DNA from: Prevotellaceae bacterium
Lineage (GTDB): Bacteria; Bacteroidota; Bacteroidia; Bacteroidales; UBA932
Reading direction: 5' to 3'
Length of the DNA: 64,000 bases
NCBI GenBank assembly: GCA_031269545.1
Contig: JAISYZ010000004.1
Span: 1-64,000, forward strand
Shown here: positions 1 through 64,000 of the stretch, piece after piece
How positions within the stretch are numbered: position 1 is the first letter of the stretch
How the letters are laid out: every line of letters starts with the position of its first letter
Made by a program: the position numbers and the translations under genes
Notes under the pieces: generated by a model
What the model was told of the DNA's origin: nothing
The model's database searches: none
The model's input: only the letters and a program-made list of their open reading frames with translations

Positions 1-306
1 AGGGTAAGACATATTTAATCAACTTTTCTAACATAACAAATAATAATTTTAAATTATGCAAAGATAATAATTTGAAGCGAATATCAAACATTGTAGACAC
101 AGGGTTTTGCTGGTGAGCCGAAGCAATCCAGAAAATTATTTGCCATTTTTTCATTGTTTATTTTTCTGGATTAACTCCGCTGCGCTTCGGTTGCTTCGTC
201 GCTGCGCTCCTCGCAATGACGTGCTGCTTGCTTTTATGTCAAAATAAAATTGACAGAAATAATGTCGTATTATTGCTGATTTTTTTATTTTTAAGGACTG
301 ACTATA
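1..306 (-). repeat. Dispersed hairpin element, copy F (REP-bearing, one end only)
   Basis: Gene-free stretch. Bases 285-306 hold one end of the dispersed element (TTTTTAAGGACTGACTATA, the inverted repeat read on the minus strand). Bases 150-290 are nearly identical to 46735-46885, including a REP-like block ending CTCCTCGCAATGACG. A second REP-like piece, GAAGCAATCCAG, lies at 120-131. The opposite terminal repeat is not in the window. The end lies about 36 bases past the folB stop codon. I see nothing else in bases 1-100. Confidence 0.7.
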
Positions 307-341
307 ATAAAGTCAGTGAACAATCTTCAATTTTCGGGGGA

Positions 342-722
342 TTATCCGGAACACGAAGAAATCCGTTGCGACGGAAGTTGCATTGTAACGCTTGCGCAGT
401 ATATTTTTCCGCCCATTGGCGGGTTTACTTTGCTGATTTTTACGCTTATGGTTTCTATGTTGTCAATTTCTTGATAAACAGCGTCAAGTATGCGTTTACA
501 GACATTTTCGAGCAAATGCGATCTTTGTTTCATTTCTCTGCCAACAATATTGTATATTGTCTGATAATTAACTGCATCATTAATATTATCGGTAATTTCG
601 GATAATGATTCTTTGGCAGTTATTTTTAAATTAACAATGAATTTGTTTCCTGTAATTTGCTCTTCTTCAAAACAGCCGTGATGAGCAAAAAATTCCATGT
701 TTTCGAGTTCTATTGTGTGCAT
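342..722 (-). CDS. folB: Dihydroneopterin aldolase
   Basis: The 126-residue product matches the size and pattern of FolB, which converts 7,8-dihydroneopterin to 6-hydroxymethyl-dihydropterin and glycolaldehyde in cytosolic folate synthesis. Visible signatures are the N-terminal IELENMEFFAHHGCFEEE, where the family has a FxxxHG motif and acidic residues, the central NYQTIYNIV segment, and the C-terminal KVNPPMGG stretch near the pterin site. The last dozen residues (LPSQRISSCSG) look unlike the family's usual short tail and may reflect rearrangement next to the repeat element just downstream. The ATG at 720-722 is the only good start. It is first in a loose minus-strand series with the DUF2795 gene. 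Confidence 0.88.
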   Translation of the reverse strand: MHTIELENMEFFAHHGCFEEEQITGNKFIVNLKITAKESLSEITDNINDAVNYQTIYNIVGREMKQRSHLLENVCKRILDAVYQEIDNIETISVKISKVNPPMGGKIYCASVTMQLPSQRISSCSG

Positions 723-797
723 ATCAAAATTTATTTCATATATAATAAAGATAGAAGATCAAACGAGATCTTCTATCCATACAACAATATTATGAAT

Positions 798-1019
798 TTA
801 ATATTCATCTTCATTAAAGAAGAAGTCGTCTTTACTGGGATAATCAGGCCAAATATCGTCAATATTTTCATAAATTTCACCATCGTCTTCCAGTTCTTGA
901 AGATTTTCAACAACTTCCAACGGAGCGCCGGAACGTACGGCATAATCAATTAATTCTTCCTTGGTTGCAGGCCAAGGAGCGTCTTCTAATTTTGAAGCAA
1001 GTTCTAATGTCCAGTACAT
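798..1019 (-). CDS. DUF2795 family small acidic protein
   Basis: A 73-residue, strongly acidic protein. It begins MYWTLELASKLEDAPWPATK, followed by EELIDYAVRSGAPLEVVENLQ, which is the DUF2795 pattern (a short helical domain conserved across Bacteroidetes). The tail DDIWPDYPSKDDFFFNEDEY is rich in Asp, Glu and aromatic residues. No signal peptide or membrane segment is present, so it is probably cytosolic. Its function is unknown. It lies between folB and the adenosyltransferase gene with its own upstream gap. A near-consensus -7 motif (TACTTTCG, minus strand) is present at about 1074-1085. Confidence 0.75.
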   Translation of the reverse strand: MYWTLELASKLEDAPWPATKEELIDYAVRSGAPLEVVENLQELEDDGEIYENIDDIWPDYPSKDDFFFNEDEY

Positions 1020-1152
1020 AATAAAAATTTTTAATAATTAACCAATTAATAATTCAACTCCATATTTTGGAAGTGCGAAAGTATAAATAATTTTGATTAA
1101 AACAATATGTTTAGTGAAATTTTTACAAACAATAATTTATAAATTGTTAATA

Positions 1153-1695
1153 TCATTTGTCAGGTATCCATAAAAGTTCTTGAATATCAAGATCTTTATG
1201 CAGTTTCCGTGCAAGAATAAAAAGATAGTCCGATAAGCGATTTATATAAATCAACACATTTTCGGGAACAGGGTATTCTTCATCAACTCGCAAAATCAGT
1301 CGTTCGGCTCGGCGACAAATGCATCGCGCAATATGACAGAAGGAGGGACAGTTGTGTCCTCCCGGAAGCACAAAATATCTGAGCGGCTCAAGTTCTGCAT
1401 CGTATTTGTCTATTTCGTTTTCGAGCAAATAAATGTCGTCATCGGTAATCTGGCGAAGTTTTTTTGCACGTTCATCGCTTGCAACAATTGCTGCAATGTC
1501 CATCAGTTTGATTTGAATTTGGTGCAAAGTTGCAATTATATGCAAGTCAATTTTTTGCGAACGAATCAATCCTATATATGAAATCAGTTCGTCAACCGTT
1601 CCGTACGCTTCGACACGAATGTGAAATTTGGGAACTCGCGTACCGCCAATCAAAGATGTTATGCCCTTATCGCCTGTTTTTGTATAAATTTTCAT
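1153..1695 (-). CDS. ATP:cob(I)alamin adenosyltransferase, PduO type
   Basis: This 180-residue protein has the PduO/MMAB pattern: N-terminal KIYTKTGDKGITSLIGGTRV (ATP-binding loop), EAYGTVDELISYIG, and the C-terminal RCICRRAERLILRV helix carrying the Arg residues that contact ATP and cobalamin. It transfers the adenosyl group of ATP to cob(I)alamin to make coenzyme B12, used by enzymes such as methylmalonyl-CoA mutase. The length fits the family. The start is the ATG at 1693-1695, and a -7 motif (TAAATTTG, minus strand) sits 20 bases upstream. No other cobalamin genes are nearby, so it is probably expressed on its own. Confidence 0.92.
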   Translation of the reverse strand: MKIYTKTGDKGITSLIGGTRVPKFHIRVEAYGTVDELISYIGLIRSQKIDLHIIATLHQIQIKLMDIAAIVASDERAKKLRQITDDDIYLLENEIDKYDAELEPLRYFVLPGGHNCPSFCHIARCICRRAERLILRVDEEYPVPENVLIYINRLSDYLFILARKLHKDLDIQELLWIPDK

Positions 1696-1714
1696 GATAT
1701 TATTTATTTTTTTA

Positions 1715-1722
1715 CAAATTTA
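1715..1722 (-). promoter_or_regulatory. Bacteroidetes -7 promoter motif for the adenosyltransferase
   Basis: CAAATTTA on the plus strand reads TAAATTTG on the minus strand, an exact TAnnTTTG match 20 bases before the start codon. Confidence 0.5.
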
Positions 1723-1798
1723 CATGAAATATTTTGAATTATATGCAGGCAAATTACAGTTGAGAAAAATATTATGACTTTTTAATTGATTTACAATC

Positions 1799-3352
1799 TT
1801 ATTTGAAAACAGCATTTTTAATCTTTTCGGCGCATTTTTCGCCGTCCATTGCCGAAGATGTTATTCCGCCTGCGTATCCTGCGCCTTCGCCGCAAACATA
1901 CAATCCTTCGATATCGACATGTTGCATGTCGTCGTTGCGCGGAATGCGGACAGGCGAAGATGAGCGCGACTCAACTCCTGCAATCAATGCTTCGGCGGTA
2001 AGAAATCCGCGCATTTTTTTATCAAAAATTCTGAATGCTTCCTGCAAACGTCTGGCAAGAGCATCGGGCAACCACTCGTGCAGAGCGGATGTCGCCAGTC
2101 CGACAATATATGAGCAGTCGGGCAGAGAAGATGAATATTTCGAGTTTACAAAATCAGTCAAACGCTGTGCGGGAGCAACTTGTCCGCCGCCGCCATTTGC
2201 AAAAGATGACTGTTCTATTTGCTGCTGAAATTTCAGTCCACACATGTTTTCATACTTTTCAAAATCTTTCAAATCTTCAATTCGCGTTTCCACTACAATT
2301 CCCGAATTTGCAAATGCCGTATGCCTTTGCGACGACGACATTCCGTTTACAACAATCTCGGCGGCTGATGTTGATGCGGGAACGATATATCCTCCCGGAC
2401 ACATGCAAAACGAATATACGCCGCGCCCGTATGCCTGCGCCGTCAACGCATAACTTGCGGCGGGCAAAAATTCTCCACGCGTTTTGCAATGATACTGTAT
2501 CGAATCAATCAGCGATTGCGGATGCTCTACCCGCACGCCGACAGCAAAATTTTTCGCTTCGATTTTTATATTTTTTCTGTCCAGCAATTCATATATGTCG
2601 CGAGCCGAATGTCCTGTTGCAAGCGCTATGGCTTTTGCCTCGTAAATATTGCCGTTCGAGCATTTTACTCCCAACGCTTTTTTATTGGAAATAATTATAT
2701 CATCAACCTTGCTGTCGAAATAAATTTTGCCGCCACATTCGACTATTGTGCGGCTCATATTTTTAACAATTTCGGGCAATTTGTCGGTACCAATATGAGG
2801 ATGCGATTCGTAGAGAATTTCGTCCTGCGCTCCATGAAAATGGAAACGTTGAAGTATTCCGAAAACGTTACCGCGCTTATTTGAACGTGTATATAATTTA
2901 CCGTCCGAAAATGTTCCTGCTCCGCCTTCGCCGTAACAATAGTTTGACTCGGCATTTACGGTTTTGGCGCGAATCATTGCAGCAATGTCTTTTTTACGCT
3001 CGCTTACATTTTTTCCACGTTCGAGAATCACAGGTTTCAATCCAAGTTCTATAAGTCGAAGCGAGGCAAACAATCCTGCCGGACCCGAACCGACAATTAC
3101 GACTTCAGGCTTGTTTGTTACATTTTGATATTTAAATTCCTCTTTGAGCAATACAGGTTTCTCGCCGCAGAATACATTCAGAGTCAAGTTTATTTTCGGC
3201 TCGCGCGAGCGTGCATCTATTGATTTGCGCTCGATGCGAATGTCGCTTATTTCGGAGGCTGCAACGTTGAGTTTTTGCGCTGCTAACCTTTTTATAATCT
3301 CACTGTTACTTGCATCTTCGGGCGAAGCGGTTATTTGTATTTTTTGCTGCAT
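1799..3352 (-). CDS. FAD-dependent oxidoreductase, uncharacterised family
   Basis: A 517-residue protein with an N-terminal region of about 100 residues followed by a dinucleotide-binding fold, VVIVGSGPAGLFASLRLIE, and an acidic-end strand, PVILERG. Further on are the family-typical CYGEGGAGTFSDGKLYTR and a C-terminal FAD-binding stretch YVCGEGAGYAGGITSSAMDG. This matches the large NAD(FAD)-utilising dehydrogenase family common in Bacteroidetes and Firmicutes, whose substrate is not established. No signal peptide is present, so it is cytosolic. It stands alone between the adenosyltransferase and LRR genes. The base composition is somewhat more GC-rich than in flanking genes. Confidence 0.88.
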   Translation of the reverse strand: MQQKIQITASPEDASNSEIIKRLAAQKLNVAASEISDIRIERKSIDARSREPKINLTLNVFCGEKPVLLKEEFKYQNVTNKPEVVIVGSGPAGLFASLRLIELGLKPVILERGKNVSERKKDIAAMIRAKTVNAESNYCYGEGGAGTFSDGKLYTRSNKRGNVFGILQRFHFHGAQDEILYESHPHIGTDKLPEIVKNMSRTIVECGGKIYFDSKVDDIIISNKKALGVKCSNGNIYEAKAIALATGHSARDIYELLDRKNIKIEAKNFAVGVRVEHPQSLIDSIQYHCKTRGEFLPAASYALTAQAYGRGVYSFCMCPGGYIVPASTSAAEIVVNGMSSSQRHTAFANSGIVVETRIEDLKDFEKYENMCGLKFQQQIEQSSFANGGGGQVAPAQRLTDFVNSKYSSSLPDCSYIVGLATSALHEWLPDALARRLQEAFRIFDKKMRGFLTAEALIAGVESRSSSPVRIPRNDDMQHVDIEGLYVCGEGAGYAGGITSSAMDGEKCAEKIKNAVFK

Positions 3353-3426
3353 TTTATATTTTGTTATAAAGACTTACACGAAAGTTTCGCAAAGGTTTTT
3401 ATCATAAATCATTGACATATTAATTA

Positions 3427-4434
3427 TTATCTTTGCACTTTAACATTGTTGTCGCAATCTAAATCTTTCAACTTTGTATATTTACTAATATCCAAAGTTG
3501 TTAAACGATTATTGGTACAATCTATTTTTTTTAATTCAGGACAATTGATAATATTCAGACTCGTTAATTGATTATAGGAACACCGTAATTCTGACAATCT
3601 CGGGCAATTGCTAATATCCAAAGTTGTTAATTGATTATAGTTGCACCATAATTCTACTAATTTCGGACAATTGCCAATATTCAGACTCGTTAATTGATTT
3701 TGTTCGCAATATAATCCTCTTAACTCCTCGTTATATTTATTTACAACCAAAGTTGTTAATTGATTTTGCTGGCAACGTAAATACATTAATCTACTACATT
3801 TACTTATATCCAAAGTCGTTAAGTTATTTTCGATGCAATCTAAATGTCTCATCTCAGGACAATTACTAATATCTAAACTTGTTAATTGATTATTGTCGCA
3901 TGATATCCATTCCAACTTCGGACAACTACCTATATTCAATCTTGTTAATTGATTTTTGTGGCAAAATAAAGTTTGTAACTCTGTGCATTTACTAATATCT
4001 AAATTTGTTAAACGATTATTGGTACAATATATTTTTCTTAATTCAGGACAATTGATAATATTCAGACTCGTTAATTGATTATGGGAACACCGTAATTCTT
4101 GTAAATTATCAACAGTTATAACAATATTATGCAATTTTTCATCTATATATTTGTGAAAAAACACTAACCAATCATCGTCGTTTATTTTACTATCATTAAT
4201 GTTTGATATTGCCCCGTCTCCCCATTTAATTTTTATATTTGTAGCATCTTTACTTAATAAAACTGAAACTGAAACCTCTCTCTTGTAAGATTCCATTATA
4301 ATCTGTTCTTTCTGTTTACAAGCAATTACTGTTAATATCAACAGTATTAGACCAAATAATTTTATTTTTTTTATGTGTTTATATTTTTTATTTGTCTTAT
4401 AATCATTCCCTTGTGTGTCCGAATTTTTTATCAT
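3427..4434 (-). CDS. Leucine-rich-repeat lipoprotein
   Basis: A 335-residue protein. A long basic N-region leads into a hydrophobic segment ending LILTVIAC, a lipobox whose Cys is near residue 39, so it is probably an envelope lipoprotein. After a linker containing IKIKWGDG come about eleven 21-residue repeats of the form L..L.C..NQLTSLDISNCP (about residues 108-330), typical of Bacteroidetes extracellular LRR proteins. Such domains usually bind proteins; the ligand is unknown. At the DNA level, repeats 1-2 and 9-10 are almost identical, so copy number could change by recombination. It stands alone, with a REP-like sequence upstream. Confidence 0.85.
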   Translation of the reverse strand: MIKNSDTQGNDYKTNKKYKHIKKIKLFGLILLILTVIACKQKEQIIMESYKREVSVSVLLSKDATNIKIKWGDGAISNINDSKINDDDWLVFFHKYIDEKLHNIVITVDNLQELRCSHNQLTSLNIINCPELRKIYCTNNRLTNLDISKCTELQTLFCHKNQLTRLNIGSCPKLEWISCDNNQLTSLDISNCPEMRHLDCIENNLTTLDISKCSRLMYLRCQQNQLTTLVVNKYNEELRGLYCEQNQLTSLNIGNCPKLVELWCNYNQLTTLDISNCPRLSELRCSYNQLTSLNIINCPELKKIDCTNNRLTTLDISKYTKLKDLDCDNNVKVQR

Positions 4435-4495
4435 GGATGTTTCATATTTTTACTGATTTAAAGATTTAATAATTTACTTCTTCCAATCCGTTTAT

Positions 4496-4556
4496 GTAGC
4501 TCCCATCTGGATTGCTTCAGGCTAACGCCTTCGCAATGACGTTCTCTTAATTGTTA
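4496..4556. repeat. REP-like intergenic repeat
   Basis: The stretch contains TCTGGATTGCTTCAGGCTAA and CTTCGCAATGACG, the same sequence family as the REP-like blocks at 118-215, 46618-46811 and 46948-47010. Confidence 0.6.
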
Positions 4557-4570
4557 ATTATTAATTGCAT

Positions 4571-6391
4571 CTAAAATCTGTAAGTAAGCCCTACGGAGGC
4601 AATAAATCCCGGCACTTGATAGCGACTGTAAATATCGTATTTCTGGTTTAATACATTCGACAAATTTCCAAATACCGAAAAACTGTTTGTAATAAGATAC
4701 TCGGCTCCAATGCTCAAATCAAAAACGTCTTTCAGTTTGCGGTCTGTTACAGTTGGAAGAGCAAGCATATCGTCTGTTATGAAAAAATTGTCAACAGCAT
4801 AACGTTTGAGCAATGTTCGCAAATCGGCAGTAAGAACCAAATCGTACGAAATTTTATAACGTAAATTCAAATTGCCTTCAAAAGTCGGCTTGTGCCATGC
4901 GTGTTCAATTTCGATATTATCCTCCGTCTTTAAGTTATATTTATTATAAACCGCTTTTGCATAAATCGAAAATAAATCATCATTGTACGACAGTTCAGCT
5001 CCTATATTTATCTTATTTCCTTTGGCATATCCTACATTGAAGTTTTTGTAATCACAATCAAGTCTATTATAAGGCAGAGGCGAAAACGATGTCCAAAACG
5101 TCTGTATTACATTATTTCCATATAACGGTAAATATTCGAGTTTTGAATATGATGCAAATACATTATACGAAAAAGATTCAATATCGCCTTTTATCGAGAA
5201 TGTTCCGATAATTTTATAATTGGTATTTTTGAATACAGGATTTGCAAAATATGTAAATACACCACCCGCATCTCCAACCTGTTCTACCATATTCCCGAAA
5301 GATATATAATTATTTTCCAAAGCGAGTTTGCGGAAGTTGTTTACTTCGGTTTCGCCTTTTATTTCTATTGCGGGAGTAAAATAATCGTGAATTTTGTAGG
5401 ATGCTGAAACGGCTGGATAAATGCGATGTTTTATTTTGTCGTTGTAACTGTCCAAAAGATACTGCGCTCCGAGTTTTACCGAAAAGTAATCGTCATTGTA
5501 AGCCCATGAAGGCAAGGCGCTCAACAGAATATTATTGCCCAAAGTGTCAAGATCTTTGTTGCGGTTGTACAATGCAGCACGCGCTGCTATTGACACCGAT
5601 TGAGTTTCGTCTTCAAGGTCGGCGCCAAGCAAGCCCGAAAGGGCAAAGGCGGTTTCTTTCATTGTTGCGCCTTTCACATCTTCGTATTTGTCGCGTGCAT
5701 TGAAAAGTTGATATGATGCTCCAAACGAATAAAAAACTTCGCCCGCATCTCTGTCGGATTTCCAGAGAAGATTTCCGTTAAAAAGATTCATCGCGCGTTT
5801 ATCCTTATCAGGAGGAGAAAAAACATAAGTAATAAAATCAGGGTCGTAACCGTAGAGATACAAATCGCGGCGCGAATAGTCGGCATTAAGCGTAACGGTT
5901 GAACCATAGAGGAAGAATTTTGAAAAAAGTCCCAAGTCGTTGTTCATAAAATCGCTTTTTACCTTTTTGGAGTATTGATCGCCTTCGAGTTTTGTTTTAC
6001 CGAAAAACGAGCGGTGATTTGCGTAAAAACCGACCAGAACCGTTTCGGTATTTTTGTTGCTTATGTAAAAATCGAGCAATGGCGAAATTTGATAACCTAT
6101 GCCTGCCCTGATATATCCAAGTCCGGGAAGTGAATTGTCGCCTTCGATAATTTTTGCAGACGAAATCGGCGCAAGTCCGAAATTTCCGGGCGATGATTTT
6201 GGAAATATCGAATAACTGAAAGCATCGCGGACATTTGACGAGTCGGCGGTGATTGTCGGTTCGTACCAGATTTTTTGAGCATCCATAACCGTTGGATCAT
6301 AGTTGCGTGTAACTTCAACATCTTTGTTGGGCTGAGCCGTAAGCGCAAATGCAAATCCGCTCAAAATGATTATTGTCAATATTTTTTTCAT
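4571..6391 (-). CDS. Outer-membrane beta-barrel protein, TonB-receptor-like without a recognisable plug
   Basis: A 606-residue protein with a cleavable signal peptide (MKKILTIIILSGFAFALTAQ). Alternating aromatic and polar strands run throughout, and it ends NVLNQKYDIYSRY...VGLTYRF, the closing-strand pattern of TonB-dependent receptors with a terminal Phe. I see neither a plug domain nor a TonB box, so an outer-membrane barrel of unknown cargo is the safest call. It lies 18 bases after the TPR gene on the same strand and is almost certainly co-transcribed with it. A periplasmic or surface TPR partner plus a barrel suggests an envelope export or assembly function, which is an inference. Confidence 0.8.
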   Translation of the reverse strand: MKKILTIIILSGFAFALTAQPNKDVEVTRNYDPTVMDAQKIWYEPTITADSSNVRDAFSYSIFPKSSPGNFGLAPISSAKIIEGDNSLPGLGYIRAGIGYQISPLLDFYISNKNTETVLVGFYANHRSFFGKTKLEGDQYSKKVKSDFMNNDLGLFSKFFLYGSTVTLNADYSRRDLYLYGYDPDFITYVFSPPDKDKRAMNLFNGNLLWKSDRDAGEVFYSFGASYQLFNARDKYEDVKGATMKETAFALSGLLGADLEDETQSVSIAARAALYNRNKDLDTLGNNILLSALPSWAYNDDYFSVKLGAQYLLDSYNDKIKHRIYPAVSASYKIHDYFTPAIEIKGETEVNNFRKLALENNYISFGNMVEQVGDAGGVFTYFANPVFKNTNYKIIGTFSIKGDIESFSYNVFASYSKLEYLPLYGNNVIQTFWTSFSPLPYNRLDCDYKNFNVGYAKGNKINIGAELSYNDDLFSIYAKAVYNKYNLKTEDNIEIEHAWHKPTFEGNLNLRYKISYDLVLTADLRTLLKRYAVDNFFITDDMLALPTVTDRKLKDVFDLSIGAEYLITNSFSVFGNLSNVLNQKYDIYSRYQVPGFIASVGLTYRF

Positions 6392-6409
6392 AATATTTTT
6401 ATTTAAAAT

Positions 6410-9400
6410 TTAATCTTTTTTATCTTTCAGTTTTTTTATGGTTTCGAGAGTTTCCTTTGCTTCGTCAAACACTCCGTCATTCGTTTTTTTGTAATTTCCG
6501 ATTATGCTGTTAAGTATTGCTTCAGCCTGAAAATACTCTTTTTTATCAATATAAATATTTGCAAGCACAATCAGACTGCGGGCAATCCATTCTCCATGAA
6601 AAGATTTGGATTCATTAAAACTCAAAGCCATTTTTTCGGCTTCGGCGGCTTTTCCCGTTTGGTACAGATAGTCGATGATATTGTAAGTAGCCTCTGCGCC
6701 TTCGAGCGTTTGGGAATTTTGCGCCAGAATTTTGAAAACCGCTAAGGCTTCATCGTCTTTGTTGAGTTCCTTCAAAGCATGGGCTTTTGTCAAAAGCGCT
6801 TCGCGTTTGCTTTCTGCGCTGATTGTCGTCAATGCATAATATTTTGTAGCCATTTCGACTGTTTGTTGATAATTCTGAATTTTATAATATGCTCTCATGG
6901 CAAACAGCAAGGCTTCTTTTATATCATCGCCATTTGTTGATTCGACAGCGGCGCGTGCAAACGATTGTGCCGCCGATTCAAAATCTTCAATAAGGTATTT
7001 TGCGCGAGCATATCGGTTCAAAATATTTTGCGGAAGTCCGCTCACTGCCGTGATGTTGATTAAATCTTTGAACATGTCGGTGGCTTCGGCGTATTTTTGA
7101 TTTCGATAATAACAGTCGCCTATGTAATATTTTGCATGCAGATAATTATTTCCGTTTGGGAAATCTTTCATATATTGTTGCAGTGAAATTGTGGAATTGT
7201 TGCAGTCGCCGAGAAGATATTGGCGTTCGGCAGCGGCAAACGAAAGCGAATCGCGATTGTCTTTTGTTACCGAAATCTTTTTTCGGTCGGCGTATGCAAA
7301 AAATTCGTTTACTTTTCCCATATTGACGTAAATATCCTTTATTCCTGCGAGAGCCGTTTGCGCTTCAAGCGAATTGGGATATTCATCAATAACTCTTTTG
7401 TAATATGCCAGGGCTTCGTCGTTTCTGTCATCGTTGATATTTATAAGTCCAAGTTCTATCAATGCCTGACGATAATATGATGTTTTGCTGTATTTTTCCA
7501 GAATTTTCTTAAAATCTTTTTCGGCATTTACGTAATCTTGACTTTGGATGTACATTCTGCCCGATTCAAAATAAGCGGCAGCCGCATACTGCGAATTTGG
7601 ATATTGTGAAATAATTGTTGAAAGCAGTTTGCGTTTTTTCAAGTTATCGTTGAGTAAACCGAGCGACAATGCATTTTGATATAACGAATAGTCGGGATTT
7701 GACAATTTAATTGCGTAAGCGCGTTCATAATTTTCGCTTGCTTTTTTGAAATCGCGCTGTTTGAATTTGCAATCGCCTATTCGGTTATAACAATCGGCAA
7801 CATAAGTGTTTTTTGATGTTCCTGCAAGTGTCAGATATTTTGTAAACCACGATACGGCTTCGTTGATGTTTTTGTCATTGAGTTCGCAATATCCAAGCGT
7901 ATAATGAGCCATTTTGTATTCGTTGGTGTTTTTTGTGATGTTTGTATTTATAAAGTTTTTTAATCCTGTTTTTGCCGATTCATAATCTTTTTGGCTGTAT
8001 TGAATTTCGGCTTTCCAGTATTTTGCAAGGCTTGCAACCGTTGCATCGTATTTTGAGAATTTTAATGACGATTCAAAATGTTTAAGCGCTTTGTCAGGTT
8101 TTTTTGCTTTAAATTCTTCCAGTCCTGCATAATACGTTGCTTTTTGAAGATTTGCATAATCCTGTTCAGTCGGATTTGGTGTCATTTCTATCAATGCTAT
8201 TGCTTCGTCAAAGCGTTTTTCAGCGATATATGTATTCATCAAAAAGTTTCTTATTTGAGGATCATTTGCTTTCGATTTGTTGGTTTTTAGAAAATCGCTC
8301 ATTGGCTTTGTATCGCCTTTGACTTCCAAAGACAGTTTGGCGTAATTGAATTTTGCATCGACAGTTGTTTCTTCGTCAAAATTCATTTTACTTGCCCGCT
8401 CAAACATTGGCAGGGCTTTATCTTTTTTGTTGCTGTTTACATAAATGCCGCCAAACAGATATAAAACTTTTTGACTTAGCGTATCGTTTTTTATTGCTAC
8501 GCGCTGTAATGTTTGTGCTGCCTTGTCGTAATTTTCCTGTTTAAAATCAATAAAAGCCATAAGATAGTAATCGGCAGCAGAAATTTTACCGCGAGCCGAA
8601 GATGAATTTTCATATTTGTCGAAATATTCACGCGCTTTTGCATAGTCGTTTTTTGACAAATATGATTCTGCAACAACTCTTGCAACTTCGCCCTGACGCT
8701 GTTTTGCGGCTTTTTCGTAAAACGTTGTTCCTTCGCTTATAACTTTATCATATTCTTTCTGATAAAAATAAATTTGCAGAATATAATAAGGCACAATATT
8801 TCCAAAATCGTTGTCGTTTCTGAGATTGAGAAAACTTTCGAGAGCGGCTGCATATTTTTTTTGTTCGTACAAAGTGTGTGCGTAATAATATTCGGCTTGA
8901 GAAGCAAAACGCGTATGAATACTGTTTTTTGCATTTGCAAAGTATTGTAAAGCCTCGTCGGTATTTCCCGATTTGAGATAAGTTTGTCCGTATTTGAAAT
9001 CAAATTCGCCCTGTTCGCCGGGCGAAAGTTCACTCCGTTTCACCTGTTGAAAATACTTCGCAGCATCGCGATGCGAATTTTTTACATCGTAAAAATAAAT
9101 TCCGAGCCAGAATACCAAGTCGTTGCGCAGTTTGCTGTCGGGATATTTATTGATAAATGTTTGCGCCGTAACGTCAGCATTAGGCTGTTTGAGTTTGAGA
9201 GCGCACATGGCATTGTAATAATCAATATTTGATAATTTTGTCTGGTCGGTAGCCGCAGTTGAAGAGCGCTCCTGTAAAAATAATTGCTGCGCTTCAACAT
9301 AAACGCCTTTATTGTAAAGGTCGATAGCCTTGTTGTAATTGCTTTGTGCCTTTGCCGAAAAACATACTGTCGCCGATATAAAAACCAGCAATACAGATTT

Positions 9401-9418
9401 CAATAATTTTACTCTCAT
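6410..9418 (-). CDS. Large secreted tetratricopeptide-repeat protein
   Basis: A 1002-residue protein with a signal peptide (MRVKLLKSVLLVFISATVCFSAKAQ) followed almost entirely by TPR-like helical hairpins. Examples are GVYVEAQQLFLQ, KSGNTDEALQYFANAK, LKNDKNINEAVSWFTKYL-type units and RNQKYAEATDMFKDLI, giving an estimated 20 or more repeats. No catalytic domain is visible. TPR solenoids of this kind bind partner proteins, probably in the periplasm here. The gene is the first of a two-gene unit with the downstream barrel. A gene-poor 496-base region separates it from divergent pdxA. The family is common in Bacteroidetes, and I know of no assigned function. Confidence 0.88.
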   Translation of the reverse strand: MRVKLLKSVLLVFISATVCFSAKAQSNYNKAIDLYNKGVYVEAQQLFLQERSSTAATDQTKLSNIDYYNAMCALKLKQPNADVTAQTFINKYPDSKLRNDLVFWLGIYFYDVKNSHRDAAKYFQQVKRSELSPGEQGEFDFKYGQTYLKSGNTDEALQYFANAKNSIHTRFASQAEYYYAHTLYEQKKYAAALESFLNLRNDNDFGNIVPYYILQIYFYQKEYDKVISEGTTFYEKAAKQRQGEVARVVAESYLSKNDYAKAREYFDKYENSSSARGKISAADYYLMAFIDFKQENYDKAAQTLQRVAIKNDTLSQKVLYLFGGIYVNSNKKDKALPMFERASKMNFDEETTVDAKFNYAKLSLEVKGDTKPMSDFLKTNKSKANDPQIRNFLMNTYIAEKRFDEAIALIEMTPNPTEQDYANLQKATYYAGLEEFKAKKPDKALKHFESSLKFSKYDATVASLAKYWKAEIQYSQKDYESAKTGLKNFINTNITKNTNEYKMAHYTLGYCELNDKNINEAVSWFTKYLTLAGTSKNTYVADCYNRIGDCKFKQRDFKKASENYERAYAIKLSNPDYSLYQNALSLGLLNDNLKKRKLLSTIISQYPNSQYAAAAYFESGRMYIQSQDYVNAEKDFKKILEKYSKTSYYRQALIELGLININDDRNDEALAYYKRVIDEYPNSLEAQTALAGIKDIYVNMGKVNEFFAYADRKKISVTKDNRDSLSFAAAERQYLLGDCNNSTISLQQYMKDFPNGNNYLHAKYYIGDCYYRNQKYAEATDMFKDLINITAVSGLPQNILNRYARAKYLIEDFESAAQSFARAAVESTNGDDIKEALLFAMRAYYKIQNYQQTVEMATKYYALTTISAESKREALLTKAHALKELNKDDEALAVFKILAQNSQTLEGAEATYNIIDYLYQTGKAAEAEKMALSFNESKSFHGEWIARSLIVLANIYIDKKEYFQAEAILNSIIGNYKKTNDGVFDEAKETLETIKKLKDKKD

Positions 9419-9914
9419 ACGGTATCAATTTAATAAATAAAACTCTCTAAATCTTTAATAAAAAACATTATTAAAAATTCTTTTTAGCCTTTTGTTAAAA
9501 CAAAATTATAAATATTTTTAATACCAGCGAAAATTTAAAATTTACGGCATGTTAAATTATCGAAAAATATTCAATTTTTATGGATTTATCATCAAATATT
9601 TGTATTCTGTATTAAAACAAATTTGTCCGAACATAATTAAAATCAATTAAGACACATCAAAATTTAACAAAAGAAAAAATCATATTAAATACTTGAAAAA
9701 CAATAAATTTACTTTTAATTTTTTGCCATATACTTAATACAGAAACACAAAATATTTTCATTATTTAAATTCATTTAGAGTTTTACAGTCAAAAAACTCT
9801 GCAAACTATATAATCTAACTGCCTCAAAATGCCGATTTTTTATTTTTACTTTGTCGTAAACTTCAATTTTAAAAAAAATTTATACCTTTGAACTCTATAT
9901 AAAAAGAAATTTAG
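9419..9914. other. Divergent AT-rich intergenic region upstream of the TPR gene and pdxA
   Basis: No open frame of note. It contains a small inverted repeat (AGAGTTTT at 9777-9784 with AAAACTCT at 9793-9800) and the pdxA -7 motif at 9883-9890. The rest is low-complexity A/T sequence with nothing recognisable. Confidence 0.6.
9883..9890 (+). promoter_or_regulatory. -7 promoter motif for pdxA
   Basis: TATACCTTTG contains an exact TAnnTTTG (TACCTTTG), 24 bases before the pdxA start codon. Confidence 0.6.
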
Positions 9915-11015
9915 ATGAAAGATGGAAAAATAGTTGCAGGAATAACGCAGGGCGACATCAATGGAATATCGTATGAAGTGATGCTGAAAACCTTTGAAGA
10001 TAATCGTATTATCGATCTTTGTACGTCTGTTATTTACGGCTCAACAAAAGTTTGGGGATTTTATCGTAATTTGTTAAAGATTGAAAATATAAACCTTAAT
10101 CTTATCACCTCGCCCAAGGATGTTCGTAATAAATGCGTGAATTTCATAAATATAATGAACGACAATGCACATGCGGAAGTCGGACATTCTACGCAGATGG
10201 CAGGCGAAGGTTCGTTAAAAGCCTTGCAAGCCGCCGTGCGCGACATTCGCGAAAATAAAATTGATGTTTTGGTTACAGCGCCGATAAATAAATATAATGT
10301 ACAGGTTCCGGGTAAAAAATTTGTCGGACACACGGAATTTTTAGCAGATACAGTCGGCATACAAAATTATCTGATGCTGATGGTTAACGACAATCTGAAA
10401 ATCGGTATCGTTACAGGACATATACCCTTACAGGACGTGTCAAAATCAATTTCAAAAAAACTGATATTGCAAAAACTTGACATATTAAACGAATCGCTGA
10501 AAAAAGATTTTTTAATTGCAAAACCGCGCATTGCCGTTTTAGGACTTAATCCTCATTGCGGCGATAACGGCTTGATAGGTACAGAAGAAAAAGAAATAAT
10601 ATATCCCGCAATAAAAGAAGCGCAGGAAAAAAACATTTTATCGTTCGGACCATATTCTGCCGATGGATTTTTAAGTTCCGAAACATCAAAAAAATTCGAT
10701 GGCATTTTGGCAATGTATCACGACCAGGGCATGATTGCGTTCAAATCGCGCGCATTCGACACAGGAGTTAATTATACAGCAGGATTGCCTTTTGTTCGCA
10801 CATCGCCGGCACACGGTACGGCTTATGAAATTTCGGGACAGGGAATAGCAAATGCCGACTCGTTTCGCTCCGCATTATATATGGCTTGCGATATTTTCAA
10901 AAATCGCAAACGTTACGATGAAATAAATGCAAATCCTTTGAAAATAGATATTTCGACAACAAACAGGCACAACGGACACGAAGACATTACAATCATTTCG
11001 GCTAACGATGATTAA
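9915..11015 (+). CDS. pdxA: 4-hydroxythreonine-4-phosphate dehydrogenase
   Basis: A 366-residue protein matching PdxA, which oxidises 4-phosphohydroxy-threonine with NAD on the DXP-dependent route to pyridoxal phosphate. Signatures include GITQGDINGISYEVM at the N-terminus, APINKYNVQ, GHTEFLAD, LGLNPHCGDNG, MYHDQGMIAFK and TSPAHGTAYEISGQG. The His residues in these motifs supply the divalent metal site. The ATG start follows a good -7 motif. The rnhA gene begins 30 bases downstream on the same strand, so the two are probably co-transcribed. No other pdx gene is in the window. Confidence 0.95.
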   Translation: MKDGKIVAGITQGDINGISYEVMLKTFEDNRIIDLCTSVIYGSTKVWGFYRNLLKIENINLNLITSPKDVRNKCVNFINIMNDNAHAEVGHSTQMAGEGSLKALQAAVRDIRENKIDVLVTAPINKYNVQVPGKKFVGHTEFLADTVGIQNYLMLMVNDNLKIGIVTGHIPLQDVSKSISKKLILQKLDILNESLKKDFLIAKPRIAVLGLNPHCGDNGLIGTEEKEIIYPAIKEAQEKNILSFGPYSADGFLSSETSKKFDGILAMYHDQGMIAFKSRAFDTGVNYTAGLPFVRTSPAHGTAYEISGQGIANADSFRSALYMACDIFKNRKRYDEINANPLKIDISTTNRHNGHEDITIISANDD

Positions 11016-11045
11016 AACAGCAAACAAAAAAGAAATGCAATAATA

Positions 11046-11522
11046 ATGGCTGAAATTACTGTTTACACCGATGGCGCCGCACGAGGAAATCCGGGAAACG
11101 GAGGTTACGGCGTAATTATGATTTCGGGAAAATATCGCAAGGAAATTTCGCAGGGATTTGCTCTTACGACAAACAACAGAATGGAATTGCTTGCAGTGAT
11201 TGTAGCGCTTGAAAATATAAAACTGGAAAATGCAAATGTAACAGTTTACAGCGATTCAAGATATGTAGTAGATGCCATAAACGAAGGCTGGTTGAAATCG
11301 TGGGAAAGAACACATTTCAAAAACAAAAAAAATCCCGATTTGTGGATGAGATTTTTGAAAGTTTACAGACGTCATAATATACGATTTGTCTGGATTGAAG
11401 GACATGCAGGAAATCCTCTTAACGAATTGTGCGACAAAATGGCTGTTGAAGCATCGATGCAGGCAAATCTGCAAGAAGACAAAGGATATATCCTAAGTAT
11501 TGAGAATAATACTCTACTGTAA
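11046..11522 (+). CDS. rnhA: Ribonuclease HI
   Basis: A 158-residue enzyme that degrades the RNA strand of RNA-DNA hybrids. The catalytic carboxylates are visible: Asp in YTDGAARGNPG, Glu in NNRMELLAV, Asp in VYSDSRYVVD, and the final Asp in NELCDKMA after the conserved His of EGHAGNP. Length and domain span are normal, and it has no N-terminal hybrid-binding domain. It sits 30 bases behind pdxA. A short Gln/Glu-containing tail follows the catalytic core. Confidence 0.96.
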   Translation: MAEITVYTDGAARGNPGNGGYGVIMISGKYRKEISQGFALTTNNRMELLAVIVALENIKLENANVTVYSDSRYVVDAINEGWLKSWERTHFKNKKNPDLWMRFLKVYRRHNIRFVWIEGHAGNPLNELCDKMAVEASMQANLQEDKGYILSIENNTLL

Positions 11523-11640
11523 ACTTATTAAAATAGCAGAGATCTTTTAGAAAACTTTATGAATTAATTACTTATACGGCTTACAGAATACCGAACACAA
11601 TACTTAACCTTTTTTAACACTGCGGTTAAAAAAATACATC

Positions 11641-11648
11641 TATCTTTG
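11641..11648 (+). promoter_or_regulatory. -7 promoter motif for the DUF2975/HTH pair
   Basis: TATCTTTG is an exact TAnnTTTG match, followed by C as is common, 67 bases ahead of the DUF2975 start. Confidence 0.55.
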
Positions 11649-11714
11649 CATATCGAAAAACAATAAATAAATATTGAAATTGGTAATTTATATATTAAAA
11701 AACAAAATAAAATT

Positions 11715-12374
11715 ATGAATGGAAAATTAAAAATTTACTGTGCTTGTCTGGCTATCATGTATGTCATATTTTTTGTACACAATGTATATGAAGGAGCAAA
11801 ATTTGCAATAGCAGGCTTTGAAATCGGCTATACACAAGGTAAAAGCGGCAACGACAATTTTAATGTTTGTGTAAGTTACATGACTCCTGTCGATGGTTCT
11901 GCAACTTTTCCATCAACTGTAATCAACGAAAAAACAGGCGAAGAAGTCCGCTTCGAAATCAGACAAATGATAGCGCTCGTATCCAAATCGCCTGAAAATA
12001 TTCCCGCTTATGTAAAAATAATGTATATCACAGCAAGTATATTCGGTTTTATCATTTTTGCGCTTTTTGTATATATTCCTTTTATCGGTTATAAAATAAT
12101 GAAATCAATCACGCAAAACGCATTTTACAGTATCAGGAATATTAAGAAAATAAGAAAAATATCGCTGATTTTATTGCTGATATTTACAATCAATCTTCTT
12201 GTAAACTTTTCGGCAACCATATCTGTCAATGCATATCTGCTTATAAAAGGTTACAGGGCTTATGTGAACGATTTCAATTATTCATTGTTTTTTACAGGAT
12301 TGGTATTACTTATCCTTTCCGAAATTTTGCTATATACTAAAAGCATAAAAGAAGAACAGGATTTAACAGTTTAA
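11715..12374 (+). CDS. DUF2975 family integral membrane protein
   Basis: A 219-residue protein with four predicted membrane helices near residues 5-24, 109-131, 147-174 and 188-208, and a soluble loop of about 80 residues between the first two. This layout, followed at once by a small Cro/C1-type regulator, is the classic DUF2975/YozG-like pair of Firmicutes and Bacteroidetes. The function is unknown; a membrane sensor that modulates its regulator is a plausible inference. Only 4 bases separate it from the HTH gene, indicating translational coupling. Confidence 0.8.
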   Translation: MNGKLKIYCACLAIMYVIFFVHNVYEGAKFAIAGFEIGYTQGKSGNDNFNVCVSYMTPVDGSATFPSTVINEKTGEEVRFEIRQMIALVSKSPENIPAYVKIMYITASIFGFIIFALFVYIPFIGYKIMKSITQNAFYSIRNIKKIRKISLILLLIFTINLLVNFSATISVNAYLLIKGYRAYVNDFNYSLFFTGLVLLILSEILLYTKSIKEEQDLTV

Positions 12375-12378
12375 AATT

Positions 12379-12585
12379 ATGGGTGTTATTGTAAATTTAG
12401 ACGTAATGATGGCAAAGCGAAAAATATCGTTAAACGAACTTTCGCAACGAGTGGACATTACACAGGCAAATCTCTCGATATTGAAAACGGGAAAAGCAAA
12501 GGCGATACGGTTCAGTACGCTAAACGCATTATGCAAAGAACTTGACTGTCAGCCGGGAGATATTTTAGAATTTAGAGAAGATTAA
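12379..12585 (+). CDS. Small Cro/C1-type helix-turn-helix regulator (YozG-like)
   Basis: A 68-residue protein that is a single HTH domain: MAKRKISLNELSQRVDITQANLSILKTGKAKAIRFSTLNALCKELDCQPGDILEF. The helix-turn-helix covers about residues 18-42, and the ending CQPGDILEF is typical of the HTH_26 family. It starts 4 bases after the DUF2975 gene and probably autoregulates the pair. It lacks any toxin-like partner, so I do not call it an antitoxin. Confidence 0.88.
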   Translation: MGVIVNLDVMMAKRKISLNELSQRVDITQANLSILKTGKAKAIRFSTLNALCKELDCQPGDILEFRED

Positions 12586-12612
12586 TTTATTAATATTAAA
12601 AATTTGTATAAT

Positions 12613-14922
12613 ATGACAACAAAAAAATTATTGCTATCGATAGGTTTATTGGTAGCGTTAGCTTTAGTGGTAATTTTATTATTAAAAACCATGACAACGA
12701 ACAAAACACAGGAAATTACAGGAGATTGGAAAGGTACGTTAAGCGTACAGGGTGTAAATATGGAATTGATTTTCCATATTGCTGAAACCGAAGGAACATA
12801 TTCGGCTACAATAGATGTTCCGATGCAGGGCGCTTCGGGTATTGCAATTGAAACAACCGAATTTAAAGACGGTGAATTAACCTTATCGTCAGCACAGCTT
12901 CAATTAACGTATAAAGGTAAATTGAAAGGCGAAACGATTGAAGGAAACATCGAACAGATGGGAATGACTTTGCCTTTGACATTAACAAAATTTGAAAGCA
13001 AACTGCCCGGAGATGTTTCGCTGCCTTCGAGCGACGAAGAACTTGCAAAACTGATAGAATTTGATAAAGGCGATTTCAAATACAAAGTCGAAGATTATTT
13101 TGCTCGTCCGAAAGCATCTTCGTTCCAGATTTCGCCGAATGGAAAATACATGTCGTATCGCGAAAAAGACGATAACAACAAGCGACATGTATTTGTAAAA
13201 GAGATTGCTACAGGAAAATCGCAACGAATTATCGAAGAAAAAGAAGAACTTATCCGCGGCTACGGCTGGGTGAACGACGAGCGTCTTGTTTATTTCATGG
13301 ATAAAGGCGGAAACGAAAATTATCACATCTACGCCGTAAATCTTGATGGAACAAACAATATTGACCTGACGCCTTTTGAAGATGTAAGAGCAAGCATAAC
13401 CAATATTTTGAAAGAACAGAAAGATTTCATTATCATCGATATGAACAAAAACAACAAACAGGTTTTTGAACCCTACAAACTTAATGTTGTTACAGGCGAA
13501 ATGGTGCAGTTGTTTGAAAATAAAGATGTAATAAACCCCATACAGGGTTACGATTTTGACAAAGATGGCGAATTGCGCGCTTATACCAAAATGGTGAACG
13601 GAATCGAAATGGAACTGTATTACAAAGATTTGGCAACAGACGAATTTAAATTGGTAAAACGAATGAATTGGGATGATGCATTTGGTATTTCGGCTTTCAA
13701 TTATGCATCGGACAACAAAAACGAAGCATACGTTGTAACAAATCTCGACAGCGACAGAGCGCGTATTGTACTGTACGATTTCAAAGAAGATAAAACAATA
13801 AAAGAAGTATTTTCTAATCCCGATTACGATGTAAGCAATATGGTGCTTTCGCGAAAACGCAATTATGAAATAGATTATTTTACGTACGAAGGCGAGCAAA
13901 ATGTAATTGTTCCAGTAAGCACTTTTTACACCGATTTGCACAACCGTATGGAAAAAGAATTTAAAGGAAAAGAATTTGGAATAACAGATTTCGATGACAA
14001 TGAAAACACGTTTCTACTGTATGTTACGTCCGATAAACTGTTTGGAACATATTACCAATACGATGCGAAGACAAAGAAATTTACTCTGTTATACGATTTG
14101 ATGCCTCAACTGAAAGAAGAAGATATGGCGGAAATGCGACCGATAACATTCAAAAGCCGCGATGGATTAACAATTCACGGATATATTACTTTGCCCAAGG
14201 AAGCCTTGCAGGGCAAAAAAGTTCCATTGATTGTAAATCCGCACGGAGGACCGCAGGGCATTCGCGATTCGTGGGGATTTAATCCCGAAGTGCAGCTGTT
14301 TGCAAGTCGTGGATATGCTACACTGCAAGTGAATTTCCGTATTTCGGGCGGATACGGTAAAGAATTTTTACGCGCAGGATTCAAACAGGTAGGCAGAAAG
14401 TGTATGGATGACGTTGAAGACGGAGTAAAACATGTAATAGCGCAAGGCTGGATTGACAAAGACAGAATCGCAATTTACGGAGGAAGCCATGGCGGTTATG
14501 CAACGCTTATGGGATTGATAAAAACGCCCGATTTATACACTTGTGGAGTTGATTACGTAGGTGTATCAAATATTTTCACGTTTTTTGAATCTTTCCCCGA
14601 ATATTGGAAACCGCTCATCGAAATGGTAAAAGAAATATGGTACGATTTGGATAATCCCGAAGAAGCCGAAATAGCCAAAGAAGTTTCGCCTGTATATCAG
14701 ATTGATAAAATCACAAAACCGCTGTTTGTAGTTCAGGGAGCAAACGATCCGCGCGTCAACATCAACGAATCGGATCAGATAGTTGCAAAATTACGCGCAA
14801 AAGGCTTTGACGTTCCGTACATGGTCAAATACAACGAAGGACACGGCTACGGACACGAAGAAAATTCATTGCTCATGTATAAATGCACAATGGGATTTTT
14901 TGCAAAGAATTTTGCAAAGTAA
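12613..14922 (+). CDS. S9 family prolyl-oligopeptidase-like serine peptidase
   Basis: I start the gene at the ATG at 12613 rather than the TTG at 12604. The 769-residue product has an N-terminal hydrophobic segment (about residues 5-24, signal or anchor). A region of about 110 residues containing ITGDWKGTLSVQG follows, with a beta-strand pattern seen at the front of some Bacteroidetes hydrolases. Next come a beta-propeller (about 145-510) and an alpha/beta-hydrolase. The catalytic Ser is in YGGSHGGYA, the Asp in GANDPRVN and the His in NEGHGYGHEEN. It probably cleaves short peptides in the periplasm. A clear terminator follows. Confidence 0.9.
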   Translation: MTTKKLLLSIGLLVALALVVILLLKTMTTNKTQEITGDWKGTLSVQGVNMELIFHIAETEGTYSATIDVPMQGASGIAIETTEFKDGELTLSSAQLQLTYKGKLKGETIEGNIEQMGMTLPLTLTKFESKLPGDVSLPSSDEELAKLIEFDKGDFKYKVEDYFARPKASSFQISPNGKYMSYREKDDNNKRHVFVKEIATGKSQRIIEEKEELIRGYGWVNDERLVYFMDKGGNENYHIYAVNLDGTNNIDLTPFEDVRASITNILKEQKDFIIIDMNKNNKQVFEPYKLNVVTGEMVQLFENKDVINPIQGYDFDKDGELRAYTKMVNGIEMELYYKDLATDEFKLVKRMNWDDAFGISAFNYASDNKNEAYVVTNLDSDRARIVLYDFKEDKTIKEVFSNPDYDVSNMVLSRKRNYEIDYFTYEGEQNVIVPVSTFYTDLHNRMEKEFKGKEFGITDFDDNENTFLLYVTSDKLFGTYYQYDAKTKKFTLLYDLMPQLKEEDMAEMRPITFKSRDGLTIHGYITLPKEALQGKKVPLIVNPHGGPQGIRDSWGFNPEVQLFASRGYATLQVNFRISGGYGKEFLRAGFKQVGRKCMDDVEDGVKHVIAQGWIDKDRIAIYGGSHGGYATLMGLIKTPDLYTCGVDYVGVSNIFTFFESFPEYWKPLIEMVKEIWYDLDNPEEAEIAKEVSPVYQIDKITKPLFVVQGANDPRVNINESDQIVAKLRAKGFDVPYMVKYNEGHGYGHEENSLLMYKCTMGFFAKNFAK

Positions 14923-14947
14923 GATACTTTCTATTTTATAGAACGAG

Positions 14948-14976
14948 AATAGCCGAAATTACTTCGGCTATTTTTA
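14948..14976 (+). terminator. Rho-independent terminator after the S9 peptidase
   Basis: ATAGCCGAA and TTCGGCTAT form a 9-bp stem with a 5-base loop, followed by TTTTTATTTG, 26 bases past the stop codon. Confidence 0.85.
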
Positions 14977-15024
14977 TTTGTTTTATTATCGGTGTTTCAA
15001 GTCATCGACAGCGCTTGCCAGCAA

Positions 15025-15891
15025 TCAAAAATAGTTCGCTTCCAAGCCGACAATATCGGTGAGCAGGCTGTTTGCCAGGCGACTTGCGCCTGTTCTGAAC
15101 AGTTTATTATTCAGCCAGTCAGCGCCAAGCGTTGACTTCAATATGTTGTAATATACAAGAACTTCGGCTGTAGTTGAAATTCCTCCCGAAGGTTTTATTC
15201 CTACGCTGCGTCCGCTTTGTGTTTTGAAGTCGGCAATTGCCTGACACATTACGCAAACGGCTTCGGGCGTTGCTGCAGCATAAAATTTGCCTGTTGACGT
15301 TTTTATAAAATCGGCTCCGGCTTCCATTGCAAGCAGCGATGCTGTTCGTATCAACTGCAAATCGTTAAGCGCTCCCGTTTCGAGAATGACTTTTACATGA
15401 ACGTCTCCAACGGCTTTTTTTATCTGTTCTATTTCGCTGTAAACAAACTCATAATCTTTCTCCAAAAACCGTCCGACAGATATTACAATATCAATTTCAT
15501 CTGCGCCGTTTTCAATTGCCAGCAAACTTTCCTGAATTTTCACATCAACAAATGTCTGCGAAGCGGGAAACCCTGCGGTAACCGAAGCAATACGGACATT
15601 TTTGTCGGTAAGATTTTTGCGCACCACGCTTACAAGCGCAGGATAAACGCATATAGCCGCAACATTAGGCAAATTGTGATAAACGTTAGAAAAATCGCTG
15701 ACTTTTTCTGCCATTTTTTTTACCTGCGACACTGTATCGGCAGCGTTCAGCGTGGTCAAATCGATGCTGTTGAAACATTGTTTCAGCGCTTCGGGATTAA
15801 TCTTTTTTGCCGACAGTTTTGCTTCTTCAACCTTTTCTCTTATTTGCTTTTCGTCAACTTCGAGACTGTATTTTCCTGAAATATTTTTCAT
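15025..15891 (-). CDS. deoC: Deoxyribose-phosphate aldolase
   Basis: A 288-residue class I aldolase that splits 2-deoxyribose-5-phosphate into glyceraldehyde-3-phosphate and acetaldehyde in deoxynucleoside salvage. The Schiff-base lysine lies in GADFIKTSTGK. Also visible are AAICVYPALV, SVTAGFPAS, ENGADEIDIVISVG, VKVILETGAL and the phosphate-binding IKPSGGIST. It has an N-terminal extension relative to the short bacterial DeoC and resembles the longer form in Bacteroidetes. A -7 motif at 15916-15923 implies a very short leader. Confidence 0.95.
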   Translation of the reverse strand: MKNISGKYSLEVDEKQIREKVEEAKLSAKKINPEALKQCFNSIDLTTLNAADTVSQVKKMAEKVSDFSNVYHNLPNVAAICVYPALVSVVRKNLTDKNVRIASVTAGFPASQTFVDVKIQESLLAIENGADEIDIVISVGRFLEKDYEFVYSEIEQIKKAVGDVHVKVILETGALNDLQLIRTASLLAMEAGADFIKTSTGKFYAAATPEAVCVMCQAIADFKTQSGRSVGIKPSGGISTTAEVLVYYNILKSTLGADWLNNKLFRTGASRLANSLLTDIVGLEANYF

Positions 15892-15915
15892 GTCAAATTT
15901 AATTTATTTTCGTGG

Positions 15916-15923
15916 CAAAAGTA
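15916..15923 (-). promoter_or_regulatory. -7 promoter motif for deoC
   Basis: CAAAAGTA on the plus strand reads TACTTTTG on the minus strand, an exact match 25 bases before the deoC start. Confidence 0.55.
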
Positions 15924-15967
15924 GTGAAAAAATCAATTCGGAAGAGGAACAGTGTGAGATTATTTAT

Positions 15968-16022
15968 GAAATGCATGTTTATTAGTTTCTGTATCTGAAA
16001 ATTTTACTTTTAAGGAAGCCTC
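15968..16022 (-). repeat. Dispersed element fragment, copy H
   Basis: Read on the minus strand it contains CTTCCTTAAAAGTAAAATTT and CAGATACAG, closely matching copy G at 60745-60790 and the left half of copy B. Only the end is left, and the terminal bases have diverged. It lies between the deoC and gcvT promoters. Confidence 0.5.
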
Positions 16023-16124
16023 CGTTTAGCAATACTGCAACAGTTCGAGCGGGGAAAATAACGTTACAGTCAAAACTTTATTAAAAAATTAAAATTATTT
16101 CATTTCCGATTAATAAATTTTTAC

Positions 16125-16132
16125 TATATTTG
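16125..16132 (+). promoter_or_regulatory. -7 promoter motif for gcvT
   Basis: TATATTTG is an exact TAnnTTTG match 27 bases ahead of the gcvT start codon. Confidence 0.55.
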
Positions 16133-16159
16133 TTGCGTATTTATTAAAAAAATTCAACG

Positions 16160-17263
16160 ATGAAAGTAACAGCATTTACAAACTATCACATACAACTTGG
16201 CGCAAAGATGGCTGAGTTTGCAGGCTACAACATGCCTGTCGAATATTCGGGAATAAACCGTGAACACCTCGCCGTACGCGAAAAATTAGGCGTTTTTGAT
16301 GTAAGCCACATGGGCGAAATCTGGGTAAAAGGCGCAAACGCTCTCAATTTTATTCAATATCTTACATCAAATGACGCTTCGGTTTTATATCCCGGCAAAA
16401 TTCAATATTCGTGCTTCCCCAACGGACGGGGCGGAATTGTTGACGACCTGCTCGTATATTGCATCGACAGCGAAACATATCTGCTGGTGGTGAACGCCGC
16501 AAATATCGAAAAAGACTGGAATTTCCTCTGTTCGCACGCCGACAGGTTCGGCATTGCGCCCGGCAGCGAACTGTATAACGCTTCGGACGAAATCTGTCAA
16601 CTTGCAATTCAAGGTCCTTTGGCGCTGAAAGCCATGCAAAAACTGACTTCCGAAAATATTCTCGACATGGAATATTACACATTTCGCAAAATTGACTTTG
16701 CAGGAATACACAACTTGATTTTTTCGATAACAGGCTACACCGGCGCAGGCGGATGCGAAATATACTGCGCAAACGAAGATGCCGACAAACTTTGGAAAGC
16801 AGTATTCGCCGCAGGCGAAGAATACGGAATAGAACCCGCAGGACTTGGCGCTCGCGATACTCTGCGCCTCGAAATGGGCTTTTGCCTCTACGGACACGAA
16901 CTCGATGATACAACTTCGCCAATCGAAGCAGGACTGGGATGGATTACAAAATTTACCGATACAAAAAATTTCATCGACAAAGATCTCTTATTGAAGCAAA
17001 AAGCAGGAAACATATCGCGAAAACTCGCAGGATTTGTAATGACAGATCGCGGAATACCGCGCCAGCATTACGAAGTATGCGACAGCCGGGGACAAGCAAT
17101 AGGAACGGTTTGCTCGGGAACAATGTCGCCATGCCTGAAAACAGGCATAGGAACGGCTTACCTGAAACCCGAATTTGCAAAAAACGATACGGAAATATAT
17201 GTCAAAATCCGCGAAAAACTCCTGAAAGCCAAAACAGCAAAATTCCCTTTTATTAAAAAATAA
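16160..17263 (+). CDS. gcvT: Aminomethyltransferase (glycine cleavage system T protein)
   Basis: A 367-residue protein that moves the methylene group of aminomethyl-lipoyl H protein to tetrahydrofolate, releasing ammonia. Signatures: [79 protein letters not shown] and the C-terminal [11 protein letters not shown]. Length is normal. Genes for the P, H and L proteins are not nearby. The TraB-like lipoprotein gene starts 30 bases downstream and may share the transcript. Confidence 0.95.
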
Positions 17264-17293
17264 AATTATTACTAACACATAACTGTAAAAATC

Positions 17294-18154
17294 ATGAAAA
17301 AAACTGTTGCAATGATAGCACTTGGATTAATCTCCGCAGGTTGTGGCATTTCGCAGACATCAGTCTGGAAAATAAGCAAAGGCAGCCACGAAATATATCT
17401 GGGCGGAAGCGTACATCTGCTTCGTCCGGGCGACTTTCCGCTGCCAAAAGAATTTGACGTGGCATTTGCAAAAGCAAGCACTCTTGTACTCGAAGCCGAT
17501 GTCAAAGACCCCCAAATCCTTACCAAAGTCATGTCGGAAATCATGCTGCCCGAAGGACAAACGCTCAAATCCGTCTTGAACGAAAAGCAGTATAAGGCGC
17601 TTTACGATGCCGCCACCGAAATCGGACTGCCCTTTTCGACAATAGAACGCATGAAACCCGGAATGGCGATGATAACTTTGAGCTCGGCAAAAATGAGCAA
17701 GATAGAACTGACTGCCGGAGGCGTTGATATTTACTATTACGACAAGGCTTCGAGCAAAAACAAAAATGTGGAATTTCTTGAAAGCATAGACTTTCAGCTT
17801 GACCTTATCTGTAATTTGCCTTTCGATATTGACGAATTTACGGCTTATACGCTCGAAGATCTGGAAAAACTGGATTATGAAGACGAATTTGTACAACTTA
17901 TTGACGAATGGCGGCATGGAAAAACAACAAGCCAAAATGAAATAACCCGCATGAAACAGCAGTATCCGAGCGTGTACAAGGCAATGTTTACCGACAGAAA
18001 CCGCAAGTGGCTGCCCAAAATCAAAAAGTATCTCGAAGACGATAATATCGAATTTGTGCTTGTGGGTGCGGCTCACCTCTGGGGCGACGACGGACTGATT
18101 GCCATGCTCAAAAAAGAAGGATACAAAATAGGGCAGCTGCGGGTGAAAAACTGA
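17294..18154 (+). CDS. TraB/GumN family lipoprotein
   Basis: A 286-residue protein with a short signal peptide and a probable lipobox (LISAGC, Cys near residue 18). The TraB/GumN fold is recognised from YLGGSVHLLRPGDFPLP near the N-terminus, the LVLEADVKD strand, a middle helical region, and VLVGAAHLWGDDGLIAMLKKEGY near the C-terminus. The paired GxxH motifs resemble the metal-binding histidines of the Tiki/TraB metalloprotease clan. Activity of bacterial members is mostly unproven. It lies 30 bases behind gcvT and is followed by the 21-bp minisatellite region. Confidence 0.88.
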   Translation: MKKTVAMIALGLISAGCGISQTSVWKISKGSHEIYLGGSVHLLRPGDFPLPKEFDVAFAKASTLVLEADVKDPQILTKVMSEIMLPEGQTLKSVLNEKQYKALYDAATEIGLPFSTIERMKPGMAMITLSSAKMSKIELTAGGVDIYYYDKASSKNKNVEFLESIDFQLDLICNLPFDIDEFTAYTLEDLEKLDYEDEFVQLIDEWRHGKTTSQNEITRMKQQYPSVYKAMFTDRNRKWLPKIKKYLEDDNIEFVLVGAAHLWGDDGLIAMLKKEGYKIGQLRVKN

Positions 18155-18300
18155 AAATGAACTGCGAAAAACGAAAACACTGCCGTTAAAAAAATGACTG
18201 TTCGACTGTCGGTTTAAAAATATTTATTAATTTCGCGGTATGATTATGCAAAAAAAATACCATGACGAAAACGATGACATATTTGTACAGTAGATTTTCG

Positions 18301-18537
18301 CTCTCGGGGCTGAACGGCTCGCTCTCGGGGCTGAAAGGCTTGCTCTCGGGGCTGAAAGGCTTGCTCTCGGGACTGAACGGCTCGCTCTCGGGGCTGAAAG
18401 GCTTGCTCTCGGGACTGAAAGGCTCGCTCTCGGGAATGAATGGCTCGCTCTCGGGACTGAAAGGCTCGCTCTCGGGGCTGAATGGCTTGCTCTCGGGGCT
18501 GAACGGCTCGCTCTCGGGAATGAATGGCTCGCTCTCG
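18301..18537. repeat. 21-bp minisatellite 1 (11 units)
   Basis: Eleven complete direct units of exactly 21 bases, consensus CTCTCGGGGCTGAAMGGC plus a TYG tail, then a broken twelfth unit. Variation is limited to a few positions (gg/ga, aac/aaa/aat, cg/tg). The period is a multiple of 3, so frames stay open on both strands and the ORFs here are by-products. The GC content is far above that of neighbouring DNA. There are no spacers, so this is not CRISPR. The array ends 60 bases before the start of the next gene. Confidence 0.97.
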
Positions 18538-18596
18538 TGTGCAAATATTTAAAATGGAGTTATACACTTAATATTAATAATAAAAAACAAAAGATT

Positions 18597-19250
18597 ATGG
18601 CAGATTATATTCCAAAAAAAGACGCCGAACTGGTAGCATGGAGCGCCAATTTCGGCTCACAGGTAGCCGCTAATGCCCGCGACTGGGATATTACCGAAAA
18701 GGAAGTTACCGAATTGCAGAATGCTGTCGATACGTTTGCTGCGCTTCATGCGCAAGCCGACAGCCCATCAAAAAACTCTATCATTGTGGCAGAAAAGAAC
18801 GCTGCTCGAAAAGTCCTTGTCGCTGTTGTACGCAGCCTTGCAGGTTTCAGGCTCAAAAATCCTGTAATAACCGATGCGCAGCGCATAGCGCTTGGTCTTC
18901 ACGTGCGCGACACTACGCCCACTCCTGTACCTCCTCCGACTACACGTCCCGAAATTGATATTGATGTGCTGGATGTGCGGCGGCTAAAAGTGGTGTTTCA
19001 CGACATTGGCAAAGACAGCAAGGCAAAGCCGTACGGTGTAATCGGTGCAGTGATATTATATGCAGTGCTTGATGCGCCTCCGACAGACATCTCGGCTCTC
19101 AACCGCAGCCTGCTGGCAACCCGTACGCCGCACATCATCGAGTTTACCGAAGAGGAGCGCGGCAAAACGGTTTACATGACAATATGCTGGCAAAACGAAA
19201 AAGGCGAACGCGGTCCGTTGAGCGAAATCGAAAGTGCAATAGTGCCTTAG
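18597..19250 (+). CDS. Uncharacterised two-domain protein (helical N-terminus, FnIII-like C-terminus)
   Basis: I choose the ATG at 18597 because the extra 20 residues of the longer ORF start inside the minisatellite edge. The 217-residue product begins MADYIPKKDAELVAWSANFG, has a helical domain to about residue 105, and a proline-rich hinge TPTPVPPPTTRP. A beta-rich domain follows, with GAVILYAVLDAPPT and VYMTICWQNEKGERGPLS, which reads like a fibronectin-III sandwich. No signal peptide is seen. I recall similar unnamed proteins in Bacteroidetes, but I cannot assign a function. It converges on sufD with a 38-base gap. Confidence 0.75.
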   Translation: MADYIPKKDAELVAWSANFGSQVAANARDWDITEKEVTELQNAVDTFAALHAQADSPSKNSIIVAEKNAARKVLVAVVRSLAGFRLKNPVITDAQRIALGLHVRDTTPTPVPPPTTRPEIDIDVLDVRRLKVVFHDIGKDSKAKPYGVIGAVILYAVLDAPPTDISALNRSLLATRTPHIIEFTEEERGKTVYMTICWQNEKGERGPLSEIESAIVP

Positions 19251-19288
19251 ATTATTTGTTGATTAAGACAAACCGGTCGGCGGCATTT

Positions 19289-20668
19289 TCATTTTTTGCA
19301 CTGGTATGTGCAGCCTATACACTGTGTCAGTTCGCCGTGCAGGCGTTTTTCTACGAGGTCGGCAACGCTGTTGCGCAATGTTTCGATGCTTATTTTGCTT
19401 ATGACATCGCAGGCAAAACCAAACAGTTGCAATAACTGCGCTCTGCGATTTTCTATTCCGCGCGAACGCATGTAAAACAGTGCATCTTCGTCGAGCCTGC
19501 CTGTTGTAACGCCGTGGCTGCATTTCACGTCGTCGGCATATATTTCGAGCTGCGGACGCGTAAACATTCTTGATGTATCGGAAAGCATTATATTGTTGTT
19601 TGCCTGAAAAGCCTCAGTTTTGTCGGCATGGGGACTTACAAGTATTTTGCCTTTGAAAATTCCTGTTGCGTTTTCGTCAAGTATCCCTTTGAAATGCTCG
19701 TTGCTTGTGCAGTGGGGCGCAGCGTGATTTACCGAAGTGTAGTTGGCAACATACTGCGACCTGTCCACCAGAAACAGCCCGAAAGTATGATTTTCGCAGT
19801 GTTCGCCATCGAGCAAAGTGCTTATGTTGTTGCACACTACGCCACCGTTCAGCGTTATTGTGTTGTCGGTGCAGGCGCTTCCTTTTTCCTGTTTTACATA
19901 CGAAAACGAAAAATGATTTGAATGATTGTGTTCGTTTTGCAGGCGAACAGTTTCGAGATGTGCGGCGTTGCCGACAAACGTTTCGTTTACGCAGTTTGCA
20001 AGAAATTTACTGTCGGAAAAAGTATTGTCGCAGATTAAAATATTTGCCTGCGCATTCTGTTCGATAATAAACAGATTGCGGTATTGAACCATAGTGTCGT
20101 TTTCGCCCAGCAGTATGTTAGTTATCTGAAGGGGCTTGTCGAGAACAGCATTTTGCGGCACATATACAAAAATTCCATCCTGGGCAAATGCCGTGTTCAA
20201 TGCCACCAGACCTTCGTTCTGGTTGTCTGCAATTTTATTGTAATACTGTCTGAACAGTTCGGGATACTTTATCGATGCTTCGGCTAAACTTCCATAAATA
20301 ACGCCATTTTCGAGAATTGTGAGTTTGCTGTTTCTCCTGCAAAATCCGTTTTGCAGAAATATCTTATGCGAAATCAAATCGTAAACATCACAGACAAACA
20401 TGTCGCTGGCAGTCTGAAACGCAGTTGGAATAAAGTATTTTTCGTAAGCATGCGAAAATATTTTTTGAATGTCGATGTGTTTGTACTTTTCGTTTTCGTG
20501 ATTGTATATGCTGTTGATATTGAAATTTTCGATTGCTTCGCTTCGTGCAAGATTCATTGCTTCGCCAACATTTTCGCAAATCAAATCCATATTAGAGAGA
20601 TACAGATTTACAAAATAATCTGCCAGATTTTCGGGTTGAATAATATTATCATCAGTACTTTTTATCAT
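19289..20668 (-). CDS. sufD: Fe-S cluster assembly scaffold subunit
   Basis: A 459-residue SufD, the partner of SufB and SufC in the SufBC2D scaffold that builds Fe-S clusters. The C-terminal beta-helix motifs TRPQLEIYADDVKCSHG and LDEDALFYMRSRGI are clear, including the Cys and His of CSHG that correspond to functionally important residues in E. coli SufD. The last residues, CIGCTYQCKK, form a CxxCxxxC motif that I would not assume is typical. It starts 26 bases after the alpha-2-macroglobulin gene on the same strand. SufS and SufE genes do not follow, because the next gene is convergent. Confidence 0.93.
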   Translation of the reverse strand: MIKSTDDNIIQPENLADYFVNLYLSNMDLICENVGEAMNLARSEAIENFNINSIYNHENEKYKHIDIQKIFSHAYEKYFIPTAFQTASDMFVCDVYDLISHKIFLQNGFCRRNSKLTILENGVIYGSLAEASIKYPELFRQYYNKIADNQNEGLVALNTAFAQDGIFVYVPQNAVLDKPLQITNILLGENDTMVQYRNLFIIEQNAQANILICDNTFSDSKFLANCVNETFVGNAAHLETVRLQNEHNHSNHFSFSYVKQEKGSACTDNTITLNGGVVCNNISTLLDGEHCENHTFGLFLVDRSQYVANYTSVNHAAPHCTSNEHFKGILDENATGIFKGKILVSPHADKTEAFQANNNIMLSDTSRMFTRPQLEIYADDVKCSHGVTTGRLDEDALFYMRSRGIENRRAQLLQLFGFACDVISKISIETLRNSVADLVEKRLHGELTQCIGCTYQCKK

Positions 20669-20694
20669 AAAGCGTTTTTATTTTCTGTGAAGTG

Positions 20695-23600
20695 TCAAAA
20701 GTTATTTGCTTCTATCGTAATCGTTTCGCCTGCCGAATGAGCCGAAAATTCGGGCGCATACATACATTGAAGCGTTGCTATTCCCGTAGAAAATTTGCCT
20801 GCATTGTTTGCCGTCAATTCATATTCGAAAACATAAGTTCCTTTTCTCAAATAATAAATGAAAAAGTTTGTCGAAGCGTCCTTTGTGCTTTCGTAATACC
20901 AGATTCCATCTTGATATTTCGATTGCGAAATGACATTTACGGGTTCAAATCCCGACGCACGCATATCTTTCAAATGAACATATTCGTAATCTCTGTCGGC
21001 GCGAATTTCTATTCTTGCCTTTATTCTGTCGCCTACCTTCACTCTGTTATTAGTGTTAATGCGATTGAGTTTTTTTCCGCTGTCGGTATTTTCTTCAGTA
21101 AAATATTCGCGTTTTATTTTTAATTCCGTTTCGGCGGAAGTTATTTTATCGAGATTTTCAAAATATTGCCAGTAAGCCGCTCCCCAAGCTATTGTTTTAT
21201 TTGGATTTGTTACGTTTATTTTTCCAAAATCGTTTTGTATTTCATCGCTGTGCCACGATGTTTTTACATATCCTGTTGCCGTTTCGCTTTTCTGCACATC
21301 TTCTTTTCGCATTGTTTCCAGTGGATTGTCGTTCAGTTTTATCTGTAAAAGCGCATTGTCTGTTGCGATATTCCCGTTTTGAATCAGCAGGGCATAACAA
21401 GCTTCGGCTGTCGATTTTGTTGTTTCCCAACTGTTTGTCTGTTTATTACGCAGCAGCCAGATTTTCATCTCTTCTACTTCTTTTTTGTTGTCGCCGATTT
21501 CGGTAAATGCCTCTATCAGCAGCGCTTGTGTTTCAATCGGCGCCTGATACCAAAAATAACCTCTGTGATTTTCAGCCCAGTACATTCCGTTTTCTTCCGA
21601 CGTTTGCGCGCGTTCTTTCAGCGAATTTACAATTTTCTGAGCAAGTTCGGTTTTGCCCAGTCTGTGCGCCGCAAGAGCAATCAAAGCCTGCTGATAAATT
21701 CCTCTTTCAAGCGGTTTTTTATTCACTTGACTGAAAAAGTAATCGAAAGCCGTTTTTTGCTCTTTCGCCAAGTCGGCAATTCCTTTGAAACTTCGCATGT
21801 AAATGTAGTGCAAAATGATTTCGGAGACTTCGTATTTATCCAAATCTGCTTTGTTTTTCACTAAAACGTTATAATCGTCAAGCATTTCGCTATCGAGATA
21901 TTTTATTGCAGAATTTACGATTTCGTTAACATCGTTTTTACAGTTTTCGTTTAGCGCATCAAGTTTTTTCAAATGCAGCAGTCCTGTTGCGATATGCTGC
22001 GTAATATAGCGCGATTCGCACATTCCTCCGAACCATGGAAATGCGCCGCTGCTCATTTGTTTGTTTTGTAATTTGCTTAACGCCGATTGCTGTTCGTTTT
22101 GCATTTTATTCAAATCAAAAAGCAAAGCAATGCGTTTTTTGTTTTCCGATTCGCCTTTTGCCTTGCGCAACCACGGCGTTTCTTCAATCAGAATATTTTT
22201 CAATTCCTGATTTTTTTCAAGGTTTGAAAGCAGTTCTTTTGAATCGTTCATTTTCCACAAATCGAATGTGCGTTTGATTTGCGGAAATTTATCAATAATC
22301 GCCGCCGAAAGCGAATTTGCATAAAATCTGCTGAATATCTGTTCCGAACATTCGTACGGATATTCCATCATGTAAGGCATTGCCTGCACTGCATACCAGA
22401 CTGGATTTGATGTAAATTCGAGAGTGTAACTGTAATTTTTCAAAGTTGCGGATGTGTTGTTAATCAGTTTTTCAAATCTGAAATCCTTACTTTGGTTTGC
22501 GCGAACCGTAAACGGTAAACTTTCGGTAACAAGCATGGAATTTGGCAAAACAGGAATTGTTTTTTCTTCGCCATCGCTGTGTTTGTCGGTGATTGCAAGA
22601 ACGCGATAAGTTATTGCTTCGATATTTGACGGGATTTGCAAATTCCATTTCACAGCAACGCTTTGGTTTGAATTGACAGAAAAATCCTGTTCAGTTTCGT
22701 TTGTAATAATATTTACAGGCTGCATTGTGAATGCATCAAACAGCAATAATCGCGCTTTGCCTTTCAGTTTATTTTTGGTTACGTTATTGATTTTTGCGCT
22801 GAATTCTATTCTGTCGTCGTTGCGGAAAAAACGCGGCGCATTTGCCGAAATTGCAACTTCTTTTTGCGTAACGGTATATGCTGTAATTTTTCCTGTTTCA
22901 AGGTTTTTTGTGTGAGCAAGTCCAAGCAGTTTCCAGCGCGTTAAACTTTCGGGAATCACAAAATCAATAATTATTTCGCCGTTTTTGTCGGTTTGCAGTT
23001 CGGGATAGAAAAACGCCGTTTCGTTGAAGTTTGTGCGGGGAATAACAGTTTCATTATTCTCAATTTCAAGATATTCATCGTTAACTAATACTCCTGGTAC
23101 GGCTCCTGATAATACTCTTTCTGCAACGTTACCTCTCACGGTAATTGATTGTACTGCTCCTGTCATCGATTCTTTCTTTACAGTCGAATAAGCAACCACA
23201 ACAGCTTCTTCAAGCGTGAAAACATCTTCATCCATTGTATTTACCATTTTTTTTGTATAATTTGCATGTCGCCGTATATAATCGGCGGTAATAAGCCTGT
23301 CATAATTTTTTCTCTTAAAAAAGGCATTTACATGAATATTATAAAGATTTTTCGAAGATGCCGAACCGAAAATATTTGATTGATTCCAATGGTTATAATA
23401 ATTCAAAGGATAATTTTTAGCAAAATTCTTATTCCAGTCGTGCATTATAAAAGCATCGAGCGAAGCGTCGTAAAGAGTGGCAACCATTTCAGCCATTGCT
23501 TTTTCGCCGTTTTGCGATTTTACGCGCAGTTTCCACTGTTCTTTTTCGCCGGGCTGCAGTTTGTCGCGAAAAGTAACAAGCGAAATATCAAGATTGGTTT

Positions 23601-26600
23601 TGTCTTCGCGAGGTTTTATAGTGTGTTGAGAGGTATAAACTCTGTTGTCGAAAATACTCACAAACGAAACCGAAAATTCTTCGTTATTTTTTGTTTCGGG
23701 AATATTGATTTTTACGTTTTGAGGCGTTCTGCCAACAATTATGTTTTTTGATTCAATCAAACGGTTTCTGTATATTACATCGTAATGAACATAAACGCTG
23801 TCGCTTATTCCTCCGACAAAAAATTCAATTTCCTTTTCGTTTTGTTCTCCCTGTCGCACCCAATTTTTCATATCGGTGAGAATATCATTGCTTTGCAGTT
23901 GCATGTACGTTTTTGTTTCGGTTTCGATATTTTCGGGATTTTTTGCCTTAATATCAAATCTGTACGAAGCGCTTCCGTATTTTTTCAATTCGGAGAGATT
24001 GATTTTCTTTGTTTTATCCGTATTTAACGAAACGGTTTTTACAAGACCGATTTCTTCAAAATTTTCAATTTTATCTTCGTCCGCATAAACATCATTCGGA
24101 AAAAGTTTTTTGTATTCTTTGTACGGCAAAAGCGGTCTGTCGGGTTTTTCCCAAAGCCGTTTGCGCAAAGCTTTGTCGGGCTGTTTAAGTTTGTAAATTT
24201 TTACAGTAATATCGGATTTTGTATTGATTCCGTTCAAATTTTTTGTAAACAAATCGAACGAAAGATTGTCATCTGTATTTGCAGTTTCGGGAATGTTTGT
24301 TTCGATAACAAGCGGCTTTTTGCTGATACGCAAACTGTATTCGGCTTTATGCGTTTCGCCGTTGTTGTCGGTAACATCAACATAAATATTGTAAGAAGCA
24401 ATTTGCATGTTGTTTTTTATTTCGCTGTCGTCGGCAAAAAATTCGATATTAAATTTCCCGTTTTCATCTGTCGCTGTTTCTCCGTTTTTTATGATTTTAG
24501 TTGAATTATTATAAATATAATTCCACCAGCGATATGGAAATCTGATTTCGCAATTTATGCTGTACGAAACTTTTGCATTGTCGATATTGTAACCGGCATA
24601 AGATTTTGCAGTACCTGAAATATTTACGTTTTCATTGAACTTATAGTTTTTTTCAACAGAATCTATTTTTACTTCAAACGTTGGACGTTTATATTCTTCG
24701 ACATTGAAATAAGCAGCGCCTCTGTTTTTCAGATTTTCAATACTGAATGTTCCGCCAAGAGTTGATTGAGGCAAAACAAAACTTCCGCTGAACGTTCCGT
24801 ATTCGTTGCTTACAACGTCCATTTTTGCAATTTCCTGTCGATTTACATCTCTCAAAATGATGGTTTCTTTTCTGTTTACTGCTATTGTATGTTTATTGTC
24901 TTTATAATTCAGCGATATTCCTTTGAAATATACTGTCTGTCCGGGACGATAGATGGCTCTGTCCAAGAAAAATTTTGTTATTTTGTTATCGTTAAAATTG
25001 AATGATGAATATCTATTTAATGATATGGCAGAATTTTTTACAAATAAAGAATTACGTTTATCTACAACAGTAATAATATCATTATAACCGGCTGAAACAT
25101 TATCTCTTATGATGCCTTGACTGTCGCTTGTACATTCGTTTTTTAATTTCATTTTATTATCCAAAATTCTAAAATTCACATTCGGCAAAGGCTCGCCTGT
25201 CATGCGATTTGCTAAATAAATTTCGTTGGTTTTTGAATTTATATTTTTATAAACATAAGCAATCGATGATAATTGAAATGTTGCACATTCGATAATCTTT
25301 TCGCTTGCGCTAAAAAAATCGGGCGAATTGCTTGCAAGTATAATATACAAACCTTGTGCAAGAGGATGAGGATAAACCACTTCTGTCGTATGAATTTTAT
25401 GATCATTTGTAACTTCGAGGCTTGAAGTAAATTCTCTTATAAGCAAAGCATTCCGTTCAATAAATTTTTCCTTGTCGGTATTTAATTTTTCTATATTTTT
25501 AAGCGAAAACAGTTTATATTCATTTGGAATTTTATAAATGCGCAAATAAGCCGTATCTACATCTTTGTATTTCAAATGTATTTTTATGGGTTTCAAAGGA
25601 ATATCTATGTTTTCTACTGTCAAACCGATTGAAGGACATTTTACATATTTAATATACTGTTCCATTATGGTTTTGTGTTTTGCACTGATATTTTTTTGCT
25701 TCAATGCAGTTTCGCAAATTTCTACGGCTTTCACTTCTTCTTTGTTTTCTTTATACATTACGGCAAGTCTGTAGTTTGCTTCAAACCAAATATCGTTTTT
25801 TTCGGCGTTTGCAATAAATTTTTGCAAATTTGACATTATCAATGATTTTCGATTTTCCAAATGAGATGTACTTTCCAAAAAATCGAAACGTTTCAAAGTT
25901 AAATCGCCCACAGCAAGAGCATCGTTTCGTTGCAAGTGAAATTTTGTAAGTTGCTGCAACATCTGCAAGGCAAACAATAAATTTGAAGTTGAATCGGCGC
26001 TTGTTACTTGAATTTTTGCAAATTCTTCGGCATCATAAGTAAATAACTTTTCGTCATTCGGAACAAAAGTTTCTTTGGGTTTTGTTACTCTTATTTCGGG
26101 ATTTTCAAATTTTGATATTGCACGGTGCGCAACAAAATCGTACAAAGTTGGACGATATTCTTTTGTTTCTTTATTATCTCCGGTCAAAATATCATTAATA
26201 TAATCAATTTTTATGTTGCCCAAAGCATCGCAATTTGCAAGCGAACGTTTGTACGCATCAATACATTCTGCGAAAATTCTGTCCAAACTCCATGTCGTAA
26301 TATCACGATTTGATTTATCGTCATTTACATCCGTGCGATTGAGATATTTCCATCTGTTTTGTTGATAATAATTCCAGAACGCTTCGCCAAGCAGCGAATT
26401 TATAATCGCCTGTGCAACGGTGGATTTGGTTTTTTGCAAATCGCCGTACAATGAATTTACTGTTGCCACAGTAAGATTTTCTTCCGTATATTGCTGACAG
26501 GCAAGACGATAAATTACCGATTTTACAAATTGAACATCATCGCCGTTTTTTAACGACTGTTCGTATATTACATTCAACTTTGCCATAGCCGTTTTGTATA

Positions 26601-26712
26601 AACCATCGGCAAAAAGCGTGTCGATTTCTATCCATTTTTCGTTGTTTGTCTGCGCATTTGCACATATCACACAACCAAATGTTACTGTCAAAAAAACTAA
26701 TATTTTTTTCAT
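20695..26712 (-). CDS. Alpha-2-macroglobulin family protein with thioester motif and a SusC-like insert
   Basis: A 2005-residue secreted protein (signal MKKILVFLTVTFGCVICANAQ). An N-terminal helical region is followed by macroglobulin-type domains; YRPGQTVYFKGISLNYKDN near residue 580 is the MG2 signature. The A2M domain starts near residue 1240 (FFYPELQTDKNGEI, VIPESLTRWKLLGLAHT). The thioester motif ECSEQ lies near residue 1455, followed by the helical thioester domain. Just before the A2M domain, about residues 1165-1207 read EEAVVVAYSTVKKESMTGAV, very like the start of a SusC plug. Such proteins are thought to trap proteases covalently. The gene lies between sufC and sufD. Confidence 0.92.
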   Translation of the reverse strand: MKKILVFLTVTFGCVICANAQTNNEKWIEIDTLFADGLYKTAMAKLNVIYEQSLKNGDDVQFVKSVIYRLACQQYTEENLTVATVNSLYGDLQKTKSTVAQAIINSLLGEAFWNYYQQNRWKYLNRTDVNDDKSNRDITTWSLDRIFAECIDAYKRSLANCDALGNIKIDYINDILTGDNKETKEYRPTLYDFVAHRAISKFENPEIRVTKPKETFVPNDEKLFTYDAEEFAKIQVTSADSTSNLLFALQMLQQLTKFHLQRNDALAVGDLTLKRFDFLESTSHLENRKSLIMSNLQKFIANAEKNDIWFEANYRLAVMYKENKEEVKAVEICETALKQKNISAKHKTIMEQYIKYVKCPSIGLTVENIDIPLKPIKIHLKYKDVDTAYLRIYKIPNEYKLFSLKNIEKLNTDKEKFIERNALLIREFTSSLEVTNDHKIHTTEVVYPHPLAQGLYIILASNSPDFFSASEKIIECATFQLSSIAYVYKNINSKTNEIYLANRMTGEPLPNVNFRILDNKMKLKNECTSDSQGIIRDNVSAGYNDIITVVDKRNSLFVKNSAISLNRYSSFNFNDNKITKFFLDRAIYRPGQTVYFKGISLNYKDNKHTIAVNRKETIILRDVNRQEIAKMDVVSNEYGTFSGSFVLPQSTLGGTFSIENLKNRGAAYFNVEEYKRPTFEVKIDSVEKNYKFNENVNISGTAKSYAGYNIDNAKVSYSINCEIRFPYRWWNYIYNNSTKIIKNGETATDENGKFNIEFFADDSEIKNNMQIASYNIYVDVTDNNGETHKAEYSLRISKKPLVIETNIPETANTDDNLSFDLFTKNLNGINTKSDITVKIYKLKQPDKALRKRLWEKPDRPLLPYKEYKKLFPNDVYADEDKIENFEEIGLVKTVSLNTDKTKKINLSELKKYGSASYRFDIKAKNPENIETETKTYMQLQSNDILTDMKNWVRQGEQNEKEIEFFVGGISDSVYVHYDVIYRNRLIESKNIIVGRTPQNVKINIPETKNNEEFSVSFVSIFDNRVYTSQHTIKPREDKTNLDISLVTFRDKLQPGEKEQWKLRVKSQNGEKAMAEMVATLYDASLDAFIMHDWNKNFAKNYPLNYYNHWNQSNIFGSASSKNLYNIHVNAFFKRKNYDRLITADYIRRHANYTKKMVNTMDEDVFTLEEAVVVAYSTVKKESMTGAVQSITVRGNVAERVLSGAVPGVLVNDEYLEIENNETVIPRTNFNETAFFYPELQTDKNGEIIIDFVIPESLTRWKLLGLAHTKNLETGKITAYTVTQKEVAISANAPRFFRNDDRIEFSAKINNVTKNKLKGKARLLLFDAFTMQPVNIITNETEQDFSVNSNQSVAVKWNLQIPSNIEAITYRVLAITDKHSDGEEKTIPVLPNSMLVTESLPFTVRANQSKDFRFEKLINNTSATLKNYSYTLEFTSNPVWYAVQAMPYMMEYPYECSEQIFSRFYANSLSAAIIDKFPQIKRTFDLWKMNDSKELLSNLEKNQELKNILIEETPWLRKAKGESENKKRIALLFDLNKMQNEQQSALSKLQNKQMSSGAFPWFGGMCESRYITQHIATGLLHLKKLDALNENCKNDVNEIVNSAIKYLDSEMLDDYNVLVKNKADLDKYEVSEIILHYIYMRSFKGIADLAKEQKTAFDYFFSQVNKKPLERGIYQQALIALAAHRLGKTELAQKIVNSLKERAQTSEENGMYWAENHRGYFWYQAPIETQALLIEAFTEIGDNKKEVEEMKIWLLRNKQTNSWETTKSTAEACYALLIQNGNIATDNALLQIKLNDNPLETMRKEDVQKSETATGYVKTSWHSDEIQNDFGKINVTNPNKTIAWGAAYWQYFENLDKITSAETELKIKREYFTEENTDSGKKLNRINTNNRVKVGDRIKARIEIRADRDYEYVHLKDMRASGFEPVNVISQSKYQDGIWYYESTKDASTNFFIYYLRKGTYVFEYELTANNAGKFSTGIATLQCMYAPEFSAHSAGETITIEANNF

Positions 26713-26800
26713 AATTTCCTATTTTTTATATTATCTGGTTTTTAATTTTTATATAAATGCAAAAAACGAAAGGTTTTTCACAAAGTTAAAGTATGTCGTG

Positions 26801-27574
26801 TCAATTTTTCATTTCAGAAGTATCAATAATTTCTTCGACTTTCAGCCAGTCGTAACCTTTTTCTTCGAGTTCCAAAGCAAGTTCCCTGCCTGCTGTTTTC
26901 ACTATTTTTCCGTTGTACAAAACATGAATCACATCAGGCACAATATAATTGAGCAAACGTTGATAATGAGTTATCACAATAGCAGATGTGTCGGGACGTT
27001 TCAATAAATTCACTCCATTAGCAACAATTCGCAATGCGTCAATATCAAGCCCCGAATCTGTTTCATCGAGTATCGAAAGTTTCGGTTCGAGCATAGCCAT
27101 TTGAAATATCTCGTTTCGTTTTTTTTCGCCGCCCGAAAAACCTTCGTTCACCGAGCGGTTTGTAAGTTTTGAATCTATTTCGACCAAAGCCATTTTTTCG
27201 CGCATCAGTTTCAAAAATTCGGATGCCGAAAGCGGTTCAAGTCCTTTGTGCTTGCGATGTTCATTGAGTGCGGCTTTCATAAAATTTACGTTGCTCACGC
27301 CCGGAATTTCAACAGGATATTGAAAACTTAAAAACAGTCCTTCGTGCGAACGTTCTTCCGGCGGCATTGTCAGCAAATTTTTATCATTGAACAATATTTC
27401 GCCTTCCGTAACTTCGTAATTCGGTTTACCTGTAAGCACGGCGGCAAGCGTGCTTTTTCCCGAACCGTTTGGTCCCATTATTGCATGTATTTCGCCTGCA
27501 TTTATTGATAAATTCACGCCTTTCAAAATTTCTTTTCCTCCAATCGAGGCGTGCAGATTTTTTATTTTCAGCAT
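26801..27574 (-). CDS. sufC: Fe-S cluster assembly ATPase
   Basis: A 257-residue ABC-type ATPase of the SufBC2D complex. Walker A is [14 protein letters not shown], the signature is [11 protein letters not shown], and Walker B is [16 protein letters not shown], with the H-loop in [12 protein letters not shown]. The SGGEKKRNE form and the DETDSGLD box distinguish SufC from transport ATPases. A -7 motif lies at 27681-27688. The sufB gene would be expected just upstream, but 27575-28104 contains no gene. The downstream gene is the alpha-2-macroglobulin, 88 bases away, and then sufD. Confidence 0.96.
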
Positions 27575-27680
27575 TTTTCTATAATTTGTTTTTTGTTAAA
27601 AATGAAATCGGGTTATAACACGTAATTTTACCCGAATTATTGTGTTTTCTTTGTTGCATCAAACTATAAAACAACAGATA

Positions 27681-27688
27681 CAAAGGTA
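27681..27688 (-). promoter_or_regulatory. -7 promoter motif for the sufC-A2M-sufD run
   Basis: CAAAGGTA on the plus strand reads TACCTTTG on the minus strand, an exact match about 107 bases ahead of the sufC start. Confidence 0.55.
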
Positions 27689-28049
27689 ATGAAAAAATAA
27701 CAAAATGAATGCAAATATAAAAATATCCTCTTCAAAACATGGATTTATATTTCACTTGGTATAATTGGATTCTTTTCCCGAAAAATCGAGTTGATAATTG
27801 CAGGGAGTTTTTTTATTTTATCTCCGTTGAACGCCAATTCCTTGCTCCGAGCGACAAAATGGCAGATTAAAACTTCACACGGTAATAAATTTACAGGTTA
27901 ATCTGATGTTTTTACTCTGTGCAAAGTATAAATGCACTCATTATTGAAAATGATGACAATACGAAAAATGTATTAAGCAAAAGTCTTGCCATTTGTAATT
28001 TTTATTTCGCAATTATATGAAATTGCATATTCAAATCGTAAAAATTCAT

Positions 28050-28057
28050 TACATTTG
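28050..28057 (+). promoter_or_regulatory. -7 promoter motif for hutH
   Basis: TACATTTG is an exact TAnnTTTG match. It lies 47 bases before the ATG at 28105 and only 12 before the alternative TTG at 28069, which favours the ATG. Confidence 0.55.
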
Positions 28058-28104
28058 TAGAAAATAAATTGAAAATAAACAACAAATCGTTAATAAAAGC
28101 CACA

Positions 28105-29598
28105 ATGAAGAAGGTTTATCATATAGGAGATAAAAGACTTACACTTTATATACTCGAAAAAATTTCAAATGGCGAATGTACTTTGAAATTATCGGATAAA
28201 GTTAAAAAACGCATAGATGACTGTCGTAAATATCTCGACGGGAAAATTAAAAATACCACAATTCCCGTTTACGGCATTACAACAGGATTTGGCTCGCTGT
28301 GCAATAAAAATATTTCGCATCACGAACTCGAACAGTTGCAAAAAAACCTGATAATGTCGCACGCTTGCAGCACAGGCGACGAAGTTGCTGCCGAAATTGT
28401 TCGCCTGATGCTTGCTCTGAAAGCCTGCGCTCTGTCGCTGGGCTACAGCGGCGCTCACGTTGATACGGTACAGCGTATTCTGGATTTTTACAACAACGAT
28501 GTTTTGCCTGTTGTGTACGATAGAGGCTCGCTTGGCGCTTCGGGCGACCTGGCTCCGCTGTCGAACCTGTTTCTGCCTTTGATTGGCGAAGGCGAAGTAA
28601 ATTTTGAAAACAAACGACAGAAATCATCTGCTGTTCTTAAAAAATTAGGATGGAAACCAATCAAATTACAGTCGAAAGAAGGTTTGGCTTTGCTGAATGG
28701 AACACAGTTTATGAGCGCTCACGGAGTTTTTGCTTTGCTGAAATCTTTTAAACTGTCAAAATTTGCCGATTTAATCGGAGCAACATCGCTTGATGCTTTC
28801 GATGGAAGAATTGAACCTTTCGATGAGAAATTGCAGCAGATACGTCCGCATCAGGGACAGATACAGACCGCCGCGAACATTCGCGCCATACTTGATGGAA
28901 GTGAACTTATATCGCGAAAGAAAAAACATGTACAGGATCCGTATTCGTTTCGCTGTATTTCGCAGGTACACGGTGCAACCAAAGATGCAATAAATTACGT
29001 GGCAAATGTCATTCTTACCGAAATAAATTCGGTTACCGACAATCCTACTGTTTTTGCCGAAACCGACCAAATTATTTCGGGTGGAAATTTTCATGGACAA
29101 CCGCTGGCTTTGGCTCTTGATTTTCTTGCAATAGCGATTGCCGAACTTGGAAACATCTCTGAACGCCGCACAGCGCAGTTGATTTTAGGAAATCGCGGTT
29201 TACCCGAATTTTTAGTTGCCGAACCCGGATTAAATTCGGGATTAATGATTCCTCAGTATGCGGCTGCATCTATGGTAAGTCAGAATAAAATTTATGCCCA
29301 TCCAGCATCTGTCGATTCCATTGTTTCGTCGAATGGACAGGAAGATCACGTAAGCATGGGCGCAAATGCAGCGACAAAACTTTTGAAAATTATAGACAAC
29401 ATTGAAAGAATTTTTGCAATAGAACTTATAAATGCAACACAGGCGTTAGATTTCAGACGTCCAGCAAAATCATCTCCCTACATCGAAGCATTTGTTGCCG
29501 AATATCGCAAAGAGGTAAAGTTTATCAGCAAAGACAAGGTAATGTACAAAGAAATCGAGACTACGCTTGAATTTATACGCAACGGCAATTTTGAGTAA
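28105..29598 (+). CDS. hutH: Histidine ammonia-lyase
   Basis: A 497-residue enzyme that removes ammonia from L-histidine to give urocanate, the first step of histidine degradation. The self-processing ASG triad that forms the MIO electrophile is in GSLGASGDLAPLS. Other family motifs are YGITTGFGSLCN, LLNGTQFMSAHG, QDPYSFRC, EINSVTDNPTVF and SGGNFHGQPLA. The ORF track start at 28069 is a TTG, so I prefer the ATG at 28105, which gives MKKVYHIGDKRLTL. The next hut gene, hutI, is 2.3 kb away on the opposite strand, and urocanase is absent from the window. Confidence 0.95.
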   Translation: MKKVYHIGDKRLTLYILEKISNGECTLKLSDKVKKRIDDCRKYLDGKIKNTTIPVYGITTGFGSLCNKNISHHELEQLQKNLIMSHACSTGDEVAAEIVRLMLALKACALSLGYSGAHVDTVQRILDFYNNDVLPVVYDRGSLGASGDLAPLSNLFLPLIGEGEVNFENKRQKSSAVLKKLGWKPIKLQSKEGLALLNGTQFMSAHGVFALLKSFKLSKFADLIGATSLDAFDGRIEPFDEKLQQIRPHQGQIQTAANIRAILDGSELISRKKKHVQDPYSFRCISQVHGATKDAINYVANVILTEINSVTDNPTVFAETDQIISGGNFHGQPLALALDFLAIAIAELGNISERRTAQLILGNRGLPEFLVAEPGLNSGLMIPQYAAASMVSQNKIYAHPASVDSIVSSNGQEDHVSMGANAATKLLKIIDNIERIFAIELINATQALDFRRPAKSSPYIEAFVAEYRKEVKFISKDKVMYKEIETTLEFIRNGNFE

Positions 29599-29675
29599 AG
29601 GCAATGGATTGTATGAAAATATTGCAGAATTTTAATCGTAAGCAGATAAGAAATAATAAAAACTGTAAGAAATAT

Positions 29676-29683
29676 TAACTTTG
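29676..29683 (+). promoter_or_regulatory. -7 promoter motif for the MORN protein
   Basis: TAACTTTG followed by C. The expected transcript start lies only a few bases before the ATG at 29696, and the motif overlaps the TTG at 29681. This argues against the TTG as start and predicts a very short leader. Confidence 0.55.
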
Positions 29684-29695
29684 CAACAAAAAAGA

Positions 29696-31480
29696 ATGTA
29701 TAATAAAAAAATTTTAATACCATACTTGTTATTATTTTATTTCGGATTGATGTCTGTTTGCGCTCAAACTGAACATATAAACGATTTGTGGAAGAAATCA
29801 AAAATCGAAATACAAAACGCTAATTATAAATCGGCTTGTGATTTACTTTCTGAAATAATAAATTTATCGAATAGAGCCGATACTGTCTGTATAAAATCAA
29901 AAATTGCAATGGCGCAAATTTTAGGCGATATTGGCAAAATTGATACTATGAATGTAATTATTTCGGAACTTTCATCTTATCAATCAACGCATTTCGACAA
30001 TGCAGAAGTCGCAGCCGACATAAAAGCGCTCATTGCTTACAGCAATGAAATTTCCAGAAAAAACACAGATTTCAAAGATGATATATGCGGAATTTGGATT
30101 TCGGATTATGCGTCAGATGCAAGCGGCGTTCCTTTTCTTGCCTTAAAAATAATGAAACGCGGAAAAGATTATGTCATGCAAATATTGCCTTACTGTTCGT
30201 TTGCAACATCAAACAAAATGTACACAAAAACTCCGTACAGGCATATTTCGCAACGTCCCGCAACATTCGGAAATAAACCTGATATACATAATAATCAGGC
30301 GCGATTGTTTTTTGGCGATGAAAATTTCAAAAAAGGAAATGTGCTTGCGGCTCAAATGGGAGCATTCATGACTTTGGGATTGGGCGAAGCAATTATAAGC
30401 AATATCGAATCGAACAGCGACAACTCTTCGATTGTTGGAGATATTGCGAAAATTGCAGTTGTATCTCTTGCAACAAATATTGTTGCAAGTCTGTTTTCGC
30501 GTTTGTCAGTATCAAAAAAGACAATAACGACTTACGATATGCTAATGGAACGTTTGTTTGCAGGATGCGCCGATTTGTATCTTCAACAAAACATATTTAT
30601 AAAAAAATCGAATGGATATCAGGAAGAAAAATCTTCTACAATAAAGTTTATGATGTACAAACTGTATCCCGAATATGATATAATTTTTATGACAAAACAA
30701 CGCGAAATATTTGGATACAAAGAATTTACCAAAATTGAAACCGTCAATCACGAACAATATAAAACGGCAAAAACAAATATATGCGATTTCAACCGTCAGT
30801 CTTACGAAAAATTGAAAGAGAAAACAGCGCATTTTTATACATCAATATTGAAAAAACAGAATGATGATTTATTGAAAAATATTTACGAAAATTTCAAATA
30901 TTCAACGCAGGGACTTTTATATTCGGAACAGAAATTAAGAAACGGCGTTTACAAAGGCAGAGTTAATTCGGCAGGCGTACGCAACGGCTACGGACATTAC
31001 AAATGGAACAACGGAAATCAGTACAATGGCGAATGGAAAAATGGCAACATGGACGGTTTTGGACAAATACTATTTGCCAATGGCTCGGAATACACAGGAA
31101 ATTTATCGAAAAACCAAAAACACGGGCAGGGAACTTTTAAAAATTCGGACGGCGAATATAGAGGCGGATTTTACAATGATAAATACGATGGCGAAGGCGA
31201 ACTCATAAAAGCCGATGTTACAATAAAAGGCATTTTCAAAAATGGAAACATCGTTAAGGGTAAAGAAATTTATGCCAGCGGCGATGTTTTTGAAGGACAG
31301 TGGAACCGGCATAAAAATATACGAAACGGAAGAATGACATACGCCAACGGCGATTGTTATGCAGGACAATGGTTGCTGCAAAATGGAAAATGGATGAAAG
31401 AAGGCAACGGTTCAATGACTTGCGTCAATGGCGAAACATTAATCGGCAAATGGAAAAACGACGAATTTAAAAACAAATAA
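29696..31480 (+). CDS. Secreted MORN-repeat protein
   Basis: A 594-residue protein starting at the ATG at 29696, with a signal peptide (YLLLFYFGLMSVCAQ). The N-terminal half is helical with no recognised enzyme motif. It includes a hydrophobic stretch near residues 220-270 (GAFMTLGLGEAIISN, IAKIAVVSLATNIVASLF). The C-terminal 170 residues carry about seven MORN units, for example YNGEWKNGNMDGFGQILFANG and YTGNLSKNQKHGQGTF. MORN repeats usually mediate binding to membranes or partners. The function here is unknown. The TAA stop is followed directly by a dispersed-element end (TCAGTCGC). Confidence 0.85.
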   Translation: MYNKKILIPYLLLFYFGLMSVCAQTEHINDLWKKSKIEIQNANYKSACDLLSEIINLSNRADTVCIKSKIAMAQILGDIGKIDTMNVIISELSSYQSTHFDNAEVAADIKALIAYSNEISRKNTDFKDDICGIWISDYASDASGVPFLALKIMKRGKDYVMQILPYCSFATSNKMYTKTPYRHISQRPATFGNKPDIHNNQARLFFGDENFKKGNVLAAQMGAFMTLGLGEAIISNIESNSDNSSIVGDIAKIAVVSLATNIVASLFSRLSVSKKTITTYDMLMERLFAGCADLYLQQNIFIKKSNGYQEEKSSTIKFMMYKLYPEYDIIFMTKQREIFGYKEFTKIETVNHEQYKTAKTNICDFNRQSYEKLKEKTAHFYTSILKKQNDDLLKNIYENFKYSTQGLLYSEQKLRNGVYKGRVNSAGVRNGYGHYKWNNGNQYNGEWKNGNMDGFGQILFANGSEYTGNLSKNQKHGQGTFKNSDGEYRGGFYNDKYDGEGELIKADVTIKGIFKNGNIVKGKEIYASGDVFEGQWNRHKNIRNGRMTYANGDCYAGQWLLQNGKWMKEGNGSMTCVNGETLIGKWKNDEFKNK

Positions 31481-31500
31481 TCAGTCGCTTTTTTAAAAGA
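31478..31500 (+). repeat. Outer terminal repeat of nested dispersed element (copy B')
   Basis: TAATCAGTCGCTTTTTTAAA matches the reverse complement of the right end of copy B at 31784-31803 (TAATTAGTCGCTTCTTAAAA) better than copy B's own left end does. It overlaps the MORN gene stop codon. Confidence 0.6.
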
Positions 31501-31522
31501 TAGAAAATGTTTATTAACAACT

Positions 31523-31803
31523 AATTAGTTTCTCCTTAAAAGCAATATTTTTTAGACACAAAAATTAATAAACAGGCATTTTAAACCTAGCAGGTTTTTA
31601 AAACCTGTTAGGTTTGAGCATGATGGCTGTACCATCAGGGACATTTTCAATTGAAAATTATCTGTGTAATGATTTATAAGAAAATTTTTATATTTGCAGG
31701 GTTTTAACTTGTATTGCGCAAAACCTTGCAATTTTTTCATCTGATTTCTATTTATAATTATCTATTAATAAATAATTTATGTCCTTTTAAGAAGCGACTA
31801 ATT
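31523..31803 (+). repeat. Dispersed hairpin element, copy B (complete, 281 bp)
   Basis: The terminal inverted repeats are AATTAGTTTCTCCTTAAAAG and CTTTTAAGAAGCGACTAATT. Inside are three modules: a near-perfect hairpin at 31583-31615 (AAACCT...AGGTTT), a block containing CATCAGGGACATTTTCA, and a second hairpin at 31694-31732 followed by six Ts. There is no coding capacity. It fills most of the gap between the convergent MORN gene and hutI. Confidence 0.85.
31694..31738 (+). terminator. Element-borne terminator-like hairpin
   Basis: TTGCAGGGTTTT pairs with AAAACCTTGCAA across a 14-base loop, followed by TTTTTT. The same structure recurs at 61146-61190 in copy C. Confidence 0.55.
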
Positions 31804-31866
31804 ATCAGAATATCATTGCCTATGGCAAAAAACACTGTACTTAATATTCAATACTTCATTTTATGT

Positions 31867-33111
31867 TTATATTATTTTGCCGTTCAAAATTACTGTATCA
31901 ACAAGTTTCGCAGTGTAGGCATACGGAAGAAATTCGTAAGTTGTTATCGGCTTTGTCATAAATACATTTGCAATTTTTCCTCGCGCGATGCTTCCATGCG
32001 TTTGCGACAGATTCATTGCGTATGCCGAATTTATTGTCATTGCATTTATTGCTTCTTCGGGCAGCATTTTCAATTTTATACAAGCCAGCGATAATACAAA
32101 TTTCATATCGCCCGATGGCGAAGAACCCGGATTATAATCGGATGCAAGCGCAACGGGCAAACCCGAATCAATCATTTTGCGAGCGGGCGGATAATTCATT
32201 CCTAAAAAGAAAGCGGCTCCGGGAAGTAATGTAGGCATGGTTTTGCTGTCGAGCAAACATTTTATTTCGTCGTCGCCTGTATATTCAAGATGATCAACAG
32301 ACAATGCTCCGCACTCAACGCCGACCTGTATTCCTCCAGATGCTGCAAGTTCATTTGCATGAATTTTTGCCTGTAATCCGTATTTTGCTCCTGCTATTAA
32401 TATTTTTTTTGTTTCTTCTACCGTAAAAAAACCATTGTCGCAAAACACATCAATGAAGTCAGCTAATTTTTCATCGGCAATTATTGGGAGCATTTCGTTG
32501 ATTATCAAATCTACATACTTTTTGCGTTCGCCGATATATTTTTCGGGAACTGCATGTGCGCCCAAAAATGTTGATTTTATTGTGAGCGGAGTCATTTTGT
32601 TCAAACGTTTAACGACTCTCAATATTTTAATTTCATCTTCGGTCGAAAGTCCGTATCCGCTTTTTATTTCGACAGCGCCCGTTCCGTAGCCTGCGATTTC
32701 TTCAATTCGCTTCAGCGATTGTTCTAAAAGATCATCTTCGTCTGTATTGTGTAAAAGTTTTGCAGAATTGAGTATTCCGCCTCCGCGTTTGGCAATTTCG
32801 GCATACGAAAGTCCACGAATTTTGTCAATATATTCAATTTCGCGACTTCCTGCGTAAACCAAGTGAGTATGCGAATCGCAAAACGAAGGAAATACCATTC
32901 GCCCGCTGGCATCGATTGTTGTCAAGCTATTGTAATCGGCAGTTTCGATATTCAAATCTTTATTTTCGCCGAAATCAGCAATTTTATCATCAGCAATAAG
33001 CAAAAAAGCATTGTCGATACAGTTCAATTGCGCCATATCTTTTCCTGCAATCCAAGTGCGTGGTTTTTCTTCGACCTGTACAAGTTTCTTTATGTTTTTA
33101 ATCAGTAGCAT
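31867..33111 (-). CDS. hutI: Imidazolonepropionase
   Basis: A 414-residue amidohydrolase that opens imidazolone-5-propionate to N-formimino-L-glutamate, the third step of histidine degradation. Metal and substrate motifs are visible: CDSHTHLVYAGSRE (HxH zinc ligands), GTGAVEIKSGYGLS, AKIHANELAASGG, LSVDHLEYTGDDEI and ALASDYNPGSSPS. Length is normal. It faces the MORN gene across dispersed elements and is on the opposite strand from hutH and ftcD, so the pathway genes here cannot form one operon. Confidence 0.95.
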   Translation of the reverse strand: MLLIKNIKKLVQVEEKPRTWIAGKDMAQLNCIDNAFLLIADDKIADFGENKDLNIETADYNSLTTIDASGRMVFPSFCDSHTHLVYAGSREIEYIDKIRGLSYAEIAKRGGGILNSAKLLHNTDEDDLLEQSLKRIEEIAGYGTGAVEIKSGYGLSTEDEIKILRVVKRLNKMTPLTIKSTFLGAHAVPEKYIGERKKYVDLIINEMLPIIADEKLADFIDVFCDNGFFTVEETKKILIAGAKYGLQAKIHANELAASGGIQVGVECGALSVDHLEYTGDDEIKCLLDSKTMPTLLPGAAFFLGMNYPPARKMIDSGLPVALASDYNPGSSPSGDMKFVLSLACIKLKMLPEEAINAMTINSAYAMNLSQTHGSIARGKIANVFMTKPITTYEFLPYAYTAKLVDTVILNGKII

Positions 33112-33217
33112 ATTTTTAAAATTGTTATATTCAAAATAATATTAAGTATAATTTTAATTGTTAATTGTTTCTGTCATATTGTATTTTCTATTTGCGTTTT
33201 CACTTGTGATTTTTGGT

Positions 33218-33361
33218 TTATACATTGAATTTCATAATATCTTCTTTTGTCGGTTCAAACTTTTCATCTAAATTTGAACTCTTTCCATTTGAAGCAAGTA
33301 AAAATGTGCCGTTTTTAACAGTGTGTTCCTTTATTGCTTGTATTTCCGTTAGACATATTAT
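33218..33361 (-). pseudogene. Possible remnant of a coding sequence
   Basis: One minus-strand frame stays open for 47 codons with protein-like composition: ICLTEIQAIKEHTVKNGTF, then LLASNGKSSNLDEKFEPTKE, then DIMKFNV and a stop. It has no credible start codon and opens right after a stop. I do not recognise the family. It could equally be chance. Confidence 0.3.
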
Positions 33362-33448
33362 TTATTAAATTTTACATCAATTCAATTGCAAATTTAGAAA
33401 AAATAATAAAATATAAATTCATTTTCTTATAATCACAGTTATTTTCCG

Positions 33449-33456
33449 TATATTTG
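33449..33456 (+). promoter_or_regulatory. -7 promoter motif for the antiporter
   Basis: TATATTTG followed by C, ending 20 bases before the ATG, so the leader is short. Confidence 0.55.
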
Positions 33457-33476
33457 CGGTTGAAAAAACCAAATAT

Positions 33477-34685
33477 ATGTCAGTATCAACAGCGATAATA
33501 GCATTAGGTTGTTTGATTTTTTTGTCGCATATTTTCAATGCATTGTTTGCACGCACAAAAATTCCAAGCGTTATATTTCTTATATGCATAGGGATTTTTA
33601 TAGGTCCAATGCTTATGAACTGGGCAGAACCAAAGTTTTTGGGAAGTTTCGGAAATGTTTTTACAACAATTACATTTATCGTAATTTTATTCGACAGCGG
33701 TACAGGACTCAACATTTACGACATCAGAAAATCAATCGGCAGGGCTACGGCTCTTACCGTGATGTGTTTCATAAAAACGCTTGTAATTTCGTCATCGGCT
33801 ATTTTCTTGCTTACCGATTTGGATATTATGAGTTGCATTTTTATCGGTTCAGTTATTGGCGGAACTGCTGTTGCCATAGTCATTCCCATTGTAAAACAAC
33901 TGAAACTGCGCGAAAAACCGACAACAATTCTGTCGCTCGAATCAGCATTGAGCAGCGTGCTGTCTTTGGTTATAAGTTTGGCGATATTTGAAAATATGAA
34001 ATCGGGCGAAATGAGCATTGTGAAAATCGTAATAAACATGGTCGTTTCGTTTGTTGTGGCTTCGATATTCGGCGCTGTGCTTGGTATTGCCTGGGCTATT
34101 TTTCAGCATCGCGTTCTGAAAACTGCAAAAAACATGATGTCTGCGTCATTTGCATTTGCTTTCATTATCTACGGCGTTTGCGATCAACTGAATATCAACG
34201 GAGGTACGGCTGTGCTTGTGTACGGCATTGCGCTTGGAAACATAAATTATTTTTCGCGAAACAGGATTTTAAAAAAGTTTACATTAGGCGAAAAGTTAAT
34301 CCTCAACGAAAATCATCGCACTTTCTTTTCGGAAATAGGTTTTGTATTGCAAACATATTTTTTTGTTTATGTAGGTATAAGTCTTAAATTCAGCGATATA
34401 AATTTATTTATAGTCAGTATGATTGTTTCGGCGCTTATTTTTGTAGGACGGCAATTTATGACAAAATTTATTATATCGAGAGAAACGCCTGAATTTGAAC
34501 GCGAAATAATTTCAATAATGGCGCCCAAAGGACTTGTTGCAGCCGTTATGGCATCACTGCCGTTGCAATATGGATTAGCCAATGGCGATGAAATTCAGGG
34601 AATTGTTTACTATATTGTATTTATAAGCATTTTGCTTTGTTCATTTTTAGCCGCAAACATAAAACGGCAAAAAAGAAAAATTTGA
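33477..34685 (+). CDS. Cation:proton antiporter, CPA family
   Basis: A 402-residue integral membrane protein with about eleven or twelve hydrophobic segments, beginning STAIIALGCLIFLSHIFNAL. The IPSVIFLICIGIFIGPML segment, the acidic IVILFDSGTGLN in the position of the ion-binding region, and FIGSVIGGTAVAIVIPIV match Na+/H+ or K+/H+ exchangers of the Kef/NhaP type. No TrkA-type nucleotide-binding tail is present after the last helix. It probably exports Na+ or K+ in exchange for protons; ion specificity cannot be read from the sequence. It is a single-gene unit with its own promoter. Confidence 0.88.
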   Translation: MSVSTAIIALGCLIFLSHIFNALFARTKIPSVIFLICIGIFIGPMLMNWAEPKFLGSFGNVFTTITFIVILFDSGTGLNIYDIRKSIGRATALTVMCFIKTLVISSSAIFLLTDLDIMSCIFIGSVIGGTAVAIVIPIVKQLKLREKPTTILSLESALSSVLSLVISLAIFENMKSGEMSIVKIVINMVVSFVVASIFGAVLGIAWAIFQHRVLKTAKNMMSASFAFAFIIYGVCDQLNINGGTAVLVYGIALGNINYFSRNRILKKFTLGEKLILNENHRTFFSEIGFVLQTYFFVYVGISLKFSDINLFIVSMIVSALIFVGRQFMTKFIISRETPEFEREIISIMAPKGLVAAVMASLPLQYGLANGDEIQGIVYYIVFISILLCSFLAANIKRQKRKI

Positions 34686-34773
34686 TGAAAAATAAAATAA
34701 TACCGCTGAAGTATAATAACAAAACGCAACAAAATTTTAAACATGGTTTTAAATAAAATATTGTCGTAAAATG

Positions 34774-34803
34774 TTTGTTAATAAAATAATTTTGTTATCT
34801 TTG
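34774..34803 (+). promoter_or_regulatory. Complete -33/-7 promoter for rplU-rpmA
   Basis: TTTG at 34774-34777 and TATCTTTG at 34796-34803 are separated by 18 bases, the standard Bacteroidetes arrangement. The leader to rplU is about 60 bases. Confidence 0.65.
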
Positions 34804-34867
34804 CAGTCCGAAAATTGCTAATATAAAGATTAAAATAAAGATATTCAATACTATAAAATAAGAATTA

Positions 34868-35245
34868 ATGTACGTAATAGTAGAAATAGCAGGTCAACAA
34901 TTTAAAGTTGAAAAAGATCAGAAACTGTTTGTTCACCGTCTCGAAGGCGCCGAAGGCGACTCCGTAAGTTTCGATAAAGTTCTGCTGATTGATAATGACG
35001 GACAGGTAAAGATTGGCACACCTACGATAGAAGATGCCTCGGTTAGCGCTAAAATGCTCAAACATCTTAAAGGCGATAAAGTTATTGTTTTTAAGAAAAA
35101 GAGAAGGAAAGGTTATGCTGTTAAGAATGGACATCGTCAACAGTTTACACAAATTCAGATTGAAGAAATAAACGGCGTTGCAGAAAGCAAAAATAATAAA
35201 ACGGCATCTGAAAATGAGCCTGAAAACAATGCTGAAGCCGTTTAA
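34868..35245 (+). CDS. rplU: 50S ribosomal protein L21
   Basis: A 125-residue L21. The core reads [40 protein letters not shown], and [26 protein letters not shown], which contacts 23S rRNA. After the normal end, near residue 104, there is an acidic, Asn-rich tail of about 20 residues ([17 protein letters not shown]), a common lineage-specific extension in this phylum. The rpmA gene follows after 44 bases, the conserved gene order. Confidence 0.97.
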
Positions 35246-35289
35246 TATTCGAAGTATTTTTGATTTAGAAACAATAAAAATTATAAAAA

Positions 35290-35547
35290 ATGGCACATAA
35301 AAAAGGTGTAGGCAGTTCAAAAAACGGACGCGAATCACACAGTAAACGATTAGGCGTAAAATTATTTGGCGGGCAACGTGCGATTGCCGGAAATATTTTA
35401 GTTCGCCAACGCGGAACAGTTCACAATCCGGGCGAGAATGTAGGCGTAGGCAGAGATCATACTCTTTATGCCTTGGCTGATGGAATTGTTGCTTTTCGTC
35501 GCAAACGCAACAACAAATCGTATGTCTCCGTAGTTCCACAAGCTTAG
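35290..35547 (+). CDS. rpmA: 50S ribosomal protein L27
   Basis: An 85-residue L27, with [20 protein letters not shown] at the N-terminus, which reaches the peptidyl-transferase centre. LGVKLFGGQ and [10 protein letters not shown] follow, then the usual C-terminal [13 protein letters not shown]. It lacks the extra N-terminal cleaved peptide seen in Firmicutes. It ends in a very strong bidirectional terminator. Confidence 0.98.
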
Positions 35548-35563
35548 GCTTTGTGCTGTAACG

Positions 35564-35604
35564 AAAAAACGAGCGCCGCTGAAATTCAGCGGCGCTCGTT
35601 TTTT
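35564..35604. terminator. Strong bidirectional terminator between rpmA and the amidase gene
   Basis: GAGCGCCGCTGAA and TTCAGCGGCGCTC form a 13-bp perfect stem flanked by AAAAAAC and GTTTTTT, so it can serve both converging genes. Confidence 0.92.
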
Positions 35605-35667
35605 ATGCAACAGTGTCGAAAATCGTATTAAGCAAACCTTCGTTTCCTCTATGAAAAATGATGAAAA

Positions 35668-36897
35668 TTATCTCACAGCAATCAAACGGTTTCCTTCTAT
35701 TTCAACAACAAATGCGCCTTTGAAATCTTTTTGCAGCGATTTACACAGTTTTTTTGCTTCGTTCAAATCGGTGAAATTGCCTGTTATATATTTGTAATAA
35801 TCTCCTACTTTCATGCATTTTACGTTTTTGATACCTTTGAAATCTTTTGCCGTTGTCGAAATCTTTTTTGTTATTGCCATTATTTGTACGCTGTATGTTT
35901 TTTGTTGTGTTTGATTTGTTTTTGTGGTTATTTTTTCATCGGTTATTTTATTTGCCGTGGTGTCATTTTTAGCAGTTTTTTCTTTTATCGAATCATTATT
36001 ATTTTTTGTTCCCGAAACGTTTTTTTCTTCATCCTTTTTTGATGTTATACTATCCTCATTTTGAGTAATTTCTACCGTATTGTTTTCTTCGTACTGTTTC
36101 TTATATTTACAAAATGCCGAAAAGATATTTTGTGCTATTTTTGTTTGATTTTCATCTTTTATTAAAATTTCTTCTTCGGTTGGATTTGATATAAAACCTA
36201 ATTCTATCAATATTCTTGGCATTGTAGGTTTCCACAAAACCAAAAATCCTGCCTGATTTACGCTGCGATTGCCTGTTATCGGACCATTTGTTACCAGTTC
36301 GTTTTGAACAAGATCGGCAAATTTAATACTTTCGTCCATGTGTGAATTTTGCGTTAACAAAAGAATAATGTTCGATTCGGGCGATTTCGGATCAAAGCCT
36401 TCATATTTTGATGAATAATCGTCTTCCATTGTGATAACGGCGTTTTCGCGGCGCGAAACTTCAAGATTTGCCTGCGACTTATGCAAACCCATTATCCATG
36501 TTGATGCTCCTCGCGCTCTCGTATTTTTGTTTGCATCTACATGGATAGAAATAAATAAATCGGCATTATTGCGATTGGCAATATTCCCGCGCTCGTTCAA
36601 ATCGACAAATACATCTTTTTTTCGCGTATAAATAACTTCTACATCAGAGAAATTTTTACTTACAAGTTCACCCAATTTCAATGCAACGGCGAGTGTTATA
36701 TTTTTTTCTTTACTTTTTTTTCCAACTGCTCCGGGGTCTTTTCCTCCGTGTCCTGCATCTATTACAATCTTCTTAATTTGTTGCTGGCTAACATATTTTT
36801 GAGCATTTGAAGTAACGGTCGAAACACAAAAAAATGTTAAAGAACAGGCAAAATACAGTATGTTATTTGCAAAATATGTCAAAAACTTGTTTGTCAT
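35668..36897 (-). CDS. N-acetylmuramoyl-L-alanine amidase with SPOR-like tail
   Basis: A 409-residue secreted protein (signal segment about residues 10-30). The Amidase_3 domain covers about residues 40-270: KIVIDAGHGGKDPGAVG (zinc His), DLFISIHVDAN (zinc His) and RILIELGFISNPTEEEIL (catalytic Glu). A low-complexity Lys/Asn/Thr linker follows. The C-terminal domain of about 75 residues starting TYSVQIMAI has the SPOR pattern, which binds glycan strands at division sites. It probably cleaves the stem peptide from septal peptidoglycan. It is divergent from the LptD-like gene with an 86-base shared promoter region. Confidence 0.92.
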   Translation of the reverse strand: MTNKFLTYFANNILYFACSLTFFCVSTVTSNAQKYVSQQQIKKIVIDAGHGGKDPGAVGKKSKEKNITLAVALKLGELVSKNFSDVEVIYTRKKDVFVDLNERGNIANRNNADLFISIHVDANKNTRARGASTWIMGLHKSQANLEVSRRENAVITMEDDYSSKYEGFDPKSPESNIILLLTQNSHMDESIKFADLVQNELVTNGPITGNRSVNQAGFLVLWKPTMPRILIELGFISNPTEEEILIKDENQTKIAQNIFSAFCKYKKQYEENNTVEITQNEDSITSKKDEEKNVSGTKNNNDSIKEKTAKNDTTANKITDEKITTKTNQTQQKTYSVQIMAITKKISTTAKDFKGIKNVKCMKVGDYYKYITGNFTDLNEAKKLCKSLQKDFKGAFVVEIEGNRLIAVR

Positions 36898-36922
36898 GTT
36901 ATAATTATTTATTAAAAATCAT

Positions 36923-36973
36923 TAGTTTTGTACGCTTTTTGTGGAAATACTCCACAAATATAATGCAAATATA
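36923..36973. promoter_or_regulatory. Overlapping divergent promoters of the amidase and LptD-like genes
   Basis: On the plus strand TAGTTTTG (36923-36930) faces the LptD-like gene. On the minus strand two exact motifs, TATATTTG at 36955-36962 and 36966-36973, face the amidase. The opposing promoters overlap within 50 bases. Confidence 0.5.
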
Positions 36974-36983
36974 ATAACTTTTA

Positions 36984-39710
36984 ATGACAAAAATAATACA
37001 TTACATATCATTAACATTTATATTGATGTTGGGCTGTTTGCATAGCGTTGCTTCCATGCCGCAAACTGTTTCGGATACAATCACAATAAAAGACACAACT
37101 TCTTTTGTGATTGATTCTGTTTCCATCTATGCCGATTCTATTGTTGTTGAACATGCAGGCGAAAAAAAACTGATAGACGATCCTGTGCTTAAAACCGCCG
37201 ACAGCGCTATCGTTTACGACATTACAAACGGAAAATCATATCTTTACAGAAATGCCGAAGTTACATATCAGGATAAACAGATAAAAGCCGATTACATAGA
37301 ATTTGATGCAAATACCAAAATTATTTATGCAAAAGGACTTGTCGATACATCGGGCAAAGTTGTCGGAAATCCTGTTTTCAAAGATGGCAACGATGTATAT
37401 GAAATAGAACAGGTTTATTATAATTTTGAAACAAAAATTGCAAAAATAATTCGCGTAATCACTCAACACGGCGAAGCTTACATGCACGGCGATACAATAA
37501 AAAAGATGCCCGACAATACGGTTTATTCGAGAGGCGGAAAAATTACAACCTGCGATGCCGATCATCCTCATTTTTACGTAAAAACGAGAAAATCTAAATT
37601 GATTCCTGCAAAAAAACCCGATAAAGATGGCAAAGGCGGCAAAAACGGACAAATGATATTCGACTTTGCATATCTGGTTGTCGAAGATGTACCGTTGCCT
37701 GTTGCTTTACCTTTCGGTTTTTTTCCCATAGCGACAGATGTTGCGTCTGGTATATTAATTCCATCTTACGGCGAAGAAGCCGAACGCGGATTTTATTTGC
37801 AGAAATTCGGTTATTATTTCATTCTTCTCAAAGATCATATTGACATGACCATAACGGGCGACTGGTATTCAAAAGGTTCGTGGGGTTATCAGATTGCATC
37901 TCGATATATGAAACGATACAAATATACAGGCTCGTTCAACTATCAGTCATCGACAATAAAAACAGGCGATAAAGGTTCGCCCGATTACAATGTGGCAAAA
38001 AGTTATTCAATATCATGGAGTCATCAAAAAGCGCCGCAAACAAGTCCGACAACAACTTTTCAGGCAAATGTAAACTTCTCATCATCAACACATAAAAGAT
38101 ATAACGAACAGACGACAAACAACGATTATCTTCAAAATACGGCAAGTTCAAGCATCTCATTTTCAAAAAATTGGGAAGGCTCTCCATTCAGTATGACTGC
38201 AAGTTTCAATCACAGCCAAAACATGCGCGACAGCACTTATTCGATAGGTTTTCCTAATTTTACCTTTTCGATGGCGACTATTTATCCTTTCAGAAGCAAA
38301 AACAGCACAGGCAAAAAGAAATTCTACGAAAACATAAGTTTAGGATACAATACAAATTTTTCAAACAACGTTTCAAATGTAAAAGAAGATGATTTGTTTA
38401 AAGAGCCATTTTGGGATGCAATGCGGCATGGAATGAATCACAACTTTACGATAACCTTGCCATCTTTCACGCTGGCAAAATATATCAACGCAAGTCCAAA
38501 TATCAGATACGGACAGGCATGGTATTTTCAAAGTATAGAACGAAAATGGGATTCTTCAACAAATTCCGTAATTGCCGATACAACTTCATCATTCGGCGAT
38601 TTTGGACTGTCGCATACTTATTCGGGAGGAATTTCGTTCAGTACAAGAGTTTACGGACTGTTCGACAAATTCAAACCCAATTCAAAAATAAAAGCCATTC
38701 GCCATGTTATGACACCTAATATTTCGATAAGTTACACTCCAAATCAAATGATTGCTGCAAATGGCTGGCGAAAAGTGCAGACGGATGCAAGCGGAAAAAT
38801 AGAATATTACAATATTTATAATGCTCCTGCAAATACAGGTTATCCATCGTCGAGCAAAGCAAACGGAAGCATAAGTTTTTCGCTTGCCAATACTTTGGAA
38901 GTCAAAGTGCGTACCAAAAATGACACAACCGAAAATGCCGAAAAGAAAATAAAAATATTGGAATCGTTGAATATTTCTGCAAATTACAATTTGCTTGCCG
39001 ATTCGATGAACCTTTCCAGAATAACATTTAGCGGACGTTCTACTATTATCGAAGGATTAGGTTTTAACTTCGGATTTACATTAGATCCTTATGATATTGA
39101 CGAACGCGGAAGGCGAATAAACAAATTTTACTGGAAAAACCATTTTGGATTAGGCGATTTTACATCGTTCAATTTTTCAACAGATTATCGTATCAGTGGA
39201 GGAAAAAGCGGCAGCAACACGAGTGGAGGAACAAATCCGGCAGGTTCTGCTCCAAATAATCAGAGCAACCAAAACAACTTGCAAAATACAAATTCACATG
39301 ACGGTGATGATTATTACAATTATACGCCATATTACGTTGACTTTGATGTCCCGTGGTCGTTGAATTTTCGGTTTAGTTATACGTTCAGCAAATCGTATAA
39401 TTACAACTCGACAAACAAAATGCTGAACACAGTAAAAAGACATGCGCCGACACTTGATTTTAACGGCGATTTCAGCCTTACCAAAAATTGGAAAATATCA
39501 TTTTCATCAGGATACGATTTAATTGCCAAACAGATAACGGCAACATCCTTAAATTTATTCCGCGATTTGCACTGTTTTGAATTTTCATTTTCGTGGTCGC
39601 CATTCGGAATGCGTAAATATTGGGGATTTACTATCCGCGCAAAATCGGGAATGCTTAGCGATGCCTTAAAATATGAAAAACATTCAAGTTTCTACGATAA
39701 TTATAGATAA
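36984..39710 (+). CDS. LptD-like outer-membrane LPS assembly protein
   Basis: A 908-residue protein with a signal peptide (LTFILMLGCLHSVASMPQ). The N-terminal region (about 55-240) has the OstA/LptA-type beta-jellyroll pattern: AIVYDITNGKSYLYRNAEV, ADYIEFDANTKIIYAKG. The rest is a large barrel rich in aromatic strand motifs (for example IASRYMKRYKYTGSFNYQSS) and ends with a strand near SFYDNYR. This is the size and layout of the Bacteroidetes LptD that inserts lipopolysaccharide into the outer leaflet. The Asn/Ser/Gly-rich stretch near residues 740-775 is probably a surface loop. Downstream ridA is 47 bases away. Confidence 0.85.
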   Translation: MTKIIHYISLTFILMLGCLHSVASMPQTVSDTITIKDTTSFVIDSVSIYADSIVVEHAGEKKLIDDPVLKTADSAIVYDITNGKSYLYRNAEVTYQDKQIKADYIEFDANTKIIYAKGLVDTSGKVVGNPVFKDGNDVYEIEQVYYNFETKIAKIIRVITQHGEAYMHGDTIKKMPDNTVYSRGGKITTCDADHPHFYVKTRKSKLIPAKKPDKDGKGGKNGQMIFDFAYLVVEDVPLPVALPFGFFPIATDVASGILIPSYGEEAERGFYLQKFGYYFILLKDHIDMTITGDWYSKGSWGYQIASRYMKRYKYTGSFNYQSSTIKTGDKGSPDYNVAKSYSISWSHQKAPQTSPTTTFQANVNFSSSTHKRYNEQTTNNDYLQNTASSSISFSKNWEGSPFSMTASFNHSQNMRDSTYSIGFPNFTFSMATIYPFRSKNSTGKKKFYENISLGYNTNFSNNVSNVKEDDLFKEPFWDAMRHGMNHNFTITLPSFTLAKYINASPNIRYGQAWYFQSIERKWDSSTNSVIADTTSSFGDFGLSHTYSGGISFSTRVYGLFDKFKPNSKIKAIRHVMTPNISISYTPNQMIAANGWRKVQTDASGKIEYYNIYNAPANTGYPSSSKANGSISFSLANTLEVKVRTKNDTTENAEKKIKILESLNISANYNLLADSMNLSRITFSGRSTIIEGLGFNFGFTLDPYDIDERGRRINKFYWKNHFGLGDFTSFNFSTDYRISGGKSGSNTSGGTNPAGSAPNNQSNQNNLQNTNSHDGDDYYNYTPYYVDFDVPWSLNFRFSYTFSKSYNYNSTNKMLNTVKRHAPTLDFNGDFSLTKNWKISFSSGYDLIAKQITATSLNLFRDLHCFEFSFSWSPFGMRKYWGFTIRAKSGMLSDALKYEKHSSFYDNYR

Positions 39711-39757
39711 ATATTAATGTATAATTTCAAAATAAAATAAATATAAAACATAAAATT

Positions 39758-40135
39758 ATGAAAAAAATAATTTCAACACCAAATGCGCCAAAAGCCGTTG
39801 GTCCTTACAGCCAAGCGATAGAAGCAAATGGAACGCTTTACATTTCAGGGCAACTGCCTATCGATCCCGAAACATCCAAATTTGTTGACGGAGGCATAAA
39901 AGAACAGACAGCGCAATGCCTGAAAAATATTGAAGCAATACTTGCTGCCGCCGAATATTCTGTTGAAGATGTTGTGAAATCGACAGTTTTGCTTGACAAT
40001 ATTAACGATTTTGCTGCTATGAACGAAGTTTATGCCGAATTTTATACATGCAAACAGCCGGCTCGTGTTGCGTTTGAAGTTGCACGATTGCCGCTCGGCG
40101 CTCTTGTCGAAATCGAAACGATAGCGGTAAAATAA
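39758..40135 (+). CDS. ridA: RidA family reactive imine/enamine deaminase
   Basis: A 125-residue RidA. Motifs are [25 protein letters not shown], the catalytic-site Arg in [23 protein letters not shown], and [19 protein letters not shown]. It hydrolyses reactive 2-aminoacrylate and related imines released by PLP enzymes. It precedes ftcD by 21 bases and probably shares its transcript, so it may protect against intermediates in amino-acid breakdown. Length and active-site residues are normal. Confidence 0.95.
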
Positions 40136-40156
40136 AAATTGACAAAAGAAGACAAA

Positions 40157-41875
40157 ATGAATACAGCATCTAAACATAAAGCCGACAAATCGCAATTGAT
40201 TGAATGTGTGCCTAATTTCAGCGAAGGACGCAACATGAATATTATTAAGCAAATCACCGACAGTATCGAAAGTGTTGACGGCGTAACGCTCATAAATGTT
40301 GATCCCGGAAAAGCTACAAACCGCACTGTTGTTACTTTTGTCGGTTCGCCTGCAGATGTTTGCGAAGCCGCTTTCCGCGCCGTTAAAAAGGCAAGCGAAC
40401 TGATAGACATGAGTAAGCATCATGGAGAACATCCGCGTTTTGGAGCAACTGATGTTCTGCCGCTTATTCCAATTTCTAATATCACTATGGACGAAACGGC
40501 AGAATACGCTCGACTTCTTGCTAAACGCATTGGAGACGAAATGAATATTCCCGTTTACTGTTACGAAATGGCGGCATTTGCGCCGCAACGGAAAAATCTT
40601 GCCGATTGCAGATCTGGCGAATATGAAGGATTGAAAGAAAAATTATCGAATCCCGAATGGAAACCCGATTTCGGACAGGCGGAATTTCTGCCAAAAACAG
40701 GAGCGATTGCAGTCGGAGCGCGTAACTTTTTGATTGCTTACAACATTAATCTCAATACAACATCGGTGCGAAGAGCAAATGCCGTCGCTTTCGATTTGCG
40801 CGAAAAAGGACGTCCAAAAAGAGAAACATCATCGCCAACAAGTAAAAAAGTTGTTGACGAAAACGGTGATGAAATCTGGATGCCGGGAATATTGAAATCG
40901 GTAAAAGCCATAGGCTGGTTTATCGAAGAATATGGTATAGCGCAAATATCGATGAACTTGACGGATATTGACATAACTCCAATGCATATAGCATTCGACA
41001 AAGCCTGCGAATGTGCAGCGCAGCGAGGTTTGAGAGTTACAGGTTCGGAACTTGTAGGAGTCGTTCCGCTCAAAGCCATGCTCGATGCGGGAAAATACTT
41101 TTTGAAAAAACAGAAACGTTCGGCAGGAATCTCGGATGATGAAATCCTGAAAATAGCAATAAAATCATTGGGACTAAATGAACTGTATCCTTTCGACTGC
41201 AAGAAAAAAATAATAGAATATATCCTTGCCGAAAAAGAAAATAAAAAGTTATTGACAGACTTTAGCCTGAATGCATTTGCGAACGAAACGGCATCCGAAT
41301 CGCCAGCGCCCGGAGGAGGTTCGATAGCAGCGTATATGGGAGCGCTTGGTTCTGCGCTTGGCGCGATGGTTGCTAATCTGTCGGCGCACAAAGCAGGCTG
41401 GGACGAACGCTGGGAAGAATTTTCGGATTGGGCTGAACGCGGCAAAACATTTATGGATGCACTGTTGAAGAAAGTAGATGAAGATACCGCCGCTTTCAAC
41501 AAAATAATGGATGCATTTGCACTGCCGAAAAAAACAGACACCGAAAAGCAAATACGTAAACAGACGATACAGGAAGCAACACGCTATGCGACCGAAGTTC
41601 CATTGAGCGTTATGCAACTCTGTTACGATTCGATGCAAGTGATAAAAGCAATGGCAGAATCGGGAAATCCAAATTCGATAAGCGATGCAGGAGTTGGTGC
41701 ATTGGCGGCTCGGTCAGGAGTATTGGGTGCATTTTTGAATGTTAAAATAAACGCTTTGGGATTGGACGACAAAATTTTTGTTGCCGAAACTCTTGCAAAA
41801 GCCCAAAAAATAGCGGATGCTGCCTGTTCGCTCGAAAATGAAATATTAAAAACAGTTGAACGCAAATTGAACTGA
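40157..41875 (+). CDS. ftcD: Bifunctional glutamate formimidoyltransferase / formimidoyl-THF cyclodeaminase
   Basis: A 572-residue fusion, taking the ATG at 40157 rather than the TTG at 40139. Residues 10 to about 325 are the formiminotransferase (LIECVPNFSEGRNMN, HHGEHPRFGATDVLPLIP). Residues from about 375 to the end are the cyclodeaminase (ESPAPGGGSIAAYMGALG, MQVIKAMAESGNPNSISDAG). Together they move the formimino group of formiminoglutamate to tetrahydrofolate and release ammonia to give methenyl-THF. This completes the histidine route begun by HutH and HutI. The fused form is common in Bacteroidetes and animals. Confidence 0.95.
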   Translation: MNTASKHKADKSQLIECVPNFSEGRNMNIIKQITDSIESVDGVTLINVDPGKATNRTVVTFVGSPADVCEAAFRAVKKASELIDMSKHHGEHPRFGATDVLPLIPISNITMDETAEYARLLAKRIGDEMNIPVYCYEMAAFAPQRKNLADCRSGEYEGLKEKLSNPEWKPDFGQAEFLPKTGAIAVGARNFLIAYNINLNTTSVRRANAVAFDLREKGRPKRETSSPTSKKVVDENGDEIWMPGILKSVKAIGWFIEEYGIAQISMNLTDIDITPMHIAFDKACECAAQRGLRVTGSELVGVVPLKAMLDAGKYFLKKQKRSAGISDDEILKIAIKSLGLNELYPFDCKKKIIEYILAEKENKKLLTDFSLNAFANETASESPAPGGGSIAAYMGALGSALGAMVANLSAHKAGWDERWEEFSDWAERGKTFMDALLKKVDEDTAAFNKIMDAFALPKKTDTEKQIRKQTIQEATRYATEVPLSVMQLCYDSMQVIKAMAESGNPNSISDAGVGALAARSGVLGAFLNVKINALGLDDKIFVAETLAKAQKIADAACSLENEILKTVERKLN

Positions 41876-42051
41876 TATGCAAAATAATCGAATATTGGTT
41901 TACGTATTCGCTCTCCCTAAAATATGTATCCCGAGACATCGAAACAAATTGTCTTGCCATTATTGATGACATTCGCAATAGATTGGCTACGCTTCCCACG
42001 AAGATTAGAATGGCTCGCAAATCATGAAATTCTTAAATCGTAAATCATTAA

Positions 42052-42082
42052 ATTGCAATTTCAGATTTTTTATGTACATTTG
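42052..42082 (+). promoter_or_regulatory. -33/-7 promoter for ackA and the transacylase gene
   Basis: TTG at 42052-42054 and TACATTTG at 42075-42082 with 20 bases between them. The leader is about 25 bases. Confidence 0.6.
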
Positions 42083-42114
42083 TCGTATATTAATCGCATA
42101 ATAAATTTAATTAA

Positions 42115-43329
42115 ATGAAAATCTTAGTATTAAACTGCGGAAGTTCATCGATAAAATATCAGGTTTTTGATATGTTTAATGAAGATAATGGCAACAATAT
42201 TTTAGCAAAAGGTATTGTTGAGCGTATAGGTTTGCAAGTCGGTAAAATTGTTCATAAACCCACAGAAAAAGAAAATGTTGAATTTAACGAACCTGTACAA
42301 AATCACGTTACAGGCATAAACAGAATACTCGATTTGCTTGTTTCGGATGAACACGGAATAATGCAAAGCCTCGACGAAATTTCGGCGGTAGGACATCGCG
42401 TAGTACATGGCGGCGAACATTTTACGGCAAGCATGCTGATTGACGAAGCCGTAGAACAAAAGATAGAAGAATACATAGAACTTGCACCTTTGCACAATCC
42501 TGCAAATCTTAACGGCATAAAAGCCATCAGGCAAATTCTTCCAAACGTTCCGCAGGTTGCATGTTTCGACACCTCGTTTCATCAAACAATGCCGCCTCAT
42601 TCATATTTATATGCATTGCCTTACGAATGTTATTCAAAACAGAAAATACGCCGCTACGGATTTCATGGAATGAGCCATAAATATGTAGCAAACAAGGCTT
42701 GCAGCACACTTGGATATAATATGGAAAACACAAAAATAATTACCTGCCATTTAGGCAACGGCTCGTCGATAACGGCAGTTGACAAAGGAAAATCGGTTGA
42801 TACTACGATGGGATTTACGCCTCTCGAAGGATTGATGATGGGAACGCGCTGCGGCGATATTGATGCCGGAATTATTTTGTATCTTTTACAGTCGAAAAAT
42901 CTCAGCAGCGAACAGATAAACAATCTGTTGAACAAAGAAAGCGGCTTGCATGGAATTTCAGGAATTTCGTCGGATATGCGCGACCTGTGGAACGCAGCCG
43001 ACAATGGAAACGCACATGCAAAACTTGCTCTCGACATGTTTATGTACAGAGTTTTGAAATACATAGGAGCGTACGCCGCTGCAATGAACGGAGTTGATAT
43101 TATCGTGTTTACAGGCGGAATAGGAGAAAACGATTTTAACGTTCGCGAAAGCATATCAAAACGGCTTGAATATCTTGGAGCGGATTTCGACAGCGGAAAA
43201 AATTACATGCTGCGCGGAGTTGATTTTGAAGTTATAACAAAACCCGATTCAAAAGTAAAAATCGTTGTCGTTTCTACCGACGAAGAACTAATGATAGCAA
43301 CCGATACAATGAAATTGACTAATCAATAA
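42115..43329 (+). CDS. ackA: Acetate kinase
   Basis: A 404-residue ASKHA-fold kinase that interconverts acetyl-phosphate plus ADP with acetate plus ATP. Motifs: VLNCGSSSIKYQVFD at the N-terminus, VGHRVVHGGEHF, RRYGFHGMSHKYVA, CHLGNGSSITAV, TMGFTPLEGLMMGTRCGD and VFTGGIGEND. These are acetate kinase signatures, not the shorter butyrate kinase form. Eight bases separate its stop from the phosphotransacylase start, so the two are one operon that conserves energy from acyl-CoA. Confidence 0.95.
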   Translation: MKILVLNCGSSSIKYQVFDMFNEDNGNNILAKGIVERIGLQVGKIVHKPTEKENVEFNEPVQNHVTGINRILDLLVSDEHGIMQSLDEISAVGHRVVHGGEHFTASMLIDEAVEQKIEEYIELAPLHNPANLNGIKAIRQILPNVPQVACFDTSFHQTMPPHSYLYALPYECYSKQKIRRYGFHGMSHKYVANKACSTLGYNMENTKIITCHLGNGSSITAVDKGKSVDTTMGFTPLEGLMMGTRCGDIDAGIILYLLQSKNLSSEQINNLLNKESGLHGISGISSDMRDLWNAADNGNAHAKLALDMFMYRVLKYIGAYAAAMNGVDIIVFTGGIGENDFNVRESISKRLEYLGADFDSGKNYMLRGVDFEVITKPDSKVKIVVVSTDEELMIATDTMKLTNQ

Positions 43330-43336
43330 TAAAAAT

Positions 43337-44242
43337 ATGATAAGAAAACTTGCACAAATAAACGATGCCGTAAAAGCAAAAGGGAAAAAAATGCTCGTAG
43401 CAGCCTATGCAAACGATGCGCACACTGTTGAAGCGACAAGCATTGCCGTAGATGCGGGAATAATTAACGCTACTTTGGTTGGAGATGTCGAAACAATTAA
43501 AAAAGTATGCGCCGCCGAAAATATAGATGTGAATAAATACACGCTTGTTCACGAAAGCGACGAAACCAAAGCAGCTGCTCTTGCCGTAAGTCTTATAAAT
43601 CAGGGCAAAGGCGATATTCTGATGAAAGGATTATGTTCGACCGACAAATACATGCGGGCAATTCTGAACAAAGAAAACGGTTTAATGCCCGGCGGAAAAG
43701 CAATATTATCGCACGTTTCGGTATTTGAAATTCCCGCTTACAGCAAACTTCTGATAACAAGCGATGTCGCAGTAATTCCATCGCCCGACTTGAACCAGAA
43801 AATCGCAATTACAAACTATTGCATTAACGTTGCACGTACTCTTGGAATTGAAAAACCAAAAGTTGCAATCGTTGCCGCTACCGAACAAATGATGCCCGGA
43901 ATGCAAGCCTGCGTTGATGCTGCAATCATTGCAAAAATGAGCGACAGAAACCAAATTAAAAATGCCGTTGTAGATGGACCTCTCGGTTTGGATGTTGCTA
44001 TCGACAGAGAAAGCGTAGCAATTAAAAAAGTTACAGGCGAAGTTGCCGGCGATGCCGACTGTTTGATTTGGCCTAATATCGAAACGGGAAACGCATTTTA
44101 CAAAACATCAACAAAGTTTGCAAATGCCGAACTTGCCGCTATCGTTGTAGGCGCAAAAGTTCCGTGCGTGCTTTCATCTCGCGGCGACAGCGCTCAAACC
44201 AAAGCATACTCAATAGCTCTGGCAGCGCTAATGGCAAAATGA
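43337..44242 (+). CDS. Phosphate acyltransferase of the phosphotransbutyrylase (Ptb) type
   Basis: A 301-residue protein of the phosphate acetyl/butyryltransferase family. It is clearly the short Ptb-like branch: GDILMKGLCSTDKYMRAILN, SHVSVFEIPAYSKLLITSDVAV, VDGPLGLDVAIDRESV, and GDADCLIWPNIETGNAFYK. It converts an acyl-CoA and phosphate to acyl-phosphate and CoA. It is paired with acetate kinase rather than butyrate kinase, so its natural substrate may be acetyl-, propionyl- or butyryl-CoA; the sequence alone does not decide. It is the second gene of the ackA operon. Confidence 0.88.
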   Translation: MIRKLAQINDAVKAKGKKMLVAAYANDAHTVEATSIAVDAGIINATLVGDVETIKKVCAAENIDVNKYTLVHESDETKAAALAVSLINQGKGDILMKGLCSTDKYMRAILNKENGLMPGGKAILSHVSVFEIPAYSKLLITSDVAVIPSPDLNQKIAITNYCINVARTLGIEKPKVAIVAATEQMMPGMQACVDAAIIAKMSDRNQIKNAVVDGPLGLDVAIDRESVAIKKVTGEVAGDADCLIWPNIETGNAFYKTSTKFANAELAAIVVGAKVPCVLSSRGDSAQTKAYSIALAALMAK

Positions 44243-44350
44243 TTGTTGAAAAGAATACCCAAACGGATCAAAACAACCTGAAATATCAATAAAATACATT
44301 GACTTTCCCTTTGTTTTGATGTCGTTGTGTGATATAAGCAATATTTTCAG

Positions 44351-44460
44351 ATAAGTAAGTGTTCATAATTAGTTGTCAATATGCGTATTTATAAAAAACT
44401 AAAAATTAGCAATATACAAATTAGATATGTTGAACTAATTCTGTTCAACTACTTACGTAA
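44351..44460. repeat. Imperfect inverted-repeat element of about 110 bp
   Basis: The arms ATAAGTAAGTGTTCATAATT and, reversed, TACGTAAGTAGTTGAACAG pair imperfectly over about 30 bases, with an inner GTTGAAC/GTTCAAC stem in the right arm. It has no coding capacity. It lies in the gap between two convergent genes and looks like a small non-autonomous element or remnant, unrelated in sequence to the main dispersed family. Confidence 0.45.
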
Positions 44461-44489
44461 AATTAATAAACAAGTTGCTTTTTCGTTCT

Positions 44490-45035
44490 TCATTCTTCGT
44501 TTTTGCTGCCTGTACCGACAAAATTGTCGTTTTTTTCTTTGAACAGCACATTGAATGTTGTAAGCGTTCCATAGATACGCGTTATGTATTGTTGCATATT
44601 TATTTTGTCTTCGTCGCTGAGTTTGGCGTGGCTGTTGATATTTTGCTCAAGCACGCGCAAACGGTCGCGCAGCATTACAATCTTGTGAAAAAACGTTTCT
44701 ATCGGAATTTCCTTATTTTGCATTGATGCATTTGCAGGCTGTAAAATCATTTTACCGCCAGTCCATTTATCGCCAAGCAGCACATTTTCGTGCAAACCGT
44801 TATATTTTTCAAGAATAACAGTCAACGACTTTTCAACATCTTCGAATGTGAGTTTTTCAGCCTCATCGTATTTCGTTTCAGGCTGTTCTACAATTTCATA
44901 ATCGGTATTTGTTTTCAGAATACTGATTTTGCCGCTACGTTCGAAATAAACTTCGTAATCCGTAAAATTGACTCTTGCAACTACTCCCTGTCCGTAGCGT
45001 TCATGATCGATAATTGTTCCAACTGTAAGTACCAT
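44490..45035 (-). CDS. Conserved hypothetical protein with an SH3/Tudor-like N-terminus
   Basis: A 181-residue cytosolic protein. Its first 50 residues, MVLTVGTIIDHERYGQGVVA and VNFTDYEVYFERSGKISIL, resemble the small beta-barrel at the C-terminus of UvrD-type helicases (GxxVxHxxYGxGxV pattern). The remainder is helical, ending with an acidic, disordered tail. I recall Bacteroidetes hypothetical proteins of this kind but no function. It converges on ackA-ptb and diverges from rarA; a link to nucleic-acid work with rarA is possible but speculative. A -7 motif lies 23 bases upstream. Confidence 0.7.
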   Translation of the reverse strand: MVLTVGTIIDHERYGQGVVARVNFTDYEVYFERSGKISILKTNTDYEIVEQPETKYDEAEKLTFEDVEKSLTVILEKYNGLHENVLLGDKWTGGKMILQPANASMQNKEIPIETFFHKIVMLRDRLRVLEQNINSHAKLSDEDKINMQQYITRIYGTLTTFNVLFKEKNDNFVGTGSKNEE

Positions 45036-45057
45036 AGTATTTATTGATTTATTTTTG

Positions 45058-45065
45058 CAAATATA
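45058..45065 (-). promoter_or_regulatory. -7 promoter motif for the SH3-like hypothetical gene
   Basis: CAAATATA on the plus strand reads TATATTTG on the minus strand. Confidence 0.5.
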
Positions 45066-45202
45066 TTATGTTTTTTATAAAAAATCAATCAAAATGAATT
45101 AATTTTACAAAAAAATTATTGATCAGTCGCATAAATTTATGAATTGTCAATTTTTCAGATGAATGATAAAAAAATATTTATGAACCTTATAAAATTAAAA
45201 AT

Positions 45203-46483
45203 ATGATACCTCTTGCAGAACGTATGCGCCCAAAATCGCTCGAAGATTATATAGGACAACGGCATCTTGTAGGCAAAGGCGCTATTTTGCGCAATATGAT
45301 TGAGTCGGGAAACATCTCGTCGTTTATACTTTGGGGTCCGCCCGGAGTTGGAAAAACTACTTTGGCGCGAATAATTGCCGAACAGCAAAAGCGCGTATTT
45401 TTCAGTCTTAGTGCAATAAATTCGGGCGTCAAAGATGTGCGCGAAGTTATCGAAAAAGCCAAGTCGCAACGATTTTTCAACAGTCCAAGTCCTATTCTTT
45501 TTATCGACGAGATTCACCGTTTCAGCAAATCGCAACAAGATTCGTTGCTTGGAGCGGTAGAGCAGGGCGTTATTACGCTGATTGGCGCAACCACCGAAAA
45601 TCCATCCTTTGAAGTTATTTCTCCTTTACTTTCGCGATGTCAGGTTTATGTACTCAGATCGCTCGATATCGATGATTTGCAGATTTTATTAAATCGCGTC
45701 ATTAAAGAAGATGAAGATTTGAAAAAACTGAAATTCGACGTTCAGGAAGTCGGAGCGCTTTTTAGATTTTCGAGCGGCGATGCTCGCAAACTTCTTAATA
45801 TTCTCGAAATAATTATCGGAACTTATGCCGAAAATGAAACTGTCGTGATAACCGATAAAATTGTAGCCGACCGTTTGCAGGAAAATATTGCGCTGTACGA
45901 CAAAAGCGGCGAACAGCATTACGATATTATTTCGGCATTCATAAAATCGATGCGGGGAAGCGATCCTAATGCCACAGTGTATTGGCTTGCGCGAATGTTG
46001 AATGGCGGCGAAGATCCGCTCTTTATTGCCCGTCGAATGTTGATTCTTGCAGCAGAAGATATTGGACTTGCAAATCCTAATGCCTTGTTGCTTGCCAACG
46101 CCTGTTTTGATGCAGTACATAAAATAGGTATGCCCGAAGCGCGTATAATTTTGTCGGAAACGGCTGTTTTTTTGGCAACATCCGCCAAAAGCAATTCTAC
46201 CTATATGGCAATAGAAGCCGCTTTTGCCGAAACAGTTGACACAGGCGATTTGTCTGTGCCTCTGCATTTGCGCAATGCTCCAACAAAATTGATGAAAAAT
46301 TTGGGTTATCACAAAGGTTATAAATATGCTCACGATTACGAAAATAATTTTGTTGAACAGGACTTTTTACCCGAAAAAATCAAAGATAAGATATTTTATC
46401 ATCCAGCCGAAAATGCCCGCGAACGCGAAATACTCGCACGTCTTGCATTATTGTGGAAAAAGAAATATAAAATAAATAATTAG
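45203..46483 (+). CDS. rarA: Replication-associated recombination protein A
   Basis: A 426-residue AAA+ ATPase of the RarA/MgsA/WRNIP1 family, which acts at stalled replication forks and binds SSB. Walker A is LWGPPGVGKTTLAR, Walker B is ILFIDEIHRFSKSQQD, sensor 1 is GATTENPSF and the arginine-finger region is LLSRCQVYVLRSL. The C-terminal tetramerisation domain includes ISAFIKSMRGSDPNA and ARRMLILAAEDIGLANP. The protein is full length. Its TAG stop codon is the first part of the terminal inverted repeat of dispersed copy A, so an insertion has set the exact end of the gene. Confidence 0.95.
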   Translation: MIPLAERMRPKSLEDYIGQRHLVGKGAILRNMIESGNISSFILWGPPGVGKTTLARIIAEQQKRVFFSLSAINSGVKDVREVIEKAKSQRFFNSPSPILFIDEIHRFSKSQQDSLLGAVEQGVITLIGATTENPSFEVISPLLSRCQVYVLRSLDIDDLQILLNRVIKEDEDLKKLKFDVQEVGALFRFSSGDARKLLNILEIIIGTYAENETVVITDKIVADRLQENIALYDKSGEQHYDIISAFIKSMRGSDPNATVYWLARMLNGGEDPLFIARRMLILAAEDIGLANPNALLLANACFDAVHKIGMPEARIILSETAVFLATSAKSNSTYMAIEAAFAETVDTGDLSVPLHLRNAPTKLMKNLGYHKGYKYAHDYENNFVEQDFLPEKIKDKIFYHPAENAREREILARLALLWKKKYKINN

Positions 46484-46898
46484 TCGCTCCTTAAAAGCGT
46501 TGAAATCATTTATTACAAACAAGTTATAAATGCAAATTACCGAATAAAAATACCGTATTTTACATACATACAGGCTAAAAGTCGGCAAAACATGAACAGT
46601 TTTTTCCTTCTTTGTGTTCGTCATTGCGAACTGCGAAGCAGGAAGCAATCCAGAAAACACGTCATTGCGAGGGCGTTAGCCCGAAGCAACCGAGTTTACG
46701 AGCTCGGCGCAGCCAATCCATTTTGTTTATGTTTGTTTTTCATTGTTTATTTTTCTGGATTAACTCCGTTGAGCTTCGGTTGCTTCGTCGCTGCGCTCCT
46801 CGCAATGACGTGCTACTTGCTTTTATGTCAAAACAAAATTGACAGACATAATGTCGTATTATTGCTGATTTTTTTATTTTTAAGGAGAAACTAAATAG
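46479..46898. repeat. Dispersed hairpin element, copy A (about 420 bp, REP-bearing)
   Basis: The left end AATTAGTCGCTCCTTAAAAG overlaps the rarA stop, and the right end is TTTTTAAGGAGAAACTAAAT; the two are inverted copies. The interior has two facing REP-like blocks (46618-46720 and 46750-46811). The stretch 46735-46885 nearly duplicates 150-290. No gene is supported; the 100-residue ORF at 46592 is a by-product. Confidence 0.85.
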
Positions 46899-47075
46899 CT
46901 ATTAAAAGGCTGTTTTGATGGTGGTTTGGCATAATTTGATTTTGTTTCTCATTGCGAGGAACAAAACAACGAAGCAATCCAGACAATTATATTATTCTGA
47001 ATTGCTTCTTGTTTTTGAAGTATATCTGTTCTGTTAACGACTGATATAGTGATAATTAAATAATTTTTTCATATA
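46899..47075. repeat. Second REP-like sequence beyond copy A
   Basis: CTCATTGCGAGGAACAAAAC followed by ACGAAGCAATCCAG at 46948-46992, with a facing TGAATTGCTTC at 47008-47018. It forms an imperfect hairpin downstream of the GH51 gene. Nothing else is seen here. Confidence 0.55.
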
Positions 47076-48617
47076 CTATTTTACCTTTATCGCTATTTGT
47101 GTAAACGAATGAGCAGGAAAAGAATAAGTTATTTTGTTGTTTTTCACATCAATATCTTTTTCTTTTGGCGGATATTCGTTTTGCCTGTCGTATGTATAAA
47201 ATTCTTCAAGACTGCCTTCTATGCTGTTAATATGAGCTTTATTACCGAATTGTGCTGCTCCGCCGTTGCTGATTTCGGCAATAATTGCCTTGTCTTTATG
47301 GCGATTTATTACGTTTATGTATATTGTAGAGCCATCTTCCGAATATACACTTGTTACATCCAAGTAAGGAATATTTTTAAATCTTCCTGCACTGAACGTA
47401 TCGCATTGAACGTAGGTATCAAGCGATTTACCGCGGCAGTTGTTTGTAAAAAGTTTGAAAACATAAAACAAAGGCGATTTGAATGTGCCTCTGCTTTCTC
47501 TGTCGGGCGCCATATCGGTAGATAAAATGGAAGTCATCATTGTGTAATTTGCCATTTTAACAAAATCGGCATGACGGACAAAAGAGTTTAGACACATAGC
47601 ATTTGCAAGTATGCCTTGAATACCAGGTCCAAAAGCGCCCCATTCATCAACCGATAAATACAGTTGTTGTTTTTCTGGATATAATGCTTTGGCAATTTCA
47701 ACCTGTGCTTTTGGAGCGCATATTTTTTCTTCAAAATCCATTGCAGGTTCACCCATAAAAGCGTAATAATCGCCGCGATTCTCTTCCGACAAGCCATTGT
47801 GCCAGTAGCGATGTATCGACAGGTAGTCGGCTATTCCTGTAAAAGCAGTAATTACTTTGCGATTCCATTCAAGCCAGATGCCTGTCGCTTCATAATTTGA
47901 AGAGCCGTTAGCCACTAACTTTATTGAATTGTCCACCGCTTTAAGCGCTTTGGCTGCTTCGAGTCCTATTTTACAATAATCTTCGGCATTTTTGTAGCCT
48001 ATAATCCACGGATAGCCGTCGAGTTCGTTGCCGATACACCAGTATTTTACATTATAAGGTTCGGGATTGCCGTATTTTGCCCGCAAGTCGGAAAAATAGG
48101 TGCCGCTTTTCACGTTGCAGTATTCAATCCAGTAACGGGCATTGTTTATGTCGCCCAAGCCGAGGTTGAGACATATCACATTTTCGCTTCCTATTGCGCG
48201 GTTCAGTTTAACCCATTCGTCGGTGCCGACAAGATTCGGTTCGTATCCGCCCCAAGCCAGATCTTTACGGACAGGGCGAGTTTCTTTTGGTCCTATTCCA
48301 TCCTGCCAGTCGTAACTTGACATATAATTTCCGCCAGGCCATCGCATGTTTGTAATTTTAAGTTCGCGCATGGCGTCAATGTAGTCGGTTTTGAAGCCAT
48401 CGGCATTTGCCAGAGGCGACGAAGGGTCGTAAAGAGGTCCGTAAAGAGAATTACGTATTGGCTGTTCGGTAGATCTACCTATTGGTTCCATAAATACTCC
48501 ATAGATATTTGGATCTATGTCGCCTATCACTCTGTCGGTGTTGATTTTTATTGATGCGTTTTGCGCCATTAACGATAATGGCAACGCAATTAAAATAATT
48601 GAAATAAAACGTTTCAT
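47076..48617 (-). CDS. GH51 alpha-L-arabinofuranosidase (PUL gene 4)
   Basis: A 513-residue enzyme with a signal peptide (MKRFISIILIALPLSLMAQ). The GH51 (beta/alpha)8 barrel shows MRWPGGNYMSSYDWQDGIGP near the N-terminus. The acid/base Glu is in YWCIGNELDGYP and the nucleophile Glu in LYLSVDEWGAFGPG. A C-terminal beta domain follows. It removes arabinofuranose side chains from arabinan or arabinoxylan, probably in the periplasm. It lies downstream of SusD, but a terminator (48779-48812) and its own promoter region indicate a separate transcript that shares a leader motif with the SusC gene. Confidence 0.92.
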   Translation of the reverse strand: MKRFISIILIALPLSLMAQNASIKINTDRVIGDIDPNIYGVFMEPIGRSTEQPIRNSLYGPLYDPSSPLANADGFKTDYIDAMRELKITNMRWPGGNYMSSYDWQDGIGPKETRPVRKDLAWGGYEPNLVGTDEWVKLNRAIGSENVICLNLGLGDINNARYWIEYCNVKSGTYFSDLRAKYGNPEPYNVKYWCIGNELDGYPWIIGYKNAEDYCKIGLEAAKALKAVDNSIKLVANGSSNYEATGIWLEWNRKVITAFTGIADYLSIHRYWHNGLSEENRGDYYAFMGEPAMDFEEKICAPKAQVEIAKALYPEKQQLYLSVDEWGAFGPGIQGILANAMCLNSFVRHADFVKMANYTMMTSILSTDMAPDRESRGTFKSPLFYVFKLFTNNCRGKSLDTYVQCDTFSAGRFKNIPYLDVTSVYSEDGSTIYINVINRHKDKAIIAEISNGGAAQFGNKAHINSIEGSLEEFYTYDRQNEYPPKEKDIDVKNNKITYSFPAHSFTQIAIKVK

Positions 48618-48669
48618 GATTTTATAATTTTTATATTTTTATAAGTTTAAAATTTACTGTTTTTTTGCG

Positions 48670-48743
48670 ATTATACTTCATGCGGCATGATTTTTTCATT
48701 TTTAATTTCACATTTTTAAGCCGTACAAAGTATAACAAAGGTA
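48670..48743 (-). promoter_or_regulatory. Promoter and conserved leader motif of the downstream GH51 gene
   Basis: ATTATACTTCATGCGG (48670-48685) continues into a 25-base block also found at 53861-53885 before SusC, with two mismatches. A second shared block is at 48709-48736. The first block includes TCATGC/GCATGA half-sites. An exact minus-strand -7 motif, TACCTTTG, is at 48736-48743. Confidence 0.6.
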
Positions 48744-48778
48744 ACATTTATTTTTTTTGTTTGTATTTGTGAATAAAT

Positions 48779-48812
48779 GCTACCCAAACCGGATTAAGAG
48801 GTATTGGGTAGC
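48779..48812 (-). terminator. Hairpin terminator after SusD
   Basis: GCTACCCAA and TTGGGTAGC form a 9-bp stem directly past the SusD stop codon, followed on the minus strand by ATTTATT. The loop is 16 bases. Confidence 0.7.
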
Positions 48813-48819
48813 ATTAAAA

Positions 48820-50607
48820 TTAATTTGCCGAATTTCCATTCATGTGCGGATTGGTTTGCAACTCGCCTGTAGGTATGGGCAACAGCGAATGTCTGCTGTA
48901 ATCAAACGGTATAGCGCCCGTCAAACCTGTTTGCTCTATCTGTACCTTATGTTTATCAATAAGCGAATTTAAAATTATGTTCTTATCAGTGTCGTTCGGA
49001 TTGTTATACCAGCGCATCTGGTTGAAGAAACGCCAGCCTTCCATAAACAGTTCTACCGAATATTCGTGCTTTAATAAACGGCGAACCGTATTTATCTGAA
49101 ATCCGGGCATAATCACATTGCCGCCGACATCTTTTACCTCTCCCAAAACGGGGGCTGCTGCAATAAGGTCTTCGCCTGTGGGCAGAGCGCCCTGTCCCGT
49201 AGCGTAAAACATGTGCGCATCCGCTTCAGTAGGATTGATCATTTGTTTATTTGCTCGCTCACGCACTCTGTTAATATACTGCAAGGCTGTGGTGTTATCG
49301 CCTGTTTCGATACAGCACTCGGCATACATTAGCAATACATCCGAATAGCGAATAATACGGTCGTTAGAGCCGCCGCGCATCATGTCGAAACCGTCATAAT
49401 CGGCTCCGTACTTGCGGGTACCGAGATATTTGCCGCGCCAAGTGACACGGTCGTCTCCGTCGATAGCAATCAAATCATTGTAGTCAACCCAAGAACCTCC
49501 TTTTTTGAATTTTGCCCCGTTTGGAATCCAAAGTCCCTGGAATGCGCGTGCATCAATTATATTGCCCGAAGCGTCGCGTTCAAATTCATTGTAAAGCGAC
49601 AGCGAAGGCATAAGATTCCACCAGCATACAGGGTCGGGAACTGTCATACATACCTGCCGCCATGTATTTTGACCTCCGCCAACAAAATCAAGAGGCACAT
49701 TGAAAAGGGCGTCCGAACTTCTGGTGAATTGAATTTCAAAAATCGATTCCATACTGTTTTCATTCTCTTCCGAAGAATTATCACGATAGTTATTCACTAA
49801 TTCGTATTCATCGGAAGTGATAATTCGGTTCAACACTTTTTTTGCTTCCTCCCATTCGGCTGAGCCGACGCCTGCCGAGCCATCGAGAATGGGGCGTCCC
49901 ATATATACTTTGGCAAGCATTGCCTGTGCAGCGCCTTTGGTTGCGCGTCCTATATTACTTGGGTCAGCATAGATTACCGAACGCAGAGGCAACAGTTCTT
50001 CGGCTTTTTTAAAGTCTTCTACCATTCTTTGATATATCACGCCCTTTTCCGCAGGAACGCCATAAAAATCGCTGCTAGTTGATTCGCGGTCGGGTATTTC
50101 ATCTCCGAAAAAGAAAGTAAGATAGAAACGGCTGAAGCCTCTCAAAAAATAGGCTTCGCCCATCAACCGGTCGTACAAAGCCTTGTCGTCGGGCTTGCTC
50201 AGGTCGAATGCTCCGTTTTGATTTGCCTTCAATCGTTCCAGCGCTACATTTGCGGTATATTGAACGGTATAGAAATCGCCGAAAGCCGAGCCTACGGCAG
50301 CATGTTCGGCGCTGTTGGTATAACCGGCTAACTGTACTACGGTAGGGTCGCCTGCAGCCGCTTTGAATGTAAAAATTCCCTCATCGCCGCGCGAGTTGAG
50401 GATATAGGGCATGTCGCGTCCCCACATATTTAGCCCTTGAAAGATGCCGTATATGCCGTTTACAGCATACGTCAAATGCTCCTGTGTGTTATAATAAGAC
50501 TGTATAACATCCGAATCGGGATTGAGATACTCCATTTCAGGTTCGCATGATGTTAAATTTATCATCATTAGTCCCGAAACCATACAATAAATAATTAGTT
50601 TTTTCAT
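48820..50607 (-). CDS. SusD/RagB family glycan-binding lipoprotein
   Basis: A 595-residue outer-membrane lipoprotein; the signal peptide ends MMINLTSC with the lipidated Cys near residue 21. SusD features include YLNPDSDVIQSYYNTQEHLTYAVNGIYG, RFYLTFFFGDEIP, TKGAAQAMLAKVYM, IRYSDVLLMYAECCIETGD and VRRLLKHEYSVELFMEGWRFF near the C-terminus. With SusC it forms the lid-and-barrel complex that captures oligosaccharides at the cell surface. It follows SusC by 24 bases. The flanking GH51 genes suggest arabino-oligosaccharides as ligand, which is an inference. Confidence 0.95.
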   Translation of the reverse strand: MKKLIIYCMVSGLMMINLTSCEPEMEYLNPDSDVIQSYYNTQEHLTYAVNGIYGIFQGLNMWGRDMPYILNSRGDEGIFTFKAAAGDPTVVQLAGYTNSAEHAAVGSAFGDFYTVQYTANVALERLKANQNGAFDLSKPDDKALYDRLMGEAYFLRGFSRFYLTFFFGDEIPDRESTSSDFYGVPAEKGVIYQRMVEDFKKAEELLPLRSVIYADPSNIGRATKGAAQAMLAKVYMGRPILDGSAGVGSAEWEEAKKVLNRIITSDEYELVNNYRDNSSEENENSMESIFEIQFTRSSDALFNVPLDFVGGGQNTWRQVCMTVPDPVCWWNLMPSLSLYNEFERDASGNIIDARAFQGLWIPNGAKFKKGGSWVDYNDLIAIDGDDRVTWRGKYLGTRKYGADYDGFDMMRGGSNDRIIRYSDVLLMYAECCIETGDNTTALQYINRVRERANKQMINPTEADAHMFYATGQGALPTGEDLIAAAPVLGEVKDVGGNVIMPGFQINTVRRLLKHEYSVELFMEGWRFFNQMRWYNNPNDTDKNIILNSLIDKHKVQIEQTGLTGAIPFDYSRHSLLPIPTGELQTNPHMNGNSAN

Positions 50608-50631
50608 ATCTAATAATATTAAGATTGTTAA

Positions 50632-53600
50632 TTAAAATGTTAGTTGTAAGCCTGCAAAAAATTCGCGCTGGCTCCAGTATGTACCTGTAAAATCATAAAA
50701 CTGTCCATCAACGCCTCTATCCAAAGTTGTTCCAGTATTTGGCACCTGCGGGTCGAACATTGAGTAACCTGTAATGGTAAAAGGATTCTTTACGCCTGCG
50801 TATATTCTTATATTTTCAATACCTAATTTCGATAATAAACTTTTCGGCAGAGTATATCCGAGCGTAATATTGTTGCAGCGTATGTATGATGCATTTTCGA
50901 CGAAATAATCGCTCGACCGCATGGAGTTTTGGTTAGGGTCTCCGTTAACAATACGTGGAATTGACGTATTTGTATTTGCGGGAAGCGTAACGGTTTCGCC
51001 GCCTGAGGTGGTAAATGTTACGGCTTTGGCGCGGAAAGCGTTTTTAATGTCGTCCATTTGATTGTGAACCGCCCTTCCTGCCAGCAATGTCTGTTTCCAG
51101 TTGTTGTAAACATCTATTCCCAAATCGCCCTGCCACAGCATCGAAAAGTCGAAACCTTTATATTGCAGGAATATGTTTAATCCTACCGAAATATCGGGGA
51201 TTGACGAGCCTATATAGGTTTTATCTTCTTCGCCGATAGAGCCGTTGCCATCAAGGTCGAGGTACTTAATATCGCCTGCGGCAGCGGCGGGTTGAAGGCG
51301 CTGTCCGTTTGAATTGACATAGTTTGCCGCTTCTTCGTCTGTCTTGAACAAACCATCTGTTTTAAGTCCCCAAAACTGTGCAACAGGCAGTCCTACTGCG
51401 GTTCGGGTAACGTTAGCCCCATTAAATCTTGTTGAGCCACCCGCAAGAAAATCAGTATCTCCAATGTCCGTTACTTTGTTTCTGTAGAGGGAGAAATTCG
51501 GTGAAACGGAATAAACCAAATCGCCTATATTATCTCTCCACGTTCCCTGCAATTCAAGTCCCCAGTTTGTCATACTGCCGATATTCATCATAACCGAAGG
51601 GTTTGAGAAATAGGCGCTGTTTCCTGCGCTCAGCGGCAGTTGAACATTGAGCAGCATGTCTGATACCTTGCGGTTATAATAATCGAAAGTTACCGTCAGT
51701 TTATTGTTCAAAGCGGTAAGGTCGAAACCGAAGCCTGCATCGCGCGTTGTTTCCCAGCTGAGGTCGCGGTTGGTAATTGTTGCCGGACGTGGCGCAGGAT
51801 AGTTGCTGCCTGCCATATTGTCATCTTGCGGTCCGAATGTATAGAAATATCCTACGGAACTTACTACTGCCTGATAAGCATAATTCCCCACACCGAGGTC
51901 GCTGCCTATCCAGCCGAGCGTAGCACGAAGTTTGAGGCTGTTGAGCCAGTTTGATGTCAATTCTTTCATCCACGGTTCGTCGCTTATTCGCCAGCCGACA
52001 GAGAAGGACGGAAAGTATCCCCAGCGATTGCCTTCTGCGAATTTTGAACTTTCGTCTGCACGGAAATTGACCGTAAGCAGATATTTTCCGGCATAGGAAT
52101 ACATTACGCGGGCAAGCACGGAATAATAAGCGTTTTCAGCCTCCGAGCCTGAGGATGATACATTATCCTGAAATTTGTTCTCAACTCCAAAATCCGTCAT
52201 TTCCTGACTGCGTCCCGAAAAACTTTTGTTGAATGATTTGAATGTTTCGCTCGTTACGCCGACAACCCCCGAAACGGAATGTGCGCCGATTTTTTTGTCG
52301 AATGAGAGCAATGCTTCGAACATTTCGCGGTCGAATCCGGTATTGGTTGTTTCCAAAAGGTTATAGTCCTGCATTCCTCCGCCTCCGCCACTTGCCAAAA
52401 CAAATCGCGGACGGAAATGTTGAGAATTGGATTTGTTTATCGCATTGGTATAGGTTAATTTGAATTTCAACCATTCCATTATTTTCACTTCTCCGAAAAT
52501 ATTACCCATAGCCATCAGGCTTTGCGATTTTGTTCGGTCTTCGTGAATAAAGAAAGCCTGATTGGGAATATCCATGCCATCTATCATACCTGTTTGATAA
52601 TAACCGCGGTTTATATCAATGTTGTTTTCGTCATATACAGGCTCGTTTGGAGGCAGTTGCAGAGTGTTTTGCAATGAGCCTGCCGCTGTTGTCTTGCTGT
52701 CGGTATAGCTCAGTTGTACACGTCCGCCGTAAGTAAAGCGTCCTTTGGTTCCCTGCACTACCGCGTAAATATTTCTGCCGTTGCTGCTGCGCGGAATATT
52801 TTGCCTTTTGTTGGCTGTTAATGTTGCGCCCAGACGATAATTAACCAGTTCGCTGCCGCCGCCTACTGCAAGGTCGTAGTTTTGATAAAAATTAGGGAAG
52901 AAATATTCGTCCCACCAGTCGGTATTTGCCGCCGGATTGCTTGGGTTGGCGTTGTTTGGCGGTACAACCTGATTCCATGTTCCGTCAGCCTGTGCCTGAG
53001 GCGTGGCTGCATTGTAAAACAGTTCGTTTACATACACGGCATAGTCATAAGCATTAAGCATTTTGATTTTTTTCGCAGGCGAACCTGTTCCTACGTATGT
53101 ATTGAAATCTATTCTCGGCGCTCCCAAGTTTCCTTTTTTTGTTGTAACAACAATAACGCCGTTTGCGCCACGCACACCGTAAATAGCAGATGATGCGGCA
53201 TCTTTCAGGATTTGTATAGATTCAATTTCATGTTCATTGGGTACTGCTCCGCCTATAACGCCATCCACAACCCACAGCGGGTCTGTATTGCCTGTTATGG
53301 AACTTGTACCGCGAATACGGATTTTTCCGCCCGACACATTTACACCTGCAACATTGCCTTGCAGGGCATTTTCGATTCCGCCCGGAACTTTTAATACTTC
53401 GTCGGCTTTCAATACTGAAATTGCAGATGTCAAATCCGCCTTTCGTTGAGTGCCGTATCCGACTACTACCGTTTGTTCAATCTGCTGGACTTCTTCTTCC
53501 ATTGCAACATTAATAACGCTGCGAGAGCCAACAGTTTCGTTTACCGTTTTATAACCAATGAACGAAAATACAAGTACGGAATTTTGGTTAACTGCCGTAA

Positions 53601-53817
53601 TTGTATAATTTCCACCGTTATCGGTCATTGCATACCTGTTGGCGTCCTGTACCAATACAGTTACTCCTGCCAAAGGCACGCTGTTAAACGTTACCTGTCC
53701 TTTGACCGTTATTCCTTCTGTTTGCGCCAGCAAACACGAAGGAATCATAAACATCATGCAGGCAACTGTTCTTAACAGTCTGTTTATCCTGCCTTTTTTT
53801 TGTCTAATTACATTCAT
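50632..53817 (-). CDS. SusC/RagA family TonB-linked outer-membrane transporter
   Basis: A 1061-residue protein with signal peptide, then a carboxypeptidase-like domain (about 35-115: ITVKGQVTFNSVPLAGVTVLV). Next come the TonB-box region and SusC signature (QTVVVGYGTQRKADLTSAIS), a plug (about 120-230: GNVAGVNVSGGKIRIRG, LWVVDGVIGG, AASSAIYGVRGANGVIVVTT) and a 22-strand-type barrel ending FAGLQLTF. It imports oligosaccharides using TonB energy. The pair with SusD and two GH51 enzymes defines a small utilisation locus; no sigma/anti-sigma, hybrid two-component or SusR-like gene adjoins it. Confidence 0.96.
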   Translation of the reverse strand: MNVIRQKKGRINRLLRTVACMMFMIPSCLLAQTEGITVKGQVTFNSVPLAGVTVLVQDANRYAMTDNGGNYTITAVNQNSVLVFSFIGYKTVNETVGSRSVINVAMEEEVQQIEQTVVVGYGTQRKADLTSAISVLKADEVLKVPGGIENALQGNVAGVNVSGGKIRIRGTSSITGNTDPLWVVDGVIGGAVPNEHEIESIQILKDAASSAIYGVRGANGVIVVTTKKGNLGAPRIDFNTYVGTGSPAKKIKMLNAYDYAVYVNELFYNAATPQAQADGTWNQVVPPNNANPSNPAANTDWWDEYFFPNFYQNYDLAVGGGSELVNYRLGATLTANKRQNIPRSSNGRNIYAVVQGTKGRFTYGGRVQLSYTDSKTTAAGSLQNTLQLPPNEPVYDENNIDINRGYYQTGMIDGMDIPNQAFFIHEDRTKSQSLMAMGNIFGEVKIMEWLKFKLTYTNAINKSNSQHFRPRFVLASGGGGGMQDYNLLETTNTGFDREMFEALLSFDKKIGAHSVSGVVGVTSETFKSFNKSFSGRSQEMTDFGVENKFQDNVSSSGSEAENAYYSVLARVMYSYAGKYLLTVNFRADESSKFAEGNRWGYFPSFSVGWRISDEPWMKELTSNWLNSLKLRATLGWIGSDLGVGNYAYQAVVSSVGYFYTFGPQDDNMAGSNYPAPRPATITNRDLSWETTRDAGFGFDLTALNNKLTVTFDYYNRKVSDMLLNVQLPLSAGNSAYFSNPSVMMNIGSMTNWGLELQGTWRDNIGDLVYSVSPNFSLYRNKVTDIGDTDFLAGGSTRFNGANVTRTAVGLPVAQFWGLKTDGLFKTDEEAANYVNSNGQRLQPAAAAGDIKYLDLDGNGSIGEEDKTYIGSSIPDISVGLNIFLQYKGFDFSMLWQGDLGIDVYNNWKQTLLAGRAVHNQMDDIKNAFRAKAVTFTTSGGETVTLPANTNTSIPRIVNGDPNQNSMRSSDYFVENASYIRCNNITLGYTLPKSLLSKLGIENIRIYAGVKNPFTITGYSMFDPQVPNTGTTLDRGVDGQFYDFTGTYWSQREFFAGLQLTF

Positions 53818-53860
53818 AATTTTCTAAATTTTGTTAAACACAGTTTTGTTATTATTAATT

Positions 53861-53973
53861 ATTATACTTCATGCGGTATAATTTTGTGAATTATCAATAT
53901 TCTGGATTAAATCGTATCGGAGTTAATCAATGAATTTTATTTTTTCACGTTTTTACGCCGGGCAAAGTATTAC
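53861..53973 (-). promoter_or_regulatory. Promoter and conserved leader motif of susC-susD
   Basis: It shares two blocks with the GH51 upstream region at 48670-48736: ATTATACTTCATGCGG and continuation at 53861-53885, and a 28-base block at 53946-53973 (23 of 28 identical by eye). On the minus strand the second block reads TAATACTTTG, a near -7 motif. The first block lies 44 bases before SusC, against 53 before the GH51 gene. Confidence 0.6.
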
Positions 53974-53982
53974 TGTTAATTG

Positions 53983-55518
53983 TTATTCTATTTCGAGCAT
54001 CACTACCGATTTTGCAGGCAAATTAACAGTCAGTCTGTCGCCTGCCAATTTCGCATCCTTGAAGTCTTTTACGCCTACGGTATCAGGTTTTTCAAAGGAA
54101 TTGCAGTCGTTGATTTTGTCGGAAGTAAGTATCTTTCCCGAAACTTTTTTTACTGTTACTCCTCTCAGTTCGGTTTCGATGCTTTGCGCTTTGTTCAGGT
54201 CGATATTCACTAATGTGATATGAATTTTCCCTGTGGCGTCTTTGGAAGCCGAAACGCTGACGGCGTCTATTTCTTTGCCGTTCAGTTCGTATTTGTCTGA
54301 TGTTAACGACAGGGGCAACAGAGTCGCATCCTGATGCACCTTATACAGGTAATACACCCAGTAAGTCGGCGTCAGCGCCATTTTTTCGTTGTCGGTAAGG
54401 ATAACGGCTTGCAGCACATTAACGGTCTGTGCGATATTCGCCATTTTCACCCGGTCGGCATGTTGATTAAAAATGTTCAGGTTGATGCCTGCTACTATGG
54501 CATCGCGCAGGGTATTTTGCTGAAACAGAAATCCGGGATTTGTGCCGGGTTCTACGTTGTACCATGTACCCCATTCGTCAACTATCAATCCTACACGCTT
54601 CATCGGGTCGTATATATCCATGATGGCAGAATGTCTGCTCACAAAGTTATCCATGACCAGCGTTTTTTCGATAGTAGAAAAATAATCGGCTTCGCTGAAC
54701 TGCGTGGCAGAGCCTTTGTCAGCCCAACTGTTTGGAACGGTATAGTGATGCAACGACAAACCCTGCATTTGGTATCCTGCGTTTTTCATTAATATTTCCG
54801 TCCAGTCGAAGTCGATGCCGCCGGAGCCGCAGGCGATTTTATACAGTTGGTTGTCGCCGTAATTACGGCAATATGTAGCATAGCGGCGATACTGGTCGGC
54901 GTAGAAATCGGCAGTCATGTTGCCGCCGCAGCCCCAGTTTTCGTTGCCTACGCCCCAGAATTTCACTTTCCATGGCTGTTCACGCCCGTTTTGCCTGCGC
55001 AGATTAGCCATCGGACTCTCGCCATCGAAGGTGATGTATTCTACCCATTTCGACATTTCTTCGATACTGCCGCTGCCGAGATTACCTGTAATGTAAGGTT
55101 CGCAACCTAACTGTTCGCATAAATCAAGAAACTCGTGCGTACCGAAACTGTTGTCTTCCGTAACGCCGCCCCAGTGGGTATTTACCATTTTCGGGCGTTT
55201 GTCGCGCTGCCCGATGCCGTCCATCCAATGGTATTCGTCGGCGAAACAGCCGCCGGGCCATCGCAGGTTGGGAATCTGAATATCTTTCAACGCCTGCACA
55301 ACATCGTTGCGGATGCCGCGAGTGTTGGGTATAGGAGAATCTTCGCCTACCCAGTAACCGCCGTAAATGCAATGTCCGAGGTGTTCTGAAAAATGTCCGT
55401 AGATGTGTTTGCTGATAATTTCCTTGCCTGCATCGGCATTGATAACTAATCTGTTTTGTGCGTGCATGTTTAATCCGAATAACATGCAAGCTGTGATAAT
55501 TAAAATTTTTACTTTCAT
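53983..55518 (-). CDS. GH51 alpha-L-arabinofuranosidase (PUL gene 1)
   Basis: A 511-residue enzyme with a signal peptide ([21 protein letters not shown]). GH51 motifs: [20 protein letters not shown], the acid/base Glu in [16 protein letters not shown], and the nucleophile Glu in [15 protein letters not shown]. The C-terminal beta-sandwich ends [12 protein letters not shown]. It differs clearly from the other GH51 protein here, being closer to the form that hydrolyses arabinan or arabinoxylan side chains, so the two may cleave different linkages. It leads the locus, with its own upstream region lacking the shared leader motif. Confidence 0.92.
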
Positions 55519-55834
55519 AATTTCTTCTTTTAAAAATTGTAAAACATATTTTTTTATTTTATACTGTATATAAGTGAGTTTATTTTATTTAATTCAAATT
55601 TTTTATTTATTAAAATGACTGTTAAATGTTTCAACTAAACGGGATGAAATTCCGATAATCACAATAGCGCGAGGCATAGTCCTGTGTTATTGACAGTCCA
55701 TTTGCTGGAATTATTGGAGTATAACATTGAGTATTCATATTTTAACAATTTGCTTATAAATTCAGTTTTTTCTCTTCGATTTATCCTGTAAGTATCCTGT
55801 ATCAATCCTGTATGCTCTCTATAAGCGACTTTTT
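55519..55834. other. Gap upstream of the first GH51 gene
   Basis: 316 bases with no gene. It contains three ATCCTGTA units at exact 11-base steps (55783, 55794, 55805) just past the 55835 gene, and the expected GH51 promoter region at 55540-55640. I could not assign a clear -7 motif. Confidence 0.5.
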
Positions 55835-56398
55835 CTATATGCTCCTTGTTTCGCCCGTGATGTTTCCGGGCAAATCAGATGCCGTAATTACGATTTTATC
55901 TCCATTCAAACTTTCGTTGTTTTGAGTGGCAGCATATATCCAAATATTGCCTGCGTTGCCTGTTGCATAGCCTGCTTCGACCAATGTGCCATCGACATTG
56001 TTGATTTGTACATGTACCGATTTCACTGCAAAATCGTCAGTTACAATTATGCGTATTTCATCTCCAACAGCGCCTGTATATGCCGATAAATCAACAATTT
56101 CAATATTAGGAGCATTGAAAAAATCGGCTACTGCTACGTTGTAGGCTGTTATTCCTTGCTTTTTCTTTGCTGCTGCATCATACAGTTCTTTGGTTTGGCT
56201 GCCTGCGACAGCAGCCCGAGCATAAATTGTTGCTTGCTGAAAACGTTTACGCTGTTGACTTTGTTTCTCCGATGCAGTTTTTGGCTGTTCGGGAATTTTT
56301 GATACTATGGTTTTACCATCTCTTTGACGAAATATCAGTAAATCGCCAATTTTTCCACTTAATCCGTAGGTTACTACATTTCCTTTTTGCTTCGCCAT
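55835..56398 (-). CDS. Uncharacterised small protein with a FnIII-like C-terminus
   Basis: A 187-residue protein without signal peptide. It begins MAKQKGNVVTYGLSGKIGDL and LIFRQRDGKTIVSK, a start seen in unnamed Bacteroidetes proteins. A Gln/Lys-rich helical stretch follows (KQSQQRKRFQQATIYARAAV), then a beta-rich domain of about 90 residues (NIEIVDLSAYTGAVGDEIRI, VHVQINNVDGTLVEAGYATG). The overall design, helical front plus beta sandwich, parallels the product at 18597-19250. The likely leader is long and contains a (TG)23 tract. The function is unknown. Confidence 0.7.
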   Translation of the reverse strand: MAKQKGNVVTYGLSGKIGDLLIFRQRDGKTIVSKIPEQPKTASEKQSQQRKRFQQATIYARAAVAGSQTKELYDAAAKKKQGITAYNVAVADFFNAPNIEIVDLSAYTGAVGDEIRIIVTDDFAVKSVHVQINNVDGTLVEAGYATGNAGNIWIYAATQNNESLNGDKIVITASDLPGNITGETRSI

Positions 56399-56637
56399 AA
56401 TTTTAATTTTTGAGGGTTAAAAATGATATGAAATTTATATAGAAACACGAAACTGTCTGCAATAGACAATTTCGTGTGTTTCAATAATTTAAAATGATAG
56501 ATGAAAGATTTTAGGAAATCATAAATAAAAAATTTCGTTAAATATCCGTATTTGGAGTTCGGGGTATAGTGTGTAAATAAAAAAGATTTATATATTATTG
56601 CGCGCGTGCGCGTTATTTTTAAAAGGTAGGTCTGGCA

Positions 56638-56687
<50 letters not shown>

Positions 56688-56834
56688 GCAAAATATCTGA
56701 AACCACCAAAGATTTAGTGTTAAATTTCAAGCATTCAGGGTTAAATTTTATGTGGTTATTAATATTCATACTTTTTTATTTGTGTTGTACTTTTATAGAG
56801 ATTTTGCATTTTACATAAGATATTTTTGATTTGA

Positions 56835-56864
56835 CAAAGGTAAACACAAAATAAGAATCGTCAA
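56835..56864 (-). promoter_or_regulatory. Candidate -33/-7 promoter driving the 55835-56398 gene
   Basis: CAAAGGTA at 56835-56842 (TACCTTTG on the minus strand) and CAA at 56862-56864 (TTG) are 19 bases apart. Transcription from here would give a leader of about 430 bases including the microsatellite. Confidence 0.5.
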
Positions 56865-57194
56865 CATATAAATGTTACATTTATTTTGCAGCTCGTTACA
56901 TCTTCCATATTATGTGTAACCATTTGTTTATTGCAGGTTACACGAGGCTTTGCTTTTTGAGGGCAAGTAACAGAAACACAATTTGTTATTTCAAAAATGA
57001 GCAAATCCATGACAACGTGACAGAAATGTATGTCGAAAGGTATTATTTCAAATCAGGAATATTCTTGAATTTTGCTTAACCTCAACAGATCTAACCATGA
57101 CCGAATTTTTGTTTATTTGTTTGCTAAAAGTTTGTAAAGTTATCAAGTTGAAAGTGATCCATGCGTTTGCTTATTTTCAAATTCTTTTAATTCT

Positions 57195-57330
57195 TAATTG
57201 TCAAATAAAATTAGCCCTGACGGGACAGCGAGCATCATAAAACCTAACAGGTTTCGGAAACCTGTTAGGTTTAAAATGTCTGGTTATTAATTTTTGTGTC
57301 TGGGAATTGTTTTTAAGGAGAAACTAAATA
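57195..57330 (-). repeat. Dispersed hairpin element, copy D (half element)
   Basis: Read on the minus strand it starts TTTAGTTTCTCCTTAAAAAC and follows copy B through GACACAAAAATTAATAA, a perfect AAACCTAACAGG stem-loop (57240-57272) and a GTCCCGTCAGGG block. It then stops without the second half. It lies 100 bases ahead of the EamA gene. Confidence 0.8.
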
Positions 57331-57403
57331 CATGAGTTTTGAATAAGCGAGATAAAAATTGTCGTTCAAAGCATAATATTATTGGTATTTTCTTAATATA
57401 TTT

Positions 57404-57411
57404 TACCTTTG
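57404..57411 (+). promoter_or_regulatory. -7 promoter motif for the EamA transporter
   Basis: TACCTTTG followed by C, with TTG at 57382-57384 about 19 bases upstream, and only 20 bases before the ATG. Confidence 0.6.
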
Positions 57412-57431
57412 CGCAATTTTAAAGAGTATAT

Positions 57432-58325
57432 ATGCAAAACGAAAAGGTTTCATACAAAATTTATATTCAGATAATTCTCGCTAATGTCTTTTGGGGATTT
57501 TCGTTTGTATGGACGGATATCATTCTTAAATCGGGCGTTATGCCAATTACGCTTGTTCTGATTAGAATGATTCTCGCAACTGTTTTACTTGGTTTGTGGG
57601 CAAAACATACGGGAAGTATTCAAAAAGTCAAATTCAAACATTTGAAATATTTTTTAGGATTGTCAATGTGCGAACCGTTTTTATATTTTTTGTGCGAAAC
57701 CTACGGGCAAACAATGGTATCGCCGACAGTTACAAGTGTTATTGTAGCAACAATTCCGCTGTTTACAACCGTTTTGGGTTTTATCGTTCTGAAAGAGAAA
57801 ATCGGTTGGGCTACGGTTGTCGGCGTTATGATTTCGATGGCTGGAGTAGTTGCCGTCGTTTTTGTCGGCGAAAACGATTTCAGCGGACAGTTTATCGGCG
57901 CTGTTTTGGTTTTCGGCGCTGTTGTTTCTGCCCTCGGATATGCTGTTTTTGTAAAATATATAATGCATCGATACAATGCAACTACTCTCGTTTTTTATCA
58001 GAATTTCATTGGTTTGATATATTTTATTCCATGTTTTCTCATTGTCGATGCTTCGCATGTAAGCGATATGAGATTTACGTTTGATGTGATTTTTTCTCTC
58101 GTTCAACTTTCTGTTTTTGCATCGGTTATCGCTTTTATTTTTTATTCAAATTCAGTAAAAGTCTTAGGCGTAACAAAATCGGGAGTATTTTGCTATATAA
58201 TTCCCGTACTGACTGCTTTGTTTGCATTTTTCATGGTGGATGAACATCTTGGAATGATGCAGTGGTTTGGAATGCTTGCCGTAATATCAGGCTTGTTTAT
58301 TTCACAATTGACAAAGTCAAAATAA
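57432..58325 (+). CDS. EamA/DMT family transporter
   Basis: A 297-residue membrane protein with ten hydrophobic helices in two repeated halves, each an EamA domain (about residues 10-140 and 155-292). The first half begins IILANVFWGFSFVWTDIILK, and the second ends MMQWFGMLAVISGLFISQL. The family exports or imports small metabolites such as amino acids; no substrate can be assigned. It is expressed alone, converging on the tRNA-Gly gene. Confidence 0.92.
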   Translation: MQNEKVSYKIYIQIILANVFWGFSFVWTDIILKSGVMPITLVLIRMILATVLLGLWAKHTGSIQKVKFKHLKYFLGLSMCEPFLYFLCETYGQTMVSPTVTSVIVATIPLFTTVLGFIVLKEKIGWATVVGVMISMAGVVAVVFVGENDFSGQFIGAVLVFGAVVSALGYAVFVKYIMHRYNATTLVFYQNFIGLIYFIPCFLIVDASHVSDMRFTFDVIFSLVQLSVFASVIAFIFYSNSVKVLGVTKSGVFCYIIPVLTALFAFFMVDEHLGMMQWFGMLAVISGLFISQLTKSK

Positions 58326-58334
58326 TTTGTTTTG

Positions 58335-58407
58335 AGCGGAAAACGAGGTTCGAACTCGCGACCTGCGGCTTGGGAAGCCGCCGCTCTGCCAACTGAGCTA
58401 TTTCCGC
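58335..58407 (-). tRNA. tRNA-Gly (anticodon CCC)
   Basis: The minus strand folds as a normal 73-base cloverleaf: acceptor GCGGAAA/TTTCCGC, D arm GCTCAGTTGGCAGAGC, anticodon stem GCGGC/GCCGC with loop TTCCCAA, and T loop TTCGAAC. The anticodon CCC reads GGG codons (58372-58374). No CCA is encoded. It lies 17 bases past the purQ stop codon and may be processed from the purQ transcript. No integrated element is attached. Confidence 0.97.
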
Positions 58408-58424
58408 AGATACACTGTTTTTAT

Positions 58425-59123
58425 TTACTTTTGTTGTTTCATTGTTTTAAGTATTGATTCAAAAATAAGCAGTCCGTCTGTGTTGCAGAGATTTTCGTCG
58501 GCGGCGCGTTCGGGATGCGGCATCATTCCGTAAACATTTCGCGCTGCATTACAAATACCTGCAATATTTTCGAGCGAGCCGTTGGGATTAAATTCATCCG
58601 CAACCTTTCCATCTTCGCTGCAATATCTGAAAATGATTTGTCCGTTTTTGTTCAGTTCGGCAAGTGTTTGCGCATCGGCAAAGTAACGTCCTTCGCCGTG
58701 TGCAATTGGGATTTTTAATGCCCGTTGTCTGTCGAGAAAACGTGTTGGATAAGTATTTTCGCCATCGGGAAGAATATATGTATTGCGGCAAATGAATTTT
58801 TGATTATTGTTGTGCAGCAGCGCTCCGGGCAGCAGGTTTGCTTCGCACAGAATTTGAAATCCGTTGCAAACGCCAAACACAAATCCGCCGTTGTCTGCAA
58901 ATTCGGTTACCTTTGTCATAATAGGCGAAAATCTTGCCAGCGCACCCGAACGCAGATAGTCGCCATACGAAAATCCGCCGGGAAGCAATATGCCATCAAC
59001 ATTTTGCAAATCAACATCCTTGTGCCAGAGTTGCACGACTTCCTGACCGAGAATGTCGCGCATTACGTAAATCATATCATGGTCGCAATTTGACCCGGGA
59101 AATATTACTACACCAAATTTCAT
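58425..59123 (-). CDS. purQ: Phosphoribosylformylglycinamidine synthase subunit I (glutaminase)
   Basis: I start at the ATG giving MKFGVVIFPGSNCDHD (58425-59123), two codons inside the track ORF, which opens with TTG. The 232-residue protein is the class I glutamine amidotransferase subunit of FGAM synthase. The catalytic Cys is in FVFGVCNGFQIL, and the His/Glu pair is in MMPHPERA. It supplies ammonia to PurL with the help of PurS. A separate PurQ implies the small multi-subunit form of the enzyme. PurS and PurL are not in the window. A -7 motif lies at 59145-59152. Confidence 0.95.
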   Translation of the reverse strand: MKFGVVIFPGSNCDHDMIYVMRDILGQEVVQLWHKDVDLQNVDGILLPGGFSYGDYLRSGALARFSPIMTKVTEFADNGGFVFGVCNGFQILCEANLLPGALLHNNNQKFICRNTYILPDGENTYPTRFLDRQRALKIPIAHGEGRYFADAQTLAELNKNGQIIFRYCSEDGKVADEFNPNGSLENIAGICNAARNVYGMMPHPERAADENLCNTDGLLIFESILKTMKQQK

Positions 59124-59144
59124 ATCCAAATCTTAAAATTTGTA

Positions 59145-59152
59145 CAAAAGTA
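59145..59152 (-). promoter_or_regulatory. -7 promoter motif for purQ
   Basis: CAAAAGTA on the plus strand reads TACTTTTG on the minus strand, 22 bases before the ATG. Confidence 0.5.
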
Positions 59153-59208
59153 ATTATTTTAATTGATAATTAACAATGAATAATTAACAATTATCACTTT
59201 CTAACTGA

Positions 59209-60525
59209 TTATTTTGCTTTAACAAATATTGAAAGCGCTTTCGCATCTTTTGAGCCGTCGGTAAGCGATTCTGCTGTATCGTTTATCCATATTTTGGCTA
59301 CAGTTTTATTTGTGCTTGCAGTTTCGTCTCCTGCCACATATACCTTTCCTTCTGCCACTGCAACGGAATTAGCATGAGCAAATGCCGAACCGTCGGTAAG
59401 CGCAGTTCCCGTGCCGTTTTTCCATACTTTGGCTGCATCTGCATGCATTCCTTCTTTTTCGTTTCCTGCCACATATACATTATTATCCGATACGTAAACC
59501 GAGCGTATCTGCGCATTTTTATTGGCAGCAAAGTCCTCCGCTACTCCGTTTTTCCACAGTTTGGCAACAAATGCTGTTCCATTTTGTTCATGTCCTGCAA
59601 CATATACATCGCCGTCTGCAATAAAAACCGAAAAAGCATCTGTATCTTTTGAGCTGATGCCAAGCTGATACAGCAAATTATTGTTTTTCCATACTTTGGC
59701 TACATATTTGTTTCCGTTATGTTCGTATCCTGCCACATATACATCGCTGCCTGAAACAAAAATTGATCGAGCTTCGGCAGAATTTGAGCCATTGGTAAGC
59801 GGAGTAGCCATGCCGTTTTTCCATACTTTAGCTATGTTATGGTAACTTGAATTTCCTTCGTATCCAGAAACATGTACATCGTTGCCCGACACGTAAACAG
59901 AAAGCGCTTCTGACGCTTCTGTGCCGTCGAGCTGTAAGGTTTGAGGAGCGCCGTCTTTCCATAATTTAGCTACCCTACGACCTGACTCATTTGTTTCAAA
60001 TCCCGCCACGTATGTTGTGCTGCCTGAAACAAAAATTGATTTTGCTTCGGCATCGTATGTGCCGTTGGTAATATTTAATAATTCTTCGCCGTTTTTCCAA
60101 ATTTTGGCTACGCTTTTTCCGTTTGTGTTTTTTTCATATCCTGCCACATATACATCATATACGTTCACAGGTTCTTTTACTGTTATGGCGCAGGTAATCG
60201 CTTTATTGCCTGCTTTGGCTGTAACGGTCGCCGAACCTGATGCTATAGCAGTTATTAAGGCGGTTTTTAATCCTGTAGAGCCTACGGTAGCAATGCTTTC
60301 GTTGTTGCTTGTCCACGTTACTGTGCTGTCGGTAGCATTTTCGGGAGCTACTGTTGCCGTCAGACTGTATTTTTCTCCGACATTTAATGTGACAGTTGAC
60401 TTGTTAAGCGCAATACTGCTAACATCAACAGTATGAGGTGTTCCGGGAGTAACAGAATCATCTTTGCTGCACGAAGCAAACATTAGCAGCACACAGACTG
60501 CAATCAGTTGAATTTTTTTTGTCAT
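59209..60525 (-). CDS. Surface lipoprotein with a BIG2 domain and propeller-like repeats
   Basis: A 438-residue lipoprotein (VCVLLMFASCSKDD, Cys near residue 19). Residues 35-117 are a bacterial Ig-like group 2 domain (VSSIALNKSTVTLNVGEKYS, VTWTSNNESIATV). The rest is about seven repeats of some 46 residues, each holding VYVAGYE, AKVWKNG and SIFVSG motifs, which suggests a beta-propeller-like fold. There is no enzyme signature, so binding or adhesion is plausible. It is alone on its strand, with a long leader (a -7 motif is at 60711-60718). Confidence 0.85.
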   Translation of the reverse strand: MTKKIQLIAVCVLLMFASCSKDDSVTPGTPHTVDVSSIALNKSTVTLNVGEKYSLTATVAPENATDSTVTWTSNNESIATVGSTGLKTALITAIASGSATVTAKAGNKAITCAITVKEPVNVYDVYVAGYEKNTNGKSVAKIWKNGEELLNITNGTYDAEAKSIFVSGSTTYVAGFETNESGRRVAKLWKDGAPQTLQLDGTEASEALSVYVSGNDVHVSGYEGNSSYHNIAKVWKNGMATPLTNGSNSAEARSIFVSGSDVYVAGYEHNGNKYVAKVWKNNNLLYQLGISSKDTDAFSVFIADGDVYVAGHEQNGTAFVAKLWKNGVAEDFAANKNAQIRSVYVSDNNVYVAGNEKEGMHADAAKVWKNGTGTALTDGSAFAHANSVAVAEGKVYVAGDETASTNKTVAKIWINDTAESLTDGSKDAKALSIFVKAK

Positions 60526-61003
60526 AATTTATTGTATTTATAAAAATTTTGCTATTAATTCTTTTATCGGCTTTCTTTTTCGCTAATCATTCGGTATTTA
60601 TCTCTAAATTAATATTTCTACGTTGATACGAGTATAAACCTCGCATCTAACTTTATTGTAGTCAAACACATATACGTGAAAACATTACTACAATAAACCT
60701 GAAATTTATACAAAAGTAAAAAAATATTATTAAATAACAATAAACAGTCGTTCATTAAAAAGCAAAATTTTCAGATACAGAAATAAATCAAGCAGATATT
60801 TTTCAAAATCCTCTGTCGGCGAAGGCTCTGTTCAATGTCATCAGGTTAAGATGAATAAGGCAATGAGGTTAAGGAATATTATTCAATACTTCGTTATAAA
60901 ATAGTTTATTTACTTTTACTGTTGACCTTGATTTTTTTATTTTCATTATCTTTATAATTGTTTGAGTATTAAACTGTAAAGGTACGGAATTTTCAAATAA
61001 AAT
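60526..61003. other. Gap upstream of the BIG2 lipoprotein
   Basis: Contains the minus-strand -7 motif TACTTTTG (60711-60718) and the degraded element copy G. Bases 60815-61003 show nothing I can name. Confidence 0.5.
60741..60810 (+). repeat. Dispersed element fragment, copy G
   Basis: AACAGTCGTTCATTAAAAAG is a variant of the terminal repeat. The next 45 bases follow copies B and H (AAAATTTTCAGATACAGAAA). The right half is missing. Confidence 0.6.
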
Positions 61004-61257
61004 AAATAGTCGCTCCTTAAAAGTTATTTTGCAGAGATAAATGTTTTGTCTGACAGATTTGAGAATGATGACCGTCTCTGACGAGACATTTTCATTGGCA
61101 ATTATCTTATCTGTTTAATGATTTTATAAGAAGATTTTTAAATATTTGCAGGGTTTTAACCAACACAAGCACAAAACCTTGCAATTTTTTACAAATATTT
61201 TTATTCATAAATTATTAACTATCAATATGTTGTTTTCTTTTTAAAGAGCGATTAAAT
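61004..61257 (+). repeat. Dispersed hairpin element, copy C (complete, 254 bp)
   Basis: The left end is AAATAGTCGCTCCTTAAAAG and the right end CTTTTTAAAGAGCGATTAAA, inverted with few mismatches. The interior shares the CTGACGAGACATTTTCATTG block and the TTGCAGGGTTTT hairpin (61146-61184, followed by six Ts) with copy B, but lacks the AAACCT hairpin. Confidence 0.85.
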
Positions 61258-61342
61258 AATGTTATATATTATTAATATTCAGACGACTATAAGGGTTGAA
61301 AGTAATTTTTGTCAGGTATTTATTCATTGTTAATTAATTTAC

Positions 61343-61350
61343 TAATTTTG
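61343..61350 (+). promoter_or_regulatory. -7 promoter motif for the RlmI-type methyltransferase
   Basis: TAATTTTG, an exact TAnnTTTG match, 38 bases before the start. Confidence 0.5.
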
Positions 61351-61388
61351 TAGCGTAGTAAAAAAACAAAATCAAATAAATTTTAAAA

Positions 61389-62576
61389 ATGTCCAAAATA
61401 ATATTAAAACATAATCGAGACGAATCGCTGAAACGTTTTCATCCGTGGATTTTTTCAGGCGCCATTGCACAGTATATTGACAAGCCAAACGAAGGCGATG
61501 TTGTTGATGTTTTCACTTCTGATAACCAATTCATTGCACGCGGACATTATCAGACAGGTTCAATCACCTGCCGAATATTAACTTTTGAAAATGAAGAAAT
61601 CGACAAAAACTTTTGGCGCAAACGAATTTCAAACGCATACAAATTACGCAAAAAATCAGGACTTGCAGAAAACGAAAACACTACCGCATATCGTCTTGTG
61701 CACGGCGAAGGCGACATGCTGCCCGGACTGATTATAGATATTTACGGAAAAACAGCGGTAATACAAGCCCATTCGACCGGAATGTTCTGCGAACGTCAAA
61801 CAATTTGTGAAATATTAATGGAAATATTCGATAATAAACTTGCAGCCATTTACGATAAAAGTTCTGCAACGCTTCCGTTCAATAAAAATCAGGATACGGC
61901 AGATGAATATATCATTGGCAGTAAAAGCGAAAATGGCGAAATAATATTGGAAAACGGGAATAAATTCATTGTCAATCCCGAAAGCGGACAAAAAACAGGA
62001 TTTTTTATTGACCAGCGCGAAAATCGCAAAATTTTAGAACAATATACATGTAACGCAAATGTTCTCAACGCATTTTGTTATACGGGCGGTTTTTCGGTTT
62101 CGGCATTTTGCGGCGGCGCAAATCTTGTTCATTCGGTTGACAGTTCGCAGAAAGCCATCGATTTGACGCAAAAAAATGTAGAACTTAATTTTGGCAAACA
62201 GGTCAATCATCAAACCTTTGTTGATGATACATTTTCGTTTATACGAAATGCAGAAAACAATTTTTACGATGTAATAATTCTTGATCCTCCGGCATTTGCA
62301 AAACACAATTCGGCGGTGAAAAATGCTATTCAGGCATACAAAAGACTTAATGCTGCCGCTATTGCAAAAATAAAACCTTCAGGAATTTTATTTACATTCA
62401 GTTGTTCGCAGGCGGTTGACAGAACTAATTTTCGCAATGCCGTTTTTTCGGCAGCAGCCATAAGCAAGCGGAATGTCCGCATTTTACATCAACTTACACA
62501 GCCTGCCGACCATCCTGTGAATATTTATCATCCCGAAGGCGAATATCTGAAAGGACTTGTACTTTATATAGAATAA
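61389..62576 (+). CDS. Class I SAM-dependent rRNA methyltransferase, RlmI-like
   Basis: A 395-residue protein. The N-terminal PUA domain (about 1-75: ILKHNRDESLKRFHPWIFSG, GDVVDVFTSDNQFIARGHYQ) binds RNA. The Rossmann domain has VLNAFCYTGGFSVSAFCGGA, the acidic SAM ligand in LVHSVDSSQKAID, and DVIILDPPAFAKH. The tail FSCSQAVDRTNF holds the Cys found in 5-methylcytosine enzymes. E. coli RlmI makes m5C1962 in 23S rRNA, and this is the likely reaction. The transpeptidase gene follows by 12 bases. Confidence 0.9.
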   Translation: MSKIILKHNRDESLKRFHPWIFSGAIAQYIDKPNEGDVVDVFTSDNQFIARGHYQTGSITCRILTFENEEIDKNFWRKRISNAYKLRKKSGLAENENTTAYRLVHGEGDMLPGLIIDIYGKTAVIQAHSTGMFCERQTICEILMEIFDNKLAAIYDKSSATLPFNKNQDTADEYIIGSKSENGEIILENGNKFIVNPESGQKTGFFIDQRENRKILEQYTCNANVLNAFCYTGGFSVSAFCGGANLVHSVDSSQKAIDLTQKNVELNFGKQVNHQTFVDDTFSFIRNAENNFYDVIILDPPAFAKHNSAVKNAIQAYKRLNAAAIAKIKPSGILFTFSCSQAVDRTNFRNAVFSAAAISKRNVRILHQLTQPADHPVNIYHPEGEYLKGLVLYIE

Positions 62577-62588
62577 AATTATCGGAAA

Positions 62589-63101
62589 ATGAAAAGAATA
62601 TTTGTATTTATAATGACAGTAATAATAGCCTGCAACGTTTTGGCTCAAGATTCGTTCATAATAATTTCAAAACAGGATATGAAATTGCGAAGATACGACT
62701 TTGCAGGAAATGTTGTTGAAGAATATCCTGTTGCCTGCGGGCGCAATTACGGCAATAAAAAGAAAAGAGGCGACAACAAAACTCCCGAAGGCGTTTTCAC
62801 TGTTCAGCAAATTCAAAATGCATCTGCGTGGACACACGATTTTGGCGATGGCAAAGGACAAATAAAAAATGCATACGGACAGTATTTTATTCGCCTGAAA
62901 ACGGGATTTCAGGGAATAGGAATTCACGGAACACATGCGCCAGAATCAATAGGAACGCGAGCAACAGAAGGCTGTATAAGATTGAGAAACGAAGATTTGC
63001 TTAAACTTGTAAAAAACATAAAACTTTCGATGGTTGTAATTATCACAGCCTCATCCGAAGACGTTCTTGCCGATTATAAAACAAAAGGAAACAATCCGTA
63101 A
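62589..63101 (+). CDS. L,D-transpeptidase (YkuD family)
   Basis: A 170-residue secreted protein with a signal peptide (MKRIFVFIMTVIIACNVLAQ). The YkuD domain starts FIIISKQDMKLRRYDFAGNV. The catalytic motif is GIGIHGTHAPESIGTRATEG followed by CIRLRNEDL, holding the active His and Cys. Such enzymes cross-link peptidoglycan (3-3 links) or attach lipoproteins; small stand-alone forms like this are common in Bacteroidetes. It starts 12 bases after the methyltransferase gene and is probably co-transcribed. A 21-bp minisatellite begins about 100 bases after the stop. Confidence 0.92.
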   Translation: MKRIFVFIMTVIIACNVLAQDSFIIISKQDMKLRRYDFAGNVVEEYPVACGRNYGNKKKRGDNKTPEGVFTVQQIQNASAWTHDFGDGKGQIKNAYGQYFIRLKTGFQGIGIHGTHAPESIGTRATEGCIRLRNEDLLKLVKNIKLSMVVIITASSEDVLADYKTKGNNP

Positions 63102-63204
63102 GAATTGTATTTTTCTATTTTTTTTGTTCTGCGGGCAAAAGAAACAAAAGGCAATTAAACTTCATGCTGACCTGAACATCCAAAATGTTGACGAAAATAT
63201 CCAA

Positions 63205-63535
63205 AATGAGGAAGTAAACATTCGAGATGAAGAAGTAAACTTTTGAGATGAAGAAGTAAACTTTTGAGATGAAGAAGTAAACTTTTGAGATGAAGAAGTA
63301 AACTTTCGAGATGAAGAAGTAAACTTTCGAGATGAAGAAGTAAACTTTCGAGATGAAGAAGTAAACTTTCGAGATGAAGAAGTAAACTTTTGAGATGAAG
63401 AAGTAAACTTTCGAGATGAAGAAGTAAACTTTCGAGATGAAGAAGTAAACTTTTGAGATGAAGAAGTAAACTTTTGAGATGAAGAAGTAAACTTTTGAGA
63501 TGAAGAAGTAAACTTTCGAGATGAAGAAGTAAGCA
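63205..63535. repeat. 21-bp minisatellite 2 (about 15 units)
   Basis: Fourteen full units of exactly 21 bases, GATGAAGAAGTAAACTTT plus YGA, from 63226, with a degenerate unit before and a partial unit after. The only frequent variation is C/T at one position. The plus strand has stops in each unit; the minus strand stays open in two frames, giving spurious ORFs. No spacers are present. Its period equals that of minisatellite 1, though the sequences are unrelated. Confidence 0.97.
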
Positions 63536-63540
63536 ATTAT

Positions 63541-63705
63541 CAATAAAAAATGTCCCGTCAGGGACAGAATATTGGTAGAAAAAGAATCGCTCTTGGCATT
63601 TCGCGCGAGTTACCGACTGTTTTTCATGTCATCGGCAATGCTTCGCGCGAAAATCTCGGCGGCTATTATGTTTCTACCAACGTTTTGTCCATAGCGGGAC
63701 ATTTT
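63541..63705. repeat. Long nested inverted repeat within copy E
   Basis: The arms AATGTCCCGTCAGGGACAGA and, from the right, AATGTCCCGCTATGGACAAA continue into TTGGTAGAAA on both sides. Inner arms TTTCGCGCGAG and CTTCGCGCGAAA pair too. The whole 165 bases could form one long hairpin. No ORF is supported. Confidence 0.75.
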
Positions 63706-63836
63706 CATTGACAATTATCTATCTAATGATTTATAAGAAGTTTTAAACCTGACAGGTTTCGGAAACCTGTCAGGTTTAAAATGTCTGGTTATTAATTTTT
63801 TGTATTCGTAAATCTCACTTTTAAGGAGAGACTATT
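63706..63836 (-). repeat. Dispersed hairpin element, copy E (end and hairpin module)
   Basis: The minus strand reads AAATAGTCTCTCCTTAAAAG, then AATTAATAACCAGACATTTT, a perfect AAACCTGACAGG stem-loop (63745-63777), and the ATAAATCATTAGATAGATAA block in the orientation opposite to copy B. The element's end overlaps the rny stop codon. Confidence 0.8.
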
Positions 63837-64000
63837 TATTTTGCATAATTCACGGCTCGCACTTCGCGGATAACTGTTATTCTGACCTGTCCGGGATAAG
63901 TCATTTCTTCCTGAATCTTACGGGCTATGTCTGCCGACAGTTTTTCGGCTTCGGAGTCGCTTATTTTATCGCTTCCGACAATCACGCGCAATTCGCGTCC
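63836..64000 (-). CDS. rny: Ribonuclease Y, C-terminal end (truncated by the window)
   Basis: The last 54 codons read [20 protein letters not shown], then [20 protein letters not shown] and [12 protein letters not shown] before TAA. This is the conserved C-terminus of RNase Y, the membrane-anchored HD-domain endoribonuclease that starts mRNA decay. The catalytic HD and KH domains lie beyond the window edge. The frame is too short for the supplied ORF track. The stop codon abuts the terminal repeat of element copy E. Confidence 0.9.

Follow-up and report, generated by a model that had tools for sequence, protein, structure and literature searches.

Organization of the repeat at 31527-31799

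A short non-coding repeat of 273 bp, denoted copy B, occupies positions 31527-31799 of the window, the 64-kb stretch of Prevotellaceae DNA analysed here. The direct 4-bp sequence AATT is found on each side of it. The preliminary description placed the element at 31523-31803; that interval includes the target duplication, since the AATT repeats flank 31527-31799. Between two terminal inverted repeats, copy B features in succession the AAACCT hairpin (HP), a degenerate GTCCC block, and the LINK and TTGC modules (Table 1). Its folding exceeds that of dinucleotide shuffles on the two strands (z = -6.0 and -5.7).

Table 1. Copy B, its modules, and the other family members found in the window
Feature	Position	Strand	Evidence
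Partial copy, REP block and T3 end	147..304	+	95% identity to 46736-46893 (D6)
Degenerate extra end B', just past the stop codon that ends upstream ORF 29681-31480	31483..31500	+	17 bits
Left 4-bp target-site duplication AATT, copy B	31523..31526	.	identical to 31800-31803
Complete MITE, copy B, type T1-HP-GTCCC-LINK-TTGC-T2, 273 bp	31527..31799	+	ends of 26 and 31 bits; module map
Left terminal inverted repeat AGTTTCTCCTTAAAA, followed by T1 subterminal sequence	31527..31541	+	end profile
HP module, AAACCT..AGGTTT hairpin	31583..31615	.	direct-repeat family D10; paired in predicted fold
Degenerate GTCCC/GGGAC module, boundaries approximate	31621..31646	+	alignment score over threshold
LINK module	31645..31687	+	84% identity to 63702-63744 (D20)
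TTGC module, 12-pair stem TTGCAGGGTTTT/AAAACCTTGCAA, then TTTTTT	31694..31737	+	35 copies, 32 distinct
Right terminal inverted repeat AGTCGCTTCTTAAAA, T2 end	31785..31799	-	end profile
Right 4-bp target-site duplication AATT, copy B	31800..31803	.	flank 4-mer comparison
Complete copy T3-REP-REP-T4, 411 bp, T4 end left, adjoining the stop codon of ORF 45203-46483	46482..46892	-	end profile, module map
Partial copy, T1 end and HP	57195..57325	-	81% to copy B; end 25 bits
Partial copy, single T1-type end	60746..60791	+	26 bits
Complete copy T5-GTCCC-LINK-TTGC-T6, 246 bp, target-site duplication AAAT/AAAT, T6 end homologous to IS5 5' noncoding end	61008..61253	+	end profile, flanks, alignment, module map
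Partial copy with LINK, HP and T1 end	63702..63833	-	repeat comparison and end profile

The end motif TTAGTCGCTCCTTAAAAG, searched with up to three mismatches, has eight matches in the window against 0.1 expected, and no shuffle gave as many. Ten window ends score above 10 bits with a 24-column end profile. Only three of the copies are complete, all others being partial. The profile recognizes lone ends at 31483, 57325, 60746 and 63833, and the end at 303 is a seed match with two mismatches. Complete and fragmentary copies counted together, the initial estimate of nine or more in 64 kb is a fair one, but both ends are found in only three.

Tandem repeats overlapping ORFs or internal to them are also found in the window, at 3445-4099, 18256-18579, 59252-60156 and 63101-63595 (63, 21, ~135 and 21 bp, respectively). 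In almost every congener, the genes that adjoin some of the copies (45203-46483, 57432-58325, 61389-62576) have other neighbours, and MITE copies may sit at rearrangement breakpoints. Two MITE copies are located upstream of 61389 in the window; nine congeneric loci share at this place one closely spaced upstream coding sequence.

Abundance and distribution of the family

The motif AGTCGCTCCTTAAAA, allowing one mismatch at most, is found at 94 sites in the 2,945,087-base genome, and the reversed motif at none. The terminal repeat common to dispersed copies, as originally proposed, is confirmed. A sample of 1.19 Mb of own-genome DNA surrounding the end sites, the window counted in, hosts 181 ends that the profile scores over 10 bits; a reversed control gives about 6. 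Both ends could be paired in 42 copies of this sample, which vary in length from 57 to 529 bp. The family amounts to about 100 short non-coding copies in this gut-type Bacteroidota genome, a minimum figure because the genome is a fragmented draft, in which contigs often break at these repeats. Complete copies are up to 94% alike in the genome under study and up to 96% in the congeneric genome G001, and T3/T4 elements of G000 and G006 are ~76-78% alike across 400 bp.

The end motif is found also in congeners and in other Bacteroidota. At least 110 stretches were retrieved by scanning GTDB contigs; the matches listed include many Prevotellaceae MAGs of the genus, as well as Dysgonomonas, Prevotella, Leyella, Flavobacteriaceae and further Bacteroidota. 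In four G001 copies (L181, L213, L303, L312) the terminal repeat of one end is present twice, at a distance of 26 bp. A common composite is seen at L073:1508-1539, L103:4585-4616 and L139:10280-10311, where one end lies nested 31 bp within a T2 end; the nested element may have been amplified as a whole. Pairs of family ends spanning 82 bp are found at L290:2539-2620 (Prevotella sp. OH937_COT-195) and L284:263-344, and in the former the two ends fold back on each other almost perfectly.

Rfam returned nothing but a sub-threshold match to a nematode snoRNA, and no match was found in the phage records searched. In the open literature searched, the end sequence was met only as primer coincidences; an autonomous IS with these ends may already have been named.

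Fixed ends and variable interiors

Six end types and a set of internal blocks account for the copies in the genome. The commonest plan is T1-HP-GTCCC-(LINK)-(TTGC)-T2, followed by T3-REP-REP-T4, T5-GTCCC-LINK-TTGC-T6 and T5/T1 forms. Ends are paired mostly as T1/T2, T3/T4, T5/T6 or T5/T1, and the use of modules is therefore not a free mixing. Evolution by module exchange, as put forward in the preliminary description, is partly borne out by reassorted copies such as T5-GTCCC-LINK-TTGC-T2 (L074) and T1-HP-GTCCC-TTGC(inverted)-T6 (L069), but most copies keep to a few fixed plans.

The modules named at the outset are real. Element territory makes up 3.9% of the sampled own DNA, and in the 1.19 Mb the HP hairpin occurs 127 times inside and 44 times outside it, the GTCCC palindrome 92 and 13 times, respectively. 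Both blocks are rare or absent in G001 and G006, where copies hold other interiors. The REP-like block, a palindrome of the form CGTCATTGCGAG...GAAGCAATCC, does lie within some copies, but is to be regarded as a separate repeat, because 38 of its 70 occurrences are outside elements. It is found in the window at 46620-46700, 4506-4542 and 46949-47001, and at many other loci. A Y1 transposase gene located at C29:6616-6960 could be the partner of this repeat.

Target duplication and empty sites

The sequence immediately outside the ends fits T-AWWT. Among 73 complete copies from three genomes, 21 feature identical direct 4-mers at the two sides, whereas 2000 shuffles gave a mean of 10.1 and a maximum of 20. 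Unusual flanks are matched too, as in ACCT/ACCT, ACAT/ACAT and ACTT/ACTT. Identical flanks are kept in only ~29% of paired copies, and the mismatch in the remaining ~70% fits decay and recombination between copies.

Two copies are inserted in repeated host sequences, of which uninterrupted paralogues are present in the same genome. When L086:12472-12891 is compared to L068, and L078:9365-9529 to L130 and L091, removal of 4 bases gives the best fit in all three comparisons; against L090, removal of 0 bases from L078 scores one point better than 4. The paralogue of the window copy at 61008-61253 is just an approximate empty site, best fitted at 1 bp rather than 4. These empty sites are paralogous ones; comparison between species gave no clean orthologous case, because the genes surrounding the copies are too extensively rearranged. 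Taken together, the excess of flank repeats and the two paralogous empty sites with a clean 4-bp duplication demonstrate transposition, and the sequence duplicated is a 4-bp AWWT within T-AWWT-A.

Relationship to IS5 elements

Among the matches listed, elements of 1.43-1.50 kb have family ends on both sides (L256, L271, L296, L307, L308, L317), and AATT flanks both sides of L271, L296 and L317. The reading frames of L296, L307 and L308 are intact, and score 402-491 bits on the NCBIfam model NF033578 (IS5 family, cut-off 275); the encoded transposases feature DUF772 and DDE_Tnp_1 domains. L308:5224-6652, from Leyella lascolaii, exemplifies these autonomous elements. Homology to IS5 transposases is found within 700 bp inward of 29 of the 113 end motifs listed from other genomes, and outward of none (0/113). 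Outside the listed Prevotellaceae, an inward IS5 transposase is associated to 19 of 36 end motifs.

No intact IS5 transposase exceeds the cut-off in the genome under study or in its 10 congeners (0/11), but IS5 fragments are found in 9 of the 11, several adjoining family ends. A remnant in the genome under study (L071:1712-2176) stops 48 bp short of a family end at 2225, and congeneric fragments lie near family ends in G001 (L201) and G006 (L232, L228). L232:1-1065 consists of two tandem fragments, corresponding to the N-terminal part of IS5 only, both of which have a 5' terminal repeat of their own. End pairs set 0.6-4.5 kb apart in the own genome, G001 and G006 were considered as autonomous copies, and discarded as no transposase was found in them by inspection; the intervening ORF examined, in L181, is a host gene, CoA-transferase/hydrolase-like by sequence.

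The T6 end aligns to the congeneric IS5 5' noncoding end for at least 60 bp past the terminal repeat, with scores of 77-82 against shuffle maxima of 51-57. The T2 end has a weak similarity (p<0.005 in one copy, p=0.02 and p=0.07 in two others), and no convincing match past the terminal repeat resulted from aligning T1, T3, T4 and T5 to IS5 ends. MITEs hence share ends with the IS throughout, and internal descent is demonstrable in one end type.

Origin and mobilization

The repeats very probably derive from IS5-family insertion sequences, and would be moved in trans by them. The early suggestion of a MITE mobilized by a transposase encoded elsewhere is supported. The family of that transposase can be specified as IS5; elements with matching ends are found in other Bacteroidota. 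The transposase would bind the common terminal repeat of ~12-15 bp (core AGTCGYTCCTTA), so that anything lying between two such ends would be mobilized. Interiors would change as segments are deleted, other palindromic repeats nest in them and copies recombine with one another, a free turnover from which lineage-specific mosaics, and the lack of matching target duplications in most copies, would follow. Intergenic sites on the 3' side of genes would be retained because they are the least harmful. As only IS5 remnants were found in the assembly, current mobility is doubtful, or needs a copy that was lost or collapsed when the genome was assembled; the fragmented draft could lack an intact IS5.

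Other routes of mobilization appear far less plausible. RUP is an IS630-related element with a TA duplication, and is not related to IS5. A RUP- or Correia-like MITE of the IS630/Tc1-mariner type, duplicating TA, would account for the TA conserved at positions -5,-4 outside the ends, but is highly improbable: flanking 4-mers and empty sites point to a duplication of 4 bp instead of TA, the transposases bounded by family ends are IS5, not IS630, and a search of the genome for a DDE_3 transposase gave no match. This hypothesis was dropped accordingly. IS1634 and IS1182 are both present in the genome, and IS1634 remnants adjoin family ends in L099 and L125. These elements, however, terminate in CCTGACTTCG.., GGGGCTGTCTC.. 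and CCCTAACTCCGC.., which differ from the MITE ends AGTCGCTCC, and in L072 one of them has no MITE end next to it; the adjacency was attributed to nested insertion, and either IS is a most unlikely partner. It is equally hard to credit that the repeats are immobile palindromes of the REP/BIME kind, spread by a RAYT (Y1) transposase. Both the Y1 gene and the occurrence of REP-like blocks within and outside copies would suit this origin, but precise terminal repeats, 4-bp duplications and IS5 elements with matching ends speak against it, and the REP block, which some copies lack, is only a passenger.

Position relative to genes, and possible role as terminators

By crude ORF calls, on which all position statistics rest, 38 of 90 copies are located in convergent intergenic spaces against 12.4 expected from the available bases (p = 4e-11), 15 are in divergent spaces against 27.7 expected, and only 3 of 93 fall inside called ORFs. 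The TTGC hairpin TTGCAGGG, followed in one direction by a T-run, is found in 35 copies, 32 of which distinct, and each stem pair is kept in 27-32 of the latter. Crowding between convergent genes, avoidance of ORFs, conservation of the stem and its one-directional T-run, and the stable fold of copy B would all be accounted for if elements inserted by IS5 were then selected between convergent genes, and kept as mobile, possibly bidirectional, intrinsic terminators or mRNA 3' ends. The bias in position is, however, explained just as well by purifying selection against the disruption of genes and promoters. Where copies lie in tandem spaces, the hairpin with its T-run is oriented as the genes in 10 cases and opposite to them in 15, and T3/T4-type copies lack the TTGC module altogether. 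A simple terminator scan detects none in copy B, as the loop exceeds the rule of the scan. Retention as terminators, a secondary role suggested at the outset, is on balance unlikely. A more elaborate version, according to which the elements would be portable bidirectional terminators, selectively retained, with interiors swapped as cassettes between fixed IS5 ends, is more doubtful still; if true, mRNA 3' ends in the genus would be partly supplied by a MITE family.

The IS5-derived MITEs described are a new and well-supported family, of a kind of element already known. Repeats so far unlabelled are assigned to a family with a transposase type, a core (AGTCGYTCCTTA), a 4-bp AWWT duplication rule and a Bacteroidota-wide host range. 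The family accounts for many of the breaks between contigs in these drafts, and illustrates clearly how interiors can turn over between constant ends. It also supplies mobile terminator-like hairpins, at the 3' ends of genes, that can be put to the test.

Comparison with known elements

The IS5-family elements (NF033578) with AGTCGYTCCTTA ends of other Bacteroidota have identical terminal repeats and, in L271, L296 and L317, an AATT duplication; these are 1.43-1.5 kb long and host a transposase gene, which the MITEs lack. The closest precedent is provided by Porphyromonas gingivalis, where four IS5-type MITEs (BrickBuilt, MITE239, MITE464/PgRS and MITE700) have terminal repeats matching those of the full-length IS5-family elements ISPg1/3/4/9 (PMC4596501). 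There too, in a member of the Bacteroidota, short non-coding intergenic copies fall into types with common ends and differing interiors. P. gingivalis MITEs, however, terminate in GAGACC.. or ACGTCA.., which are different ends, have interiors made of tandem repeats rather than hairpin modules, number 10-20 copies per type, and feature irregular target-site duplications in place of the 4-bp AWWT. The Neisseria ATR element (ISNme1-type) is similarly a MITE related to IS5, and goes together with a distinct REP-type repeat, but differs in end sequence and host (PMC4596501). BOX, RUP and SPRITE of Streptococcus pneumoniae, an unrelated host, are likewise modular and nested, and contain terminator-like hairpins (reviewed in PMC10969869).
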